A DNA stretch of 64,000 nucleotides from Collimonas sp. OK607. GTDB lineage: Bacteria > Pseudomonadota > Gammaproteobacteria > Burkholderiales > Burkholderiaceae_D. Under the pieces are notes generated by a model that was not told where the DNA came from, did no database searches, and was given only the letters and a program-made list of their open reading frames with translations. The position numbers were made by a program, and so were the translations under genes. Of this stretch, positions 1 to 64,000 are shown piece by piece (the stretch's first letter is position 1; each line of letters begins with the position of its first letter). The stretch lies in assembly GCF_900111995.1 (NCBI RefSeq), contig NZ_FOKF01000001.1, forward strand, positions 62,001 to 126,000, read 5' to 3'.

Positions 1-239
1 CGCCGGCCGAGTACCGGGTTACGCCGCACGTGCCGTTTCCGGTCTATGAGCGCGAAGCCGGCCACGTGGCGCAGATGCCGCCGCTGTTAAAAGGATATTT
101 GCGCAGCGGCGCCTGGGTCTGCGGCGACCCGGCCTGGGATCCCGATTTCCATTCGGCCGATTTCTTCCTGCTGCTGCCTCTGTCCAAGCTGGACCAGCGC
201 TACGCTCGCCACTATCTTAAAGAAACGAGGGCGGCATGA
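1..239 (+). CDS. C-terminal end of OlsB-like GNAT acyltransferase (partial)
   Basis: The open frame runs in from the left edge (first full codon at base 3) and ends at the TGA at 237-239. About 78 residues are visible, with a proline-rich stretch, LLKGYLRSGAWVCG, then DPAWDPDFHSADFFLLLP. This tail is typical of ornithine-acyl-ACP N-acyltransferase (OlsB) and related 'hemolysin-like' GNATs, which make the lyso-ornithine lipid of the membrane. An internal GTG at base 30 is not a credible start because the conserved reading frame continues upstream of it. The stop overlaps the next start as ATGA, so the genes are probably co-translated. The family call rests on the tail only; the catalytic part is outside the window. 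Confidence 0.7.
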   Translation, partial: PAEYRVTPHVPFPVYEREAGHVAQMPPLLKGYLRSGAWVCGDPAWDPDFHSADFFLLLPLSKLDQRYARHYLKETRAA

Positions 240-1120
240 AGCCGGGCGAGCAGTTCCTGGATGCGGCGCTGTTCCGTTCGCTGGATGACGCCGTTCCCGG
301 CAACGGATCCGGTTCGAAGCGCGACCCGATCCGCTTTCGCACCATCTGGATTTCCGACGTTCACCTGGGAACCACAGGCTGCCAGGCTGCTCGCCTACTG
401 GAGTTTTTGCGCGCGACCGAATCCGATACCTTATACCTGGTCGGCGATATCATCGATGGCTGGCAACTGAAGCGTCGCTGGTATTGGGACCAGGTACACA
501 ACAACGTGGTGCAAACGGTGTTGAAAAAAGCGCGCAAGGGAACCGAGGTGATTTTCGTTCCCGGTAATCACGATGAGGCTGTGCGCCAATTCATCGATCT
601 GGACTTTGGCGGTATCCGGATTCGCGATGAATTGGTGCATACCACCGCGCAAGGCAAACGCATGCTGGTGTTGCACGGTGATCGTTTCGATGGCGTGATC
701 GCCTGCGCCAAATGGCTGGCATATGTAGGCGATGGTTTGTATACCGTGATCCTGAAATTCAATCAATGGTTCAACGGCTGGCGCGCACGTGCCGGTTTGC
801 CCTACTGGTCGCTATCGCAATATTTGAAATTGAAGGTAAAAAACGCAGTGAATTATATTTCTTCGTTTGAAGATGCATTGGCGGCGGAAGCAAAAAAGAA
901 AGGTTTGGACGGCGTCATTTGCGGCCATATCCATAAACCTGAAATTCGCGACATCGACGGCATTAAATATTGTAACGACGGCGACTGGGTGGAAAGCTTG
1001 TCGGCGCTGGTGGAAGAAGCCAGCGGCGAACTGCGCCTGGTAACCTGGCAGGAAATCATGCAACAAAAGAATGCAGTGTCCGGCAACCGGGCCCGTGAAT
1101 TATGCGAATTGCCATCGTAA
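236..1120 (+). CDS. LpxH-like UDP-2,3-diacylglucosamine pyrophosphatase family metallophosphoesterase
   Basis: 294 aa calcineurin-type phosphoesterase. The metal-binding motifs occur in order: SDVHLG (Asp41, His43), GDIIDGW, GNHDE, LHGDRFD and CGHIHKPE. These are the ligands of the two-metal centre in the LpxH/LpxH2 family, which cleaves UDP-2,3-diacylglucosamine in lipid A synthesis, although many paralogues have unknown phospholipid substrates. A roughly 35-residue N-terminal extension precedes the domain. It starts inside the stop of the OlsB-like gene (ATGA) and its end overlaps the following glycosyltransferase by 19 bases. The tight three-gene overlap suggests a membrane-lipid head-group operon, so a role other than canonical lipid A synthesis is possible. 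Confidence 0.8.
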   Translation: MKPGEQFLDAALFRSLDDAVPGNGSGSKRDPIRFRTIWISDVHLGTTGCQAARLLEFLRATESDTLYLVGDIIDGWQLKRRWYWDQVHNNVVQTVLKKARKGTEVIFVPGNHDEAVRQFIDLDFGGIRIRDELVHTTAQGKRMLVLHGDRFDGVIACAKWLAYVGDGLYTVILKFNQWFNGWRARAGLPYWSLSQYLKLKVKNAVNYISSFEDALAAEAKKKGLDGVICGHIHKPEIRDIDGIKYCNDGDWVESLSALVEEASGELRLVTWQEIMQQKNAVSGNRARELCELPS

Positions 1121-2160
1121 CTGACGCGGGGCAATCGCAAATAAACGGAGTAGTCAATACGTTACGCGCCACCAGCGCTTGTTTGCGCCAGAACGGCCAC
1201 GACGTATTGCTGCTCAATCCCGACGATTTTCCAACCTTTGCCTGTCCTACTTATCCGGAAATTCGCCTGGCCTACAAACCATACGCCAGGATCGCTGCCA
1301 GCCTGAAAGCGTTCGCGCCGGACTGCATCCATATCTCGACCGAAGGGCCGATGGGGCTGGCCGCCAGGCGATTTTGCCTGCGCCAGGGGATCGGTTTCAC
1401 GACCGCTTACCATACCCGTTTCCCCGAGTACCTGAGCGCACGTTCGATCTTGCCGAAGGCACTGACTTATCGTTGGCTACGCTGGTTCCACGGCCCTTCA
1501 AAAGCAGTGATGGTGCCCACTCCGCATGTGCTCAGGGAGTTGGAGCAGCGTGGCTTTCGCCATCTGGTACTGTGGGGCCGGGGAGTCGATACCGAGCGAT
1601 TCAAGCCGGTGGATGAGGATCATGCCTGTATCGCGCGCCCTTTGTATTTGTATGTCGGCCGGGTCGCGGTGGAAAAGAATATCGAATCTTTCTTGCAAGT
1701 CGATCTGCCGGGTAGCAAATGGGTGATCGGCGACGGCCCGTTACGTGAAGAATTGCAGCAACGCTATCCGCAGGTGCAGTTTCTGGGGGCGAAACCGCAC
1801 CATGAACTCACGTCGTACTACAACTGCGCCGATGTCATGGTATTTCCCAGTCATACCGATACCTTCGGCCTGGTCATGGTGGAGGCTATGGCGTGCGGCG
1901 TTCCGGTTGCGGCCTATCCGGTGGCAGGCCCGCTGGACGTTGTGGCGCATGGCCGCTCGGGGATACTGGATGTCGACCTGGCTTCGGCTTGCCTGCGAGC
2001 CCTGGATCTGGATCGGCATGAGGTGCGAAAGCATGCGCTGGAATATTCCTGGGAAATTGCAACCCAGCAGTTCCAGCAGCATTTGTTTCAAATCCACTGC
2101 GTGAAAGCCCGTCCCGCGAATCTGCTGGCGAGAAGATCGCGGCCGGTATCGGGTTTGTAG
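1102..2160 (+). CDS. GT4 family glycosyltransferase
   Basis: 352 aa, GT-B fold. The N-terminal domain begins MRIAIVTDA and contains the usual G-V-V-NTL loop. The C-terminal domain carries YVGRVAVEKN, then an E-x7-E type signature around EAMACGVPVAAYPVAGP, where nucleotide sugar binds in GT4 enzymes. It resembles the MgtA/PimB-like mannosyl- or glucosyltransferases often paired with an LpxH-like phosphoesterase. The start lies inside the preceding gene, indicating translational coupling. Acceptor and sugar cannot be read from sequence; a membrane glycolipid is the likely product by context. A bidirectional terminator follows. Confidence 0.8.
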   Translation: MRIAIVTDAGQSQINGVVNTLRATSACLRQNGHDVLLLNPDDFPTFACPTYPEIRLAYKPYARIAASLKAFAPDCIHISTEGPMGLAARRFCLRQGIGFTTAYHTRFPEYLSARSILPKALTYRWLRWFHGPSKAVMVPTPHVLRELEQRGFRHLVLWGRGVDTERFKPVDEDHACIARPLYLYVGRVAVEKNIESFLQVDLPGSKWVIGDGPLREELQQRYPQVQFLGAKPHHELTSYYNCADVMVFPSHTDTFGLVMVEAMACGVPVAAYPVAGPLDVVAHGRSGILDVDLASACLRALDLDRHEVRKHALEYSWEIATQQFQQHLFQIHCVKARPANLLARRSRPVSGL

Positions 2161-2216
2161 CTCCGCCTTGGTGTGCAACCCTGGAGTACCAGCTTGCTGC
2201 TCCGGCTAATCGCCAT

Positions 2217-2247
2217 AAAAAAACCTCGCAGTGCGAGGTTTTTTTTT
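2217..2247. terminator. Bidirectional Rho-independent terminator
   Basis: An 8-bp GC-rich stem (AACCTCGC / GCGAGGTT) with a 3-nt loop, flanked by an A-run on the left and an eight-T run on the right. It sits between the convergent glycosyltransferase (+) and bamD (-) and can serve both. Confidence 0.9.
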
Positions 2248-2262
2248 CGTGCGAACTACTTG

Positions 2263-3084
2263 TTACCAGAATTTCCACCAAGGACGAGCCTTCGCGAACT
2301 GGACTTTTTCGGTAGCTGTACCGGTACCGCCGACATACTTGCTGTTCGGGTAGGTTTTCTTCAGTACGCGTTCGGAATCGTCGCGCAACTGCTTGAGACC
2401 CAGTGCGTCGTAAGATTGCACCATGATATGCAGTGCTTCCTCAACCGCTGGCGCATCGCGATATTCCTGGATGGCGCTTTGAGCGCGATTGGCAGACGCC
2501 ACATATGCCCCGCGACGATAGTAATAACCGGCGACGTGGACGTCATATTGCGCCAGCGCATTCACCAGATACTTCATACGTGCCAGCGAATCGGGTGCGT
2601 AGGTACTGTCCGGGAAGCGGACAACCACTTGCTTGAAGGCATCGAATGCATCGCGTGCAGCTTTTGGATCGCGCTCGGTAGCATCTTCGCTAGACAGGAA
2701 ATCGAAAATACTGATCTTGTCATTGAAGTTGACCAGGCCCCGCAGGTAGTACATATAGTCTACGTTAGGGTGATTCGGATGCAATTTGATGAAGCGGTCA
2801 ATTGCCGCCAACGCCTCTGGCTGCTCGCCTTGCCGATAGTGCGCATAAGCGATATCCATTTGCGCCTGTTGCGCGTAAGTGCCGAACGGATAACGCGATT
2901 CCAGCTTTTCAAAGTACTTAATTGCCTTATCGTAGCCGCCGCTGTTCATTTCATCCTTGGCCTCCGAGTATAATCGGGGGGCGGACCAGTTTGCGGTTTC
3001 ATCGACTTTGTCTGGCAATAAGCCACACGCAGATAAGGATAGAGCGAATGCGACAGCAGCTAGTTTTAAGAGTCTTTTTTGCAT
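2263..3084 (-). CDS. bamD: Outer membrane assembly lipoprotein BamD
   Basis: 273 aa from the ATG at 3084. The start gives a classical lipoprotein signal: positive MQKRLLK, hydrophobic stretch, then LSAC with the lipidated Cys at residue 20. An upstream in-frame start would add 17 residues that spoil the signal and is rejected. The mature part consists of TPR-like repeats (YDKAIKYFEKLESRYPFGTYA; PEALAAIDRFIKLHPNHP; VDYMYYLRGL) diagnostic of BamD/ComL, the essential BAM-complex partner that helps fold outer membrane beta-barrels from the inner leaflet. It is divergent from rluD, the arrangement seen in many gammaproteobacteria and betaproteobacteria. Length is usual for the family. Confidence 0.95.
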   Translation of the reverse strand: MQKRLLKLAAVAFALSLSACGLLPDKVDETANWSAPRLYSEAKDEMNSGGYDKAIKYFEKLESRYPFGTYAQQAQMDIAYAHYRQGEQPEALAAIDRFIKLHPNHPNVDYMYYLRGLVNFNDKISIFDFLSSEDATERDPKAARDAFDAFKQVVVRFPDSTYAPDSLARMKYLVNALAQYDVHVAGYYYRRGAYVASANRAQSAIQEYRDAPAVEEALHIMVQSYDALGLKQLRDDSERVLKKTYPNSKYVGGTGTATEKVQFAKARPWWKFW

Positions 3085-3151
3085 AGTGGTTTGCAAGATT
3101 GCGCGTGTTTGCGTGTAGTTTGCGTGTATTAACAACGATTGATTATAGCTG

Positions 3152-4222
3152 ATGGGACTTCAAGTGATGTCATTTACCAAGCCAAATTTGGCTGAAAGTC
3201 TGCCTGATGCTGATTTAGTGGCCAATATCGACGATATTGATGACGGCGTCGATGACAGCGTCGACGACGGCGATGCTGCAACAGCCAGCGCGCCGATAGT
3301 ACTGCAATTGACGCCGGATGTGTGCGGTACACGTCTGGATAAAGTAGTTTCAAGCCTGGTGCCGCAATATTCGCGTAGCCGTATCCAGCAATGGATAGAG
3401 GCCGGCCACGTCACCGTGGACGGCAAGCCCGGCACCACGAAAATGACCACTTACGGCGATGAAACCGTGATTGTGCTGCCGCAGCCGGCGCCTGACGAGC
3501 AGGCATTCAAGGCGGAAGACATGCCGCTGGATATAGTTTATGAAGATGCCGCCATCATCGTCATCAACAAGCCGGCCGGGCTGGTGGTGCATCCTGCCGC
3601 CGGCAACTGGTCGGGAACCTTGCTGAACGGCTTGCTGTTTCGCTGGCCGTCACTGGTCGGGGTGCCGCGCGCCGGTATCGTGCATCGTCTGGACAAGGAT
3701 ACCAGCGGCTTGATGGTGGTTGCCAAAACGCTGGAAGCGCAGACTGATCTGGTGCGCCAGCTGCAGGCCCGTACCGTCAAGCGCCAGTACCTGGCGCTGG
3801 TATGGGGCTCGCCGCAACTGAACGGAACCGTGGATGTCGCCATGGCGCGCCACCCGCGCGACCGTATCAAGATGGCAGTATCGGAAAGTTTGATTGCCAA
3901 ACCGGCCATCACGCATTACCAGCGGCTGGCCACCGGCTTGCTGGAGCGCCGTCCGGTCAGTTTGATGGGTTGTCGACTGGAAACCGGGCGCACGCACCAG
4001 ATTCGCGTCCATATGCAGTCTCTCGGCTTTTCACTGGTTGGCGATGCCTTGTATGGAAAGCAACATTTGATGCCGGCTTTCCCGCGTCAGGCATTGCATG
4101 CATCTCGTCTGGGTTTGCTTCATCCGGCGACCGGCAAGGCCTGCGAATGGTTTGCGCCGCTGCCGGACGATTTTGCCGCGCTGCTGGCGCGCGCCGGCAT
4201 GAGCGAGCCTGAATCAGCGTAA
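3152..4222 (+). CDS. rluD: 23S rRNA pseudouridine synthase RluD
   Basis: 356 aa. An acidic N-terminal extension (about 40 residues rich in Asp) precedes an S4 RNA-binding domain (TRLDKVVSSLVPQYSRSRIQ...GHVTVDG). The RluA-type catalytic domain has the signature HRLDKDTSGLMV, whose first Asp (about residue 181) is the catalytic nucleophile. RluD makes the pseudouridines at 1911, 1915 and 1917 (E. coli numbering) in helix 69 of 23S rRNA. The start is not certain: the in-frame ATG at 3167 (MSFTKPN) is as likely, and neither has a strong Shine-Dalgarno. Divergent from bamD and followed by pgeF, the conserved order of this locus. Confidence 0.94.
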   Translation: MGLQVMSFTKPNLAESLPDADLVANIDDIDDGVDDSVDDGDAATASAPIVLQLTPDVCGTRLDKVVSSLVPQYSRSRIQQWIEAGHVTVDGKPGTTKMTTYGDETVIVLPQPAPDEQAFKAEDMPLDIVYEDAAIIVINKPAGLVVHPAAGNWSGTLLNGLLFRWPSLVGVPRAGIVHRLDKDTSGLMVVAKTLEAQTDLVRQLQARTVKRQYLALVWGSPQLNGTVDVAMARHPRDRIKMAVSESLIAKPAITHYQRLATGLLERRPVSLMGCRLETGRTHQIRVHMQSLGFSLVGDALYGKQHLMPAFPRQALHASRLGLLHPATGKACEWFAPLPDDFAALLARAGMSEPESA

Positions 4223-4275
4223 CTGGTCCTGGCTTTGCTGATCTGTTGTAATGAAACCAAGGGGAATTTCGGTAC

Positions 4276-5067
4276 ATGCAATTAATTATTCCGGACTGGC
4301 CCGGACTGCCGCCAAATGTTGGTGCTTTTGCTACCTTGCGTAGCGGCGGTTTCAGTCGTGCTCCTTATGATGATGGCAATGGAGGCGGCGGCCTGAATCT
4401 CGGTACCCACGTCGGCGATCTGCTGCAAGACGTAGAACGCAACCGTGCCCGCCTGGACATGCTGCTGCCGGCGTCGCCAGTCTGGCTGTCGCAGGTACAT
4501 GGCCATCATGTGATTGATGCTGACGGCTTCGGCGGCGGCGCCATAGTTGGTGCCGAAGCAGATGCGGCAATTGCCACCCGGGCAGGCGTGGTGTGTGCGA
4601 TACAGACTGCCGATTGTCTGCCGGTATTGTTCGCCGATTCGAATGGCGGCGTAGTCGGCGCAGCACATGCCGGCTGGCGCGGCCTGGTGGGCGGGGTGTT
4701 GCAAAACACGGTGGCGCGCATGAGAGCTGCCGGCGCCGGGCCGATTTCGGCTTGGCTTGGCGCAGCTATCGGCCCTGAACGATTCGAGGTCGGCGCCGAT
4801 GTTCTTGCCGCATTTGTCGAGGCTGCAGAGTCCGGCCAGACGCAACCGCAAAGTCTGGCGCAGATCCAGGCGTGCTTTACGCCCATCGCTCAACGGCCAG
4901 GTAAATATCTGGCGGATATTTATCAGCTGGCGCGGCTCGCCCTGCATCAGGCGGACGTGCGCCATATTCATGGCGGGGGGTTATGCACGGTCAGCGACAG
5001 AAATTTTTATTCTTATCGTAGAGATCATGTGACTGGTCGCATGGCCTCGCTAATTTGGCTGAAATGA
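4276..5067 (+). CDS. pgeF: Peptidoglycan editing factor PgeF (YfiH/LACC1 family purine nucleoside phosphorylase)
   Basis: 263 aa. Family motifs are QVHGHHV, QTADCLPVLF and AAHAGWRGLVGGV, which carry the conserved His/Cys ligands of the active-site metal in the YfiH/LACC1 (formerly 'polyphenol oxidase') family, and a C-terminal GGLCTVSDRNFYSYRRD. Family members have been shown to edit cell-wall precursors by removing L-Ser mis-added to UDP-MurNAc, and to act as purine nucleoside phosphorylases. A weak AGGGG lies about 11 bases upstream of the ATG. Downstream of rluD, as in E. coli (bamD-rluD-yfiH). Confidence 0.92.
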   Translation: MQLIIPDWPGLPPNVGAFATLRSGGFSRAPYDDGNGGGGLNLGTHVGDLLQDVERNRARLDMLLPASPVWLSQVHGHHVIDADGFGGGAIVGAEADAAIATRAGVVCAIQTADCLPVLFADSNGGVVGAAHAGWRGLVGGVLQNTVARMRAAGAGPISAWLGAAIGPERFEVGADVLAAFVEAAESGQTQPQSLAQIQACFTPIAQRPGKYLADIYQLARLALHQADVRHIHGGGLCTVSDRNFYSYRRDHVTGRMASLIWLK

Positions 5068-5108
5068 GATGGCTAAAATGCATTGTCAGAAATGATCAAC
5101 GCAATTTA

Positions 5109-5369
5109 TTAATCCATTTTTTCTGAGGGAGCAGGCGCCTGAGCGGCTGTGGCAGCCGCGGCAGAAGCTTTTTGTAGTGCTGCGAGCCGGGCAGAATTTT
5201 CAGCGCGCTGTCGATTTCTCTTGCGCTGCGGCGTGCCCATCAGGTATAAAACAATTGTCAAAGGAAGCACACCGTAGAGCAAAAATGTCATCACGCCTGC
5301 GACTGCGGTAGTTTCTGTAATTGCCATCATGAAGACGACGTAAATCCATGCGATGGCAACGATATGCAT
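5109..5369 (-). CDS. Small two-helix inner-membrane protein of unknown function
   Basis: 86 aa. Two hydrophobic segments (about residues 3-22 and 26-44: IAWIYVVFMMAI; MTFLLYGVLPLTIVLYLM) are followed by a basic stretch (PQRKRNRQR) and an Ala-rich, probably cytoplasmic tail. The protein has normal codon use and lies between pgeF and the divergent phaC start. Small proteins of this shape are widespread next to pha genes or pgeF in Burkholderiales, but no function can be assigned from sequence. Confidence 0.75.
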   Translation of the reverse strand: MHIVAIAWIYVVFMMAITETTAVAGVMTFLLYGVLPLTIVLYLMGTPQRKRNRQRAENSARLAALQKASAAAATAAQAPAPSEKMD

Positions 5370-5437
5370 TTAAGTACCTGCTGTAGAGTCAATCCGATAA
5401 AAGATACACGAAAATAAGCCAAAACAACGGTCATCGC

Positions 5438-7207
5438 ATGAATACGCCTAATTTTTCTGTTTTCGATCCCGCCGCATTGTCGCAACTCTCGCAACAATTC
5501 AGTCAAGCCTTCAATCCGCAATTCCTCCAGCAACTTAGCCATGTTGCCGATCCCAATGTGTTCCTGGGTTTGCTCAATCCATCTGCGCAAAAGCAGGGTG
5601 GCGCTGCGGGCCTGGGCGATCTTGGCATTTCGCTGGATCCGGCCGCGCTGGAAAAGCTGCAGGTCGAATACACGCAACGGTTGTCGGCCTTATGGCAGGA
5701 CATGCTGGCCGCGCGCATTCCTGCCATCGCCGATCGCCGTTTCAGTGCCGCGGCCTGGCAGGGCAATCCGGTATATGCGTTCAATGCGGCTGCTTATTTG
5801 TTGAACGCTCATTTCCTGAACGCGATGGTTGAGGCTCTCGATGCGCCGCCGAAGATGAAGCGCAAGATCGGCTTTACGGTGCAGCAGATGATTGACGCCA
5901 TGGCGCCTTCCAATTTCCTGGCAACCAATCCGGTGGCCCAGCAGAAAATTGTCGAGACCAATGGCGAGAGCCTGACCAGAGGCATCTCCCAGATGTTGGC
6001 GGACATGCATAAGGGCCGGGTGTCGCAGACCGATGAGTCCGCGTTCGAAGTCGGCGTGGATGTGGCCACCACTGAAGGTGCGGTGGTATTTGAGAACGAC
6101 CTGTTTCAACTGATTCAATACCAGCCGCTCACCCCCAAGGTGTATCAGCGGCCGCTGCTGATCGTACCGCCGTGTATCAACAAATTCTACATTATGGATT
6201 TGCAGCCGCAAAACTCGCTGGTGCGCTATGCGGTCGAGCAAGGACACAGTGTGTTCCTGGTTTCCTGGCGCAACGCCGATGAGTCGATGGCGCATACGAC
6301 CTGGGATCAATACATAGTCGACGGTGCAATTAGGGCAATCCGGGCGGCGCAGGATATATCCGGCCAGGACAAGATCAATACGCTCGGTTTTTGTGTCGGC
6401 GGCACAATCCTGTCGACCGCCCTGGCAAAACTGGCGGCGGAAAAAGATAATCCGATTGCCAGCCTGACCTTGCTGACCGCCTTGCTGGATTTTAGCGATA
6501 CAGGGATCCTGGACGTGTATATCGACGACATGCAGATACGCATGCGGGAACAAGCCATCGGCCACGGCGGCTTGATGCCCGGACGCGAATTCGGCTCGGC
6601 CTTTTCCAGCTTGCGACCTAATGACTTGCTATGGAACTATGTCGAATCGAATTATCTCAAGGGCGAGCAGCCGGCCGCCTTCGATTTGTTGTACTGGAAT
6701 GCCGACAGCACCAATTTACCAGGCCCGATGTTTTGCTACTACCTGCGCAACATGTATCTGGATAATTCCTTGAAAGATGCCGGCAAGCTAACGGTGGGCG
6801 GGCAGAAAATCGACCTTGGCAAGATCGACGCGCCGACCTTTATCTATGCGTCGCGCGAAGATCATATCGTGCCATGGACTTCGGCCTATGCTTCGGCTTC
6901 TCTGTTGAATCCAAAAAAGCCGAAACAGAATCGCTTTTTGCTCGGCGCTTCGGGCCATATCGCTGGCGTGATCAATCCCCCGGCAAAAAAGAAGCGCAGT
7001 TATTGGACCAACGAAAAAATTGCGAAGGATGCCGAAACCTGGCTGGCGGCGGCGGTCGAGCATCCGGGCAGCTGGTGGACAGAGTGGGCGGAATTTTTAT
7101 CCGGGCATGCGGGAAAACAAGTGGCCGCGCCGCGCAAATTAGGAAATGCCACGTACGGCGTCATCGAACCGGCGCCGGGACGGTATGTCAAAGTGAGGGC
7201 GGAATAG
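5438..7207 (+). CDS. phaC: Class I polyhydroxyalkanoate synthase PhaC
   Basis: 589 aa, the usual size of class I synthases. The N-terminal PhaC domain is followed by an alpha/beta hydrolase core with the lipase-like box GFCVGG. The nucleophile is Cys319, the same number as in Cupriavidus necator PhaC1. The other triad members are visible as Asp475 (REDHIVPW) and His507 (SGHIAGV). It polymerises 3-hydroxyacyl-CoA (mostly 3-hydroxybutyryl-CoA) on the surface of carbonosome granules. phaB and phaR follow on the same strand; no phaA thiolase is in the window. No strong Shine-Dalgarno precedes the ATG. Confidence 0.97.
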   Translation: MNTPNFSVFDPAALSQLSQQFSQAFNPQFLQQLSHVADPNVFLGLLNPSAQKQGGAAGLGDLGISLDPAALEKLQVEYTQRLSALWQDMLAARIPAIADRRFSAAAWQGNPVYAFNAAAYLLNAHFLNAMVEALDAPPKMKRKIGFTVQQMIDAMAPSNFLATNPVAQQKIVETNGESLTRGISQMLADMHKGRVSQTDESAFEVGVDVATTEGAVVFENDLFQLIQYQPLTPKVYQRPLLIVPPCINKFYIMDLQPQNSLVRYAVEQGHSVFLVSWRNADESMAHTTWDQYIVDGAIRAIRAAQDISGQDKINTLGFCVGGTILSTALAKLAAEKDNPIASLTLLTALLDFSDTGILDVYIDDMQIRMREQAIGHGGLMPGREFGSAFSSLRPNDLLWNYVESNYLKGEQPAAFDLLYWNADSTNLPGPMFCYYLRNMYLDNSLKDAGKLTVGGQKIDLGKIDAPTFIYASREDHIVPWTSAYASASLLNPKKPKQNRFLLGASGHIAGVINPPAKKKRSYWTNEKIAKDAETWLAAAVEHPGSWWTEWAEFLSGHAGKQVAAPRKLGNATYGVIEPAPGRYVKVRAE

Positions 7208-7212
7208 GGTAG

Positions 7213-7300
7213 TGGAATAAGGCAACTGGATAACGCAACGGAATAAAGCATTAAGATAAGGCAAGATGCAGCGGTAAGACTGCGGGATAGGCAGCAACAT
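7213..7300 (+). repeat. Degenerate 12-16 bp tandem repeat in the phaC-phaB spacer
   Basis: The spacer is built of imperfect units of the type GGAATAAGGCAACT, GGATAACGCAAC, GGAATAAAGCATTAA, GATAAGGCAAGATGCAGC, GGTAAGACTGC and GGGATAGGCAGCAAC. Units keep a GGA-TAA...GCA core but differ in length. No open frame or clear hairpin explains it. It looks like an old slippage repeat; a regulatory role is only possible, not shown. Confidence 0.5.
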
Positions 7301-7345
7301 AGACGTAGATGGATTTTCTGAATTGTTTTTTTGAAGGAGACAAAG

Positions 7346-8086
7346 ATGGCAAAGCGAATCGTTTATGTAACCGGGGGAATGGGCGGCATCGGTACCCCAA
7401 TTTGTACTCGCCTTTGCACAGATGGTTTTACCGTGGTCGCCGGCTGCGGACCGAATTCTACGCGCAAGGATAAATGGCTGGCCGACATGCGGGCCAAGGG
7501 TTTCGATATTCACGCTTCAGAAGGCAATGTCTCTGACTGGGAATCGACCAAGGCGGCATTTGAGAAGGTCAAGGCTGAAATCGGCGAAGTCGATATCCTC
7601 ATCAACAATGCCGGCATTACACGTGACGGCCAGTTCCGCAAGATGTCCAAAAGCGATTGGGATGCGGTCATCGATACCAATCTGAACTCGCTGTTCAACG
7701 TCACCAAGCAGGTCATCGACGGCATGGCGGATCGCGGCTGGGGTCGGATTGTCAATATTTCATCGGTGAACGGCCAAAAGGGCCAGTTCGGCCAGACCAA
7801 CTATTCGACTGCCAAAGCGGGGATTCACGGCTTTACGATGGCGCTGGCGCAGGAAGTGGCGACCAAGGGCGTTACCGTCAATACGGTATCTCCAGGCTAT
7901 GTCGGTACCGATATGGTGCGTTCGATCCGGCCGGACGTGCTGGAAAAGATCGTTGCCGGGATTCCGGTAAAGCGTCTGGGTGAGCCTGAGGAAATCGCTT
8001 CCATCATCTCCTGGATCGTGTCGGACGAGGGCGGTTATGCGACAGGCTCCGACTTCTCCTTGAACGGCGGCCTGCACATGGGCTAA
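7346..8086 (+). CDS. phaB: Acetoacetyl-CoA reductase PhaB (NADPH-dependent SDR)
   Basis: 246 aa SDR. The cofactor motif TGGMGGIG is at the N-terminus, NNAG follows in the middle, catalytic Ser is in NISSVNGQKGQFGQ, and the active-site YxxxK is YSTAK. The C-terminus ends DFSLNGGLHMG, typical of PhaB. It reduces acetoacetyl-CoA to (R)-3-hydroxybutyryl-CoA, the PhaC substrate. The ATG at 7346 has a good Shine-Dalgarno (AAGGAGA, 7334-7340); an in-frame TTG 15 bases upstream is disregarded. The 138-base gap from phaC suggests partial uncoupling from the synthase. Confidence 0.96.
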   Translation: MAKRIVYVTGGMGGIGTPICTRLCTDGFTVVAGCGPNSTRKDKWLADMRAKGFDIHASEGNVSDWESTKAAFEKVKAEIGEVDILINNAGITRDGQFRKMSKSDWDAVIDTNLNSLFNVTKQVIDGMADRGWGRIVNISSVNGQKGQFGQTNYSTAKAGIHGFTMALAQEVATKGVTVNTVSPGYVGTDMVRSIRPDVLEKIVAGIPVKRLGEPEEIASIISWIVSDEGGYATGSDFSLNGGLHMG

Positions 8087-8095
8087 TGCCGGTTT

Positions 8096-8145
8096 CCGCG
8101 TGGATTGCGTCGCAGGCCGGTTTTGCGGGTTTGCAATCCACGCGG
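8096..8145. repeat. 13-bp perfect inverted repeat after phaB
   Basis: CCGCGTGGATTGC at 8096-8108 is repeated in perfect inverted form at 8133-8145, with a 24-nt loop. It lies just after the phaB stop. No U-run follows, so it is not a standard intrinsic terminator; it could stabilise the phaB 3' end or bind a protein. Confidence 0.6.
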
Positions 8146-8165
8146 CTTATCGGAATGCTTGTTTC

Positions 8166-8216
8166 TATTGCAATGCAATAAAACTCCCTGCAATGGATGC
8201 TGCACGTGCATATAAT
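8166..8216 (+). promoter_or_regulatory. Candidate phaR promoter with PhaR/PhbF-like operator
   Basis: TATAAT at 8211-8216 is a consensus -10 box about 90 bases ahead of phaR, with a weak -35 (CTGCAA, 8188-8193) at 17-bp spacing. The region is rich in TGCA: TTGCAATGCAA (8168-8178), CTGCAA, CTGCAC and GTGCAT. As I recall it, the Herbaspirillum PhbF/PhaR site is TG-N-TGC-N3-GCAA; bases 8166-8178 match this at all fixed positions but the second. Autorepression by PhaR would fit. This is an inference from motif similarity only. Confidence 0.5.
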
Positions 8217-8305
8217 AGGGATGTTCTGTAGTAAAACTGATTGCACGAATAGCAAATAAGTAGAAAATATAAAATGCCTTATGGGCGCAGCAACCTGGGA
8301 CTGAA

Positions 8306-8869
8306 ATGACTACTACAAAAAAAATGTCTGAACGTTTGATCAAGAAGTATCCGAATCGTCGCCTGTACGATACGCAAACCAGTTCATACATTACCCTGGC
8401 AGACGTCAAGCAACTGGTGCTGGACAACGAGGAGTTCGTTGTGCTGGACGCCAAGACCGACGACGATCTGACGCGCAGCATCCTGCTGCAGATTATTCTG
8501 GAAGAAGAGTCAAACGGCACTCCTATGTTTTCCAGTGCGGCGCTGTCGCAAATCATTCGCTACTACGGTCACGCAATGCAGGGGATGATGGGCTCGTACC
8601 TGGAAAAAAATATCCAGGCTTTCATCGATATCCAGAACAAGCTGACTGAAAATTCCAAGGGGCTTTACGAAGGCAAACCTTTCAGCCCGGAGATGTGGGC
8701 GCAGTTCATGAATGTCCAGGGACCGATGATGCAGGGCATGATGAGCAACTACATCGAACAGAGCAAAGGCTTGTTCGTCCAGATGCAGGAACAGATGCAA
8801 AACCAGACCAAGAACATGTTCGGCACCTTCCCGTTTGCGCCGCCACCGCCGGACAAGACAAAAAAATAA
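8306..8869 (+). CDS. phaR: Polyhydroxyalkanoate synthesis repressor PhaR
   Basis: 187 aa. The N-terminal PHB/PHA accumulation DNA-binding domain contains the near-invariant IKKYPNRRLYDTQTSSYITL. A PhbF-type central domain (EEESNGTPMFSS, YYGHAMQGMMGSYLE) and a Gln/Met-rich, coiled-coil-like tail follow. PhaR binds granules and DNA; when granule surface is available it leaves the promoters of phasin genes and of its own gene. The ATG at 8306 is taken as start; the ATG at 8324 (MSERLIKKYPN) is an alternative. It ends the pha gene set, with rimO downstream. Confidence 0.95.
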   Translation: MTTTKKMSERLIKKYPNRRLYDTQTSSYITLADVKQLVLDNEEFVVLDAKTDDDLTRSILLQIILEEESNGTPMFSSAALSQIIRYYGHAMQGMMGSYLEKNIQAFIDIQNKLTENSKGLYEGKPFSPEMWAQFMNVQGPMMQGMMSNYIEQSKGLFVQMQEQMQNQTKNMFGTFPFAPPPPDKTKK

Positions 8870-8973
8870 TCATTCCGAGTGCACCCTGTAGCAGGTTTTA
8901 GACCGGCGCAGGGTAACCATGGCATTGGAAGGGGTACAATAGCGACTTTGCTTTGACCCTACCTCCTGTCATC

Positions 8974-10368
8974 ATGTCCAATGTTATTCCCGCAGCGCCT
9001 GCTGCACCAGCCACCGCACGAGCCGCCGCCCCCAAAGTAGGTTTCGTGTCCCTTGGTTGCCCTAAGGCACTAGTCGACTCAGAACAGATCCTGACCCAGT
9101 TGCGCGCGGAAGGTTATGAAACTGCCAAGTCGTATGAAGGCGCCGATCTGGTGATTGTCAACACTTGCGGCTTTATCGACGCTGCGGTGCAAGAGTCGCT
9201 GGACGCCATCGGCGAAGCCCTGAGTGAAAACGGCAAAGTCATTGTGACAGGCTGCCTGGGTGCCAAAAAGGATGCTGACGGCGACGATATCATCCAGAAG
9301 ATCCATCCAAAGGTATTGGAAGTCACCGGTCCGCATGCGGTCGGTGAAGTCATGTTTGCGGTGCATAAGCATCTGCCTAAGCCACATGCGCCGTTCCTCG
9401 ATCTGCTGCCGCCGCAAGGCATCAAGCTGACACCCAAGCATTTCGCCTACCTGAAAATTTCGGAAGGCTGCAATCATCGTTGCAGTTTTTGCATCATTCC
9501 ATCGATGCGCGGCGACCTGGTGTCGCGGCCGATCGCCGATATCATGCTGGAAGCCGAAAACCTGTTCAAGGCCGGCGTCAAAGAGTTGCTGGTGATTTCG
9601 CAAGACACCAGCGCCTACGGCGTCGACGTCAAGTTCCGCATGGGTTTCTGGAACGGCAAGCCGGTCAAGACGCATATGACGCAGCTGGTTACCGCGCTGG
9701 GCGAACTGGCTGCGCAATACGGCGCCTGGGTGCGTCTGCACTATGTATATCCTTACCCGCACGTCGACCAGATCATTCCGCTGATGGCGGAAGGCAAGGT
9801 GTTGCCATATCTGGACGTACCGCTGCAACATGCCCATCCCGATGTGTTGAAACGCATGAAGCGTCCGGCCAGCGGCGAAAAAAATATCGAGCGGATTCAA
9901 GCCTGGCGCGCAATGTGTCCGGACCTGACGATTCGCTCAACCTTCATCGCCGGCTTCCCGGGCGAAACCGATGCAGAGTTCGAATACCTGCTGGACTTCC
10001 TTAAAGAAGCGGAAATCGACCGCCTCGGCTGTTTCGCCTACTCGCCGGTAGAAGGTGCGACCGCCAATGCGCTGGATAATCCGGTTCCGGAAGAACTGCG
10101 CGAAGAGCGCCGCGGTCGTGTGATGCAGCTGCAAGAAGAAATTTCCAAGAAGCGCCTGCAAGCCAAAGTCGGCAAGACCATGCGCGTGCTGATCGATGAA
10201 GTCGATCGCAATGGCGGTGTCGGCCGTTCCAGCGCCGATGCGCCGGAAATCGATGGCGTGGTCTATGTCAAGCCGCCGTATGAGCCGCACAAGAAACTGG
10301 TGGTTGGCGAGTTTGTCGATGTCACCATCACTGCCTCCGACGCACATGATTTGTGGGCCGCTGCATGA
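8974..10368 (+). CDS. rimO: Ribosomal protein S12 methylthiotransferase RimO
   Basis: 464 aa from the ATG at 8974; a TTG 21 bases upstream is in frame but less likely. Domain order is UPF0004 ([33 protein letters not shown], supplying three cluster-binding Cys), a radical SAM domain with CxxxCxxC at Cys166, Cys170 and Cys173 ([10 protein letters not shown]), and a C-terminal TRAM domain. It adds a methylthio group to the conserved Asp of S12 using two [4Fe-4S] clusters. The Cys-Pro-Lys-Ala form distinguishes RimO from MiaB. The following gene starts inside its stop (ATGATG). Confidence 0.96.
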
Positions 10369-10847
10369 TGTCAGGGGAGGCAGGGAAGTTTGCTACGGCG
10401 CTGATGTTGGTGCTTGGGTTTGCTTCCGCTCCGGTATTTGCGGGCAATGTTAATGTTGGCACTGAGGTTGGTACTAAGGTCGCCACCGATGTCGCCACTG
10501 CCCCGATAGCGGCAACGGCAGGGCAGAATTTGTTCGCCAAGCCGCTGACCTTACGTGGCAAGCTGGGCGATGTGCAGATCGAAATGCATTTGCAATTGAA
10601 GCCGGATCCGACCGAGGGTATTCAGGGTACTTATACGATTGACGGTCAATCCGCCAAAATCCTGCTGGCCGGCGAATCGGAAAACACCGATGTCATCATG
10701 GAAGAATCCATCAATGGCAAAGATGTCTCCGGCGAGTGGGCTGGGCAGCTGGTCGGTAATACCTTCAGCGGCACCTGGTCCACCACCGACGACGCGGTGA
10801 CTAAACCCTTTGTGTTGACTGTCCTGACCGCCAAATCGGCTAAGTAA
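10365..10847 (+). CDS. Small secreted protein of unknown function
   Basis: About 160 aa. The ATG at 10365 overlaps the rimO TGA; a second ATG follows directly and a GTG lies at 10353. The N-terminus is a signal peptide ([20 protein letters not shown], then a probable cleavage before GNV). The mature part has alternating polar/hydrophobic strands ([53 protein letters not shown]), suggesting a beta-sandwich or lipocalin-like periplasmic domain. No catalytic motif was seen and I do not recognise a named family. Coupled to rimO by overlap, though a shared function is not implied. Confidence 0.7.
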
Positions 10848-10879
10848 ATCCTGCTCGTTTAACTTGCTTACTATTGAAC

Positions 10880-12043
10880 ATGGCAAAAAAGAACCCTCAA
10901 ACCGCATTGATGCACAGCGAATATAGCGCTCCCGCAGGTTTTGATGCTTTCCCGGTGGCGATTCATCACGCTTCCACGGTGCTGTTCAAGAATGTCGCTG
11001 CGATGCGCGCCCGTGACTGGCAGGAAAAGAGCAGTTATACCTACGGCCTGCACGGCACGCCAACCTCATTCACATTGGAAGCGCGCCTGGCTGAAATCGA
11101 AGGCGGCCAGCATTGCCTGCTCGCACCGAGTGGCCTGGCGGCGATCACAATGATTGATCTGGCCCTGCTAAAGAGCGGTGACGATGTGCTGCTGCCAGAC
11201 AACGTATATAACCCGAATCGCGATCTGAACAACTGGCTGGCCAATGATTTCGGCATTACGGCCCGTTATTACGATCCTTTGATCGGCGCCGGCATTACAG
11301 ATCTGATCCAGCCGAATACACGCTTGATCTGGACCGAAGCGCCGGGTTCGGTATCGATGGAAGTACCGGATCTTCCTGCTATTTGTGCCGCTGCGCATGC
11401 CAAAGGCGCGCTGGTGGCAATCGACAATACCTGGTCTGCCGGCCTGGCTTTGCGCGCGTTCGATCTTGGCGTCGATATCGTGATGCAAGCATTGACCAAG
11501 TACCAGTCGGGCGGATCGGATGTGCTGATGGGCGCCGTGATTACCCGGGATGCCACGCTGAATCAACGCTTGCAGACCGCGCACATGCGGCTGGGTTTCG
11601 GGGTCGGCATGGACGATGCCTATCTGGTGTTGCGCAGCCTGCCAACCATGAAGCTGCGTTTTGAAGCGCACGATGCAGCGGCACGTACAGTCGCTGCCTG
11701 GTTGAAGCAGCAGCCACAGATTAGCAAGGTGTTGCATCCGGCTTTTGCGGATTGCCCCGGGCATGAAACCTGGAAGCGCGACTTTACCGGAGCGGGTGGT
11801 TTGTTCTCGGTGCTGTTCGATGCGCGTTATGCAGAAGAGCAGACTGACCGTTTCGTCGATAGCCTGAAATTATTCAAGATCGGCTATAGCTGGGGTGGTG
11901 CAAACAGCCTTTGTGTTCCTTACCGGATCCAGGGCATGCGGAAAAATTGGCAGGACCAGGGTGTATTGGTACGTTTCAATATCGGCCTGGAAGATCCGCA
12001 GGATTTGATTGCCGATATCGAGCAAGCTTTTGCTGTTATGTAG
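10880..12043 (+). CDS. metC: Cystathionine beta-lyase (Cys/Met metabolism PLP enzyme)
   Basis: 387 aa fold-type I PLP enzyme. Features of the Cys/Met metabolism family are YTYGLHGTPT near the N-terminus, PSGLAAI for phosphate contact, an Asp in AIDNTWSAG, and the Schiff-base Lys207 in ALTKYQSGGSDVLMG (compare Lys210 of E. coli MetC). The YSWGGANSL segment near the C-terminus is also characteristic of MetC. It converts cystathionine to homocysteine, pyruvate and ammonia. The ATG at 10880 is preferred over an in-frame TTG at 10874. A related gamma-lyase or synthase activity cannot be excluded from sequence alone. Confidence 0.86.
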   Translation: MAKKNPQTALMHSEYSAPAGFDAFPVAIHHASTVLFKNVAAMRARDWQEKSSYTYGLHGTPTSFTLEARLAEIEGGQHCLLAPSGLAAITMIDLALLKSGDDVLLPDNVYNPNRDLNNWLANDFGITARYYDPLIGAGITDLIQPNTRLIWTEAPGSVSMEVPDLPAICAAAHAKGALVAIDNTWSAGLALRAFDLGVDIVMQALTKYQSGGSDVLMGAVITRDATLNQRLQTAHMRLGFGVGMDDAYLVLRSLPTMKLRFEAHDAAARTVAAWLKQQPQISKVLHPAFADCPGHETWKRDFTGAGGLFSVLFDARYAEEQTDRFVDSLKLFKIGYSWGGANSLCVPYRIQGMRKNWQDQGVLVRFNIGLEDPQDLIADIEQAFAVM

Positions 12044-12072
12044 ACAGTTGCGCATCGACGACATAGTGATCT

Positions 12073-12262
12073 GAGGTCAGTCAACTTTCGCAGGCTTTAT
12101 CGCGAAACTTGACTCTGACCCCACATCACGGGTACGGAGTAAGGTAGTTCACTTATCGGCGCTTTGTTTCTTTGCGTTTTACCACTTCTGCTCCGTGGTC
12201 CACTAAGCGGGGTCAGAGTGAAGTTTCGGCGGTGGGGCATCCCGAAAGTTCACTCTGACCCC
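12073..12262. repeat. Two REP-like hairpins (family A) in a 308-bp gene-free gap
   Basis: The gap 12044-12351 has no gene. It holds two inverted pairs sharing the core GGGGTCAGAGTGAA-CTTTCG. The first pair is degenerate (arms 12073-12090 and 12103-12122). The second is almost perfect (arms 12209-12228 and 12243-12262, one mismatch) around a 14-nt loop. The repeated, hairpin-forming, intergenic character is that of REP/BIME elements moved by RAYT transposases; no RAYT gene is in the window. Convergent flanking genes (metC + and the methyltransferase -) suit such an element. Confidence 0.7.
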
Positions 12263-12351
12263 GGTTAGTTCGTGCTGCTTGTCGCATAGACTGTAAAAAC
12301 CATTCAAAAAAGCGGGCGTTACTATTCTGCCTTGCCCATCCTACGAGTTCT

Positions 12352-13119
12352 TCAATTTTTTTCAAGCAGGTAGTAGCCAAATCCGAGCGTAGCTTTGCCT
12401 GACTCCAGATAGCTGTCGTACCAGCGCTGGGCTCGTTCGCTAAAGACTACCGCATCCGGGTCCTCCGGGTGCGTTGCTACATGGCGCATCATTGCCCGGT
12501 AGTACATGCCTTCATACTGATCCCATTCATCGTCGCTACTCACCGCTGATGTCAGCAACTTGTAGCCATTTGCCAGCGCACGGCTAACGTTCTGCTCGTG
12601 ACTGGTGAGTTCATCACGCGTTGCGCCGAGCATGGCGAGGTACTGCTCTGACGGAGATTGTTTCCAATAACCTTCGCCAGTCAGAAGTAAGCCGCCGGGT
12701 TTGAGCCATTGCCAGCAGGTGGCGAGAGAGCGATCAAAGCCGCCGAATACGTGGCTCGATCCAATGCAAAGAATGGCGTCGTAACCGGTTGCCGGCGGCG
12801 GATGGTGCTCTACCTGGCTTTCGACAAGGGTCAGGCGGTCGTCGCCCGGATTGCTACTGGCCCATGCATTTGATGCTTCGGTAAGGAACCGCGTATTGAT
12901 ATCCACGCCGACGCCACGGACCGAGGCCGGCGCCGATTGCAACAGATCACGCAGCAGTGCGGCTTTACCGCATCCGGCATCCAGCACCAAGGCGTCGGGC
13001 GTCAGCTGCAACGCAGCTAATAGCGTGCTGGCTTTAGCAGGCGAAAGAGGGCAGCAATAGCGATGGTCGCTATGCGCGATAGTCGTGTATTTGAATTGAT
13101 CTTGCGAGGAAGTGGACAT
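12352..13119 (-). CDS. Class I SAM-dependent methyltransferase
   Basis: 255 aa. Motif I of the Rossmann methyltransferases is VLDAGCGKAALL near residue 45; the post-I acidic residue is in GVGVDINTRF, and motif II/III lies around YDAILCIGSSHVFGG with LKPGGLLLTGEGYW. This is the layout of small-molecule methyltransferases of the UbiE/Methyltransf_25 type. The substrate is not apparent. It is the last gene of a minus-strand group with the GNAT and the Tic20-like protein; only 3 bases separate it from the GNAT stop. Confidence 0.8.
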   Translation of the reverse strand: MSTSSQDQFKYTTIAHSDHRYCCPLSPAKASTLLAALQLTPDALVLDAGCGKAALLRDLLQSAPASVRGVGVDINTRFLTEASNAWASSNPGDDRLTLVESQVEHHPPPATGYDAILCIGSSHVFGGFDRSLATCWQWLKPGGLLLTGEGYWKQSPSEQYLAMLGATRDELTSHEQNVSRALANGYKLLTSAVSSDDEWDQYEGMYYRAMMRHVATHPEDPDAVVFSERAQRWYDSYLESGKATLGFGYYLLEKN

Positions 13120-13122
13120 GCG

Positions 13123-13644
13123 TCAGCCCAGGCATTGCAACATATAGATGGCACTTTCCTGGCTGGCCGATACTTGATAACTGGCGAGATTTTCCCTGGC
13201 CGGGGAGTGCGTTACATCTACCGCTGAATAGCCCAGCGCGCCCCAAAATTTTTGCGACTGCTGTACCGATACCAGCGCACTCCAGCGCATGCCAGATTCG
13301 CGCGCGTGTTTCAACGCAGCCGCCACCAGAACATTACCTGCTTGCCGGCCCCGCGCGTCTGGCGCTACCGCCAGGTCGTGCAGGTACAGGCAATTCGGCG
13401 TTGCTGCAATCTTGAACGGCTGGTCCAGCGCCGTGACCACATCTTTATTCGAAGGATAACTGAACAGATACGCAGCCGGATCGTGTTCCTGCGTCGACCA
13501 TACCCAGCAAGTGGCTGGTGTCAGGTCGAGGCGGGCGCGGAACACGGCTTCCGACTCTTGCATGAGCGAGGGATAACATTCCGCCTGGATGCGCATCACG
13601 GCAGGAATGTCATGCTCAGACATGATTCTGACAGCTGAACTCAA
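13123..13644 (-). CDS. GNAT family N-acetyltransferase, TTG start
   Basis: 173 aa if translation starts at the TTG at 13644. The acetyl-CoA-binding region is LHDLAVAPDARGRQAGNVLVAAALKHA, the R/Q-x-x-G-x-G/A signature of GNATs, followed by FWGALGYSAVD. The ATG at 13623 (MSEHDIP) would delete the first beta strand (SSAVRIM), which aligns with the usual start of the fold. The TTG overlaps the TGA of the upstream gene (TTGA) with AAGG about 11 bases before it, so a coupled TTG start is the better model. Long N-terminal extensions of this frame overlap the neighbour and are not credible. Substrate unknown. Confidence 0.75.
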   Translation of the reverse strand: MSSAVRIMSEHDIPAVMRIQAECYPSLMQESEAVFRARLDLTPATCWVWSTQEHDPAAYLFSYPSNKDVVTALDQPFKIAATPNCLYLHDLAVAPDARGRQAGNVLVAAALKHARESGMRWSALVSVQQSQKFWGALGYSAVDVTHSPARENLASYQVSASQESAIYMLQCLG

Positions 13645-14003
13645 GCCGGCATCGCCTTGTTGTCGTTCAAATCTACCAGGCCCTTGATCAGGCGATAGGC
13701 TTTCCATAGCCACGCAATACCCCACACGGCGAAAGCCAGCGGGATGCCGATCACCGTCAGGAACAGGACGCCACCGACGAACATCCACAACAGATACCAC
13801 CAGAATGACCGAATTTGCCAATTGTGATGGCTATATACGAAAGTGTCCGCCGCATCCGAGCGTTTGACGTAATTGATGATCAGAGGGATCCAGGAAAATG
13901 CCCCGAGAGACAGCACCAGGCTGGCGGCGTGAAAGAGATAAAGCCACCAGGCAAGATTCTTCTCGGAGTGCAATTTGCTATCGAAAACCAATTCTTGTGC
14001 CAT
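13641..14003 (-). CDS. Tic20-like (DUF4870-type) small membrane protein
   Basis: 120 aa from the ATG at 14003, which has the Shine-Dalgarno AAAGGA at the right distance; the in-frame ATG at 14018 has none. Three hydrophobic helices are visible: LYLFHAASLVLSLGAFSWIPLII, SFWWYLLWMFVGGVLFLTVIGIPLAFAVW and a final WLWKAYRLIKGL. This is the pattern of the Tic20/DUF4870 family of short inner-membrane proteins of unknown role. It is upstream of and coupled to the GNAT gene. Confidence 0.8.
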   Translation of the reverse strand: MAQELVFDSKLHSEKNLAWWLYLFHAASLVLSLGAFSWIPLIINYVKRSDAADTFVYSHHNWQIRSFWWYLLWMFVGGVLFLTVIGIPLAFAVWGIAWLWKAYRLIKGLVDLNDNKAMPA

Positions 14004-14049
14004 GACTATCCTTTGCATTTTGTTAAGGGGGCGCTTATTTCAACAGCAA

Positions 14050-14910
14050 TCAAGCCAATATAGGCAAGATGCCATCTAAACCGACAAAATTCAAGGCCAC
14101 GCTGGCTTGCGCCCGCACCACCGGTTTGGCGCGGAAGGCTACCGACAGGCCGGCAATCTTCATCATGTTGAGGTCGTTGGCGCCGTCGCCCATGACGATG
14201 GCCTGGCTTGGGGCGATATTCAGCTCGGCGCAGACGCGCTCGACAGTCAGTTTCTTTTCCTCGGCGTTGACGATGCCGCCGACTACTTTGCCAGTCAGTT
14301 TGCCATCGACGATTTCAAGTACGTTGGAATGGGCGTAATCGAGTTCCAGGGCGGCTTTCATGCGATCGGTAAAGAAGGTGAAGCCGCCGGAAACCAGCAA
14401 GGTCTTGATGCCGGCAGCCTTGACTGCGGCCAGCATGTTTTCTGCCCCCGGCGATAGTTGCAGCCGTTCGTCAAACACCCGTTGCAACGCCGAAGCATCC
14501 AGGCCTTTGAGCAAGGCCACGCGTCGGGTCAGGCTTTCGTTGAACTCGATTTCGCCACGCATCGCTGCTTCGGTAATTGCCGAGACTTGCGGCTTCAAAC
14601 CTTGCATGTCGGCGATTTCATCGATGCATTCGATGGTGATCAATGTCGAGTCCATGTCCATTGCCAGCAACTTGAAATCACCTAGTTTCGCGCCCGGTTC
14701 AGGTGCCGATGGCAGCCAGGCGCAGTCGATCCCGACGCCGTAGCAGGCAGTGTCAATCAGCGCCTTCAAGCCTTCAGAATACGCGACGTCGTCACAACGC
14801 CATGCATGGCGGCCGCCGCTGCTTATATCTGTGGCGGTAACGTCAGCCAGGTTGGCGATACGGTCAATGGCGTTGCGTTCTGCGCTCAGGCTTTGCAAGA
14901 TGAGGTTCAT
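14050..14910 (-). CDS. serB: Phosphoserine phosphatase SerB
   Basis: 286 aa HAD phosphatase. Motif I is DMDSTLI, whose first Asp is the nucleophile. IECIDEIAD and the cap-region EFNESLTRRVALLKG follow, then motif II LLVSGGFTFFTD, the conserved Lys, and motif III VMGDGANDLNMM. The N-terminal about 75 residues are a reduced, ACT-like region, as in other betaproteobacterial SerB proteins. It catalyses the last step of serine synthesis. It ends 46 bases before the Tic20-like gene start and lies directly downstream of mfd on the same strand. Confidence 0.95.
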   Translation of the reverse strand: MNLILQSLSAERNAIDRIANLADVTATDISSGGRHAWRCDDVAYSEGLKALIDTACYGVGIDCAWLPSAPEPGAKLGDFKLLAMDMDSTLITIECIDEIADMQGLKPQVSAITEAAMRGEIEFNESLTRRVALLKGLDASALQRVFDERLQLSPGAENMLAAVKAAGIKTLLVSGGFTFFTDRMKAALELDYAHSNVLEIVDGKLTGKVVGGIVNAEEKKLTVERVCAELNIAPSQAIVMGDGANDLNMMKIAGLSVAFRAKPVVRAQASVALNFVGLDGILPILA

Positions 14911-14955
14911 GTGTCTGTATGGCTTTATGAAAATTTAAATAATTGAATAACGATG

Positions 14956-17900
14956 CTATCCCGCCAGGGCCTTGATGGTGGCCTTGACCTGCGTCAGGCG
15001 CGCCGCCAGGTCGGGCATGTTGACTGTGATCCGCAACTTGTCCTGGCCGTTGAGCTTGATATGGCGGTTTTTTTGAATCAGTTCGATGATGCGCATGGCG
15101 TCGATCGGCGGATTCGGTATGAACTGCAGCAGGGCGGAGTCGGTGTGGGCGTCGATCTTGACGATGCCTATCGATTTGGCGGCAATCCGCAGGCGATGGG
15201 TTTCGATCAGGGCTTTAGCCGGATCCGGCAACTTGCCGAAACGATCGATCAATTCCTCCTGCAGGTCGTCGATCTTGTCTTGCGCGTTGCAATTGGCCAA
15301 CCGCTTGTAGATCGATAACCGTTCGTGCACGTCGCCGCAATAGTCCGCGGGCAGCAAGGCCGGCACGTGCAAATTGATTTCGGTGGTGGTCGACAGCGGC
15401 GCCGCCAGATCCGGCTCCTTGCCGTTCTTCAATGAACGCACGGCTTCGTTGAGCATGTCGGAATACAGCTGGAAGCCGATCTCTTGCATTTCTCCGGACT
15501 GGTTTTCACCCAGCACCTCACCGGCGCCGCGGATTTCCAGGTCGTGCATGGCCAGGTAGAAGCCGCTGCCGAGTTCTTCCATCTGCTGGATTGCATCCAG
15601 CCGGCGCTGCGCCAGTTTGGTCAAGCCCTGGACGTCATGCACCAGCAGGTAAGCATAGGCCTGGTGATGCGAACGGCCAACCCGGCCGCGCAACTGATGC
15701 AGCTGGGCCAGGCCGAACTTGTCGGCGCGATGCATGATGATGGTGTTGGCAGTTGGAACGTCGATACCGGTTTCGATAATGGTCGTACACAGCAGGATGT
15801 TAAAGCGCTGGGCAACGAAATCGCGCATCACTTTTTCCAGGTCGCGTTCGTGCATCTGGCCGTGGGCGATGGCGATGCGCGCTTCCGGCAACAGCTCTTC
15901 CAGCATCGCCTTGCGGTTCTGGATGGTATCGACTTCGTTATGCAGGAAGTAGACCTGGCCGCCGCGCTTCAATTCGCGCAAACAGGCTTCGCGAATGGTC
16001 GATTCGCCTTCGCTGCGGACGAAAGTCTTGATGGCCAGGCGTTTTTGCGGCGCGGTGGCGATGATGGAGAACTCACGCAAGCCTTCCAGCGCCATCCCCA
16101 ACGTACGCGGGATCGGCGTGGCGGTCAGCGTCAAGACGTCGACTTCGGCCCGCAACGCCTTCAGCGCTTCTTTCTGCCGCACGCCAAACCGGTGCTCTTC
16201 ATCGATGATCACCAGTCCGAGGCGTGAGAACTTGATGTCGTCGGATAATAATTTGTGGGTGCCGATTACTATATCCAGTGTGCCGTCGGCCATGCCTTTG
16301 ATCGCTTGCGTGACTTCCTTGCCGGAGCGGAAACGCGACAGTTCGGCGATTTTTACCGGCCAGTCGGCAAAGCGGTCGGCGAAGGTTTGCGCGTGCTGTT
16401 CCGCCAACAAAGTAGTCGGCGCCAGGATCGCGACCTGTTTGCCGCCGAGCACGGCGACAAACGCCGCGCGCAACGCGACCTCGGTCTTGCCGAAGCCGAC
16501 ATCGCCGCAAATCAAACGGTCCATCGGCTTGCCGCTGGTCATGTCCTGGATCACGGCATTGATCGCCGCAGCCTGGTCGACCGTTTCTTCAAAGCCGAAA
16601 CTTTCAGAGAAAGCCTCGTAATCGTGCGCTGAATATTCGAACGCATGCCCTTGGCGCAAGGCGCGCCGCGCATACAAATTCAATAACTCTGCGGCGGTGT
16701 CGCGTACCTGTTGCGCGGCTTTGCGCTTGGCTTTTTCCCACTGCCCGGAACCGAGCGCATGCAGCGGCGCATCTTCGGGCGAGGCGCCGGAATAACGCGA
16801 AATCACATGCAGTTGCGATACCGGCACGTATAACTTGGTGTCCTTGGCGTATTCCAGATGCAGGAATTCGGTCTCGCCTTCGCCCAGATCCATGCTGAGC
16901 AAGCCCATGTAACGGCCGATACCGTGATTGATATGCACCACCGGATCGCCGATCTTGAGTTCGGACAGGTCGCGCACCATCGATTCGACCTGGGTCGCGC
17001 CTTCCTGTTTCTTCTTGCCGATGCGGCGACCGGAGCCGGCGTACAGTTCGGTTTCCGTGACGAAGATAAACTGCGGCAATTCAAAGCCTGCGTGCAAGGG
17101 CGCCACGCCCAGCATCAGCTTATGGGCAGAAGTGGCGAAATCGGCATAACCATCGCACAGCGCCAATGGTAAATCGTATTCGTTGAAATACTGCTGCAAG
17201 GTTTCGCGGCGGCCATTCGATTCGGCGCAGATCATCACGCGGCGGTCGCTTTGCAGCAGATAGGCGCGCAGATTGGTCAACGGATCGTCGATACGGCGAT
17301 TGACCGCGATATTGGGAATCGGCGCAGATAATTCGGAGGCCGCATCGCTCTGCTGAATCACCCAGCGGCCGTAAGGCTTGGTCAGGCTGAAGAAATTCTC
17401 GCCGGTCAGGAACAAGGCTTCCGGCGCCAGCAAAGGGCGTTCTCGATCCGACTTCAGGAATTTGTAGCGCGACTGGGTATCATTCCAGAAGCGCTGGATG
17501 GCGCCGTCGATATCGCCGACCAGGGCAAACGTCGCATCGGCCGGCAGATAGTCGAACAAGGTCGCCGTGTCTTCAAAAAACAGCGGCAGGTAATATTCGA
17601 TACCGGCCGAGGCGATGCCATTGCCGATGTCCTTGTATATCGCCGAACGCGACGGATCGCCTTCGAATACTTCACGCCAGCGGCTACGGAACGCCGAGCG
17701 TGCCGCCTCGTCCATCGGGAATTCGCGGCCCGGCAATAGCCGTACTTCCTTGACCGGATACAGCGAGCGCTGGGTGTCGGCGTCGAAGGTGCGTATGGTT
17801 TCGATGGCGTCGCCGAACAAGTCCAGCCGGTACGGTAACACCGAGCCCATCGGGAAAATATCGATCAAGCCGCCACGCACCGAATATTCGCCGGGTGACA

Positions 17901-18396
17901 TGACCTGGTTGACGTGGCTGTAACCCGCCAGCGTCAGCTGCGATTTCAGGCGCGCTTCATCCAGCGTCTCGCCCTGCTTGAAAAAGAAGGTGTAACCCGC
18001 CAGGAAGGACGGTGGCGCCATTCTGACCAGGGCGGTGGTGGCCGGCACCAGCAGCACGTCGCATTGGCCGCTCTGGACCTCATACAAGGTCGCCAGTCGC
18101 TCCGATACCAGGTCCTGGTGCGGCGAGAAGGCATCGTAGGGCAGGGTTTCCCAGTCCGGCAGCAAATGGCAGCGCAGGCCGTTAGACTCGTCGCCAGTGG
18201 TTTGAAACCAGGGGATTTCCGTACGCAGCCGCTGTCCATCGGTGGCGTCGGCCACTACTACCACCAGCATCCGTTGTTGCGACTTGAGCGCCAGCGCAGC
18301 TTGCGCCAATGCGAAGGCATCGGCTGAGCCGTGCAAAGCCGGCAGCACGAAACGGGCAGCCGGTTTAGGCAGCAATTTTTCTAGATCAAAGGACAT
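14956..18396 (-). CDS. mfd: Transcription-repair coupling factor Mfd
   Basis: 1146 aa, almost the E. coli length (1148). Domain order: UvrB-homology N-terminal modules (RFVLPALHGSADAFA; PYDAFSPHQDLVSERLATL), the RNA polymerase-interaction domain (GDPVVHINHGIGRYMGLLSM), the RecG-like translocase with Walker A GDVGFGKTEVALRAAF, DEEH box (VIIDEEHRFGVRQKE), TATPIPRT, TTIIETGIDVP and QLRGRVGRS, and the C-terminal TRCF domain. Mfd removes RNA polymerase stalled at lesions and recruits UvrA. The start ATG at 18396 follows a region of 12-bp tandem repeats. serB is 45 bases downstream. Confidence 0.98.
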   Translation of the reverse strand: MSFDLEKLLPKPAARFVLPALHGSADAFALAQAALALKSQQRMLVVVVADATDGQRLRTEIPWFQTTGDESNGLRCHLLPDWETLPYDAFSPHQDLVSERLATLYEVQSGQCDVLLVPATTALVRMAPPSFLAGYTFFFKQGETLDEARLKSQLTLAGYSHVNQVMSPGEYSVRGGLIDIFPMGSVLPYRLDLFGDAIETIRTFDADTQRSLYPVKEVRLLPGREFPMDEAARSAFRSRWREVFEGDPSRSAIYKDIGNGIASAGIEYYLPLFFEDTATLFDYLPADATFALVGDIDGAIQRFWNDTQSRYKFLKSDRERPLLAPEALFLTGENFFSLTKPYGRWVIQQSDAASELSAPIPNIAVNRRIDDPLTNLRAYLLQSDRRVMICAESNGRRETLQQYFNEYDLPLALCDGYADFATSAHKLMLGVAPLHAGFELPQFIFVTETELYAGSGRRIGKKKQEGATQVESMVRDLSELKIGDPVVHINHGIGRYMGLLSMDLGEGETEFLHLEYAKDTKLYVPVSQLHVISRYSGASPEDAPLHALGSGQWEKAKRKAAQQVRDTAAELLNLYARRALRQGHAFEYSAHDYEAFSESFGFEETVDQAAAINAVIQDMTSGKPMDRLICGDVGFGKTEVALRAAFVAVLGGKQVAILAPTTLLAEQHAQTFADRFADWPVKIAELSRFRSGKEVTQAIKGMADGTLDIVIGTHKLLSDDIKFSRLGLVIIDEEHRFGVRQKEALKALRAEVDVLTLTATPIPRTLGMALEGLREFSIIATAPQKRLAIKTFVRSEGESTIREACLRELKRGGQVYFLHNEVDTIQNRKAMLEELLPEARIAIAHGQMHERDLEKVMRDFVAQRFNILLCTTIIETGIDVPTANTIIMHRADKFGLAQLHQLRGRVGRSHHQAYAYLLVHDVQGLTKLAQRRLDAIQQMEELGSGFYLAMHDLEIRGAGEVLGENQSGEMQEIGFQLYSDMLNEAVRSLKNGKEPDLAAPLSTTTEINLHVPALLPADYCGDVHERLSIYKRLANCNAQDKIDDLQEELIDRFGKLPDPAKALIETHRLRIAAKSIGIVKIDAHTDSALLQFIPNPPIDAMRIIELIQKNRHIKLNGQDKLRITVNMPDLAARLTQVKATIKALAG

Positions 18397-18415
18397 TAGG
18401 GCCTGTTAAACGTAA

Positions 18416-18488
18416 CATACAAACGCAACATACAAGATGACATACGAGATGACATACAACGCGACACAAACGATGACGCAAACAACGA
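18416..18488. repeat. Degenerate 12-bp tandem repeat ahead of mfd
   Basis: The gap 18397-18701 between the divergent mfd and ispD genes holds six imperfect copies of a 12-bp unit: CATACAAACGCAA (13), CATACAAGATGA, CATACGAGATGA, CATACAACGCGA, CACAAACGATGA and CGCAAACAACGA. They start 20 bases upstream of the mfd ATG, so they are probably in its leader or promoter. The rest of the gap (18489-18701) is AT-richer and must contain the ispD promoter, but I see no convincing boxes. Confidence 0.65.
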
Positions 18489-18701
18489 TACAAGCACGGC
18501 TATGGTCAAAAAAAGCCGCAATACGCCTGATTTGACAGTTAAAATTCAGAGCCGCATTATAAACCACGGGCATAAATGCCGATTCTTACGGCTCAGGACA
18601 TGGTTTAGCTAATATTCTCTCAAGCATGCAGCCATTTTTTTACCGTCATTTTGCTATGTATTGATGACATTTCCTCAGAATTTCCAACGAGCCCATTGCG
18701 C

Positions 18702-19400
18702 ATGAATTCTTCACGCTATTTTGCCCTGATTCCTGCTGCCGGCATCGGCGCCCGCCTTGGTGCTGATATCCCCAAACAGTATATGCCGCTGGCCGGCCGG
18801 CCGATGTTGACGCATGTCTTGACGACTTTTGCCGCGGCCAGCGTAATCAGCCATGTTTTTGTGGTGGTCAGTGCCGACGACGGCTATATAGGCGAACTGA
18901 TGGCTGCCGCGCCGCATTTGCAGGGACGGGTCAGTGTACTGTTTGACGGCGGCCCCAGCCGTCGGGAATCGGTATTGAACGGTCTGCAGGCGATTCGGCC
19001 ATTGGTTGGCGATGACGACTGGATGCTGGTGCATGATGCCGCTCGGCCCGGCCTGACTGGTGGCTTGATCGAACATCTGATTGAGACGCTGCAAGATGAC
19101 CCTGTGGGCGGTTTGCTGGCGCTACCGGTGGTCGACACCCTGAAGCGCAGCGATCAGCAAACACGCGTGGAGCAAACTGTGGAGCGCACCGCATTGTGGG
19201 CAGCTCAGACGCCGCAAATGTTTCGCTATAGCCTGCTATTGCGGGCATTGAGGTTGGCCGACGCAGTCACCGATGAGGCCGGTGCGGTTGAATTGCTGGG
19301 CTTGCAGCCGCGCCTGGTTGAAGGTAGCCCGCGTAATTTCAAAGTGACCCTGCCGCACGATGTGGCGTTGGCAGAGATGTTTTTAAAGGAAAAGTCGTGA
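18702..19400 (+). CDS. ispD: 2-C-methyl-D-erythritol 4-phosphate cytidylyltransferase IspD
   Basis: 232 aa from the ATG at 18702 ([19 protein letters not shown]); a longer frame start 51 bases upstream adds non-conserved residues. The CTP-binding loop is [25 protein letters not shown], followed by [24 protein letters not shown] and the C-terminal [10 protein letters not shown]. It makes CDP-ME from MEP and CTP in the non-mevalonate isoprenoid pathway. ispF follows after 34 bases, the standard operon, and mfd is divergent upstream, a common betaproteobacterial order. Confidence 0.97.
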
Positions 19401-19434
19401 AATCATTAACTGCACTGTATTCAAAGGAGCACGC

Positions 19435-19923
19435 ATGAACAACCCAGGATTTCGCATCGGCCAGGGCTACGATTGCCATGTCTTGCAGGCCGGCCGGCCA
19501 TTGATTATCGGCGGTGTGACGATTCCGCATAAAACCGGCTTGCTGGGACATTCCGACGCCGACGTGCTGCTACATGCGATTATCGACGCACTGTTTGGCG
19601 CAGCAGCCTTGGGTGATATAGGTCGTCATTTTTCGGATACCGATGCGCAGTTTGCTGGCGCCGATTCACGCAAATTGCTGCGCGAAGCGGTCAGGCTGAT
19701 CGGTGCGGCCGGTTACGCTGTCGGCAATATAGATTCCACCATCATTGCGCAAGCGCCGAAGATGGCGCCGCATATTCCATTGATGGTGGCACAGATTGCC
19801 GCCGATTGCGGGATTGCCGTGAATCAGGTCAATGTGAAGGCAAAAACCAATGAAAAACTCGGGTATCTGGGCCGGGAAGAGGGGATCGCAGCGGAGGCGG
19901 TAGCTTTGCTGTTCCCTTTGTAG
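19435..19923 (+). CDS. ispF: 2-C-methyl-D-erythritol 2,4-cyclodiphosphate synthase IspF
   Basis: 162 aa, the usual size. The zinc ligands are in GQGYDCHVL (Asp and His) and a second His in [33 protein letters not shown], the family signature. [24 protein letters not shown] closes the protein. It cyclises CDP-ME2P to MEcPP as a trimer. The start has a strong Shine-Dalgarno (AAAGGAGC). Its TAG stop is contributed by the first bases of the adjoining REPIN-like repeat, so the element sits flush against the gene. Confidence 0.98.
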
Positions 19924-20040
19924 GGTGGGCACGCTTTTGTGCCCACGCTGAACTCACAATACGCACATACGTGTTTCCATGCCGGGAGGGTCCGTACTGC
20001 GGTTATCGCGGTCACGCGTGGGCATTCATGCCCACCCTAC
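19920..20040. repeat. REPIN-like element (family B): two hairpins in inverted orientation
   Basis: A 121-bp unit whose ends are inverted copies: GTAGGGTGGGC (19920-19930) and GCCCACCCTAC (20030-20040). Each end folds into its own hairpin: GTGGGCAC with GTGCCCAC on the left, GTGGGCAT with ATGCCCAC on the right. This doublet form is that of REPINs, non-autonomous elements mobilised by RAYT proteins. It fills the space between the convergent ispF (+) and envZ (-), and probably works as a bidirectional stem-loop there. Confidence 0.8.
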
Positions 20041-20050
20041 GAAACCCGTG

Positions 20051-21391
20051 TCAGGTTTTTAGCTGTAGTTCGATCTGGGTTGCCAGGCCACCGCCTTCGC
20101 GGTTGCTGACACGCAATTTACCGCCGTGCTGCTTGACAATCCGGCTGACGATCGCCAAGCCCAGGCCTGAACCGTTGGCTTGTCCCCGCGCGACATCGAG
20201 TCGCGTGAACGGCCGCAGCAGGCGGTCGATCTCGCTGTCCGGCACGCCAGCGCCGTGATCGGCAATATTCACGATGACTTTGTCCTGACGGATATGGCAG
20301 CTGATGTCGATCTCGACGTGGTCGTCGCCGTCTTTTTTTCCGTAGCGGCGGGAATTTTCCAGCAGATTTTCCAATACGCGCCTGAGTTCGGTTTCGTTGC
20401 CGAAGACATGGACATTAGGCGTGACGCTGGATTGAATCCGGACATCGGTCTGGCGTGTCGCCGTTTGCGCCACGTTATCGATCAGTTCGCTGAGGTTGAT
20501 TCTCTCGAAACTGCTGGTATCCGTCGGCTTCGCATAGTTCAGGAACTGGCCGATGATGCCGTCCATCTGCGCCAGGTCGGATTGCATGCCGGTGCGCGCG
20601 TCATCGGACAGGTTTGCCATTTCCACTTCCAGCAGCATACGCGCCAGCGGCGTGCGCAAATCGTGCGAAATGCCGGCCAGGATGATCGCGCGATCAGATT
20701 CGATACGCTGCAAATCATTGACCATCTGGTTAAAGCTGCGATTGGCTTCTTCAATTTCGGTCGGCCCGGTTTCGGGCAGCGGTTCGGGCCGTATGCCTTT
20801 GGCCACCGCGCGTGTAGCTGCGGTAAGGCGCGATAGGGGCTGGTTAATCAGGGTGGAAATAAACATCGCCCCCAATAGCGACAGTACCAGTGCAACGCTG
20901 GCCCATTGCAACCATTGAATGCCGGAAGTGCGGTCAAGCCGCTCGCTGTCGAGCATCAGCCAGTATTCGTCGCTATCGATCTTGAAGCTGATCCAGAAGC
21001 CATCGATATCATTGACCTTGGATGAAAACCGGGTTTGGTTGCCAAGGCGCGCCCGGACTTCTCTCTCGAGGTCAGGCATCAGCGCATTATCGGGTGGCGG
21101 ATCGATTTTGTCGGTGTCTTCCAGCGGGTAGATCCGGATGCCTTCATTGCTGGCCAGGTCGAACAATAGCTCGCTGCGCAAGTCCGGCGCGGAATGGGTG
21201 AGGGCGGCCCGGGTAATGGTGACGATAGAGATGATTTGCGCTGCGATCTGTTGCGCGCGCGGACCCCGTTCAACGATCCTGAAGCTGGCGACCCATGTCA
21301 CCATGCTGACCGTGATCAGAAAGGCGAGCATGAAAAAGGTCCGCCAGAGCAGACCGCTTTTCAGCCAGGCCAACCGGTTAGTCGTTACCAT
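20051..21391 (-). CDS. envZ: EnvZ-like osmosensor sensor histidine kinase
   Basis: 446 aa. Membrane topology: one helix near residues 12-34 (FFMLAFLITVSMVTWVASF), a periplasmic loop of about 130 residues, a second helix (WASVALVLSLLGAMFISTLI) and a HAMP linker. The H-box is GISHDLRTPLARM with the phosphorylated His243, identical in number to E. coli EnvZ. The ATPase domain has NLLENSRRYGK (N), ADHGAGVP (G1) and GSGLGLAIV (G2). It phosphorylates and dephosphorylates OmpR. It is 51 bases downstream of ompR on the same strand. 'RisS'-type sensors in related bacteria are the same family. Confidence 0.88.
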   Translation of the reverse strand: MVTTNRLAWLKSGLLWRTFFMLAFLITVSMVTWVASFRIVERGPRAQQIAAQIISIVTITRAALTHSAPDLRSELLFDLASNEGIRIYPLEDTDKIDPPPDNALMPDLEREVRARLGNQTRFSSKVNDIDGFWISFKIDSDEYWLMLDSERLDRTSGIQWLQWASVALVLSLLGAMFISTLINQPLSRLTAATRAVAKGIRPEPLPETGPTEIEEANRSFNQMVNDLQRIESDRAIILAGISHDLRTPLARMLLEVEMANLSDDARTGMQSDLAQMDGIIGQFLNYAKPTDTSSFERINLSELIDNVAQTATRQTDVRIQSSVTPNVHVFGNETELRRVLENLLENSRRYGKKDGDDHVEIDISCHIRQDKVIVNIADHGAGVPDSEIDRLLRPFTRLDVARGQANGSGLGLAIVSRIVKQHGGKLRVSNREGGGLATQIELQLKT

Positions 21392-21442
21392 GCGGCCGTT
21401 TGATACGAGCGTTGCTGAGTGGGAATGCCGTGCACACTGACA

Positions 21443-22204
21443 TCAACGCGGCTGGCCTTCAGGAATGAAGACGTAGCCGAGGCCCCATACGGTTTGTATG
21501 TAGAGCGGGCTGGCCGGATCGGGCTCGATCAGCTTGCGCAGGCGTGAAATCTGGACGTCCAGGCTGCGGTCGAATACTTCGTACTCGCGTCCGCGCGCCA
21601 GTTCCATCAATTTTTCGCGGGACAGCGGTTGTCGTGCGTGCCGCGCAAATACCTTGAGTACCGAGAATTCGCCGGTGGTGAGCGGGATCGACTCGCCATT
21701 TTTTTTCAATGTGCGTGTGCCGAGATCCAGTACGAATTCGCCGAATTCGAAAGACTGCGGTGTCTCCGACGGTGCGCCCGGTAATTCATCCGGACCTTTG
21801 CGTCGCAGCACGGCGCCGATGCGCGCTACCAGTTCGCGTGGATTGAATGGCTTCGGCAGATAATCGTCGGCGCCCATTTCAAGTCCGACGATGCGATCCA
21901 CATCCTCGCCTTTGGCGGTCAGCATGATGATCGGCGTCTGGTCGCCGGCGCCGCGCAAACGGCGGCAGATCGCCAGGCCGTCTTCGCCCGGCAGCATCAG
22001 GTCAAGCACCAGCAAGTCGTAGCGTTCGCGAATCCACAACTTGTTCATCGCCTGGGCGTTCTCCGCCGTGACCACCTGGAAGCCTTGCTCCGTCAGATAG
22101 CGTCGCAGCAGATCGCGCAATCGAATGTCGTCGTCGACCACCAGGATTTTATGTTGGTGGGTTGTGTTCGTTTGGTTTTGGGTGTTGATCGTATTCATGG
22201 TCAT
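21443..22204 (-). CDS. ompR: Response regulator OmpR
   Basis: 253 aa. A Gln/Thr-rich N-terminal extension of about 18 residues precedes the receiver domain (KILVVDDDIRLRDLL), with the phosphoacceptor Asp68 in LVLDLMLPGEDG (Asp55 in OmpR once the extension is removed) and Lys in YLPKPFNPREL. The C-terminal winged helix contains LMELARGREYEVFDRSLDVQISRLRKLIE and ends VWGLGYVFIPEG, typical of OmpR. The start may also be the ATG at 22198. Paired with envZ; likely controls porins and osmotic or acid responses. Confidence 0.92.
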   Translation of the reverse strand: MTMNTINTQNQTNTTHQHKILVVDDDIRLRDLLRRYLTEQGFQVVTAENAQAMNKLWIRERYDLLVLDLMLPGEDGLAICRRLRGAGDQTPIIMLTAKGEDVDRIVGLEMGADDYLPKPFNPRELVARIGAVLRRKGPDELPGAPSETPQSFEFGEFVLDLGTRTLKKNGESIPLTTGEFSVLKVFARHARQPLSREKLMELARGREYEVFDRSLDVQISRLRKLIEPDPASPLYIQTVWGLGYVFIPEGQPR

Positions 22205-22255
22205 ATGGTAACGTCAGAGTGCGCATCAAAAGTACAGTAAATGCTTATGGATTAC

Positions 22256-22272
22256 AAAGTGTTACACACTTT
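22256..22272. promoter_or_regulatory. 17-bp dyad between ompR and the small secreted protein gene
   Basis: AAAGTGT, TAC, ACACTTT forms a perfect inverted repeat in the 166-bp divergent spacer, 52 bases from the ompR start and 99 bases from the plus-strand gene. Its position suits an operator for either gene. Autoregulation by OmpR is possible but the dyad is not a clear OmpR box. Confidence 0.4.
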
Positions 22273-22370
22273 ACTAAAAACGTCTTATGCCAATTAATAG
22301 AGGAGCTTACACTCAATTTGTGGCGATTAAATCTTAACCGTTATCCAGAATTCACAGAAGAAGTCCATAT

Positions 22371-22658
22371 ATGAAGATGTTTCGGAAAATCAGTGTTTGT
22401 TTGTTGTTGCTATCGGCAATGATGAGCGCCTCTGCACGTTCCGACCGGGCGCAGGATGATCGCGGAGAGCGCCGCGCGCCGCCGCCATCCCAGTATGAGC
22501 CGCAACGCGGCCAGGCGCCGGAGCCGCAATGGCAAAATCGCGGGCGGGAATCTGATCCTAATGAAGGTGGGCGTGGCAGGATGTCACCGGACGACCGGCG
22601 CGCATTGCGTCAGCAAATCGACAGGGCTGGCCGCGATATTTATCCGCAACGCCGCTGA
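22371..22658 (+). CDS. Small arginine-rich secreted protein
   Basis: 95 aa. A signal peptide (MKMFRKISVCLLLLSAMMSASA) is followed by a charged, disordered mature part rich in Arg, Pro, Gln and Asp, with a conserved-looking C-terminal MSPDDRRALRQQIDRAGRDIYPQRR. Short periplasmic proteins ending this way are common in Burkholderiales but have no known role. It is divergent from ompR and closed by an intrinsic terminator at 22712-22739, so it is monocistronic. Confidence 0.7.
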   Translation: MKMFRKISVCLLLLSAMMSASARSDRAQDDRGERRAPPPSQYEPQRGQAPEPQWQNRGRESDPNEGGRGRMSPDDRRALRQQIDRAGRDIYPQRR

Positions 22659-22711
22659 TGCTGAAAACCAGAAAAGATTGAAGATGCCAATTCATATGGC
22701 ATAGCGAACCG

Positions 22712-22739
22712 AACCGGTGATGAAGATCACCGGTTTTTT
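22712..22739 (+). terminator. Rho-independent terminator
   Basis: Perfect 10-bp stem AACCGGTGAT / ATCACCGGTT with a GAAG loop and a six-T run. It ends the transcript of the small secreted protein gene. Confidence 0.9.
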
Positions 22740-22850
22740 ATTGGGCGCTGCATTTGAAAAAACGAATTGGGGATGCTGTGTTCTGCGCAGATGGTGTGGT
22801 GGAAGATCCGGCTTTGGCAGGGAGGTAAAAACAGGTGACGTAAACCAGAA

Positions 22851-22880
22851 AGGGGTTGCAAGATTTCTCTTGCAACCCCT
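22851..22880 (-). terminator. Terminator hairpin for tRNA-Arg
   Basis: 13-bp perfect stem AGGGGTTGCAAGA / TCTTGCAACCCCT with a TTTC loop, 9 bases beyond the tRNA 3' end. On the minus strand a short TTTCTGGTTT tract follows. Confidence 0.8.
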
Positions 22881-22888
22881 CGTAATAC

Positions 22889-22965
22889 TGGTGCGGCTGG
22901 CAGGAATCGAACCCACGACCCCTTGGTTCGTAGCCAAGTACTCTATCCAGCTGAGCTACAGCCGC
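22889..22965 (-). tRNA. tRNA-Arg (anticodon ACG)
   Basis: 77 nt with encoded CCA. On the minus strand the acceptor arm is GCGGCTG paired with CAGCCGC; the D arm (AGCTCAGCTGGATAGAG), the anticodon arm CTTGG-CTACGAA-CCAAG and the T arm GGTTCGATTCC are all in place. The anticodon ACG is read as ICG after deamination by TadA and decodes CGN arginine codons. Several apparent ORFs across it are shadows of this gene. Confidence 0.97.
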
Positions 22966-23212
22966 GAAAAACAAAATTATATATTAGCTTTGTTAATTTT
23001 GGAAGAGGAAAATATTTAAAAAACTTAATATTTCTTCTCGCTTACAGAGGTAAAACACTTTTTCTGCTTGCTCTCAACCAAGTCCGTTACTATGCCACAG
23101 ACATTGCGCATTGGGAAGCTTTTTTTCCAATTTCATTCTATTTTTGTGTCCGCGATTTTAATCTTTCCAATTTCCTGTGCCAGGTCGCCGCGAATTTCAT
23201 CGGATGTTATAA

Positions 23213-23231
23213 TTAAACAATAATCATTATC
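23213..23231 (+). promoter_or_regulatory. Fur box upstream of the ftr operon
   Basis: The 19-mer ending ATAATCATTATC matches the Fur consensus GATAATGATAATCATTATC at about 14 of 19 positions, with overlapping half-sites continuing into TCATTTG. It lies 35 bases ahead of the ftrA start. Iron repression of the whole operon is the natural reading. Confidence 0.75.
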
Positions 23232-23265
23232 ATTTGTAATTGGCAGATTGAGAAAGGTTGATGAC

Positions 23266-23808
23266 ATGAATGTGAAATTGCTTACGGCGGCTGTGCTTGT
23301 TTCGATTGGTCTTGCAGGTACCGCTTCGGCGGCTGAATACCCGATCGGCAAACAGCAAATCATGAACGGCCTGGAGATTGCAGCTGTTTACTTACAGCCG
23401 ATCAAAATGGAGCCGGAAGGCATGATGCGCAAGGCGGAGCTGTCGGATATCCATGTCGAGGCTGACATTCGTGCAGTGAAAGACAATCCGAACGGCTTTG
23501 CAGAAGGCGACTGGATGCCGAACCTGGTCATCTCTTATGAATTCACAAAAGCCGGTTCGTCCCAGGTAATCAAGGGCGACATGATGCCGATGGTGGCTAG
23601 CGACGGTCCGCACTATGGCGATAACGTCAAACTGGCAGGGCCGGGCAAATATACATTGAAGATGATTATTTCCCCGCCGTCAGCCAACGCCGGTGCGCAT
23701 TTCGGCCGCCACGTAGATAAGGAAACCGGCGTCGGCGCCTGGTTCAAGCCGTTCACGGTGGTCAACGAATTCACGTTCGCTGGCGTCGGTAAAAAGGGCG
23801 GGTATTAA
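23266..23808 (+). CDS. ftrA: P19/Tp34-type periplasmic iron-binding protein FtrA
   Basis: 180 aa. A signal peptide (MNVKLLTAAVLVSIGLAGTASA) precedes a Tp34/P19 domain: YPIGKQQIMNGLEIAAVYLQPI, MEPEGM, ADIHVEADI-like strand, EGDWMPNLVISYE and a His-containing GPHYGDNVKL and HFGRHVDKETG. P19-family proteins bind ferrous iron with copper and deliver it to an Ftr1-type permease. The ATG at 23266 has AAAGG 8 bases upstream; a TTG at 23248 is disregarded. First gene of a four-gene operon equivalent to Bordetella ftrABCD, under a Fur box. Confidence 0.85.
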   Translation: MNVKLLTAAVLVSIGLAGTASAAEYPIGKQQIMNGLEIAAVYLQPIKMEPEGMMRKAELSDIHVEADIRAVKDNPNGFAEGDWMPNLVISYEFTKAGSSQVIKGDMMPMVASDGPHYGDNVKLAGPGKYTLKMIISPPSANAGAHFGRHVDKETGVGAWFKPFTVVNEFTFAGVGKKGGY

Positions 23809-23853
23809 TTCACTATGAAATCTGCCATGAGATTCTTATCGGAGAGCACCGTT

Positions 23854-24189
23854 ATGGCGTCAGGCAAGATGCGCTGCCTGGTCGGTATCAGCCTGCTGGC
23901 GATAGCGGCGGTTTCGGCGGCCGCCGATTTGCCGACCTTCAAGCTGGAAATGAAGGATGGCGTTTTGAATCCGGCGCGGATAGCGGTTCCTGCCGGCCAG
24001 AAAATAAAAATCGAGATTCATAATCTCGGCCAGTCGGCCGCGGAATTTGAAAGCGTCCAGCTGCGCAAGGAAAAGGTGCTGGCGCCAGGCGCGCAGTCTT
24101 TTGTGGTGATTGCACCGCTGCAGCCGGGCGAGTACAAATTTTTCGATGATTTTCATACGCAGGCGCAGGGTGTGATCGTCGCCAAGTAA
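23854..24189 (+). CDS. ftrB: Cupredoxin-like periplasmic protein FtrB
   Basis: 111 aa from the ATG at 23854, chosen because GGAGAG lies 7 bases upstream and a signal peptide follows directly (MRCLVGISLLAIAAVSAAA). In-frame ATGs at 23815 and 23827 have no ribosome site. The mature part is a cupredoxin fold (FKLEMKDGVLNPARIAVPAGQKIKIEIHN, AAEFES, GEYKFFDDFHTQAQG). In FtrABCD systems this protein is thought to oxidise ferrous iron or pass electrons for transport through FtrC. It sits between ftrA and ftrC. Confidence 0.8.
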   Translation: MASGKMRCLVGISLLAIAAVSAAADLPTFKLEMKDGVLNPARIAVPAGQKIKIEIHNLGQSAAEFESVQLRKEKVLAPGAQSFVVIAPLQPGEYKFFDDFHTQAQGVIVAK

Positions 24190-24193
24190 ATCG

Positions 24194-24211
24194 CTCTCTA
24201 TATATAGAGAG
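24194..24211. repeat. 18-bp perfect palindrome in the ftrB-ftrC spacer
   Basis: CTCTCTATATATAGAGAG is its own reverse complement and lies just after the ftrB stop. In RNA it could form an unbroken hairpin or, at DNA level, bind a dimeric protein. It is not followed closely by a T-run (TTTTTTG occurs about 30 bases later). Confidence 0.6.
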
Positions 24212-24316
24212 AGCCGTGCAGTATTTTAGAGATAGTCGTTTTTTGTTGCGGGACGGGAGCGCAGAGTCGCCATGGCATGGCGCATTGCTCCACCCGCAAT
24301 TGACTGGAGATAAGTG

Positions 24317-25147
24317 ATGGGTCAGGTATTGTTCATCGTCTGGCGCGAAAGCGTTGAGGCGTTGCTGGTAGTCGGTATTTTGCATGCGTGGCTGAAAAAT
24401 GGCGGCGAAGCTGCGCGCCACGGTCTGCCTTATCTGTGGAGCGGTGTCGGCGTCGGCATTTTCGGCGCGGTTGGCCTCGGTGCGGCGTTGCTGGGTTTCA
24501 GCGAGCTGCTTTCCGGCGATGCCCAGGATTACTTTCAGATCGTCATGGTGATATTGGCCGCCATATTGATAGTGCAAATGGTGTTCTGGATGCGCAAGCA
24601 TGGCCGCACACTCAAGCGCGAAATGGAAACCTCGCTCAGCGCGAATCTGCAAAACGCCAACTGGTGGGGCGTATTTGCGCTGGCGGCATTGGCGATTGCG
24701 CGCGAGGGCAGCGAAACCGTGATATTTCTTTACGGGCTGGGTCTGGCGCAACACGGTGAAAGCGCTGGAGCCATGGTGCTGGCTGCGGTACTCGGTTTTG
24801 CGCTGGCGTTCCTGACTTTCTATCTGTTGCAGCTCGGTGGTAAAATTTTCTCCTGGCGCCGCTTCTTTCAGGTAACTGAAATTATCTTGCTGTTCCTCGC
24901 CGCGGGTTTGCTACTGACCGGTATCGAACGATTGATGTCGCTGGATATTATTCCGACGCTGGTCGATCCGATATGGGATAGTTCACGCTTGCTCGACGAC
25001 ACGACTTCCTTTGGTAACCTGGTTTCCACGTTGACCGGCTATCGCGCGCAACCGGCGCTGATGAGCTTGCTGGTGTATGTGGGATATTGGGTGTGCGTTT
25101 TGTTATTCCTCAAGCGAGCCAGGCCGCAGGCAACCCTAGCTAAATAA
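24317..25147 (+). CDS. ftrC: FTR1 family iron permease FtrC
   Basis: 276 aa with seven likely membrane helices. The two REXXE motifs required for iron transport are RESVE (residues 10-14) and REGSE (residues 129-133). The ATG at 24317 has the ribosome site GGAGATAA; a GTG directly upstream is ignored. It moves iron across the inner membrane in concert with FtrA, FtrB and FtrD. ftrD starts 4 bases after its stop. Confidence 0.9.
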   Translation: MGQVLFIVWRESVEALLVVGILHAWLKNGGEAARHGLPYLWSGVGVGIFGAVGLGAALLGFSELLSGDAQDYFQIVMVILAAILIVQMVFWMRKHGRTLKREMETSLSANLQNANWWGVFALAALAIAREGSETVIFLYGLGLAQHGESAGAMVLAAVLGFALAFLTFYLLQLGGKIFSWRRFFQVTEIILLFLAAGLLLTGIERLMSLDIIPTLVDPIWDSSRLLDDTTSFGNLVSTLTGYRAQPALMSLLVYVGYWVCVLLFLKRARPQATLAK

Positions 25148-25151
25148 TCTG

Positions 25152-26555
25152 ATGAATACTTGTGCAACTCCCCAAACAAGACTTTCCCGCGTGGCTGACT
25201 GGATGCGGGACCATGCGAAACTTATTCGCTGGGTGCAGTGGGGGATTGTGCTGGTCTACGGCTTGCTGATCCTGGTGCCGATCTTTTTGCCGCTGCCGGA
25301 CGAGACCGCGCATATCTGGTCCAATCTGACCTTGATCGCCCAGTTTGCATTCTGGGGCATCTGGTGGCCGTTCGTGCTGATCAGCATGGTGTTGATGGGC
25401 CGCGTCTGGTGCGGCGTCCTGTGTCCGGAAGGCGCGCTGACCGAGTTCGCCAGCCGTCATGGCCGCGGCAAGGCAATCCCGCACTGGATGCGTTGGGGCG
25501 GCTGGCCGTTCGTGGCATTTGCGCTGACCACCATCTACGGCCAGATGGTGAGCGTCTATCAATATCCTAAAGCGGTGCTGCTGGTGCTGGGCGGATCTAC
25601 CGCCGGCGCCATCATCGTCGGTTATCTGTACGGTCGCGACAAGCGCGTCTGGTGCAAATACCTGTGCCCAGTGAACGGTGTCTTCGGGTTGCTGGCGAAA
25701 CTGGCGCCGTTCCATTACAAAGTCAATGAAACCGCCTGGCGTGCTTCATATGGCACCCACAGCCACACGCAAGGCCGCACGGTGATTCCTGTCAATTGTG
25801 CGCCGCTGGTGCCGTTGCGGGCCATGAAAGGCGCTGCCGATTGCCATATGTGCGGCCGCTGCAGCGGTCATCGCGATGCGATTGAACTGACCTGGCGCGC
25901 GCCGACCGAAGAAATCGTCGAGCACGGCGAACAGCAAAACAGTTTGTGGGAAAGCGCCTTGGCGCTGTATGGCCTGATGGGGATTGCGATTGGCGCGTTC
26001 CACTGGTCGGCCAGCCCCTGGTTTGTGCAGGTCAAGCAAGCCATCGCTACCTGGCTGATCGACCGCGACATCATGTGGCCCTTCGATACACATGCTCCGT
26101 GGTGGGTGTTTACCAATTATCCGGCGCAGAACGACGTGTTCAGCTGGCTCGACGGCGGCCTGGTGATCGCCTATATCCTCACCACCGGCCTGGTGCTGGG
26201 TACTGCCCTGACATTGTTGTTCGCCCTGGGCAGCCGTGTGCTTGGCGACTGGGATCGCAAGCGTTTCAATCATCTGGTGCAAGCCACGATCCCGTTGGCC
26301 GGCTGCGGTGTGTTTGTCGGCTTGTCTGCTACCACCGTCAGTTTATTGCGCGGCGAGCATCTGCCGATTTTCTGGGCGAACGACTTGCGCGCCATCCTCC
26401 TGATTGGCACCAGTTTGTGGAGCGTCTGGCTGGCCTGGCGCGTGACCGGCCGCTATGCAACATCGTCTGCGCGCCGTTTGGTGAGCATGGTGCCGGTGAT
26501 TGCCGGTCTGGCCCTGGTCAATTTTGCCTGGTTGCTGATGTTCTGGTTGTGGTGA
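25152..26555 (+). CDS. ftrD: Polyferredoxin-type membrane protein FtrD
   Basis: 467 aa. Several membrane helices (VLVYGLLILVPIFLPL; AFWGIWWPFVLISMVLMG; AVLLVLGGSTAGAIIVGYLYG and more towards the C-terminus) surround Cys motifs of the NapH/4Fe-4S ferredoxin type: WCGVLCPEGALTE, WCKYLCPVNGVFG and CHMCGRCSGHRD. In the Bordetella FtrABCD system FtrD is proposed to accept electrons from FtrB during iron oxidation-coupled uptake. Last gene of the operon; a weak hairpin with T-run lies after it. Confidence 0.85.
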   Translation: MNTCATPQTRLSRVADWMRDHAKLIRWVQWGIVLVYGLLILVPIFLPLPDETAHIWSNLTLIAQFAFWGIWWPFVLISMVLMGRVWCGVLCPEGALTEFASRHGRGKAIPHWMRWGGWPFVAFALTTIYGQMVSVYQYPKAVLLVLGGSTAGAIIVGYLYGRDKRVWCKYLCPVNGVFGLLAKLAPFHYKVNETAWRASYGTHSHTQGRTVIPVNCAPLVPLRAMKGAADCHMCGRCSGHRDAIELTWRAPTEEIVEHGEQQNSLWESALALYGLMGIAIGAFHWSASPWFVQVKQAIATWLIDRDIMWPFDTHAPWWVFTNYPAQNDVFSWLDGGLVIAYILTTGLVLGTALTLLFALGSRVLGDWDRKRFNHLVQATIPLAGCGVFVGLSATTVSLLRGEHLPIFWANDLRAILLIGTSLWSVWLAWRVTGRYATSSARRLVSMVPVIAGLALVNFAWLLMFWLW

Positions 26556-26577
26556 AATCCCATCGTTTTTGAAACAT

Positions 26578-26607
26578 AACCCAACAATTCTTCGATGCTT
26601 GGGTTTT
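26578..26607 (+). terminator. Candidate terminator of the ftr operon
   Basis: 7-bp stem AACCCAA / TTGGGTT with a 14-nt loop followed by TTTT. Position after ftrD is right but the stem is short. Confidence 0.5.
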
Positions 26608-26753
26608 AGTGCGTAAAATGAAGGTTGTTATCCCGTCTATCTATCCCGTCCATATTTGGCTAGTCCCGGCGCTTTCCTGATCGCTGAGATGGCTGGCGGC
26701 GGCGGGGAAACCTTCAGGATACCCTTTCAACTTTAGCGCACGTTTTCTCTATC

Positions 26754-27773
26754 ATGGTTCGCCCACGTTTTTTACCTGACAACTTCACGTTGTTATTGGT
26801 TACCACGGTTCTTGTCGCCAGCCTGTTGCCGGCCAGGGGCCAGGTTGCAGTGTCCTTCAACCTGATTACGACGCTGGCTATCGGCTTGCTGTTTTTCCTG
26901 CATGGCGCCAAGCTGTCGCGCGAGGCGGTGGTGCAGGGCGCGCTGCACTGGCGCCTGCATTTGACGGTGTTGCTTGCCACTTTCGTATTGTTTCCATTGA
27001 TCGGGCTGCTGTTCAAGCCGGCATTGCTGCCGCTGGTGACGCCCGATCTGTATCTCGGCATCTTGTTCCTGTGCACCTTGCCGTCCACGGTGCAATCGTC
27101 GATTGCCTTCACTTCGGTCGCCCGCGGCAATGTGCCTGCGGCGGTGTGCAGCGCATCTGCTTCCAACCTGCTCGGCATATTCCTGACGCCGGTGCTGGTC
27201 GGGCTGGTCGTTGTGGCGCACGGACAGAGCAAAGGCTCGTTCGAATCCATCATGAATATCGTGATGCAGTTGCTGCTGCCCTTTGTCGCCGGGCAGATCG
27301 CTCGCCGCTGGATCAGCAAATGGCTGGACAAGCACAAGATAATCTTGAAGGTGGTTGACCAGGGCTCGATCCTGCTGGTGGTCTACACCGCATTCAGCGA
27401 GGCCGTGGTGCAGGGTTTGTGGCAGCAGCTGCCGCCGCTGTCCTTGCTTGGTTTGATTGTGGTCGTGACGCTGTTATTGTTTGCGATGCTCGGTATCGCT
27501 ACCTTCGTCAGCCGCCGCCTCGGCTTCAACAAGGAAGACGAAATCACGATCGTGTTTTGCGGCTCGAAGAAAAGCCTGGCGAGTGGTATACCGATGGCAA
27601 AAGTGTTGTTTGCCGGGCACACCATCGGCATGATCGTTTTGCCCCTGATGCTGTTCCACCAGATTCAATTGATGGTCTGCGCCGTGCTGGCAAAACGCTA
27701 TGCGGCCCGTCCGATTGAAATAGCAACCGGCGGCCCGCCGCCGGTCTGGTCCGACGTAACTCCTGAAGATTAA
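26754..27773 (+). CDS. YfeH-like bile acid:sodium symporter family protein
   Basis: 339 aa, about ten hydrophobic helices (LLLVTTVLVASLLPA; AVSFNLITTLAIGLLFFLHGA; LHLTVLLATFVLFPLIGLLF and others). The family core is LCTLPSTVQSSIAFTSVARGNVPAAVCSASASNLLGIFLTPVLVGL, the SBF-like (DUF4137) signature of YfeH and its relatives, and FCGSKKSLASGIPMAKVLF near the C-terminus. These are predicted Na+-coupled carriers of organic anions; no substrate is known. The gene stands alone and is convergent with the tas-like gene 10 bases away. Confidence 0.85.
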   Translation: MVRPRFLPDNFTLLLVTTVLVASLLPARGQVAVSFNLITTLAIGLLFFLHGAKLSREAVVQGALHWRLHLTVLLATFVLFPLIGLLFKPALLPLVTPDLYLGILFLCTLPSTVQSSIAFTSVARGNVPAAVCSASASNLLGIFLTPVLVGLVVVAHGQSKGSFESIMNIVMQLLLPFVAGQIARRWISKWLDKHKIILKVVDQGSILLVVYTAFSEAVVQGLWQQLPPLSLLGLIVVVTLLLFAMLGIATFVSRRLGFNKEDEITIVFCGSKKSLASGIPMAKVLFAGHTIGMIVLPLMLFHQIQLMVCAVLAKRYAARPIEIATGGPPPVWSDVTPED

Positions 27774-27783
27774 GTCCGGAAGA

Positions 27784-28833
27784 TTAAGGAGCGGGGTTAG
27801 GCTGGCGCGAGTGGATCAGCTCAATCTCGCGCAGGATATCTTCGCTCAGCGTCAGGTTGATGCTGTCGAGATTGCTCTGCAATTGCTTTAACGTAGTGGC
27901 GCCAACGATATTGCTAGTCACGAAACCGCGGCTGTTGACGAAAGCCAGCGCCATTTGCGCCGGATCCAGTCCGTGTTTTTGCGCCAGCGCTACATAATCG
28001 CCGATGACCCGGTCGACTTGCGGATTGGTATAGCGGCTGAAACGTTCAAACAAGGTAAGGCGGCTATCAGCCGGTCGCGCGCCATTCAGATATTTCCCCG
28101 ACAGCACGCCAAACGCCAGCGGTGAATAAGCCAGCAATCCGACCTGCTCACGGAAAGCAAATTCCGAATGGCCGATTTCAAACGTGCGGTTGAGCAGGCT
28201 GTACGGATTCTGGATGCTGACCACGCGCGGCAAATCAAACTTTTCCGAAGCCTTGAGAAACTGCGCAATACCCCACGGCGTTTCGTTCGAAATGCCGATA
28301 TGGCGCACCTTGCCAGCCTTGATGAAGTCCGCCAGGATGGTCAGCGTTTCTTCAATCGGCACCGTATCTTCATCTGCAATATGGCTGTAATTCTGGGTGC
28401 CGAAGCAATTCACGCTACGATCCGGCCAATGCAACTGGTAGAGATCGACGTAATCCGTCTGCAACCGTTCCAGGCTGCCGTTCAACGCCTCGGTCAAGCC
28501 TTTGCGATCAAAATTATTGACGCCGCCGCGTATGTGGCGCGGGTTGTGCGGCTTGCGCGCCGGTCCGGTAGCCTTGGTGGCGATCATTACATCGCGACGC
28601 TTGCCGGATTTTTTCAGCCAGCTGCCGACATAACGTTCGGTCGAGCCTTGGGTCTCGGGGCGCGGCGGCACCGGGTACATTTCCGCGGTGTCGATCAGGT
28701 TGACGCCGTGCGCCAGCGCCAGGTCGATTTGCGCATGCGCTTCTGCTTCGGTATTTTGTTCGCCCCAGGTCATGGTGCCGAGCGTAATCTGGCTAACCTT
28801 GAGATTGCTTTGTCCGAGTTCACGATATTGCAT
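27784..28833 (-). CDS. tas: Tas-like NADP(H)-dependent aldo/keto reductase
   Basis: 349 aa. Very close in motif to E. coli Tas: MQYRELGQSNLKVSQITLGTMTWGEQN, INLIDTAEMYPVPPRPETQGSTE (Asp and Tyr of the catalytic tetrad), IATKATGP (Lys) and DLYQLHWPDR (His). The GISNETPWG and C-terminal ATTLKQLQSNL also fit. Tas reduces carbonyl substrates and was found as a suppressor of tyrosine starvation. Distinct from the four reductases of the 42-49 kb cluster. No operon partner. Confidence 0.85.
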   Translation of the reverse strand: MQYRELGQSNLKVSQITLGTMTWGEQNTEAEAHAQIDLALAHGVNLIDTAEMYPVPPRPETQGSTERYVGSWLKKSGKRRDVMIATKATGPARKPHNPRHIRGGVNNFDRKGLTEALNGSLERLQTDYVDLYQLHWPDRSVNCFGTQNYSHIADEDTVPIEETLTILADFIKAGKVRHIGISNETPWGIAQFLKASEKFDLPRVVSIQNPYSLLNRTFEIGHSEFAFREQVGLLAYSPLAFGVLSGKYLNGARPADSRLTLFERFSRYTNPQVDRVIGDYVALAQKHGLDPAQMALAFVNSRGFVTSNIVGATTLKQLQSNLDSINLTLSEDILREIELIHSRQPNPAP

Positions 28834-28909
28834 TGTTGCTTCCTTTGCTGCAGGGGACTGAGAGTATAGCTGGAACCCCGTTTTACTGCAGGGCGCGGGC
28901 CGCCTGCAG

Positions 28910-30190
28910 CTAGCTGGTTGTTGCCGTTGCCGGCGGCGCCGGATTGGCGGGCGCAGCCGGATTGAGCAGCTTGTCCAGACCGAATAAAGCAGGGAACAAA
29001 CGTATCCACAGCAGCACCACGGCTATCGTGCCGATACCGCCCAACAGTACCGCCGGCACCGGGCCGAGCCAGGCTGCAGTGATACCCGACTCGAATTCGC
29101 CCAACTGGTTGGAGGTGCCGATGAATACTGAATTGACGGCGCTGACGCGGCCCCGCATATGATCCGGCGTTTCCAGTTGCACGAAGGATGAGCGCACCAC
29201 CACGCTGATCATGTCGGAAGCGCCGAGCACCGCCAGTGTCGCCAGCGACAAGACAAATGAACGGGACAGGGCGAAGACGATGGTTGCCAGGCCAAACACG
29301 GCAACCGCAATAAACATGCTGCGGCCGACACGTCTCCTGAGCGGCCGCCGCGCCAGGAAGATCGCGGTTGATAACGCGCCCACCGCCGGCGCCGAGCGCA
29401 GCAGGCCGAGGCCGAGCGGGCCGGTGGCGAGAATGTCGTGGGCGTAGATCGGCAACAGGGCGGTGGCGCCGCCCAGCAAGACAGCGAACAGATCGAGTGA
29501 GATGGCGCCCAGGATGGCTGGCCGGCTCTTGATAAAGGCAATTCCCGCCAGCAAGGAGTTGAGGGTGGCCGGTTCGCGGCGTGGCAGGACGCTCTCAATC
29601 CGGATCAGCGACACCAGCAGGCTGGCAGTAATGAACAGGACGCTGCTGCTTGAGTACACGGCGCTGGGGCCGAATACGTAGATGAACCCGCCCAGGGCCG
29701 GGCCGATAATCACCGCGGTTTGCGTGGCCGACGCCGACCAGGCGATCGCGCGCGGCAGCAATCGGGCTGGCACCAGTCCGGGCAGCAGCGCCTGTAACGT
29801 GGGTGATTCAAAAGCATGCGTCGCGCCGATCACGAAGACGATGGCAAAGATGGCGTCCTTGTCGAGCCAGCCGTAAATGCTGCCAAGCGCCAGGGTTGCG
29901 GCCGCCGATCCTTTCAGGAACAGGCAGATGCGTGCAATCTTGCGGCGGTCGTAACGGTCCGCGACATGGCCGACCAGCAAGGCCAGGAACAAGGCCGGCA
30001 GGAATTGCACCAGGCCGACCATGCCGAGATCGAAAGCGCTATGCGTGAGTTGATAAACTTGCCAGCCGACGGCGACGATCTGCATCTGGTTGGCGATGGT
30101 GGAGGCAACGCGCGCGCCCCAGAACAGCGTAAACGGGCGATGGCTCAGGATGGATTCTGATTCGGAACTGCTGGAAGCGGGGGCTGTCAT
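28910..30190 (-). CDS. MFS transporter (EntS/MFS_3-like exporter)
   Basis: 426 aa from the ATG at 30190 (MTAPASSSSESE); an upstream in-frame start would add 16 poorly conserved residues. About twelve helices are visible. The first loop has GWQVYQLTHSAFDLGMVGLVQFLPALFLALLVGHVADRYDRRKIAR, the MFS signature loop; GRVSAVNSVFIGTSNQLGEFESG lies in the second half, as in EntS-like drug or siderophore exporters. No adjacent regulator or biosynthetic genes give a substrate. Confidence 0.82.
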   Translation of the reverse strand: MTAPASSSSESESILSHRPFTLFWGARVASTIANQMQIVAVGWQVYQLTHSAFDLGMVGLVQFLPALFLALLVGHVADRYDRRKIARICLFLKGSAAATLALGSIYGWLDKDAIFAIVFVIGATHAFESPTLQALLPGLVPARLLPRAIAWSASATQTAVIIGPALGGFIYVFGPSAVYSSSSVLFITASLLVSLIRIESVLPRREPATLNSLLAGIAFIKSRPAILGAISLDLFAVLLGGATALLPIYAHDILATGPLGLGLLRSAPAVGALSTAIFLARRPLRRRVGRSMFIAVAVFGLATIVFALSRSFVLSLATLAVLGASDMISVVVRSSFVQLETPDHMRGRVSAVNSVFIGTSNQLGEFESGITAAWLGPVPAVLLGGIGTIAVVLLWIRLFPALFGLDKLLNPAAPANPAPPATATTS

Positions 30191-30473
30191 GTGGGGACTG
30201 GAATTGGCGCAAGGCCATAGAGTATTCCTTTCCAGCAAAAAAAGCAGCTGTCGCAGGGTGGCCGCATTTGTGATTTGTGCCCGCGCCTTACCGTGATATC
30301 CGGAATGCGGTAGCGATGACTATAGCGGTGGCGGTGGCGCGCGACACCGATATTGCTTTTTGTTATGTATATTGTTTGTAGGGGTACAGCATGAATATAG
30401 GGTAAAATCGCATGTCGAAATTATTGGGTGGAACAGTCGGATTGCGCAGTCAAAAACGCAACTCTTTCTCCCC

Positions 30474-30526
30474 GCGCAACTTTTATTTGCGCACCGAGTG
30501 TTTTAAGTGAAATTATCGGTTATAAT
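30474..30526 (+). promoter_or_regulatory. Candidate cold-shock gene promoter
   Basis: The gap 30191-30636 contains no gene. A consensus -10 TATAAT at 30521-30526 would give a leader of about 100 nt before the cold-shock gene, in keeping with the long structured leaders of cspA mRNAs. The -35 is weak (TGTTTT, 30499-30504). Just upstream is a hairpin GCGCAA / TTGCGC (30474-30492) of unknown role. I see nothing else in the gap beyond AT-rich sequence. Confidence 0.5.
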
Positions 30527-30636
30527 GCGACATCGTTTAAGATTCGAGCTAGTAGTGCAGTATTAGTCTGTCATTTCTTTCTTGCTTCAAACGATCTAAC
30601 GGGCGACAGCCCAACTTAACTGAAATAGGAAATGTA

Positions 30637-30840
30637 ATGGCAACTGGTATCGTAAAGTGGTTCAATGATTCGAAGGGTTTTGGTTTTATTACTCCTGACG
30701 AAGGTGGTGAAGATCTGTTCGCGCACTTCTCCGCAATCAATTCTTCCGGCTTCAAGTCGCTGCAAGAGAACCAACGTGTTTCTTTCGAAGTTACTGCTGG
30801 CCCAAAGGGTAAGCAAGCTTCGAACATCCAAGCTATCTAA
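30637..30840 (+). CDS. Cold-shock protein, CspA family
   Basis: 67 aa, single cold-shock domain. RNP1 is KGFGFI and RNP2 is DLFAHF, with the surrounding [31 protein letters not shown]-type core (given here in parts: [18 protein letters not shown]). It binds single-stranded RNA/DNA and melts mRNA structure in the cold. The start has AGGAAA upstream. It is monocistronic, with a long leader and two hairpins at the 3' end. Which paralogue (cspA, C, D or E type) cannot be told. Confidence 0.95.
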
Positions 30841-30851
30841 TTCATAGCTCA

Positions 30852-30907
30852 CTCAGTTGAAATAAACTGAGCATCGTAAAAATCCCTGGCTTGCCGGGGA
30901 TTTTTTT
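30852..30907 (+). terminator. Double hairpin terminator of the cold-shock gene
   Basis: A first stem CTCAGTT / AACTGAG (30852-30871) is followed by a second stem ATCCCTGGC / GCCGGGGAT (30882-30902) ending in a seven-T run. The second is a standard intrinsic terminator. Confidence 0.88.
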
Positions 30908-31119
30908 CGTCCGTACCAAACGTAAAACTATAAACGCATAACGACTATAAGATCGGAAAGGCGAGCGTTGTCAGGAAGCTGTAAGGGTGGCCTGAAATGC
31001 TGGGGTGTCTGTATATCAGATACCATATTGCAATAGCTGGATCACGTTTTACCCTTAGAGGGCTGCCCGGTTTCTGCGAATGCCGGCGCTCACCAATATA
31101 AAAACACGGAGGAGACGAC

Positions 31120-32277
31120 ATGAATAACATAAGCAAAGCATGTGTGGCAGCGGCACTGATAAGCTGGTCGCTGGCCGCAGGTGCGGCAGAGCCGATTAAA
31201 ATCGGCGTCACGGGTCCATTCACCGGCGGATCGGCGCCTATGGGCGTATCGATGCGTGACGGCGTCAAGCTGGCGGTTGCGGATATCAACGCCAAGGGCG
31301 GTGTGCTGGGGCGCCAGATACAATTGGTCGAGCGCGATGACGAAGCCAAGAATGAACGCGGCGTCCAGGTCGCGCAAGAATTGATCAACAAGGAAAAAGT
31401 GGTCGGCACGGTTGGTTTCATCAACACTGGCGTCGCCCTGGCTTCGCAGCGTTTCTACCAGGACGCCAAGATCCCGGTCATGAATAATGTCGCCACCGGC
31501 AGCATTATCACCAAGCAGTTCGTGGCGCCGGATCAAAAAGATAATTACGTATTCCGTACTTCGGCCAACGATACGATCCAGTCGGCGATGATCGTCGACG
31601 AAGCGGTGGTCCGTCAAAAACACACCAAGGTAGCGATCCTGGCCGATTCGACCAACTATGGTCAACTCGGTCGCGAAGATCTGGAGAAAGCCTTGGCTGC
31701 CAAGGGCATCAAACCGGTTGCAGTTGAAAAATACAACCTCAAAGATGTCGACATGACTGCTCAATTGTTGAAGGCCAAGCAGGGTGGCGCACAAGTGGTG
31801 CTGACTTACGGTATCGGACCGGAACTGGCGCAGATTGCCAACGGCATGGAAAAGCTCAACTGGAAAGTGCCAATCATCGGCAGCTGGACCCTGTCGATGG
31901 GTAACTTCATCGACAACGCCGGCAAGAACGGCGATGGCGCGCGCATGCCGCAAACCTTTATCCAGGATGGCAACACAGCCAAACGCAAGGCCTTCATCGA
32001 AGCCTATCAGAAAGCCTACAAGACCGACCGCATGCCTTCCGCCGTCTCAGCGGCTCAAGGATATGACTCGGTCTATCTGCTGGCGGCAGCGATCAAACAA
32101 GCCGGCAGCACCGATGGCGTCAAAGTACGCGAAGCGCTGGAAAACCTGAATGGCACAGTGGAAGGCGTGGTGACCAATTACACCAAGCCTTACACCCATG
32201 ACGACCATGAAGCGATCAAGCCAAACATGGTAGTGATTGGCGAAGTCAAGAATGGTCGCGTGGTATTCGCCAAGTGA
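31120..32277 (+). CDS. livK: Branched-chain amino acid ABC transporter, substrate-binding protein
   Basis: 385 aa. Signal peptide MNNISKACVAAALISWSLAAGAA, then the type I periplasmic-binding fold of LivJ/LivK/UrtA-like proteins: IKIGVTGPFTGGSAPMGVSMRDGVKLAVADINAKGGVLGR, VGTVGFINTGVALAS, FRTSANDTIQSAMIVDEA and AAAIKQAGSTDGVKVREAL. A GGAGGAG ribosome site precedes the ATG. It captures the substrate in the periplasm for the permease encoded next. Ligand is branched-chain amino acid by family, but related binders take aromatic acids, amides or urea. A stem-loop follows the gene. Confidence 0.85.
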   Translation: MNNISKACVAAALISWSLAAGAAEPIKIGVTGPFTGGSAPMGVSMRDGVKLAVADINAKGGVLGRQIQLVERDDEAKNERGVQVAQELINKEKVVGTVGFINTGVALASQRFYQDAKIPVMNNVATGSIITKQFVAPDQKDNYVFRTSANDTIQSAMIVDEAVVRQKHTKVAILADSTNYGQLGREDLEKALAAKGIKPVAVEKYNLKDVDMTAQLLKAKQGGAQVVLTYGIGPELAQIANGMEKLNWKVPIIGSWTLSMGNFIDNAGKNGDGARMPQTFIQDGNTAKRKAFIEAYQKAYKTDRMPSAVSAAQGYDSVYLLAAAIKQAGSTDGVKVREALENLNGTVEGVVTNYTKPYTHDDHEAIKPNMVVIGEVKNGRVVFAK

Positions 32278-32338
32278 TAGGAAGCCGGAACGCAGCAGCT
32301 TGCGTTCCAGCCAGACATCCGTTTGAACGACAAGGGTT

Positions 32339-32371
32339 CCAGCCTGCGCGGTAAGCGGGCTGGATTTATTT
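32339..32371 (+). terminator. Intercistronic stem-loop between binding protein and permease genes
   Basis: CCAGCCTGC / GCGGGCTGG hairpin (32339-32347 and 32355-32363) followed by a T-rich tract. Such partial terminators usually keep permease expression below that of the binding protein. Confidence 0.6.
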
Positions 32372-32431
32372 CGTCAAACGGTAGTATTGTTTTGCCGTAG
32401 CCCGGCTATCGCTGTCTCTTGGACCAATATC

Positions 32432-33322
32432 ATGGAAATTCTGCTGCAACTCGTCTTCAGCGGTATCGCGCTAGGCATGATCTACGCGGTGATCGCTTTC
32501 GGTTATCAACTCACGTTCGCCACTTCCGGCACCCTCAATTTCGGCCAGGGCGAGGCACTGATGCTGGGCGCTCTGGTCGGGCTCAGCCTGGTCGGTAATA
32601 TCCACGGCGGCCCTTATCTGAATTATTGGCTGATGATTCCGGTGGTGATTGTATTCGGCGCGCTGCAAGGCGTTGTGGTCGAATGGATCGGGGTGCGTCC
32701 GGCGCTCAAGATCAAATCGGAATTCGGCTGGATCATGTCGACCATTGCGCTGGCGATCATCTTCAAGAATGTCGCTGAAAACATTTGGGGCAAGGACGAC
32801 CTGACATTCCCGTCGCCTTTGTCGTCGACGCCGTTCCAGGTGTTCGGCGCCAATGTCCAGCCGATGCAGGTGGTGGTGGTGCTAGGCGCGCTGGCGATGA
32901 TGCTGGCGGTAGAACTGTTCAACCGCAAGTCGATTTATGGCAAAGCCGTGGTAGCGACTTCGAACGATCGTGATGCCGCCGGCCTGATGGGTATCAACAC
33001 CAGCATGGTGATTACTTTTTCCTACGCTTTGTCATCGGCGACCGCCGCCTTTGCCGGTGTGCTGGTAGCGCCGCTGACCCTGACCGGTGCCACCATGGGC
33101 ACTGCGCTGGGCTTGAAGGCCTTTGCGGTAGCGATTATCGGCGGCCTGACTTCGGGTATGGGAGCGATCGTCGGCGGCCTGATCCTGGGCATTGCGGAGA
33201 CTATGACCGGGTTTTATATCTCGACCGGGTACAAGGAAGTACCGGGCCTGGTGCTGTTGCTGCTGGTGCTGGCGATCAAGCCGGCAGGTTTGTTCGGTAA
33301 AACAGCGATCAAGAAGGTGTAA
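32432..33322 (+). CDS. livH: Branched-chain amino acid ABC permease LivH
   Basis: 296 aa from the ATG at 32432 (MEILLQLVFSGIALGMIYAVIAFGYQ); a longer frame start adds 15 unlikely residues. Eight or so helices are seen, with the family segments LTFATSGTLNFGQGEALMLGA and the cytoplasmic coupling region SKYGKAVVATSNDRDAAGLMGIN (in parts). The C-terminal GGLTSGMGAIVGGLILGIAETM is typical. It forms the channel with the LivM part of the following fusion. Only 2 bases separate it from that gene. Confidence 0.9.
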   Translation: MEILLQLVFSGIALGMIYAVIAFGYQLTFATSGTLNFGQGEALMLGALVGLSLVGNIHGGPYLNYWLMIPVVIVFGALQGVVVEWIGVRPALKIKSEFGWIMSTIALAIIFKNVAENIWGKDDLTFPSPLSSTPFQVFGANVQPMQVVVVLGALAMMLAVELFNRKSIYGKAVVATSNDRDAAGLMGINTSMVITFSYALSSATAAFAGVLVAPLTLTGATMGTALGLKAFAVAIIGGLTSGMGAIVGGLILGIAETMTGFYISTGYKEVPGLVLLLLVLAIKPAGLFGKTAIKKV

Positions 33323-33324
33323 AT

Positions 33325-35325
33325 ATGAATAAAAAACTATTTGCACTGGCGGTGGCCGGCATCCTGTTGCTGGTGGCCTTTCCGCAGGTTATTCCGAATC
33401 CGTATTACATCCACCTGGCGGAAACCATCCTGATTTACGCCATCCTGCTGTTCGGCCTGGATATCGTGGTCGGCTATACCGGCCAGGTCTCGCTCGGGCA
33501 CGCCGGTTTGTTCGGCATCGGTTCCTACACCACCGGCGTGCTGGTGTTCAAGCTTGGCTGGCCATTCCTGGTTGCCGCGCCCGCCAGCCTGGCGGTTACC
33601 GCCATATTCGGCGCCATCCTGGCCTTGCCGGCGTTGCGGGTGACCGGTCCTTACCTGGCCATGGTGACGCTGGCGTTCGGCACCATCATCCAGATCCTGA
33701 TCAATGAAATGAGCTTCCTGACGGAAGGGCCGATGGGGATCAAACTGAACAAGCCGGACTTCTTTGGCCATCGGCTCGATGAGGTGGAGTATTTCTATCT
33801 GGTCGCCGCCTTGATGGTGTTGTCGCTGATTGTGGTGCACCGGATCGTCAAGTCGCATCTGGGACGTGCCTTCCAGGCGCTGCGCGATAGTCCGATCGCC
33901 TCCGATTGCATGGGGGTCTCGGTGTATCGCTACAAAGTGATCGCATTCGTGATCAGCGCTGCGCTGGCAGGGTTGGCGGGCTGTCTCTATGCCTATTCGG
34001 AAGAGTATATTTCGCCGAATACCTATAACTTCGAATTGACGATCCTGTTCCTGCTGGCGGTCATCATGGGTGGCCGCAAGAGCCGAACCGGATCGCTGAT
34101 CGGCGCCCTGATCGTAGTCATGTTGCCGAGCTTGCTGGCAGACATTGAGTTATTCCGCCAGATCGCCACCGTCGCGGCAGTAATCGGCGTGCTCGCAAGC
34201 GCCTTCCTGTTGTGGAAAAAGCGCAAGACCATGCGCGAGGTGGCGGTGCCGCTGGCGGCAACGGTTGGCATGGCGATTTTTTCCTATCGGCTGGAAAACA
34301 TTACCGATTGGCGCCTGACCGTATTTGGGTTGATGACGCTGTTCGTGGTGTATTACCTGCAGGACGGGATTGTCGGCTTCGCGCGCAACCTGCTAGGCAT
34401 GAGGGCAACCGCAGGCGGCAAGCAGGTCAGCGTGGCTCCCGCTGCCGGACAGGCATGGGCGCCAGCCGCCGGCAGTGTCGCAGTTGGCACTACCTTGTTG
34501 AGCGGCCAGCAGATACTCATGCAGTTCGGCGGCCTGAAGGCGCTTAACGAGGTCAACCTGGATATCGTCAAGGGCAGTGTGCATGGTTTGATCGGGCCGA
34601 ACGGCTCGGGCAAGAGCACCATGATGAATGTGCTTACCGGCATCTACAAACCGACCGCCGGCAAGGTCGTGTTCAATGGCAGGACGATTTCCGGTTCGAC
34701 ACCGTCGGCAATTGCGCTGGGCGGCGTCGCCCGCACTTTCCAGAATGTGCAGTTGTTCGGTGAAATGACTGCCACTGAAAACGTGCTGGTCGGCCTGCAT
34801 CACACTTTCCGCAGCAATATACTGGACGTGATCTTCCATACGCCGCGTTATCGGCGCGAAGAACAAGCGGCGCGAGAACGCGCTGCCAGCATCTTGCAAT
34901 TCGTCGGGCTGAACGGCCTGGCCGCTGAAGAGGCGCGCAATCTGCCCTATGGCAAGCAACGCTTGCTGGAAATCGGCCGCGCACTTGGCTTGAACCCGGA
35001 ATTGCTGCTGCTGGACGAGCCTGCCGCTGGCTTGACTGCGCCAGACATCAAGGAGCTGATCGAGATCATCCAGAAGATCCGGCAGCATGACATTACGATC
35101 ATCCTGATTGAACATCACATGGATGTAGTCATGTCGATTTCCGATACGGTGACGGTGCTCGATTTCGGCCAGAAAATCGCTGAAGGCAAGCCGGCTGCGG
35201 TGCAAAGCGATCCTAAGGTGATTGAAGCCTATCTCGGCGGCACTGCCGCTGAAGCAGCCGACGCTGCCGATGCAGGCGATACCGCCCATGGCGCGCCATC
35301 CACATCCAACGCAGCGGGGTCATAA
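33325..35325 (+). CDS. Fused LivM permease-LivG ATPase of a branched-chain amino acid ABC transporter
   Basis: 666 aa. Residues 1-330 are a LivM-type permease (VGYTGQVSLGHAGLFGIGSYTTGVL; AFQALRDSPIASDCMGVSVYRYKV) with two additional helices around 310-345. An Ala/Gly-rich linker (about 350-385) joins it to a LivG ATPase: Walker A GPNGSGKST from about residue 424, the LivG-type signature NLPYGKQRLLEIGRAL in place of LSGGQ, Walker B LLLLDEPAAG and the H-loop LIEHHMDVV. The Ala/Asp-rich tail is unusual. No stop or frameshift interrupts the frame, so the fusion is real. Confidence 0.92.
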   Translation: MNKKLFALAVAGILLLVAFPQVIPNPYYIHLAETILIYAILLFGLDIVVGYTGQVSLGHAGLFGIGSYTTGVLVFKLGWPFLVAAPASLAVTAIFGAILALPALRVTGPYLAMVTLAFGTIIQILINEMSFLTEGPMGIKLNKPDFFGHRLDEVEYFYLVAALMVLSLIVVHRIVKSHLGRAFQALRDSPIASDCMGVSVYRYKVIAFVISAALAGLAGCLYAYSEEYISPNTYNFELTILFLLAVIMGGRKSRTGSLIGALIVVMLPSLLADIELFRQIATVAAVIGVLASAFLLWKKRKTMREVAVPLAATVGMAIFSYRLENITDWRLTVFGLMTLFVVYYLQDGIVGFARNLLGMRATAGGKQVSVAPAAGQAWAPAAGSVAVGTTLLSGQQILMQFGGLKALNEVNLDIVKGSVHGLIGPNGSGKSTMMNVLTGIYKPTAGKVVFNGRTISGSTPSAIALGGVARTFQNVQLFGEMTATENVLVGLHHTFRSNILDVIFHTPRYRREEQAARERAASILQFVGLNGLAAEEARNLPYGKQRLLEIGRALGLNPELLLLDEPAAGLTAPDIKELIEIIQKIRQHDITIILIEHHMDVVMSISDTVTVLDFGQKIAEGKPAAVQSDPKVIEAYLGGTAAEAADAADAGDTAHGAPSTSNAAGS

Positions 35326-35326
35326 G

Positions 35327-36052
35327 ATGCTCTCGATTTCGAATTTGCATGCCGCGTATGGCAAGGTTGAAGTACTGCACGGCATTTCGCTGGAGGTGCC
35401 AAAAGGCAAAGTGGTCACATTGATCGGTTCCAACGGCGCCGGCAAGACCACCACCATGCGCGCAATCTCCGGCATGATCAAGGCCAAATCCGGCAGCGTC
35501 ACTTTGGCCGGCGTCGACGTTACCGGCCTGGCTTCGCATAAAATCGCCCGTGCCGGACTGGCGCATTCGCCAGAAGGACGACGCGTGTTTGCCACCATGA
35601 GCGTGGTCGATAACCTGCTGCTCGGCGCCTTCCCGCGGTTTACCCGCTTGCGTCCGCGCGGCGACATCAAGCTCGATCTGGAACGGGCGCTAGAGCTGTT
35701 TCCGCGCCTGAAAGAGCGTCAAAGCCAGCTGGCCGGCACCTTGTCGGGCGGCGAGCAGCAGATGCTGGCAATGGCGCGTGCCGTCATGCTCAATCCGGAG
35801 GTGATTTTGCTGGACGAGCCATCGATGGGACTGGCGCCGATCCTGGTGGAAGAAGTGTTCCGCATCATTTCCCGGCTCAAGGAAGATGGCGTGACCATGC
35901 TGCTGGTTGAGCAATTTGCGGCAGCCGCATTGAATGTCGCCGATTACGGTTACGTGTTGGAAAACGGGCGGATTTCAGTGCATGGCCCGGCAGAAAAGTT
36001 GAAGAACGACCCGGCAGTCAAAGCAGCATATCTGGGTGGCGGGCAGCATTGA
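35327..36052 (+). CDS. livF: Branched-chain amino acid ABC ATPase LivF
   Basis: 241 aa from the ATG at 35327, one base after the fusion gene's stop region. Walker A is GSNGAGKTT, signature TLSGGEQQMLAMARAVM, Walker B VILLDEPSMG, and H-loop LLVEQF, all LivF-like (the EQF form rather than EHH of LivG). It pairs with the LivG half of the fusion to energise uptake. Last gene of the operon; an AT-rich imperfect hairpin at about 36089-36117 may end the transcript. The longer frame start at 35222 lies inside the previous gene and is rejected. Confidence 0.93.
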   Translation: MLSISNLHAAYGKVEVLHGISLEVPKGKVVTLIGSNGAGKTTTMRAISGMIKAKSGSVTLAGVDVTGLASHKIARAGLAHSPEGRRVFATMSVVDNLLLGAFPRFTRLRPRGDIKLDLERALELFPRLKERQSQLAGTLSGGEQQMLAMARAVMLNPEVILLDEPSMGLAPILVEEVFRIISRLKEDGVTMLLVEQFAAAALNVADYGYVLENGRISVHGPAEKLKNDPAVKAAYLGGGQH

Positions 36053-36243
36053 TACATGCCATTTATTTCCACAGGGAAAATATTTAGTCAAATAAATTGT
36101 TTTTAGGCAATTATTTGTAGCAAAGACAGGACTGTAAACAGGGTTTAGTTTTCCACAGTGTTCCGAACGTGAGAATCTGGCAATACCGCGATGCAATGGA
36201 TGCATAAAGCGGCTAACCATGTTTTCACTTCGGAGCACTCAAA

Positions 36244-37044
36244 ATGAAACAAGACCAGACAGCAAACACGTCCTCCTATCACAGCGAGGACAGCTTCATT
36301 CCATCGTCTTTTCCTGGCGGCGTTACTACCGCAGCGCTACCTGAAGAACGCCTGCCATTCACCATCAAGATAGTGAGCGACAAGCAGGCTTTGCAGAAGG
36401 CGGTAGGAATTCGTCATGCGGCATATAGTCGTCACCTGCCCGAGCTGGCGCAGAACCTGCGGCGTTTTGAACAGGCTGATCTCGCACCAGATGTGATCGT
36501 TCTGCTGGCTGAGTCCAAGCTAGACGGCTCGTCGTTGGGCACGATGCGCATCCAAACCAATCGTTTCAATGCATTGGGGCTGGAGCAATCGGTGACCTTG
36601 CCGGATTGGCTGCAGTGCCGACGCTTGGCAGAAGCGACCCGTTTGGGGATAATCGACGGTAAGATCGGTAAGGTAGTCAAAGCTTTACTTTTTAAGGCGT
36701 ATTTTCAATATTGTGTCGAGAATGGAGTCGATTGGATGGTGATTACCGCGCGCTCCCCCTTGGATAGACAGTACAAGGCGCTCCTCTTCCAAGATGTTTT
36801 TCCCGGACAGGGATTTATGCCAATGCAGCACGTTGGCAATCTGCCGCATCGGGTCATGGCTTTTGAAATTGCCACGGCAAAAGCGCGTTGGGCAGCAGCA
36901 AAGCATCCGTTGCTGAGTTTGATGTGCGACATACGCCATCCTGATCTGATTCTTGAGCACCCCCCGACACACCCGACGAAAATTAACCCGGTTTTAAGTA
37001 CCAGAATGGTCGGGCGCAATAGCAGAGGCTTGATAAACCTGTAG
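36244..37044 (+). CDS. FeeM/LuxI-like acyl synthase candidate (GNAT superfamily)
   Basis: 266 aa. After a disordered 35-residue N-terminus the protein shows the plan of acyl-ACP-using GNATs: a variable IRHAAYSRHLPELAQN, RRFEQADLAPDVIVLLAE, then LGTMRIQTNRF and CRRLAEATRLGI, which corresponds to the E-x-x-R segment of LuxI and FeeM N-acyl amino acid synthases. The C-terminal half (YFQYCVENGVDWMVITARSPLDRQYKALLFQDVFPG) resembles the second half of these enzymes. Product unknown: N-acyl amino acid or other acyl signal is inferred from fold only. It sits 117 bases ahead of a large c-di-GMP protein on the same strand. Confidence 0.6.
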   Translation: MKQDQTANTSSYHSEDSFIPSSFPGGVTTAALPEERLPFTIKIVSDKQALQKAVGIRHAAYSRHLPELAQNLRRFEQADLAPDVIVLLAESKLDGSSLGTMRIQTNRFNALGLEQSVTLPDWLQCRRLAEATRLGIIDGKIGKVVKALLFKAYFQYCVENGVDWMVITARSPLDRQYKALLFQDVFPGQGFMPMQHVGNLPHRVMAFEIATAKARWAAAKHPLLSLMCDIRHPDLILEHPPTHPTKINPVLSTRMVGRNSRGLINL

Positions 37045-37161
37045 ATTGATTGCTGGAGCTGGTCTTTCCCCTGACCTCATGTCGAAGGGTGCTATTGTCG
37101 TAAAAAAAATATTGCGACATTTTTTTACAGTACAGTAGAACCCTTTGACTTTACGGACACG

Positions 37162-40143
37162 ATGTCTATGTGGCTATTCCATGCCGATACGCCGAAAAGC
37201 CGTATCAACACCCTGCGCCCCCAAGATAGGGTAGGGTTTTATTTTTCGGTTGTATTGGTGCCTGTGCTGATTATTGTCTTCACGATTATTGCCTTTGCGA
37301 GGCTTGATAGTCGCTTCGGAGAAGCTAGTCCGACGCCGTCGCCATTTCGCGTGCTGAGTGACCCTGCACAGAGTTTTTCGCCAGCGCAGGCATTTCAAGC
37401 ATTGGCAGGCGAGCCCTTGCGAGCCTATCGTGATACGCAATTGCTGGAGACGCCTTTTTGGTTTTCGTTTTTAGTGCCGGCGACAATTGACTCTGGTCAA
37501 ACGGAGATTGAATTGCCATCGCGTCATGCCCAGCAGGTGAGTTGTTGGGAAGGCGCAGGTAAACGTTTGCTTGGCGCGGCCAGCCGCGATGAGGTCGTGG
37601 GTCAGATCAGGGCCGAAAAGACTGGATTTCTCTTGTCGCTCGTGCCCAGTGCGCAGCCACTGACCGTGCTTTGCAGAGGCACTTTCTCGGGGCCGGCTAG
37701 AATTTCGATCCGTCAATGGAGCAGTCTCGCGTTCGAGCGGTCGGAAGCAGAATTTTATCGCGGCATCGGTTTGCTGGAAGGCGGGCTGTTGACATTGACC
37801 TTGTTCGTGCTGGTGGCAGCAATCATCAATCGCGAATGGATGTACGTATTGTTTGCCGTCTGGCTGCTGGGAAATTTGCGGCTCAGCGCTAACGCCATGG
37901 GGTGGGATGCACATTGGCTGATATGGATGATTCCGAATCAGTGGCTGCCCTTGCTGCGGCAATTCACATTTGCTACGTATTACGTTGTAACTTTTGCTCT
38001 GTTCGGCCGACTGTTCAGAGCAGAGCTGAAACAAATCGGTTTTGTTGTCCTGCAAAACATATTGCATGGGGTAGGTTTGATCCTGCTGGTTGCGGCCCTT
38101 TTGCTGCCATATGGTCGCTTTTTACCTGTTTTATGGATCGGGACCATCATCGGAACCACAATTTTAGTGTTCTTGCTGGCGCATATCGTGTGGAAGGCGC
38201 GTTCCCGAGCTGTGTTTTGGTACTGTGCGTCCATGTTTGTGGTGGTGTTTACCCGGGTCGATGAAGTAGTTGCTGCGGCGTTTGGCATAAAAGCTCTGGA
38301 TGAAGTATCCAACACAGTGATTGCAGCATTGTTGTCTAGTTTGATGGCGTCGTTTGCCTTTGCTGAGCAAATGCGCGCCGGCAAGCGGGAATTGGCAAAC
38401 GTTCAGGCCGAACTCCGTACCACCTATGAGGTCACGCCAATAGGCTTGTTTACATTAGCCGCCGACGGCAGTTTTGTGCGCACCAATCCCGCTCTTGAAA
38501 AAATTTTAGGCCGGGATGCCAGCGGTCAGTTGTTGAAAAAATGGGACGATTATTTCGAACGTGGTGCACGCGAGAAGTTGCTGCATATCGTTTCCGCAGG
38601 CGGCAGCAATGAAGCGGAACTGCGCGGCATCGCCAATGAAGATGGCGAGGCCAGTTTTTACCTGGTTACAGCCACCTTCGCCAATGGCCGCATCGAGGGG
38701 TCGTTGCAAGACATTACGGATCGATCCCAGACCGTGCAGCGCTTGCGGTTCTTTGCCGAGCACGACCCGTTGACCGCTGTCCTTAACCGCCGCGGCATTG
38801 AAATCATGCTGGAACAAGCGATCGAACGTCAAGCCGATGACCGGCCGCTGGCGTTAGCCTATCTCGATCTGGATCGCTTCAAGCTGATCAATGATCTGTT
38901 TGGCCATCATTCCGGCGATGAGGTCCTGAAGCAGCTATGCCAGCGGGTGCAGGAATTGCTGACGGGCGACAGTTACATAGGCCGTATCGGCGGCGACGAG
39001 TTCATCCTCCTGTTCCGGGATAAAGATATTGGTGCTGCGACTGATATCTGCCGCGCCATTGTTCAAAAAATCAGCTACCAGTCGTACCACATCGGCGCCC
39101 GTGCATTCCAGGTAAAAGGCTCGATAGGGCTGATTGAAGTGGATGCAGGCATGCGCGTCCAGGATGCCATCTCAGCCGCCGATCGCGCGTGCCGGGAAGC
39201 CAAGAAGGCGCACGATGAGCATATTGTGGTGTATCAAAAAAATGCGCCGGTATTCCGCGAACGGCTGGAAGAACTCAGCTTGATAGAACGCCTGGGCGGA
39301 GAATTCCTGCCGGCAGGTTTGTTTGTCGAAATGCAGCCGATCATGTCGTTGCGCGAACCCGAAGCGTCGCTCAATTTCGAAGTGCTGCTGCGGCTGCGCG
39401 ATGCGGACAACAAGGTAGTGCCGGCAACCAAGGTGGTTGCGGCAGCGGAAGAAAACGGCAACATTGCCGTGATTGACCGTTGGGTCATGAGCACGGTGCT
39501 GGAGTGGCTGGCGCAGCACCAGTCGCAGTTGCCGCTGACAAAATTTGTCTGCGTGAATTTGAGCGGCGCTTCGCTGAATGATGAAAGATTTATCCAGGAT
39601 CTTTTTGTGATACTGGGGAAACATCCGCAAGTGGTGCCTATGCTATGCATCGAAATCACCGAAAGCGTCGCGCTGCACGATCTGGAGCATACCAGCCGCA
39701 TCATTCAACGTTTGCAGGCGTTGGGCGCGAAAATCGCGCTGGACGATTTCGGCGCCGGCTATACCTCGTTCACCTACCTCAAGAGCTTGTCCGCAGATGC
39801 CTTGAAAATTGATGGTGCTTTCATTCAAAGCATGAACACGCATCCGGCCAATGAGGCGATTGTCGAAGCTATTGTCGAACTGGCGCGCAACCTCGGCATG
39901 AAGAGCATCGCCGAATGGGTGGAGGATTGCGCGATGATCGAAGCACTGGCGAAGCTGGGCGTCGATTACGTGCAAGGTTACGTGGTGGCCAAGCCGCAAT
40001 CGCCGCAAGCGATACTGGCCGCCAGTTCCGCCGCCAGCTTCATCACCGATCCAGCCTTGGCCCGTTTTGTATCCAGCAGGCGCATCGACGGCCAGTCGTG
40101 GGGCGAAAGCGATGCAGACTTGCCGGCCACTGGTTTGCACTAG
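37162..40143 (+). CDS. 7TM sensor GGDEF-EAL protein (diguanylate cyclase/phosphodiesterase)
   Basis: 993 aa. One N-terminal helix, a periplasmic domain (about residues 50-195) and a seven-helix block (about 200-400) give a 7TMR-DISM-like layout, followed by a coiled segment, a PAS domain (about 415-520), GGDEF (610-614, intact RIGGDEF) and an EAL domain. The EAL motif is E740-V-L; the other phosphodiesterase residues are kept: NLSG, EITES, DDFGAGYTSF (Asp861, Asp862), KID and AEWVED. No RxxD inhibitory site lies before GGDEF. Both activities are possible. Likely responds to an extracellular ligand and sets c-di-GMP level. Confidence 0.9.
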   Translation: MSMWLFHADTPKSRINTLRPQDRVGFYFSVVLVPVLIIVFTIIAFARLDSRFGEASPTPSPFRVLSDPAQSFSPAQAFQALAGEPLRAYRDTQLLETPFWFSFLVPATIDSGQTEIELPSRHAQQVSCWEGAGKRLLGAASRDEVVGQIRAEKTGFLLSLVPSAQPLTVLCRGTFSGPARISIRQWSSLAFERSEAEFYRGIGLLEGGLLTLTLFVLVAAIINREWMYVLFAVWLLGNLRLSANAMGWDAHWLIWMIPNQWLPLLRQFTFATYYVVTFALFGRLFRAELKQIGFVVLQNILHGVGLILLVAALLLPYGRFLPVLWIGTIIGTTILVFLLAHIVWKARSRAVFWYCASMFVVVFTRVDEVVAAAFGIKALDEVSNTVIAALLSSLMASFAFAEQMRAGKRELANVQAELRTTYEVTPIGLFTLAADGSFVRTNPALEKILGRDASGQLLKKWDDYFERGAREKLLHIVSAGGSNEAELRGIANEDGEASFYLVTATFANGRIEGSLQDITDRSQTVQRLRFFAEHDPLTAVLNRRGIEIMLEQAIERQADDRPLALAYLDLDRFKLINDLFGHHSGDEVLKQLCQRVQELLTGDSYIGRIGGDEFILLFRDKDIGAATDICRAIVQKISYQSYHIGARAFQVKGSIGLIEVDAGMRVQDAISAADRACREAKKAHDEHIVVYQKNAPVFRERLEELSLIERLGGEFLPAGLFVEMQPIMSLREPEASLNFEVLLRLRDADNKVVPATKVVAAAEENGNIAVIDRWVMSTVLEWLAQHQSQLPLTKFVCVNLSGASLNDERFIQDLFVILGKHPQVVPMLCIEITESVALHDLEHTSRIIQRLQALGAKIALDDFGAGYTSFTYLKSLSADALKIDGAFIQSMNTHPANEAIVEAIVELARNLGMKSIAEWVEDCAMIEALAKLGVDYVQGYVVAKPQSPQAILAASSAASFITDPALARFVSSRRIDGQSWGESDADLPATGLH

Positions 40144-40184
40144 GCTACCCGGAAACGATATGATTACAATTTCATAAAGTTTTT

Positions 40185-40784
40185 ATGAATGCGGCAATTT
40201 CTGGTTTTTCCCTCGGTCTTTCACTTATTCTCGCCATCGGTGCACAAAATGCCTTTGTTCTCAAACAAGGGCTTAAGCGCGAGCATGTTTTCCTGGTTTG
40301 CCTGACTTGCGCAGCTTCTGACGCTATCCTGATATTGTTCGGCGTAATGGGCCTGGGCATCATCATCGACCGCGCGCCGTGGCTGATGCCTGTCATGCGT
40401 TACGGCGGCGCCGCTTTCCTGATCTTGTATGGCGCCAAAAGCTTCATCGCCGCCTGGCGCTCGTCAGACGTGCTGCAGCAGGCTGGAGACATAAGAGCGG
40501 CTCTACTGCCAACGTTGCTGACTTGTGCCGCGCTCACGTGGCTTAATCCGCATGTCTACCTCGATACCGTGCTGCTGATCGGTTCCGTTTCAACCCAATT
40601 TCCAGGCGAAAGAGGCCAGTTCGCCGCCGGTGCAATGCTGTCGTCGTTCGTCTTCTTTTTTTCGCTGGGTTATGCCGCTGCGTGGCTCCGGCCGATCTTT
40701 GCCAAGCCGATGTCGTGGCGTGTGCTGGAGGTTGTTGTCGGGATCACGATGTGGGCTATCGCCTATAAATTACTGAGTGAATAG
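40185..40784 (+). CDS. ArgO/LysE family amino acid exporter
   Basis: 199 aa, about six helices. The LysE signature is SLGLSLILAIGAQNAFVLKQGLKREHVFLVCLTCAASDAILILFGVMGLG at the N-terminus (quoted in parts: ILAIGAQNAFVLKQGLKREH), and LTCAALTWLNPHVYLDTVLLIG in the middle, as in ArgO, which exports arginine and lysine analogues. No LysG/ArgP regulator is adjacent. It follows the GGDEF-EAL gene by 41 bases; the next 218 bases (40785-41002) contain no recognisable feature. Confidence 0.88.
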   Translation: MNAAISGFSLGLSLILAIGAQNAFVLKQGLKREHVFLVCLTCAASDAILILFGVMGLGIIIDRAPWLMPVMRYGGAAFLILYGAKSFIAAWRSSDVLQQAGDIRAALLPTLLTCAALTWLNPHVYLDTVLLIGSVSTQFPGERGQFAAGAMLSSFVFFFSLGYAAAWLRPIFAKPMSWRVLEVVVGITMWAIAYKLLSE

Positions 40785-41002
40785 ATGCAGATGCGGGATA
40801 GATTGAAATGGCCTGAATCTAGACCGTCACGCTGACAGTTTGTCCAGGCCACAGACTCGCATCCTGTGTTGCAATGACCAGGAAATTTCCTTCTATTAAC
40901 CGGTATTGGCCGGAATCGGAAATTCGAGAAAGACCGACTTCGATCCAAAGCGGCCAAAGCCGTTTCCGAAAAGCGGCCATTCGTAACGCAAGTTGTGGGT
41001 AT

Positions 41003-41896
<894 letters not shown>

Positions 41897-41897
41897 T

Positions 41898-41946
41898 CAT
41901 GAGTCCAATTCATAAGCTCATGCCGATTATAGGCTCTAATCAAATA
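41898..41946. promoter_or_regulatory. LysR operator 1 (divergent spacer)
   Basis: CGATTATA, GGCTC, TAATCAAATA at 41924-41946 contains the 17-bp dyad GATTA-N7-TAATC (41925-41941) with the LysR T-N11-A pattern. The same block, with another centre, recurs at 46868-46890. A second dyad, CATGAG / CTCATG (41898-41922), lies next to the regulator start and may be the autoregulatory half. The box is about 105 bases ahead of the reductase ATG. Confidence 0.65.
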
Positions 41947-42031
41947 CTGCGGCATCCATTAAATTATAGCCATAGATAAGGAGCTGCTTCTCCCGCACGT
42001 TAGTCAGACCCGACTCCTAACTTTAACTTAA

Positions 42032-44431
<2,400 letters not shown>

Positions 44432-44522
44432 GCCTCTTTTACCGTGTGAGGTTTCCTGCCGACGCGGCAGGGATATAAGTTTGGATTCGCAGGCAATATT
44501 GAAAACATTATGGAGCTCGAAA

Positions 44523-44945
44523 ATGGAAATGGAATTAAAACGAAGCGGCACGCAACCTTCCAGCAAAGGGCCGGCAGAGTACTTCACCGGCGATGTACGC
44601 ATTGACCCTCTCTTTAACTTGCCTGAACCCGCGCGGATGATGGGCGCCAACGTAACGTTTGAACCTGGCGCCAGAACCGCCTGGCATACCCATCCATTGG
44701 GTCAAGTCTTGATCGTCACGGCCGGATGCGGATGGACACAATGCTTCGGCGGTCCAATCAAGGTGATCAGGCCGGGCGACGTGATCTGGTGTCCGCCCGG
44801 CCACAAGCATTGGCACGGTGCTACCAAGAATACTGCCATGACGCATATCGCCATTGTCGAACAGCTAAACGGTAAGGGCGTTGAATGGATGGAAAAGGTT
44901 AGCGACGAACAATATCTGGCAGGCACCGATTCCCAATCCAGTTAA
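44523..44945 (+). CDS. Cupin of the (R)-hydroxynitrile lyase type
   Basis: 140 aa from the ATG at 44523 (GGAG about 8 bases upstream); the longer frame start is rejected. The single cupin domain closely resembles Granulicella tundricola HNL (GtHNL): [63 protein letters not shown] and AMTHIAI. Metal ligands correspond to His55, His57, Gln61 and His96 here (His53, His55, Gln59, His94 in GtHNL). At the position of GtHNL Gln110 this protein has Val. These Mn-cupins can cleave or form (R)-cyanohydrins, but their natural substrate is unknown. Lies between the NTF2-like and SDR genes. Confidence 0.8.
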
Positions 44946-44997
44946 ACCGAACTCTCACGCAATCAAGTTAAATGATTTTGAAAAAAAGGAGCTCCAA

Positions 44998-45825
44998 GTG
45001 AAAGACGTCATAGTAGTTATTGGATCGGGATCGATCGGTCAAGCAATCGCTCGTCGTGTCAGCGCGGGAAAGCACGTTGTCTTGGCCGACTTGCGCGAGG
45101 AGAACGCCAACACAGCTGCGAAAATCTTGACCGACGCCGGATTCGAGGTCAGCACAACTGTCGTGGATGTCTCATCGCGTGCGTCGGTCCATGCTCTTGT
45201 TGAGAAGGCGACGTCCCTTGGTACTGTCACTGGCTTAATCCATGCTGCGGGCGTTTCGCCAACCCAGGCGCCACCCGCCACTATCCTGACGGTCGACCTA
45301 TACGGCACAGCGTTGGTGCTCGAAGAATTTGGCAACGTGATCACTCAAGGGGGAGCGGGCGTGGTGATCGCGTCGCAGTCTGGACACCGTCTTGCTGCGT
45401 TGTCCCCAGAGCAGAACAAGGCATTGGCAATTACACCGGCTGACGAACTGCTTGCATTGCCGATGCTTCAGCCAGACAAAGTGACCGACCCGCTCCTTGC
45501 ATATCAAATTTCCAAGCGAGGGAATTCGCTGCGCGTCATGGCCGAGGCGGTGCGTTGGGGCAAGCGCGGTGCACGGGTCAATACAATTAGCCCTGGCATC
45601 ATTATTACACCTCTCGCCAACGACGAATTGTCCGGCCCACGCGGCGCAGGATACCGGCGCATGATCGATCTGTGCCCGTCAGGGCGTGCCGGAACTCCTG
45701 ATGAGGTGGGAAACGTTGGCGCACTGCTTATGGGGCAGGACGGGGCGTTTATCACCGGCAGCGACTTCCTTATGGATGGTGGAGTCACAGCCGCATACTG
45801 GTACGGTGACCTTGCACCGTCGTAA
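44998..45825 (+). CDS. Short-chain dehydrogenase/reductase
   Basis: 275 aa with a GTG start at 44998, which has AAGGAGC 6 bases upstream; the frame runs further 5' through the cupin gene and is not used. The cofactor motif is GSGSIGQAI in place of the usual TGxxxGIG, then HAAGVSP (NNAG-like), Ser in SQSGHR, and YQISKRG as YxxxK. The C-terminus has GSDFLMDGG, typical of SDRs. A long insertion (ALSPEQNKALAITPADELLALP) precedes the active site. It closes the plus-strand operon begun at 42047. Confidence 0.86.
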   Translation: MKDVIVVIGSGSIGQAIARRVSAGKHVVLADLREENANTAAKILTDAGFEVSTTVVDVSSRASVHALVEKATSLGTVTGLIHAAGVSPTQAPPATILTVDLYGTALVLEEFGNVITQGGAGVVIASQSGHRLAALSPEQNKALAITPADELLALPMLQPDKVTDPLLAYQISKRGNSLRVMAEAVRWGKRGARVNTISPGIIITPLANDELSGPRGAGYRRMIDLCPSGRAGTPDEVGNVGALLMGQDGAFITGSDFLMDGGVTAAYWYGDLAPS

Positions 45826-45946
45826 CAAATTAAGTTGTCAGGTAAGGCTGTCCACGCCAAGGATGCCTAAGGTCAACACATCGCACCTATATTTAATTTC
45901 TCGCCGGCGGTGCTTCTTAATGCGCTGCTTTTTTTGAAATTGGTAG

Positions 45947-46837
45947 TCACTTGCGGTATCGAAAAGCGTCCACAATCAATTCAAATGCCATGGACGGCTG
46001 CCGACGACTCGGATAATAAAGGTGGTAACCCGGGAAAGGATTGCACCAGTCTTCGAGCACGCGGATGAGTCGCCCCTCGGCAATATGCGGTTGCACTACC
46101 TCCTCCAGAGCAAAGGCTAAACCCATGCCAGCCAGTGTGGCGTTGAGGATTTGATGGAAGCCGTTCAAGATCAGTGTTCCTTCGACGCGGACTTTCAGCT
46201 CGTGTTTACCTTTCTTGAAGTCCCACGGAAGCCGGCCGCCGAGGGTGGGCAGACGCACATTGATACAGTCATGATCCGTCAAGTCCTGCGGTTTCTTTGG
46301 CCTCGGACGAGCGGCGAAATAAGCAGGCGCGCCGACGACCGCCATCCGCACATCCGGCCCGATACGTACCGCGATCATGTCCTTGGCAATATATTCGCCG
46401 AGTCTTACGCCGGCGTCGAAACGCTGTTCGACGATGTCGATCATCCGATAGTCGGTATTGATTTCGACCTTGATGTCGGGAAAGTCCGGCAGCAACTTCA
46501 TCAGCTTCGGCATCAAAATCGAATCCGCGGCATGCTCGGAAGCTGTGATCCGTATGTTGCCAGCTGGTTTTTCCCTCAGTTCGCTCAGCGCTGCGAGATC
46601 CGTCTCGATTCCTTCGAGCCGTGGCCCTACGGTGGCAAGCAGGCGTTCACCTGCATCGGTCGGCGCTACGCGCCGGGTTGTACGCGAGAACAAACGCAGG
46701 CGAAGTCGCTCCTCCAGCCCACGAATTGTCTGGCTCAGCGCCGATTGAGACACACCTAGTTTCGCCGCGGCGCGTGTAAAGCTGCCCTCGCGCGCCACCA
46801 TTACGAAAGCAGTCAGGTCATTAAGGTTCTCTCTCAT
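45947..46837 (-). CDS. LysR family regulator 2 of the aldo/keto reductase cluster
   Basis: 296 aa. Same architecture as the regulator at 41003 and clearly its paralogue: [58 protein letters not shown], and the last NPFPGYHLYYPSRRQPSMAFELIVDAFRYRK (in parts). It is divergent from the reductase at 47022. Its spacer contains the same operator block. It could bind the same sites as regulator 1, so cross-regulation is likely. Confidence 0.92.
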   Translation of the reverse strand: MRENLNDLTAFVMVAREGSFTRAAAKLGVSQSALSQTIRGLEERLRLRLFSRTTRRVAPTDAGERLLATVGPRLEGIETDLAALSELREKPAGNIRITASEHAADSILMPKLMKLLPDFPDIKVEINTDYRMIDIVEQRFDAGVRLGEYIAKDMIAVRIGPDVRMAVVGAPAYFAARPRPKKPQDLTDHDCINVRLPTLGGRLPWDFKKGKHELKVRVEGTLILNGFHQILNATLAGMGLAFALEEVVQPHIAEGRLIRVLEDWCNPFPGYHLYYPSRRQPSMAFELIVDAFRYRK

Positions 46838-46842
46838 GATTA

Positions 46843-46890
46843 ATTAGGTGCGCTAATAATGACATGTCGATTATACCGGCTAATCAAATA
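46843..46890. promoter_or_regulatory. LysR operator 2 (divergent spacer)
   Basis: CGATTATA, CCGGC, TAATCAAATA at 46868-46890 matches operator 1 at 19 of 23 positions, including the dyad GATTA-N7-TAATC (46869-46885). A second dyad ATTAG, GTGCG, CTAAT (46843-46857) lies beside the regulator start. The box is about 137 bases ahead of reductase 3. Confidence 0.65.
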
Positions 46891-46967
46891 GCGCTATTGC
46901 CATTACAGTAGCGTTATTGATCGGAAACGAGGTGGAAGCACTGTCCTGGAGCATGGCTGATCAATAG

Positions 46968-47873
<906 letters not shown>

Positions 47874-47887
47874 CGGGAAAAATAGAA

Positions 47888-49092
<1,205 letters not shown>

Positions 49093-49219
49093 TCAACCCT
49101 TTGGTGACCCTCAGGTCGCTCCAAACCGGCTACTCAACGTGTAGCGTAACCATTTAATTTTCCCCTGGCATACGCCTCAGATGACGAATGGTGAACGCAT
49201 GAAGCTCTCCGGCTGACGA

Positions 49220-50389
49220 CTATTTTTTTGATGCACCCTGGCTATCCAGTAGGGTGAGTATCTGATACGCAGCAGTCACTCTTTGATCGATCGGATAGGA
49301 TTTATTGGCCAGGATCACAATGCCGATTTTTTTAGATGGAATAAAGGCTGCATAGGTGGAAAAGCCGTTCGTCGAACCGGTTTTGTTGATCAGCACGTCC
49401 GCTTGAGGTGGCAACGGCGGGTTTAGCTTGTTTGCAACTGTCCCTTGATAGATAACACCGGGGTCGTTACCGGCCAGCAGTTGTTTCAACTCTACAGGAT
49501 AAGGGTATTGCTCCCATATCAAATCTTGCGTAAATTCGCCCGACCTGAAATATCCTGTGTGAGTGTCCGTGACCGCACGTTGAAGTTTTTCGCTAAGCCT
49601 GTTCCCCTGGATGTTATCGTCAATAAATCGGATCAAGTCCGCCGAGCCTGATTTCACGCCGTATGCTTCGGACGCCAGAATCCCGGGATTCACTCTGACT
49701 GGTACATCCTTTGCCGTGTAACCTTGCGCGTAATCCTTCATCTGGTCCGCTGGCACATTGATGTAGCTATGCGTCATGCCAAGCTCAGGGAATAACTTCT
49801 TTTCAAGCGCGTCCTCAAAAGACACGTTCATACTTTTGGCCGCAATCATGCCAAGCATTCCTATACTCAGATTGGAGTATTTCCTGTATGTGCCGGCTGC
49901 ATGAACAGGCTCCCAATGCTTGAAGTAAGCCATTAACTGATCGGTATTCTCTATATTGTCCGGCGCCTGCAGAGGAAGGCCGCCCGCAGTATGCGTGCCC
50001 AGATTCAGCAGGCTGATATTGTCAAAGCTACTGCCGCGCAAGGAAGGAAAATATTTTCCCGGGCTGTCAGAGAGTGAAAGATCTCCATTGACTTGAGCAT
50101 AAGACGCCAGCGTCGCCGTAAATGTTTTGCTGAGCGACCCGATCTCAAAAAGCGTCTTGTTGGTAATGCGTTGCTGTGTTTCTTTTGACGTTACACCATA
50201 GTTGTAGAAATAATTATGGCCATTGACGGTCACTGCGATTGCCATGCCGGGAATGCTGTACTTCTGTATCAGTGGCTGGATAGTTGCATCTACCGTATCG
50301 GTGATCCTGGATTGATCGACGGTGCCTGCCGCATAGCTACTTGCAGCGAGTAAATATACTGAGAAAGATAGTAGTTTTAGTGTGTTCAT
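49220..50389 (-). CDS. ampC: Class C beta-lactamase (AmpC family)
   Basis: 389 aa with a signal peptide (MNTLKLLSFSVYLLAASSYA). All three active-site elements are present: SLSK (Ser85, Lys88), YSN (Tyr171) and KTG (Lys336). Subtracting 21 residues gives Ser64, Tyr150 and Lys315, the canonical class C numbering. GIVILANKSYP near the C-terminus is also typical. It is a periplasmic cephalosporinase by family. No ampR lies beside it, so it is not controlled by the usual divergent LysR gene; LysR regulators of the neighbouring cluster are more than 2 kb away. The gene looks AT-richer than its neighbours. Confidence 0.93.
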   Translation of the reverse strand: MNTLKLLSFSVYLLAASSYAAGTVDQSRITDTVDATIQPLIQKYSIPGMAIAVTVNGHNYFYNYGVTSKETQQRITNKTLFEIGSLSKTFTATLASYAQVNGDLSLSDSPGKYFPSLRGSSFDNISLLNLGTHTAGGLPLQAPDNIENTDQLMAYFKHWEPVHAAGTYRKYSNLSIGMLGMIAAKSMNVSFEDALEKKLFPELGMTHSYINVPADQMKDYAQGYTAKDVPVRVNPGILASEAYGVKSGSADLIRFIDDNIQGNRLSEKLQRAVTDTHTGYFRSGEFTQDLIWEQYPYPVELKQLLAGNDPGVIYQGTVANKLNPPLPPQADVLINKTGSTNGFSTYAAFIPSKKIGIVILANKSYPIDQRVTAAYQILTLLDSQGASKK

Positions 50390-50619
50390 GGCTTTTTAGG
50401 CGCGTTGAGCAATAACTCTCAATTTGACCAATTAATATTTCTAGGGCAGCGATCTTTTCATTCAAGCGACAGCGCCGAATTCTAGAGGCCGTTGTTTGGA
50501 AGCTGGAGCGTTAGTCGCGGCGCTCTGTGTACTAGCTGTTTTTCAAAAGATACAACCTTGGCAGGTCAGCTGGCAATTTTGTAAAACGACAATGTCCGCT
50601 TTTGGCGAAATGTTCGCAA

Positions 50620-50859
50620 GCGAGAATAATTTTGGTAACGGCATAGAAAATCTTATGATTAAGTTGCGCCGCAAGATTGATCGGGGGGCAAGAATGGTGG
50701 TGCAAGGACAAATGGGGATTGTCGTGGCAGATCACGCCACGCGCCCTGACGGCCGCGATCACCGATCCTGATCGTGCTGCGGCCAAGCGTGCATTCGAAG
50801 CCATGATGACGATGCGAAAGATCGATATCGCTGCGATTGAAGCGGCTCGGCACGGTTGA
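50620..50859 (+). pseudogene. Frameshifted remnant of a VOC (PhnB-like) protein
   Basis: The gap 50390-50897 has no intact gene. Bases 50677-50859 encode WWCKDKWGLSWQITPRAL, then DPDRAAAKRAFEAMMTMRKIDIAAIEAA, the C-terminal end of PhnB-like VOC family proteins. The frame before it is closed by a stop (50656-50658). In a different frame, just upstream, IENLMIKLRRKIDRG fits the preceding part of such proteins; the two join if one base is gained or lost in the six-G run at 50683-50688. The N-terminal half is missing. The neighbouring SRPBCC gene is a usual partner of VOC genes. Confidence 0.6.
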
Positions 50860-50897
50860 ATCCGCAGTTGGAATCGGACCAGCGTCCCGACAACTAA

Positions 50898-51344
50898 TTA
50901 CCCGGGAATCTCAGCCTCAACCAATTGCGCAAGAAGAGTGAGCGATTCTTGCCACCCTAGATAGCAAGCCTCTGGTGGAATGGCTTCCGGTATGCCTTCT
51001 TGCACGATGTTTACTTCAGTGCCGCAGGAGACCTTTTGTAAAGAAACGGTCGTCTGCATTTTCCCCGGCAAATTAGGATCGTCGAATGTGTCCGTATGCC
51101 GAATTCGTTCGTTCGGTATCAGCTCGAGATACTCGCCGCCAAAGGAATGACTATTTTTCGTGGCGAAGTTCGTGAACGACATTTTATAGGTGCCACCCAC
51201 TTTCGCATCAAGATGGTGGACCTTACCTGTGAAACCATTTGGCGGCAGCCATTTAGCCATCGCGTCGGCATCAAGAAACGCTCGATAGATTCTCTCCGGA
51301 GGCGCCCGGAGCACGCGATGAAAGCGAACTATGTTCGTAGCCAT
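50898..51344 (-). CDS. SRPBCC (AHSA1-like) family protein
   Basis: 148 aa from the ATG at 51344 with AAAGGA upstream; the open frame runs another 147 codons 5' through non-coding and antisense sequence and this extension is rejected. AHSA1/START-like features: RFHRVLRAPPERIYRAFLDADAMAKWLPPNGFTGKV, GGTYKMSFTNF, GEYLELIPNERIRHTDTFDDPN and the final YLGWQESLTLLAQLVEAE. These small proteins bind hydrophobic ligands in a deep cavity; function is unknown for most. Beside a decayed VOC gene on the other strand. Confidence 0.88.
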   Translation of the reverse strand: MATNIVRFHRVLRAPPERIYRAFLDADAMAKWLPPNGFTGKVHHLDAKVGGTYKMSFTNFATKNSHSFGGEYLELIPNERIRHTDTFDDPNLPGKMQTTVSLQKVSCGTEVNIVQEGIPEAIPPEACYLGWQESLTLLAQLVEAEIPG

Positions 51345-51482
51345 GATTCCTTTGCCTTTCTCATCGATGTGATGACTGATTTTGTCAGGATTTACAGCAT
51401 GAGCATACACCTGAGGCGTCTGACCGGTAAAATGGCGGCAGACGCTGAGTGCGCCATCTATCAACATTGAGCAGAGAATCTT

Positions 51483-51806
51483 ATGAGCGCAATTCCTGAA
51501 CTTACCCTTAAACACCTTGTATTCTGGAAATTGAAAGAACATGCCGAAGGCGCCGACAAGGCCAGCAATGCTTTGCAGATGAAAGGCATGCTGGACGGCT
51601 GCGCCGGCATAGTGCCGGGCATGCTCAGGTTCGAAGTCGCGATTGCCCAGCCAGGGCTGGAAGCAACCTATGACGTGGTGCTCAATTCCGAGTTCACCTC
51701 GCAGGCGGCACTGGATGCCTACCAGAACCATCCGACCCACGTGGCGATCAAGCCATTTTTCGGCGCGGTACGGGAAGCGCGCCAATGCATGGATTACCTG
51801 AGCTGA
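51483..51806 (+). CDS. Dabb (stress-responsive A/B barrel) protein
   Basis: 107 aa. The Dabb dimeric ferredoxin-like fold is indicated by LKHLVFWKLKE at the N-terminus, FEVAIAQPG, YDVVLNSEFTSQAALDAYQNHPTHVAI and a final strand region. Proteins of this family are small, dimeric and often stress-induced; some bacterial members act as cyclases or monooxygenase-like enzymes. No catalytic residues can be named. It precedes a thioesterase gene by 9 bases, probably as one transcript. Confidence 0.87.
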   Translation: MSAIPELTLKHLVFWKLKEHAEGADKASNALQMKGMLDGCAGIVPGMLRFEVAIAQPGLEATYDVVLNSEFTSQAALDAYQNHPTHVAIKPFFGAVREARQCMDYLS

Positions 51807-51815
51807 TCGGCGACC

Positions 51816-52244
51816 ATGTTTCCTTCACATATTTTCCCTATCGATAATCCATTCCTGACCTATCTCGGGGTTGAATTCGTCGAAATGGGCGATGGCGCGG
51901 CCGAACTGGCGTTGACTTTGCAGCCGCATCACATGAATAGCTGGCAAGTCACCCACGGCGGGGTTTCGATGACTATGCTGGATGTGGTCATGGCCTTGGC
52001 CGGCCGTTCGCTGTACCCGCAAGCCGAGGCGGCGGTCACGGTTGAAATGAAAACAAGTTTTCTGCAGCCTGCGGGGCAAACCGGCGCCCGCATCGTGGCC
52101 AAGGGCCGCGCGTTCCATCGTTCCACCACCATGTGCTTTTGCGATGCCGAGTTATGGCACGGCGACCATCTGGTGGCGAAGGCGATGGGAACCTTCAAAT
52201 ATCTCAAGCATCATCGTGCGGCGCTGAAGATCAAGCCGGGTTGA
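51816..52244 (+). CDS. PaaI family hotdog thioesterase
   Basis: 142 aa hotdog fold. The N-terminal YLGVEFVEMGDGAAELALTLQPHHMN, NSWQVTHGGVSMTMLDVVMALAG (the conserved HGG-like helix start) and VEMKTSFLQPAG match PaaI/YbgC-like acyl-CoA thioesterases. It probably hydrolyses a short-chain or aromatic acyl-CoA. Nine bases separate it from the Dabb gene; a GNAT follows after an AT-rich repeat. Confidence 0.86.
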   Translation: MFPSHIFPIDNPFLTYLGVEFVEMGDGAAELALTLQPHHMNSWQVTHGGVSMTMLDVVMALAGRSLYPQAEAAVTVEMKTSFLQPAGQTGARIVAKGRAFHRSTTMCFCDAELWHGDHLVAKAMGTFKYLKHHRAALKIKPG

Positions 52245-52247
52245 TGC

Positions 52248-52291
52248 AAAATAGAGAATAGAAAACGCAAATAGAAAATCAATTAGAAAAG
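52248..52291 (+). repeat. Degenerate AATAGAAAA repeats before a GNAT gene
   Basis: Imperfect copies AATAGAGAATAGAAAA, AATAGAAAA and ATTAGAAAA occur in 44 bases directly ahead of the GNAT ATG at 52297. Same style as the repeats before phaB and mfd: short, degenerate units next to a start codon. Confidence 0.45.
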
Positions 52292-52296
52292 CAGCC

Positions 52297-52722
52297 ATGA
52301 AATTTCACCTGACAGTCGATAACTGGACAGTCCAGAAAGCCGATGCACGTGCAGTACGTTTCGATGTATTCGTTATTGAACAGAAAATCCCGGTAGAGCT
52401 GGAATGGGACGACATGGACGAACACTGCATACATGCAGTCGCTTACAACGAAGCCGGCTTGGCGATCGGCACTGGCCGCCTGCTGCCGGACGGTCACATC
52501 GGCCGCATGGCGGTGCGGTTAGCTGGGCGCCGTCAAGGCATAGGCGCCGCCATCCTGGAAGCCTTGATGGCACAAGCGCGGCAACGCGGCGACACCGAAG
52601 TGGTGCTGAACGCCCAGATCCACGCTGAAGCGTTTTACGGTCGCCATGGCTTCAGCCGCGATGGGGAGGAATATTACGAAGCCGGGATCCCGCATATTTG
52701 CATGCGCCACGTGTTTGCCTGA
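52297..52722 (+). CDS. GNAT family N-acetyltransferase (YjcF/ElaA-like)
   Basis: 141 aa. Order: VRFDVFVIEQKIPVELEWDDMDEHCIHAVAY (GNAT strand and substrate region of the YjcF/ElaA type), AIGTGRLLPDGHIGRMAVRLAGRRQGIGAAILEALM, which holds the acetyl-CoA pyrophosphate-binding RxxGxG/A, and FYGRHGFSRDGEEYYEAGIPHICM, typical of the C-terminus of this branch. Substrate unknown. It ends 39 bases before the convergent CoA transferase gene. Confidence 0.86.
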   Translation: MKFHLTVDNWTVQKADARAVRFDVFVIEQKIPVELEWDDMDEHCIHAVAYNEAGLAIGTGRLLPDGHIGRMAVRLAGRRQGIGAAILEALMAQARQRGDTEVVLNAQIHAEAFYGRHGFSRDGEEYYEAGIPHICMRHVFA

Positions 52723-52760
52723 TTAGCGCAATGCTCGCCTTACAATTTGCTGCAAGCTTG

Positions 52761-54188
52761 CTACCAGCTTGGGGCATCTGTTCCTAACGGTACGGATGGC
52801 TGGCTCCAGTGTGCCGGCGTCAGTGATAATTTCCCGGCATGACTCACTGCAGTTAGCCGGCCAAAGCCCGACGCACTCTGTTCCAGCAGATCCTGAATCT
52901 GTTCAAAGCTGATATCGGCGGTCGCCAGGCCGTTCTCGACCCGCCCCAGCTGACGTAGCCAATGACCGGTTTGCGCCAGCGATACCTGCACATGCCAGCT
53001 GCCGCCTTCGGTGACCCGGCGCGCCAATGCCGTTATGGCGCCAGCCGCCATCAGGTATCCGGCTGCATGGTCCAATACCTGCATCGGCAGCGGTTTCGGT
53101 TGATCGCCGTGCGCAGCCTGTGCTTCGGCATGGTTGAAGCCGCTGGCGGTTTGCACCAGCGAATCGAAGCCGCGGCGGTCGGCCCACGGTCCGACGTGGC
53201 CATACGCAGATAGCGATACATAAACGATGCCCGGGTGTTTTTTTGCTGCTGCCTCGGGGCCGAAGCCTAGTGCGTCGAGTCCGCCCGGGCGGTAGCCTTG
53301 CACGAAAATGTCTGCGTCATGCAGCAAATGGCTCAGCGTCCGATGATCGTCCGGCTGCCGCAGGTCGAGCTGGCATGAGCGCTTGCCGCGGCCGGTGTCA
53401 ATCACCAATGGGCCGATGGCCGGCAGTTGCGGCGCAGTCACCAGCAAGACATCCGCGCCGTGCGCGGCCAGCGTACGGCCGCAGACCGGTCCGGCGATGA
53501 TGCGGGTCAGGTCGAGCACCCGCACGCCGTCCAGCGGCCGTTGTGCTACCGGAGGGCGTAATTCGCGCGGCGGCGCATCGCCGATTTTTTCTATGGTAAG
53601 CAGTGGCAGTGTTTGCACCGCCTGTCCTTGCGGGTGGCGATCCCATTCCTCGAACGAGCGCATGGCGGTGACTACCAGGCCGGTGCTGGCCGCAGCGTCC
53701 TCGAAACCATCTGCAGTCCAGCTTTGCAGCGCTTGCCGCACGCTCTCGACCGTATGCTCGCATTGCAACAGCCTGAGCACGCCATCTCGATGATGCGGAA
53801 AATTGGTGTGCAGGCGTACCCATTTACCGTCGCCGCAGCAATAGGTGCCGGCGATTTTGTCCCAGATTTCATCGCTGCGGGCGTCATTGACCCGGAAGTA
53901 GCGTTCGCTGCGAAACTCGGCCGCAGCATGGCGCATGTCGACGCTTACCTGCTGCGGTTGCTGGCTGCGCAATTGCCACAGCTGCGCCGCTGACAAGGCC
54001 GCCGCGGCGATGCTGGCCTGGGCGGCAGTGCCGACTGCGAACGATGAAGGCAGTATCGGCTCGCTGCCGCTAAGCGATAGCTGCGACAAAGCAGCATCCG
54101 GCTGGCCAAGGGTGCGCCACAGCTGCTGTACAACATCAGATGGCGCAAGCGTCGCTTGCGACGAATTCGGATCGGATGACAGCAACAT
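52761..54188 (-). CDS. Family III CoA transferase (CaiB/BaiF-like)
   Basis: 475 aa. Family features: GVRVLDLTRIIAGPVCGRTLAAHGADVLLV, the CoA-binding Rossmann-like region, the Asp within DIFVQGYRPGGLDALGFGPEAAAKKHPGIVYVSLSAYG, and GFDSLVQTASGFNHAEA. The N-terminal about 190 residues are a second, degenerate copy of the domain (ASIAAAALSAAQLWQLRSQQ; YFRVNDARSDEIWDKIAGTYCCGDGKWVRLHTNFPHH), as in double-length members. These enzymes move CoA between organic acids. It is the last gene of a minus-strand run beginning at ygfZ, 46 bases after the NRDE gene. Confidence 0.88.
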   Translation of the reverse strand: MLLSSDPNSSQATLAPSDVVQQLWRTLGQPDAALSQLSLSGSEPILPSSFAVGTAAQASIAAAALSAAQLWQLRSQQPQQVSVDMRHAAAEFRSERYFRVNDARSDEIWDKIAGTYCCGDGKWVRLHTNFPHHRDGVLRLLQCEHTVESVRQALQSWTADGFEDAAASTGLVVTAMRSFEEWDRHPQGQAVQTLPLLTIEKIGDAPPRELRPPVAQRPLDGVRVLDLTRIIAGPVCGRTLAAHGADVLLVTAPQLPAIGPLVIDTGRGKRSCQLDLRQPDDHRTLSHLLHDADIFVQGYRPGGLDALGFGPEAAAKKHPGIVYVSLSAYGHVGPWADRRGFDSLVQTASGFNHAEAQAAHGDQPKPLPMQVLDHAAGYLMAAGAITALARRVTEGGSWHVQVSLAQTGHWLRQLGRVENGLATADISFEQIQDLLEQSASGFGRLTAVSHAGKLSLTPAHWSQPSVPLGTDAPSW

Positions 54189-54234
54189 GATCTGCTCCTT
54201 AAGTGTGGCAACCGAGTGTGGCGGCGCGGCTATG

Positions 54235-55026
54235 TCAGCGCGTACAGCGCGATTCTGATGGCGATTTGGCGTGGGTATGTATGCGTGAAGGAGAGTCGGA
54301 TGGCGAAGCTACTCTTTCATGCAGCATGGCGCTGCCGTTGGCCCTGATACGCACCAGTGTCGAGGCGCGCGTGCCGTAATCGGGCGATTCGATAAATACG
54401 GCCGACAGCACGCGTTCCACTTCGATGTCGACGCCGGTGGACGGCAGCCGACAGTCGCCGGCGCGGGTGGTATCGCTCAGCATGTCAAAGAAACAGGCGT
54501 CAGGCGCGCCTTGGCACAGCAAGCTGGCAAATTGCGCTTTGGTGCGCACCACCTTCGGCCAGCTACCATCTAGCGAGGCGTTTGACAGTCCGTAGATGCC
54601 GGGCGGCAGGGGCTTGCCGTTGCGGGCGTCTTCCTCGTTCTTGTTGGAATACCAGATCAGTTCCTTGCTATCGCCGACCAGCAGATTGAAACCATTGTAT
54701 TTTGCGGCGTCGCCGCTAATGTCAGCGATATACTCCGTCGCCGTTTTTTTACTGCCCAGAAAATCCGACACCAGCGTGCCGCGGGTAGGTGCATCGGTAC
54801 GCCGTTCAGCCGGCGCTCGCACATTGGTGATGGCGGCAAAGCGGCCGCCACGGGTGATGCCGATCCAGGTGCCGCCGTCTTGCAAGTCGCGGCCGGCGTA
54901 GATGTCGGGCCGGTCTTCCCACCAGTTGGCGGGTGCGGTGGGGCGCGCATAGAATTCATCGCGGTTGGCGGCGGCTATCAAGGGGGAGCCAGGAATCACT
55001 TGCCACGCAAAAACAATCAAGCACAT
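54235..55026 (-). CDS. NRDE (TANGO2-type) family protein
   Basis: 263 aa. The N-terminal MCLIVFAW and AANRDEFYARPTAPA give the NRDE motif of the family, followed by WEDRPDIYAGRDLQDGGTWIGITRGGRFAAITN and SNASLDGSWPKV. The Cys2 exposed after Met removal suggests an N-terminal nucleophile-type hydrolase fold. Eukaryotic TANGO2 is implicated in lipid or haem handling, but bacterial function is unsettled. It overlaps the DUF4936 gene by 10 bases. Confidence 0.9.
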   Translation of the reverse strand: MCLIVFAWQVIPGSPLIAAANRDEFYARPTAPANWWEDRPDIYAGRDLQDGGTWIGITRGGRFAAITNVRAPAERRTDAPTRGTLVSDFLGSKKTATEYIADISGDAAKYNGFNLLVGDSKELIWYSNKNEEDARNGKPLPPGIYGLSNASLDGSWPKVVRTKAQFASLLCQGAPDACFFDMLSDTTRAGDCRLPSTGVDIEVERVLSAVFIESPDYGTRASTLVRIRANGSAMLHERVASPSDSPSRIHTHAKSPSESRCTR

Positions 55027-55310
55027 GATGAAATATTCACAAAAAATTCAGTATGACGAGGGCCATCGATAAGGGCTGCGAGGCCATGCTGGGTAACCGC
55101 CTGTTCGATAATTTCCGTGAAATCCGGCGGCACCGAAGAATACACCTCCATCCAGGTGTGATGCTCATCTTTAATTTCGGGGCTGCGCTTGAGGGCGGTA
55201 GCGATCTGATATTGCAATGAAAGCCCGGCCTGCATTGCCGCTGCAGCAGTGTCGAATTGCTGGGCGTTGGCGGCGGCTACGCGGTAATAGATATAAAGAT
55301 CGGTACTCAT
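55017..55310 (-). CDS. DUF4936 family protein
   Basis: 97 aa. LYIYYRVAAANAQQFDTAAAAMQAGL, LKRSPEIKDEHHTWMEVYSSVP and RHTEFFVNIS match the small betaproteobacterial DUF4936 family, a likely ferredoxin-like dimer of unknown role. It sits between ygfZ and the NRDE gene with tight spacing (7-base gap, 10-base overlap), so it belongs to the same transcript. Confidence 0.87.
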   Translation of the reverse strand: MSTDLYIYYRVAAANAQQFDTAAAAMQAGLSLQYQIATALKRSPEIKDEHHTWMEVYSSVPPDFTEIIEQAVTQHGLAALIDGPRHTEFFVNISSCA

Positions 55311-55317
55311 CGCGGGC

Positions 55318-56358
55318 TCACGCTGACAGTTCCGCGTCGGTTACATCGACGATTGAATAGGGCAACGCCTGGAAATGCAATTGCGCGCCATTCACCGATC
55401 CTACATGTACCGTACCGTTCTCCAATGCAGCCAGCTTGATCTCCAGCAGGCAGCTGCTGCTACCGGCGCTATCGGCTTCGGCGTTGACGATCATGCCGCA
55501 TGGCTGGTCCGGATCGGCGCTGGAAAATACTTCAGTACCTGCGGCAATGCCGGTCGCAGCGACGCTGGCCAATACGGCACGGCGCTTGAGTTTGCCAAGG
55601 TATTGACTGCGCGCGACAATTTCCTGCCCTGGATAACAGCCTTTTTTGAAATTAACGCCGCCAATCACTTCAAAATTAATCATCTGCGGTACAAACTGTT
55701 CTTGTGTCGGCAGGGTGATTTGCGGAATGCCGGCCTGGATTTCTCGCAAGCGCCATGCTGATGCGGCAACCGGCTGCAAGCTTTCGCTCAGTTGCGGCCA
55801 GGCGGCGATTGCGTGCTCGGCGCTGGTGATCCATTGATAGCGTGGCGCGGAATTGGCGTCGGCGACACGGATCAAGGTGCCGTAGTCGTTGTCGACCTTG
55901 GCATAGGTGGCATCTGGCAGCGTTGGAAACCAGGGCGTCAGCGCCGCGCCAGCTGCATTGCCTGCCAGGCCAAACACGATGTGCGTATCCGTCACATCGG
56001 CCAGCTTGGCTTTGGCGCGCATGACAAACATTTGCAGGCGCTTCTGGATTGCGGCTTGCAAGTCGCGCGGCAGTTGCAAAAAGATAGTGTCGTTGCTCTT
56101 CCACATCAGGAAGGTGGCCAGCAAACGTCCTTTCGGCGAGCAATAACCGGCCAGCCGGGCTTGTTCGGCAGCAAGATTTTGGACGTCATTGGTAAGCTGG
56201 GTATGCAGGAAACTGGCAGCTTCTTCTCCGGTAAGTGCGATCAGGCCGAGATCGGTCAATGGTGCAAAAAAAGATGCGCCGGCATCGATCGTTGCGGGTA
56301 GCGTCTCCAGCGCTTGTTGCTGGGCAAAATCCAGCCAGTTATTTGTTATTTTATTCAT
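55318..56358 (-). CDS. ygfZ: Folate-binding protein YgfZ (iron-sulfur cluster maintenance)
   Basis: 346 aa GcvT-like protein. The diagnostic motif is KGCYPGQEIVARSQYLGKLKRR (given in parts as KGCYPGQEIVARSQY), containing the reactive Cys of YgfZ. AASFLHTQLTNDVQNL and GYCSPKGRLLATFLMWK near the N-terminus are also typical. YgfZ uses tetrahydrofolate to support repair or assembly of certain Fe-S enzymes such as MiaB; rimO lies elsewhere in the window. First gene of the minus-strand operon and divergent from mltG. Confidence 0.93.
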   Translation of the reverse strand: MNKITNNWLDFAQQQALETLPATIDAGASFFAPLTDLGLIALTGEEAASFLHTQLTNDVQNLAAEQARLAGYCSPKGRLLATFLMWKSNDTIFLQLPRDLQAAIQKRLQMFVMRAKAKLADVTDTHIVFGLAGNAAGAALTPWFPTLPDATYAKVDNDYGTLIRVADANSAPRYQWITSAEHAIAAWPQLSESLQPVAASAWRLREIQAGIPQITLPTQEQFVPQMINFEVIGGVNFKKGCYPGQEIVARSQYLGKLKRRAVLASVAATGIAAGTEVFSSADPDQPCGMIVNAEADSAGSSSCLLEIKLAALENGTVHVGSVNGAQLHFQALPYSIVDVTDAELSA

Positions 56359-56481
56359 AAATTGTAGGCATTCTCTAAACAGCGATTATCATATTGGGTT
56401 GATTATAGTGATGTCGCAAAAAAAGCGTTGGAGTCGGCCGTTTTTGCGAGATGCCTGAAAACCATTCGGAGCGAACCGGTC

Positions 56482-57462
56482 TTGTTTAAAAAACTATTGT
56501 TGAGCGTGATCTTGTTGGGCGGTCTGGCCGCTGGCGGCGTGGCTTACTGGGCGCAGAAGCCAGTTTTCGATACCGGTGCGGTGCGGCCGTTCACGATCAA
56601 ACCAGGTAGCACTTTGGCAAGTTCGGCACAGCAGATCGACGAGGCCGGAGTCGGCGTCAATCCCGAGTTGCTGGAATTGCTGGCACGGGTGACCGATAAG
56701 GGCAGCAAATTAAAAGCCGGTAGTTATGAGTTGAAACCCGGCACCACGCCGTTGCGCTTGCTGACGCAACTGGTGCGCGGCGAGTTTGCGCAAGAATCGC
56801 TGACAGTCATCGAAGGCTGGACTTTCCGCCAGATGCGGCAGGCAGTAGCGGCGCAAACCTCGCTAAAGCACGATACCGCAGCGTTGTCCGATGCTGAATT
56901 GCTGGCAAAAATCACGCCCGACTACAGCATGCCGGAAGGCTTGTTCTTCCCCGATACCTATTTGTTTGCAAAGGGTTCGAGCGACCTGCAGGTCTACAAG
57001 CAGGCCCACAGTTTACTGATCAGGCGCCTCAACCAGGCCTGGGAAGGGCGCGATGCATCGCTGCCCTACAAAACCCCGTACGAGGCCTTGGTGATGGCGT
57101 CGATCGTCGAAAAGGAAACCGGCCGCCGCGCCGATCGCACCACAATTGCCGGCGTATTCATCAACCGGCTCAAGATCGGCATGCTGCTGCAGACCGATCC
57201 GACCGTGATTTACGGCATGGGCGACCAATATCAAGGCAGCATCCGCAAGCGCGACCTGACTACAGATACCCCTTTTAACACCTATACCCGGCCCGGTCTG
57301 CCGCCGACGCCGATCGCCTTGCCAGGCGCGGAATCGATCAGCGCCGCTATGCATCCGGCGCAGACCGACGCTTTGTATTTCGTGGCCCGGGGTGATGGCA
57401 GCAGCCATTTCTCGAATAATTTGGGCGAACATAACCAGGCGGTGAATCAATATCAACGGTAG
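56482..57462 (+). CDS. mltG: Endolytic peptidoglycan transglycosylase MltG, probable TTG start
   Basis: 326 aa from the TTG at 56482, which gives MFKKLLLSVILLGGLAAGGVAYWA as a signal anchor with GGAG 10 bases upstream; the frame extends 18 codons further and an alternative start there is not excluded. A LysM-like region (FTIKPGSTLASSAQQI; LKAGSYELKPG) precedes the YceG catalytic domain: EGLFFPDTY, the catalytic Glu in MASIVEKETGRRAD and the QTDPTVIYGMG and NTYTRPGLPPTPIALPG motifs. It cuts nascent glycan strands, setting their length. tmk and holB follow. Confidence 0.93.
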   Translation: MFKKLLLSVILLGGLAAGGVAYWAQKPVFDTGAVRPFTIKPGSTLASSAQQIDEAGVGVNPELLELLARVTDKGSKLKAGSYELKPGTTPLRLLTQLVRGEFAQESLTVIEGWTFRQMRQAVAAQTSLKHDTAALSDAELLAKITPDYSMPEGLFFPDTYLFAKGSSDLQVYKQAHSLLIRRLNQAWEGRDASLPYKTPYEALVMASIVEKETGRRADRTTIAGVFINRLKIGMLLQTDPTVIYGMGDQYQGSIRKRDLTTDTPFNTYTRPGLPPTPIALPGAESISAAMHPAQTDALYFVARGDGSSHFSNNLGEHNQAVNQYQR

Positions 57463-57550
57463 TGATGGCGATGCGCGATAATTGTAGTAATAACCCGCAC
57501 CATCCGCTGGTTTTCTTCAAAACCGCATAAGCAACTCAACAGGCAAGGCA

Positions 57551-58168
57551 ATGGCATCAGGAAAATTTATCACATTTGAAGGCATAGACGGCGCCGGCAA
57601 GTCGACCCATATCGGCTTTGTCGCGGATCTGTTGTGCAAACAGGGCTTGAAGGTCGTCACCACCCGCGAACCGGGCGGCACCGAGCTGGGGGAAGCGCTG
57701 CGAGAAGTGTTGTTGCATCAGAAAATGCATCTGGAGACGGAAGCGATGCTGATGTTTGCCGCACGTCGCGAGCATCTGGCGCAGGTGATAGAGCCGGCGC
57801 TGGCACGCGGCGACTGGGTGATTTCAGATCGATTTACAGACGCCACTTTCGCCTACCAGGGCGGTGGCCGGCAGTTGCCGTTGGCTAAACTGGAAGCGTT
57901 GGAGCAATGGGTGCACCCCCACTTGCAGCCGGACCTGACTTTGTTGTTCGATGTGCCGCTGGAAGTGGCGCGGACACGCCTGGATGCGACCCGCACGCTG
58001 GATAAATTCGAGCAGGAAAAGGCGGATTTCTTCGCCGCCACACGCGCTGAATATCTGCGCCGCGCGGCCCAATTCCCTCAGCGTTTCCACATTATCGATG
58101 CGACTAAAACGATTGCCGAAGTCCGGCAAGCGCTGGCGCACATCATTTCCAACCTGTGCGCCGGGTAA
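57551..58168 (+). CDS. tmk: Thymidylate kinase
   Basis: 205 aa. P-loop [11 protein letters not shown], then [15 protein letters not shown], the DR-box [16 protein letters not shown] and a lid region with [13 protein letters not shown]. It phosphorylates dTMP to dTDP. The order mltG-tmk-holB-pilZ is conserved in betaproteobacteria and in Pseudomonas. Confidence 0.97.
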
Positions 58169-58214
58169 GCACCATGCCAATGACGATAACGTTCTATAAG
58201 CGAAGCGTAAATCA

Positions 58215-59255
58215 ATGAGCAACTCCTTGTTCCCGTGGCAGGAAGGCGTCTGGCAGCAGCTGCAGCAGATGCGCGCACGCTTGCCGCACGCGATTCTGTT
58301 TCACGGCGCTGAAGGTATAGGCAAAACCGTTTTTGCCGAACTGTTTGCGCAATCGCTGCTGTGCGAACAGCCGAAGGCAGATGGCCATGCTTGCGGCGTA
58401 TGCGGCTCTTGCGGCTGGTTCATGCAGTACAACCATCCCGATTACCGGCGTGTGCGGCCGGAGATCCTGGATGGCGAAGATGCGGGCGATGGCGACGAAG
58501 GCGGTGACGCTGGCGATAGTAAAAAAACTGCCAAGTCAGCCAAGGCGCCCTCCAAGGAAATCAAGATCGACCAGATCCGCGCATTGTCCGGCTTCATGAA
58601 TATCTCCACTCACCGCCAGGGCCAGCGCGTGGTATTACTCTATCCGGCTGAAGCGCTCAATACCGCCGCCTCCAATGCCTTGTTGAAGACACTGGAAGAG
58701 CCGCCGCCAAACACTGTCTTTCTGCTGAGTTCCAATAGCCTCGACCGTTTGCTGCCGACCATTTTGTCGCGCTGTCGCAAATTCGCCATGCCGCTGCCGT
58801 CGCGCGAGCAGGCCATGGCCTGGCTGCGCCAGCAAGACGTGAAGGATGCAGATGTCTGGCTGGCAGAGCAGGGCGGCGCGCCGCTGACTGCTTACGCGCA
58901 GTCGCAAAGCGAAGGGCGCGAACTGATCGATGAGTTTTTGCTGCATTTGACCAAGCCGGGCATAGACGGCGCGTTGAAATGTGCCGAACATTTGCAGAAA
59001 ACCCCGGTCGCCGAGCTGGTCGGCTGGCAGCAGCGTTGGCTATATGACCTGTTTTCCTTTAAATTGTGCGGCACAATCCGGTATTATCCTCGTTATGAAA
59101 AAGCCCTCACAAGCCTGGCCGCCAAAGTTGAAACCGGCGCTCTGCTGCGGGCGCTGAAAAGCAGCAATGAACGTCGTGCAATTGCAGAACACCCTTTATC
59201 GGCGCGGCTCTTCATTGAAGAGATGCTGTTGGACTACGCCGCAATGTTTGCTTGA
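58215..59255 (+). CDS. holB: DNA polymerase III subunit delta prime HolB
   Basis: 346 aa clamp-loader AAA+ protein. The P-loop-like HGAEGIGKTVFAELFAQSL is retained, zinc Cys residues lie in HACGVCGSCGWF, and LEEPPPNTVFLLSSNSLDRLLPTILSRCRKF gives sensor and arginine-finger (SRC) motifs. An acidic and Lys/Ala-rich insertion (about residues 88-118) is specific to this lineage. As delta prime it is the stator of the clamp loader. pilZ starts 20 bases after its stop. Confidence 0.93.
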   Translation: MSNSLFPWQEGVWQQLQQMRARLPHAILFHGAEGIGKTVFAELFAQSLLCEQPKADGHACGVCGSCGWFMQYNHPDYRRVRPEILDGEDAGDGDEGGDAGDSKKTAKSAKAPSKEIKIDQIRALSGFMNISTHRQGQRVVLLYPAEALNTAASNALLKTLEEPPPNTVFLLSSNSLDRLLPTILSRCRKFAMPLPSREQAMAWLRQQDVKDADVWLAEQGGAPLTAYAQSQSEGRELIDEFLLHLTKPGIDGALKCAEHLQKTPVAELVGWQQRWLYDLFSFKLCGTIRYYPRYEKALTSLAAKVETGALLRALKSSNERRAIAEHPLSARLFIEEMLLDYAAMFA

Positions 59256-59275
59256 ATTTTGCTTATAGGATAGCG

Positions 59276-59656
59276 ATGGCAGAAAACTCTACAATCCCGG
59301 CCGAGCCGGTCAAATTAGCCCGGCCTTCGGTTTTGTCGCTGGTGATCAAGGAAAAGTCCGCCTTGTATGCCGCTTACATGCCGTTTCTGACGAATGGCGG
59401 CATCTTTGTGCCAACCAACAAGAGCTACCACCTCGGCGATGAAATCTATCTGATTTTGAGCCTGATGGACGATGGCACCAAATATCCGATTGCTGCCAAA
59501 GTGGCGTGGATTACGCCTAAGAACGCCAACAACAACAAGGCGCAGGGGGTCGGCGTGCATTTTCCGGACGACGACAGCGGCCAGCGGCTGCGCAAGCGGA
59601 TTGAAGAAGTGCTGGGATCTGCGCTGGGATCGGCGCGTCCAACGCATACTTATTAA
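59276..59656 (+). CDS. pilZ: Type IV pilus biogenesis protein PilZ
   Basis: 126 aa from the ATG at 59276 (AGGA upstream); the TTG at 59252 is rejected. PilZ domain: SVLSLVIKEKSALYAAYMPFLTNGGIFVPTNKSYHLGDEIYLILSLMDD, and GVGVHFPDDDSGQRLRKRIEEVLG (in parts). The N-terminal RxxxR and DxSxxG c-di-GMP contacts are not present, as in Pseudomonas aeruginosa PilZ, which binds PilB and FimX instead of the nucleotide. It keeps the holB-pilZ adjacency. Confidence 0.9.
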   Translation: MAENSTIPAEPVKLARPSVLSLVIKEKSALYAAYMPFLTNGGIFVPTNKSYHLGDEIYLILSLMDDGTKYPIAAKVAWITPKNANNNKAQGVGVHFPDDDSGQRLRKRIEEVLGSALGSARPTHTY

Positions 59657-59712
59657 TACTGGCTGATGCCAGCAACAATGCATCTTTGAATTACTGATTC
59701 GAATTATAAATT

Positions 59713-60225
59713 ATGGATTACAGCTTTAGACTAGCCGGCCAACAGGATTTACCGGCGATTGTAGATATTTACAACAGCACCGTCGCTTCGCGCGAAGTTA
59801 CCGCCGATACCGAACCGGTCAGCGTGGCATCGCGCCAAGCCTGGTTCGACCAGCACAACGCCGACCGGCGTCCGCTGTGGGTGGTGGAGCAGCAGGGTGC
59901 GGATGGCACGGCCTCGATCCTGGGCTGGTTATCGTATTCCGATTTCTATGGTCGCCCGGCCTATGCCGGCACAGCCGAATTGTCGATCTACATCCATGAA
60001 GACGCACGCGGAAAAGGCCTCGGCCGCTATTTGCTGGGGAAGGCGATTGAACATGCGCCGGCCATCGGCGTGCATACCTTGCTCGGTTTCATTTTCGGCC
60101 ACAATCAAGCCAGCCTGAAACTGTTCGATGCTTTCGGCTTCGAACGCTGGGCCAACATGCCGCGGGTAGCTACCCTCGACGGCATAGAGCGCGATCTGGT
60201 CATCCTGGGCAAGCGCGTCGCATAA
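59713..60225 (+). CDS. GNAT family N-acetyltransferase (Pat/MddA-like)
   Basis: 170 aa. The fold starts RLAGQQDLPAIVDIYNSTVASREVTADTEP, as in phosphinothricin- and methionine-derivative acetyltransferases of the YncA/MddA type. The acetyl-CoA site is SIYIHEDARGKGLGRYLLGKAIEHA and FDAFGFERWANMPRVATLDGIERDL ends the protein. The substrate cannot be chosen between amino acid analogues and others. It is single; a weak hairpin (CCGGT / ACCGG, 60363-60380) follows at a distance. Confidence 0.88.
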   Translation: MDYSFRLAGQQDLPAIVDIYNSTVASREVTADTEPVSVASRQAWFDQHNADRRPLWVVEQQGADGTASILGWLSYSDFYGRPAYAGTAELSIYIHEDARGKGLGRYLLGKAIEHAPAIGVHTLLGFIFGHNQASLKLFDAFGFERWANMPRVATLDGIERDLVILGKRVA

Positions 60226-60402
60226 GACGCTGTTCCTCGCAATAAAACCCGGGGACGGCGTTTAGCCTTCCTCTTGTTTTTTCATCATTATTTCTCGCCT
60301 GCATTGATCGACATTGTCTGATTGATCATGCTCGTCGGCGCTGACCCAACAACAACTCCCGTCCGGTGCTAAAGTACCGGCTTTCTTTGCTTCGAGTCAC
60401 TC

Positions 60403-60987
60403 ATGTCACGCACCCTGGTCCTGGCCTCCAATAACGCCGGTAAATTAAAAGAATTCAGCCAGTTGCTGGCACAGATCGATTTTGAAGTTCGTCCGCAAGG
60501 CGAGTTCGATGTCCCGGAGGCGGAAGAGCCGTACCTGACCTTTGTTGAAAACGCGCTCACCAAGGCACGCCACGCTTCGCGTCTCACCGGCCTGCCGGCA
60601 CTGGCCGACGACTCAGGTGTCTGCGTCAACGCGCTGGGCGGTGCGCCGGGTGTGTTATCGGCACGTTATGCCGGCGAACCGAAATCGGATGCGGAAAACA
60701 ACCGCAAGCTGGTCGCCGATCTTGCGTCGCATGCCGATAAATCAGCCTATTATTACTGTGTGCTGGTATTCGTGCGCCATGCCGACGATCCGCAACCGGT
60801 GATTGCCGACGGTCGCTGGAACGGCTTCATCATCGATGAGCCGCGCGGCGCCGGCGGTTTCGGTTACGACCCGTATTTCCTGCTGCCGGAGCAGAACAAG
60901 ACTGCCGCTGAATTTACCGCAGCCGAAAAAAATGCCGTCTCGCACCGCGGCCAGGCGCTGCGTGCTTTAGTTGAAAAATTACGATGA
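60403..60987 (+). CDS. rdgB: XTP/dITP diphosphatase RdgB
   Basis: 194 aa HAM1 family. LVLASNNAGKLKEF at the N-terminus, TFVENALTKARHA, GLPALADDSGVCVNALGGAPGV and GGFGYDPYFLLPEQ, with SHRGQAL near the end: the nucleotide and Mg2+ motifs of inosine/xanthosine triphosphatases. It removes deaminated purine nucleotides to avoid mutagenic incorporation. Its TGA overlaps the hemW ATG (ATGA). Confidence 0.95.
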   Translation: MSRTLVLASNNAGKLKEFSQLLAQIDFEVRPQGEFDVPEAEEPYLTFVENALTKARHASRLTGLPALADDSGVCVNALGGAPGVLSARYAGEPKSDAENNRKLVADLASHADKSAYYYCVLVFVRHADDPQPVIADGRWNGFIIDEPRGAGGFGYDPYFLLPEQNKTAAEFTAAEKNAVSHRGQALRALVEKLR

Positions 60988-62252
60988 TCCCGATTAAACC
61001 TATCGGCATGCCGGGCCAGCCTAAGAGTCAGGCTAGCGGTACCGCCAATAACAAGCCATCCGCAGCCGCCCAGGCGGCCCTGGCATATCTGCAGCCGGGC
61101 GCGCTCAGCCTGAGTGCTTTGCCGCCGCTGTCGCTGTATATCCACTTTCCCTGGTGCGTGAAGAAGTGTCCGTACTGCGATTTCAATTCGCATGAAGCCA
61201 AGGGCGGTTTTCCTGAGGAAGAATACCTGGCTGCCTTGCGCGCCGATCTGGAAGCCGCGTTGCCGCTGATCTGGGGCCGCAAGGTTTATACGATCTTTAT
61301 CGGCGGCGGCACCCCCAGCCTGATGTCGGCGGCCGGGCTGGATCGCCTGATGTCGGATGTGCGTTCATTGCTCCCGCTGGATGGCGCTGCAGAAATTACG
61401 ATGGAAGCCAACCCCGGTACCTTCGAGGTAGAGAAGTTCAAGTCATACCGCAACAGCGGCATCAATCGGCTGTCGATAGGCATTCAAAGTTTCAACGGCC
61501 GCCATCTGCAAGCGTTAGGCCGGATCCACGATGATGGCGAAGCGCGCCGCGCCGTCGAGATCGCCCATGCGACTTTCGATAACTTCAATCTCGACCTGAT
61601 GTATGCCTTGCCGTCGCAAACGCTGGAAGAAGCGCAACAGGATGTCGCCACCGCCATCGGCTTTGCACCGCCGCACCTGTCGCTTTACCACCTGACGCTG
61701 GAGCCGAATACTTACTTCGCCAAGTATCCGCCGGTTGTGCCGGACGACGACGCCAGTGCCGAAATGCAAGACATGATCAGTGCGCACACCAGCGCTGCCG
61801 GATATGGTCATTACGAGGTTTCGGCCTATGCGCAGGCCGGCCGTCAGGCGCGGCATAATTTGAATTACTGGGAATTCGGCGATTATCTCGGCATCGGCGC
61901 CGGCGCCCATTCCAAGCTGTCATTTCCGCATCGCGTAATCCGCCAGATGCGCTACAAGCAACCCAAGGCTTATCTCGAACATAGCCGCCTGGGTAATGTA
62001 ATCCAGGAAGAAACGGAAATCGGCCGCGACGATCTCGGATTCGAATTCATGCTGAATGCACTACGGCTGAATAAGGGTTTCGAGGTGAATTTGTTCAGTG
62101 AGCGTACCGGACTGGCAATCAATGCGATAGAAAAATCCTTGAACCAGGCCGAAGCCAAGGGCTTGCTGTACCGCGACCACAAGATCATCCAGCCTACTGC
62201 GCTGGGACAACGGTTTTTGAATGATTTACAGCAGATGTTCCTGCTGGATTGA
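60984..62252 (+). CDS. hemW: Radical SAM heme chaperone HemW
   Basis: 422 aa. A Pro/Ala-rich extension of about 45 residues precedes the radical SAM domain: FPWCVKKCPYCDF with Cys58, Cys62 and Cys65 as cluster ligands, plus the second Cys-free HemN-like motif GGGTPSLM and the GIQSFNGRHLQALGR segment. It lacks the extra Cys (CxxxCxxCxC) of coproporphyrinogen dehydrogenase HemN, which favours HemW, a haem insertion factor. rdgB-hemW is a conserved pair. Confidence 0.92.
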   Translation: MIPIKPIGMPGQPKSQASGTANNKPSAAAQAALAYLQPGALSLSALPPLSLYIHFPWCVKKCPYCDFNSHEAKGGFPEEEYLAALRADLEAALPLIWGRKVYTIFIGGGTPSLMSAAGLDRLMSDVRSLLPLDGAAEITMEANPGTFEVEKFKSYRNSGINRLSIGIQSFNGRHLQALGRIHDDGEARRAVEIAHATFDNFNLDLMYALPSQTLEEAQQDVATAIGFAPPHLSLYHLTLEPNTYFAKYPPVVPDDDASAEMQDMISAHTSAAGYGHYEVSAYAQAGRQARHNLNYWEFGDYLGIGAGAHSKLSFPHRVIRQMRYKQPKAYLEHSRLGNVIQEETEIGRDDLGFEFMLNALRLNKGFEVNLFSERTGLAINAIEKSLNQAEAKGLLYRDHKIIQPTALGQRFLNDLQQMFLLD

Positions 62253-62343
62253 TCTGTTTTCCTGAAGAATCCTGCTTTTATCCCAATAAAAGCGGCTGCG
62301 GGATCGTTAATTTCCCGCAAATTGGGTATAATTACGCCTCTCA

Positions 62344-62433
62344 GGAAGTGTGGCCGAGTGGTTGAAGGCACTAGTCTTGAAAACTAGCGACGGTTTATCC
62401 CGTTCGTGAGTTCGAATCTCACCGCTTCCGCCA
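62344..62433 (+). tRNA. tRNA-Ser (anticodon TGA)
   Basis: 90 nt including CCA. Acceptor GGAAGTG / CGCTTCC, anticodon arm CTAGT-CTTGAAA-ACTAG (anticodon TGA), a long variable arm (class II, as in serine tRNAs), and T arm GAGTTCGAATCTC. It decodes UCA and UCN serine codons. An intrinsic terminator follows at once. No integrase or duplicated tRNA end is present, so it does not mark an island here. Confidence 0.97.
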
Positions 62434-62443
62434 GAACATCGAG

Positions 62444-62475
62444 AAAAACGGCCCTTTATGGGCCGTTTTTCTTTT
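62444..62475. terminator. Bidirectional terminator after tRNA-Ser
   Basis: 11-bp stem AAAAACGGCCC / GGGCCGTTTTT, loop TTTAT, with T-runs on both strands. It ends tRNA-Ser (+) and the nuclease gene (-), whose stop is 12 bases away. Confidence 0.92.
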
Positions 62476-62486
62476 CCCTGCACCGT

Positions 62487-63008
62487 TTATGGACAGCCGT
62501 ACACCTTGCGCCCATTGACCCACTGATAGCGGCCGCCACGCGGCCCGATATGGCAAGTTGCATCTGGCGAGCCAGCGTACCGGAAACGCCAGGGCGCGAC
62601 AGGATGCGGATCTGCCCACAATCCAATTTTTTTGTTGCGTGCCGCCGTCTCGAGCGCTTTCAGATCGCGGTCCTTTTGCCGAAAAGCCCAGGCCATGCCA
62701 CGTTCAAGCTGGACCCTGCTTGCATCAACGCCGTTGCAGCGCACCGTTGCAACGGTGCGACCGAAACGGTCGATGGCAATTGCATCGTATTGCGCATCCT
62801 TGCCAAAGCATAGTTGATGCAGCGATTTCCTGGCCTGTGGGCCGAATGCCTGTTTCATTTCCGGCGCATCGATACCGGCCAGACGCAGCTTGAGCTGCCT
62901 TGTTCCAACTTGCAGCGTCATGCTGTCGCCGTCGGCCACGCGGATAACTTCATGCGCGTGCGCGATAAGCGGCGCGAGGAGCAGTAAGGTGGCAAGCAAT
63001 ATTCTCAT
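62487..63008 (-). CDS. Secreted thermonuclease-family protein
   Basis: 173 aa. Signal peptide MRILLATLLLLAPLIAHA. SNase-like OB-fold motifs: VIRVADGDSMTL, KLRLAGIDAPE (Arg, Asp and Glu of the active site), YDAIAIDRFGRTVATV and LERGMAWAFRQ. An extra C-terminal domain (about 30 residues, GPRGGRYQWVNGRKVYGCP) with Cys and aromatic residues is found in several periplasmic members. It probably degrades nucleic acids in the periplasm or medium. Single gene. Confidence 0.88.
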   Translation of the reverse strand: MRILLATLLLLAPLIAHAHEVIRVADGDSMTLQVGTRQLKLRLAGIDAPEMKQAFGPQARKSLHQLCFGKDAQYDAIAIDRFGRTVATVRCNGVDASRVQLERGMAWAFRQKDRDLKALETAARNKKIGLWADPHPVAPWRFRYAGSPDATCHIGPRGGRYQWVNGRKVYGCP

Positions 63009-63105
63009 TTACACTGTAGTGGTATCCAGCGGTCATATAGCGCAGCATATGGCAGGCAGCGCCTGGTTTGGCGCCGCTGAGCCGACAGCTTACAGCGGAG
63101 GGGCA

Positions 63106-63801
63106 ATGAAGAATATAAGAGGTATCGTATTTGATCTCTACGGCACGTTGTTCGATGTGCATTCGGTCGCAGCAGCCTGCGATGCCTGTCATCCTGGCCG
63201 CGGGCGGGAAATCAGCGTGATGTGGCGGCAGAAGCAGCTTGAGTACACCTGGCTGCGTAGCCTGATGGCCGACTATGTCGATTTCGAACAGGTCACCCAT
63301 GACGCACTGGTGTTTACCTCCAGACAGCTTCAACTGCCTCTCGACGAAGCGGCGCGTGCCGCCCTCTGCAACGAATATCTCAAGATCAAACCGTATCCCG
63401 AAGTGCCGGAGGCGCTGGCCAGATTACAGGTGATGGGGCTGCCGCTCGCCATCCTGTCCAACGGCTCAGTCAATTCGATTCGCAGCGTGGTAGCGGCATC
63501 CGACCTGGTTCTTCGTTTCAAGCACCTGATCAGCGCCGACGATGCGCAGATCTTCAAGCCGCACGGCAGTGTCTACACGCTGGCGGAGCAGCGGTTGAGT
63601 TGCGATCGCTCGGAGCTTCTGTTCGTTTCATCTAATGCATGGGATGCTTCAGGCGCGCGGCATTTCGGTTATCCCGTATGTTGGATCAATCGGGCCGGCA
63701 ATGCGTTTGACGAGCTCGGCCAGTCTCCCGATCATGTCGTGCAGGGATTGGATCAACTGGCGGATTGGATGGCTGCGCAGCAGATCGCTTCTCGATCGTA
63801 A
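63106..63801 (+). CDS. Haloacid dehalogenase, type II
   Basis: 231 aa from the ATG at 63106 with GGAGGGG upstream; the open frame starts 216 bases earlier without conserved sequence. HAD motifs: I VFDLYGTLFDV (Asp nucleophile), II LSNGS, III Lys in FKPHGSVY, IV VSSNAWDASGARHFGYPVCWINR. DALVFTSRQLQL and LKIKPYPEVPEAL are typical of L-2-haloacid dehalogenases (DhlB/HadL). Activity on L-2-haloacids, giving D-2-hydroxyacids, is the family reaction. No haloacid transporter is adjacent. Confidence 0.88.
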   Translation: MKNIRGIVFDLYGTLFDVHSVAAACDACHPGRGREISVMWRQKQLEYTWLRSLMADYVDFEQVTHDALVFTSRQLQLPLDEAARAALCNEYLKIKPYPEVPEALARLQVMGLPLAILSNGSVNSIRSVVAASDLVLRFKHLISADDAQIFKPHGSVYTLAEQRLSCDRSELLFVSSNAWDASGARHFGYPVCWINRAGNAFDELGQSPDHVVQGLDQLADWMAAQQIASRS

Positions 63802-63815
63802 CCACTCTCTCAATC

Positions 63816-64000
63816 TTATCTGGGAAAGTATTTGACGATTCCTTCAAGCAGCAGGCGTACGTCATAGAACAGCGTACCTATTTCAACGGTAACGATGAAC
63901 AGCGCTGCCTGAAAGGCTGCCGGATAACGATCCAGCAGCATGTTGCAGTACCGGCCATATAATTTGATCACGCCAGCGCGAGTGCTGAGCGCAACACATG
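63816..64000 (-). CDS. C-terminal part of an unidentified protein (partial)
   Basis: On the minus strand an open frame enters from the right edge and ends at a TAA (63816-63818). The visible 61 residues read ...GVIKLYGRYCNMLLDRYPAAF, QAALFIVTVEIGTLFYDVRLL, LEGIVKYFPR. The even, hydrophobic-amphipathic composition looks coding, and the plus-strand ORFs over the same bases look like noise. The family cannot be named without the upstream part. A short, possibly membrane-associated segment (QAALFIVTVEIGTLF) is present. Confidence 0.5.
   Translation of the reverse strand, partial: CVALSTRAGVIKLYGRYCNMLLDRYPAAFQAALFIVTVEIGTLFYDVRLLLEGIVKYFPR

Follow-up and report, generated by a model that had tools for sequence, protein, structure and literature searches.

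The gene cluster

The window, by which we mean the whole 64-kb stretch of DNA analysed here, contains a gene for a cupin of 140 amino acids (Table 1). Within this open reading frame an alternative in-frame ATG at 44529 corresponds to the start position of GtHNL, the manganese-dependent (R)-hydroxynitrile lyase of Granulicella tundricola. The cupin gene is part of a cluster with two halves. In the first half the gene of the regulator LysR1 on the reverse strand is followed on the forward strand by AKR1, AKR2, a DUF4440 gene, the cupin gene and SDR, with intergenic distances of 31, -4, 91 and 52 bases between these five genes. In the second half LysR2, again on the reverse strand, precedes AKR3 and AKR4 on the forward strand. 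The cluster comprises four aldo-keto reductases (AKR), one short-chain dehydrogenase/reductase (SDR), two divergent LysR genes and two sequence boxes of identical spacing.

Table 1. Coordinates of the features of the cluster in the window.
Feature	Position	Strand	Evidence and remarks
LysR regulator 1, divergent from AKR1	41003..41896	-	best named model YafC, below cut-off (157.1 of 470)
Box GATTA-N7-TAATC, LysR1-AKR1 gap	41925..41941	.	motif search
Aldo-keto reductase AKR1, first of five genes in a row	42047..43027	+	PF00248, 252 bits
Aldo-keto reductase AKR2	43059..44048	+	PF00248, 265.7 bits; best PDB match perakine reductase (3uyi, E = 2.9e-81)
DUF4440/SnoaL-like small protein, 4-base overlap with the end of AKR2	44045..44431	+	PF14534, 54.7 bits
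GtHNL-family (MandnitrLy) cupin	44523..44945	+	ORF, phmmer, NCBIfam, alignment, AlphaFold2
Short-chain dehydrogenase/reductase (SDR), GTG start 52 bases past the cupin stop	44998..45825	+	NF005395, 452.9 bits (cut-off 280)
LysR regulator 2, divergent from AKR3	45947..46837	-	profile searches
Box GATTA-N7-TAATC, LysR2-AKR3 gap	46869..46885	.	motif search
Aldo-keto reductase AKR3, 2,5-diketogluconate-reductase-like	47022..47873	+	second-best PDB match 1vp5
Aldo-keto reductase AKR4, with N-terminal extension	47888..49045	+	PF00248, 223 bits

AKR2 and AKR4 were searched from one codon upstream of their ATG. The N-terminal extension of AKR4, in which two adjacent arginines go together with a hydrophobic stretch, by eye resembles a twin-arginine signal. 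The genome from which the window is taken has 12 AKR genes in 5.37 Mb, and four of the 12 are found at most 4 kb away from the cupin, against a Poisson expectation of 0.018 that treats tandem AKR genes as if they were independent, which they are not. A fifth AKR gene of the window (27820-28788, reverse strand; 89820-90788 on the contig) is found about 16 kb from the cupin. Neither an ADH nor a CMD gene is present in the window's own cluster, and the ten window genes scanned include no sugar-catabolic or uronate genes. Scans for sigma-70-like promoters and for terminators stayed at or below the chance level. Just beyond the cluster there is a gene for a class C beta-lactamase (49220-50389, reverse strand; NF033085, 558 bits, cut-off 415), which scores under the cut-offs of the listed named families, for example ACC.

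A box shared by the two halves

In the 64-kb window there are two copies of the motif GATTA-N7-TAATC, compared with 0.01 copies expected from shuffled sequences. When the motif is extended by AAAT, exactly two copies are found in the 5.37 Mb of genome examined, and both are located in the LysR-AKR gaps. The motif with its AAAT extension is also present between a LysR gene and the cupin gene on an Agrobacterium plasmid (L169).

For a wider search we collected 44 LysR genes, either from the plasmid regions described below or no more than 8 kb away from such a cupin; 43 of them have sufficient upstream sequence. The exact core ATTA-N7-TAAT precedes six of the 43 genes, where random stretches taken from these loci would give 0.17; with up to one mismatch it precedes 14 (1.5 expected). 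The six genes with the exact box are the two of the window, one at L119 from the same genus, and those of L064, L131 and L169, so that half of them come from the window itself or from its genus. At L119 the ATTA-N7-TAAT box is present and the GATTA form is absent. The two halves of the cluster have one LysR-type box in common, a candidate regulator site.

Family, metal site and fold of the cupin

A phmmer search of the PDB with the cupin retrieves GtHNL (4bif) with E = 3.7e-62 over residues 3-131. It also retrieves two mutants of GtHNL, 8oz8 and 4uxa, and with a weaker score TM1010 (2f4p, E = 3.1e-28). The cupin shares 90 of 129 aligned residues with GtHNL and 51 of 124 with TM1010; over GtHNL and its variants the identity amounts to 68-70%. 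The NCBIfam equivalog model NF049940 (MandnitrLy, (R)-mandelonitrile lyase) gives 198.8 bits and thus exceeds its cut-off of 140. The metal ligands of GtHNL, residues 53, 55, 59 and 94, are all kept as His55, His57, Gln61 and His96, and these four positions are invariant in a 35-row alignment. His98 and His108, which correspond to GtHNL His96 and His106, are kept as well. Since the cupin passes the equivalog model and retains the ligands, the enzyme family is known. An AlphaFold2 model of the cupin (mean pLDDT 90.8) superimposes on the GtHNL variant H96A (8oz8) with Z = 23.8 and 1.1 Å over 131 residues. GtHNL is therefore the closest solved relative and not KdgF (5fpx, Z = 13.3). The cupin is probably a GtHNL-type mono-metal enzyme, with Mn2+ as the probable metal.

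At the place of GtHNL Gln110 the cupin has Val112. An alignment of 118 rows, that is, 116 open reading frames from the loci plus GtHNL and TM1010, shows Q in 86 rows, T in 10, V in nine (the window's included), other residues in 10 and a gap in three. Among the 100 main cupins eight have Val at this site, and their neighbouring partners are of the same kinds as those of the rest. According to the part of the publication available to us, His at this site belongs to an engineered GtHNL triple mutant with good activity (PMC8097096). Because the Val cupins share their kinds of partners and His is found here in an active triple mutant, we reject the idea that Val marks a separate function or class.

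These results agree with the first-pass annotation, which from the sequence had described a cupin much like the manganese (R)-hydroxynitrile lyases, with the four ligands kept and Val in place of Gln110, and had proposed a structure comparison with GtHNL; on the model, the overall fold matches.

Distribution of the family and plasmid-borne relatives

The distribution of the GtHNL-type cupin family is patchy. NF049940 scores above its cut-off in seven of 40 near relatives, in 13 of a class-wide sample of 369 genomes and in none of 14 named control genomes. A distant blastn search gave no cupin match in E. coli genomes; plasmid records named Escherichia do carry the family.

Among 72,556 plasmid records 276 have a relative of the cupin at E = 1e-20 or better. 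We inspected 12 plasmid regions of about 10-12 kb which were picked by hand, four from a list of best matches and eight from a list chosen for spread, two of the latter being already known to have a CMD gene under the match. In this hand-picked sample a CMD gene or a fusion annotated as CMD occurs in nine of the 12 regions, LysR in seven and AKR in five. The regions from Listeria and Deinococcus plasmids list no CMD, AKR or LysR, and the Hymenobacter region has an AKR together with xanthine-dehydrogenase-type genes. On pAt12D13a the row of genes consists of the aldehyde oxidoreductase genes paoA and paoC, LysR, cupin, tautomerase, a transporter, CMD and AKR. Cupin-CMD pairs are also seen on enterobacterial plasmids typed as conjugative, one from E. 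coli (L163, CP098976.1) and one from Klebsiella (L162, NZ_CP124695.1).

Neighbours of the cupin in other genomes

A scan of named genomes gave at least 594 related stretches, of which the best 80 were kept. Together with six relatives, 13 class members and the window they form a set of 100 loci. The comparison is confined to the 67 loci, from several phyla, which extend at least 4 kb to each side; the remaining 33 were excluded. As controls we used 20 other cupins of the window's own genome alone (22 cupin matches minus the window's own and minus one beside another). As a second reference we took a shell at 4-7.8 kb from the cupin, available for 55 test loci. CMD was told apart from the cupin by HMMs.

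Table 2. Partner genes within 4 kb of the cupin (for the shell, at 4-7.8 kb), in a set of loci that includes the best 80 of at least 594 stretches; controls have at least 3 kb of flank against 4 kb for test loci, and CMD counts include cupin-CMD fusions.
Partner	Test loci	Controls	Shell
AKR	22/67	1/20	6/55
ADH	18/67	0/20	4/55
CMD	15/67	0/20	2/55
Tautomerase	8/67	0/20	1/55
AraC_N	18/67	6/20	5/55
SDR	14/67	4/20	7/55
LysR	14/67	7/20	14/55
Mo-oxidase	2/67	0/20	1/55
AKR, ADH, Mo-oxidase, CMD or tautomerase (class made post hoc)	42/67	1/20	9/55

AKR, ADH and CMD genes are enriched near the cupin relative to both the controls and the shell (Table 2), with uncorrected p values of 0.002 to 0.013 and with partner HMMs whose seeds were neighbours of the cupin, which possibly favours near hits. 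The count of AKR genes in the window's own genome (four of 12) is independent of these HMMs. AraC_N is enriched relative to the shell only, while SDR, LysR and Mo-oxidase genes show no enrichment in this set of best-matching and related loci. When the own genus is removed, the post hoc class of five partners is still found at 38 of 61 loci of the same set, with its best 80 of at least 594 stretches. Conversely 25 of the 67 loci of this set have none of the five kinds of partners within 4 kb, and the link between the cupin and its partners is hence not obligatory. We also tallied Pfam families for 90 of 126 unlabelled operon neighbours, the rest being mostly short or distant; no family among the 25 listed of 93 has more than three members.

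Five open reading frames (L131, L133, L134, L135 and L113) are cupin-CMD fusions with the CMD part downstream of the cupin part. The fusion at L113 ends at a contig edge. Some copies of cupin and CMD elsewhere start with a signal-peptide-like sequence, for example L042:8439-8933. The ADH beside the cupin of L130 has as its best model the NADPH-dependent aldehyde reductase Ahr, with a score below the cut-off (325 of 470).

The first-pass annotation had attached weight to a setting with four carbonyl reductases. The four AKRs are indeed present, and the number has to be raised as SDR adds a fifth carbonyl oxidoreductase gene. As the counts of neighbours and the plasmids show, the link between cupin and carbonyl oxidoreductases recurs in the family and is not an accident of the window.

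Cyanide and aldehydes

We searched the loci for genes of cyanide metabolism, that is, for nitrilases only, with an HMM whose seeds were 17 of the 20 frames retrieved; several of these 17 look antisense, which reduces the sensitivity of the search. A nitrilase-like open reading frame was found at one of the 100 test loci (which include the best 80 of at least 594), 3.9 kb off the cupin, compared with two of the 20 controls. All three genes match with E = 2.5e-62 or better. The window's own genome has six CN_hydrolase matches, none of them on the contig of the cupin. This search of nitrilase genes thus gives no support for a setting of the cupin in cyanide or nitrile metabolism, as nitrilases are not associated with it.

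A link to aldehydes is suggested by studies in Acinetobacter, which we cite from the parts available to us. In A. baumannii citral raises D0C711, a protein known as a cupin only, 5.5-fold, the CMD protein D0C712 4.3-fold and D0C713 up to 9.8-fold (PMC7677002). By our reading of this partial source D0C713 is an ADH-type "BchC" protein, and the consecutive accessions suggest that the three genes are neighbours. Among the 11 genes with a printed rise of more than 4-fold after treatment with an oil of about 68% citral are those of CMD and of an NAD(P)-dependent ADH, as well as the genes for a regulator of the AraC type and for an alpha/beta hydrolase; the available part of this study names no cupin among the most strongly raised genes (PMC8307839). 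A 16S probe for Acinetobacter had no match in a sample of 369 genomes, and a tie between the citral data and the GtHNL-type family is thus tentative. In the open-licence literature, outside of which most subscription journals lie, we found no description of this neighbourhood for hydroxynitrile lyase cupins.

Proposed role of the cupin

The enzyme family of the cupin is known and the informative part is its genomic setting. This setting among enzymes for aldehydes and ketones, which is seen in many other bacteria as well, suggests that the natural job concerns reactive aldehydes rather than cyanide. We consider it fairly likely that the cupin is a component of an inducible, regulated defence module against reactive carbonyls, above all aldehydes.

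We suggest that such a module could operate in the following steps. The signal would be an electrophilic aldehyde or one of its products, whose effect on the GATTA-N7-TAATC boxes would be mediated by LysR1 and LysR2. Both AKR operons would then be switched on and the AKRs and SDR would reduce the carbonyl. In the cupin the metal could serve as Lewis acid, with His98 and His108 in acid-base roles. The enzyme might then catalyse an enolisation, or else a reversible addition or elimination at the aldehyde carbon like that of GtHNL with cyanide or nitromethane. Adducts or alpha-functionalised aldehydes would thereby be turned into substrates for the reductases. If the cupin acts on aldehyde adducts, cyanide would be a stand-in nucleophile.

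The specific step of retro-addition is the doubtful part of this scheme. It would make the cupin a C-C lyase which by a retro-aldol or retro-addition reaction on a non-cyanide adduct frees an aldehyde for the AKRs, as the first-pass annotation had proposed. The metal site and the active-site histidines, both of the GtHNL type, and the recurrence of reductase neighbours argue for such a lyase, as does the promiscuous chemistry of GtHNL, which includes nitroaldol addition (PMC8097096, available in part). Yet the recurrent partners include CMD and tautomerase besides reductases, and enzymes acting in parallel on one toxic aldehyde fit the same neighbourhood: parallel detoxification yields the same map without any lyase step. 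On balance we regard a lyase of this kind as rather improbable. Tautomerase as a partner (8/67 in the set with the best 80 of at least 594 stretches, 1/55 in the shell, 0/20 in the controls) fits a metal-dependent enzyme with isomerase or tautomerase activity, or one which like KdgF handles sugar derivatives, with alpha-hydroxy or alpha-keto aldehydes as substrates, for example of the diketogluconate type. In structure the cupin has KdgF and sugar isomerases among its neighbours, and AKR3 resembles 2,5-diketogluconate reductases; however, the fold match to KdgF falls far below that to GtHNL, and none of the ten window genes scanned belongs to sugar catabolism. We regard this reading as unlikely.

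Could the cupin be a true hydroxynitrile lyase, which cleaves or forms cyanohydrins in vivo for cyanide detoxification or cyanogenesis while the reductases clear the aldehyde released? The close identity to GtHNL and the NF049940 score speak for it, and an aldehyde as one of the products would suit the adjoining reductases. Nitrilase-like genes, however, are seen at a single one of the 100 loci (with the best 80 of at least 594) and no CN_hydrolase gene lies on the cupin's contig; moreover, as far as the available part of the source tells, the GtHNL variant for which good activity is described carries three engineered mutations (PMC8097096). We judge a cyanohydrin role to be quite unlikely. 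Very unlikely as well is a Mn or Fe dioxygenase whose cleavage of alkenes or diketones would yield aldehydes or acids. TM1459 and the acetylacetone dioxygenases are fold neighbours, and TM1459 is described in the available part of PMC10947199 as a Mn cupin which cleaves alkenes; but the identity to these enzymes amounts to only 13-23%, and the close identity is to a non-oxidative enzyme.

The reading as part of a reactive-carbonyl defence module might be extended to the entire family of manganese-dependent "hydroxynitrile lyase" cupins, a generalisation we put forward tentatively and give somewhat less than an even chance. Their natural role would then be defence against reactive aldehydes by metal-catalysed addition/elimination or isomerisation, within a mobile module under LysR or AraC control with AKRs, an Ahr-like reductase, CMD and tautomerase, and with exported as well as cytosolic copies; the cyanide chemistry would be a side activity of the laboratory. 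The automatic family name "(R)-mandelonitrile lyase" may mislead. The recurrent neighbourhood and the shared box lead to a short list of substrates (aldehydes and adducts) and partners which can be tested.

Comparison with known systems

KdgF cupins share the small cupin fold with the window's cupin (Z about 13) and have the ligands HxH-Q-H. The fold match is much weaker than that to GtHNL, and the ten window genes scanned contain no uronate genes.

As to the regulation of the module, we know of no cupin or CMD in the YqhC-YqhD-DkgA response of E. coli. This response combines an aldehyde-responsive regulator with genes for an AKR and an aldehyde reductase, as described in the available part of PMC6115493, and its overall design is similar to that proposed here for the window. 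The regulator is of the AraC type in E. coli, whereas it is LysR in the window.

A second likeness is found in Thermotoga maritima. TM1010 (2f4p) has the cupin fold (Z = 21.7) and the identity given above, which is only 41%, and it has Ser at the Gln110 place. AKR3 is close to PDB 1vp5, which we take to be TM1009, encoded by the gene adjoining TM1010.

GtHNL (4bif, 4uxa, 8oz8) differs from the window's cupin in having Gln110 where the latter has Val. The two proteins are alike in their fold, in the majority of the aligned residues, in the four ligands and in the histidines 96 and 106 of GtHNL.
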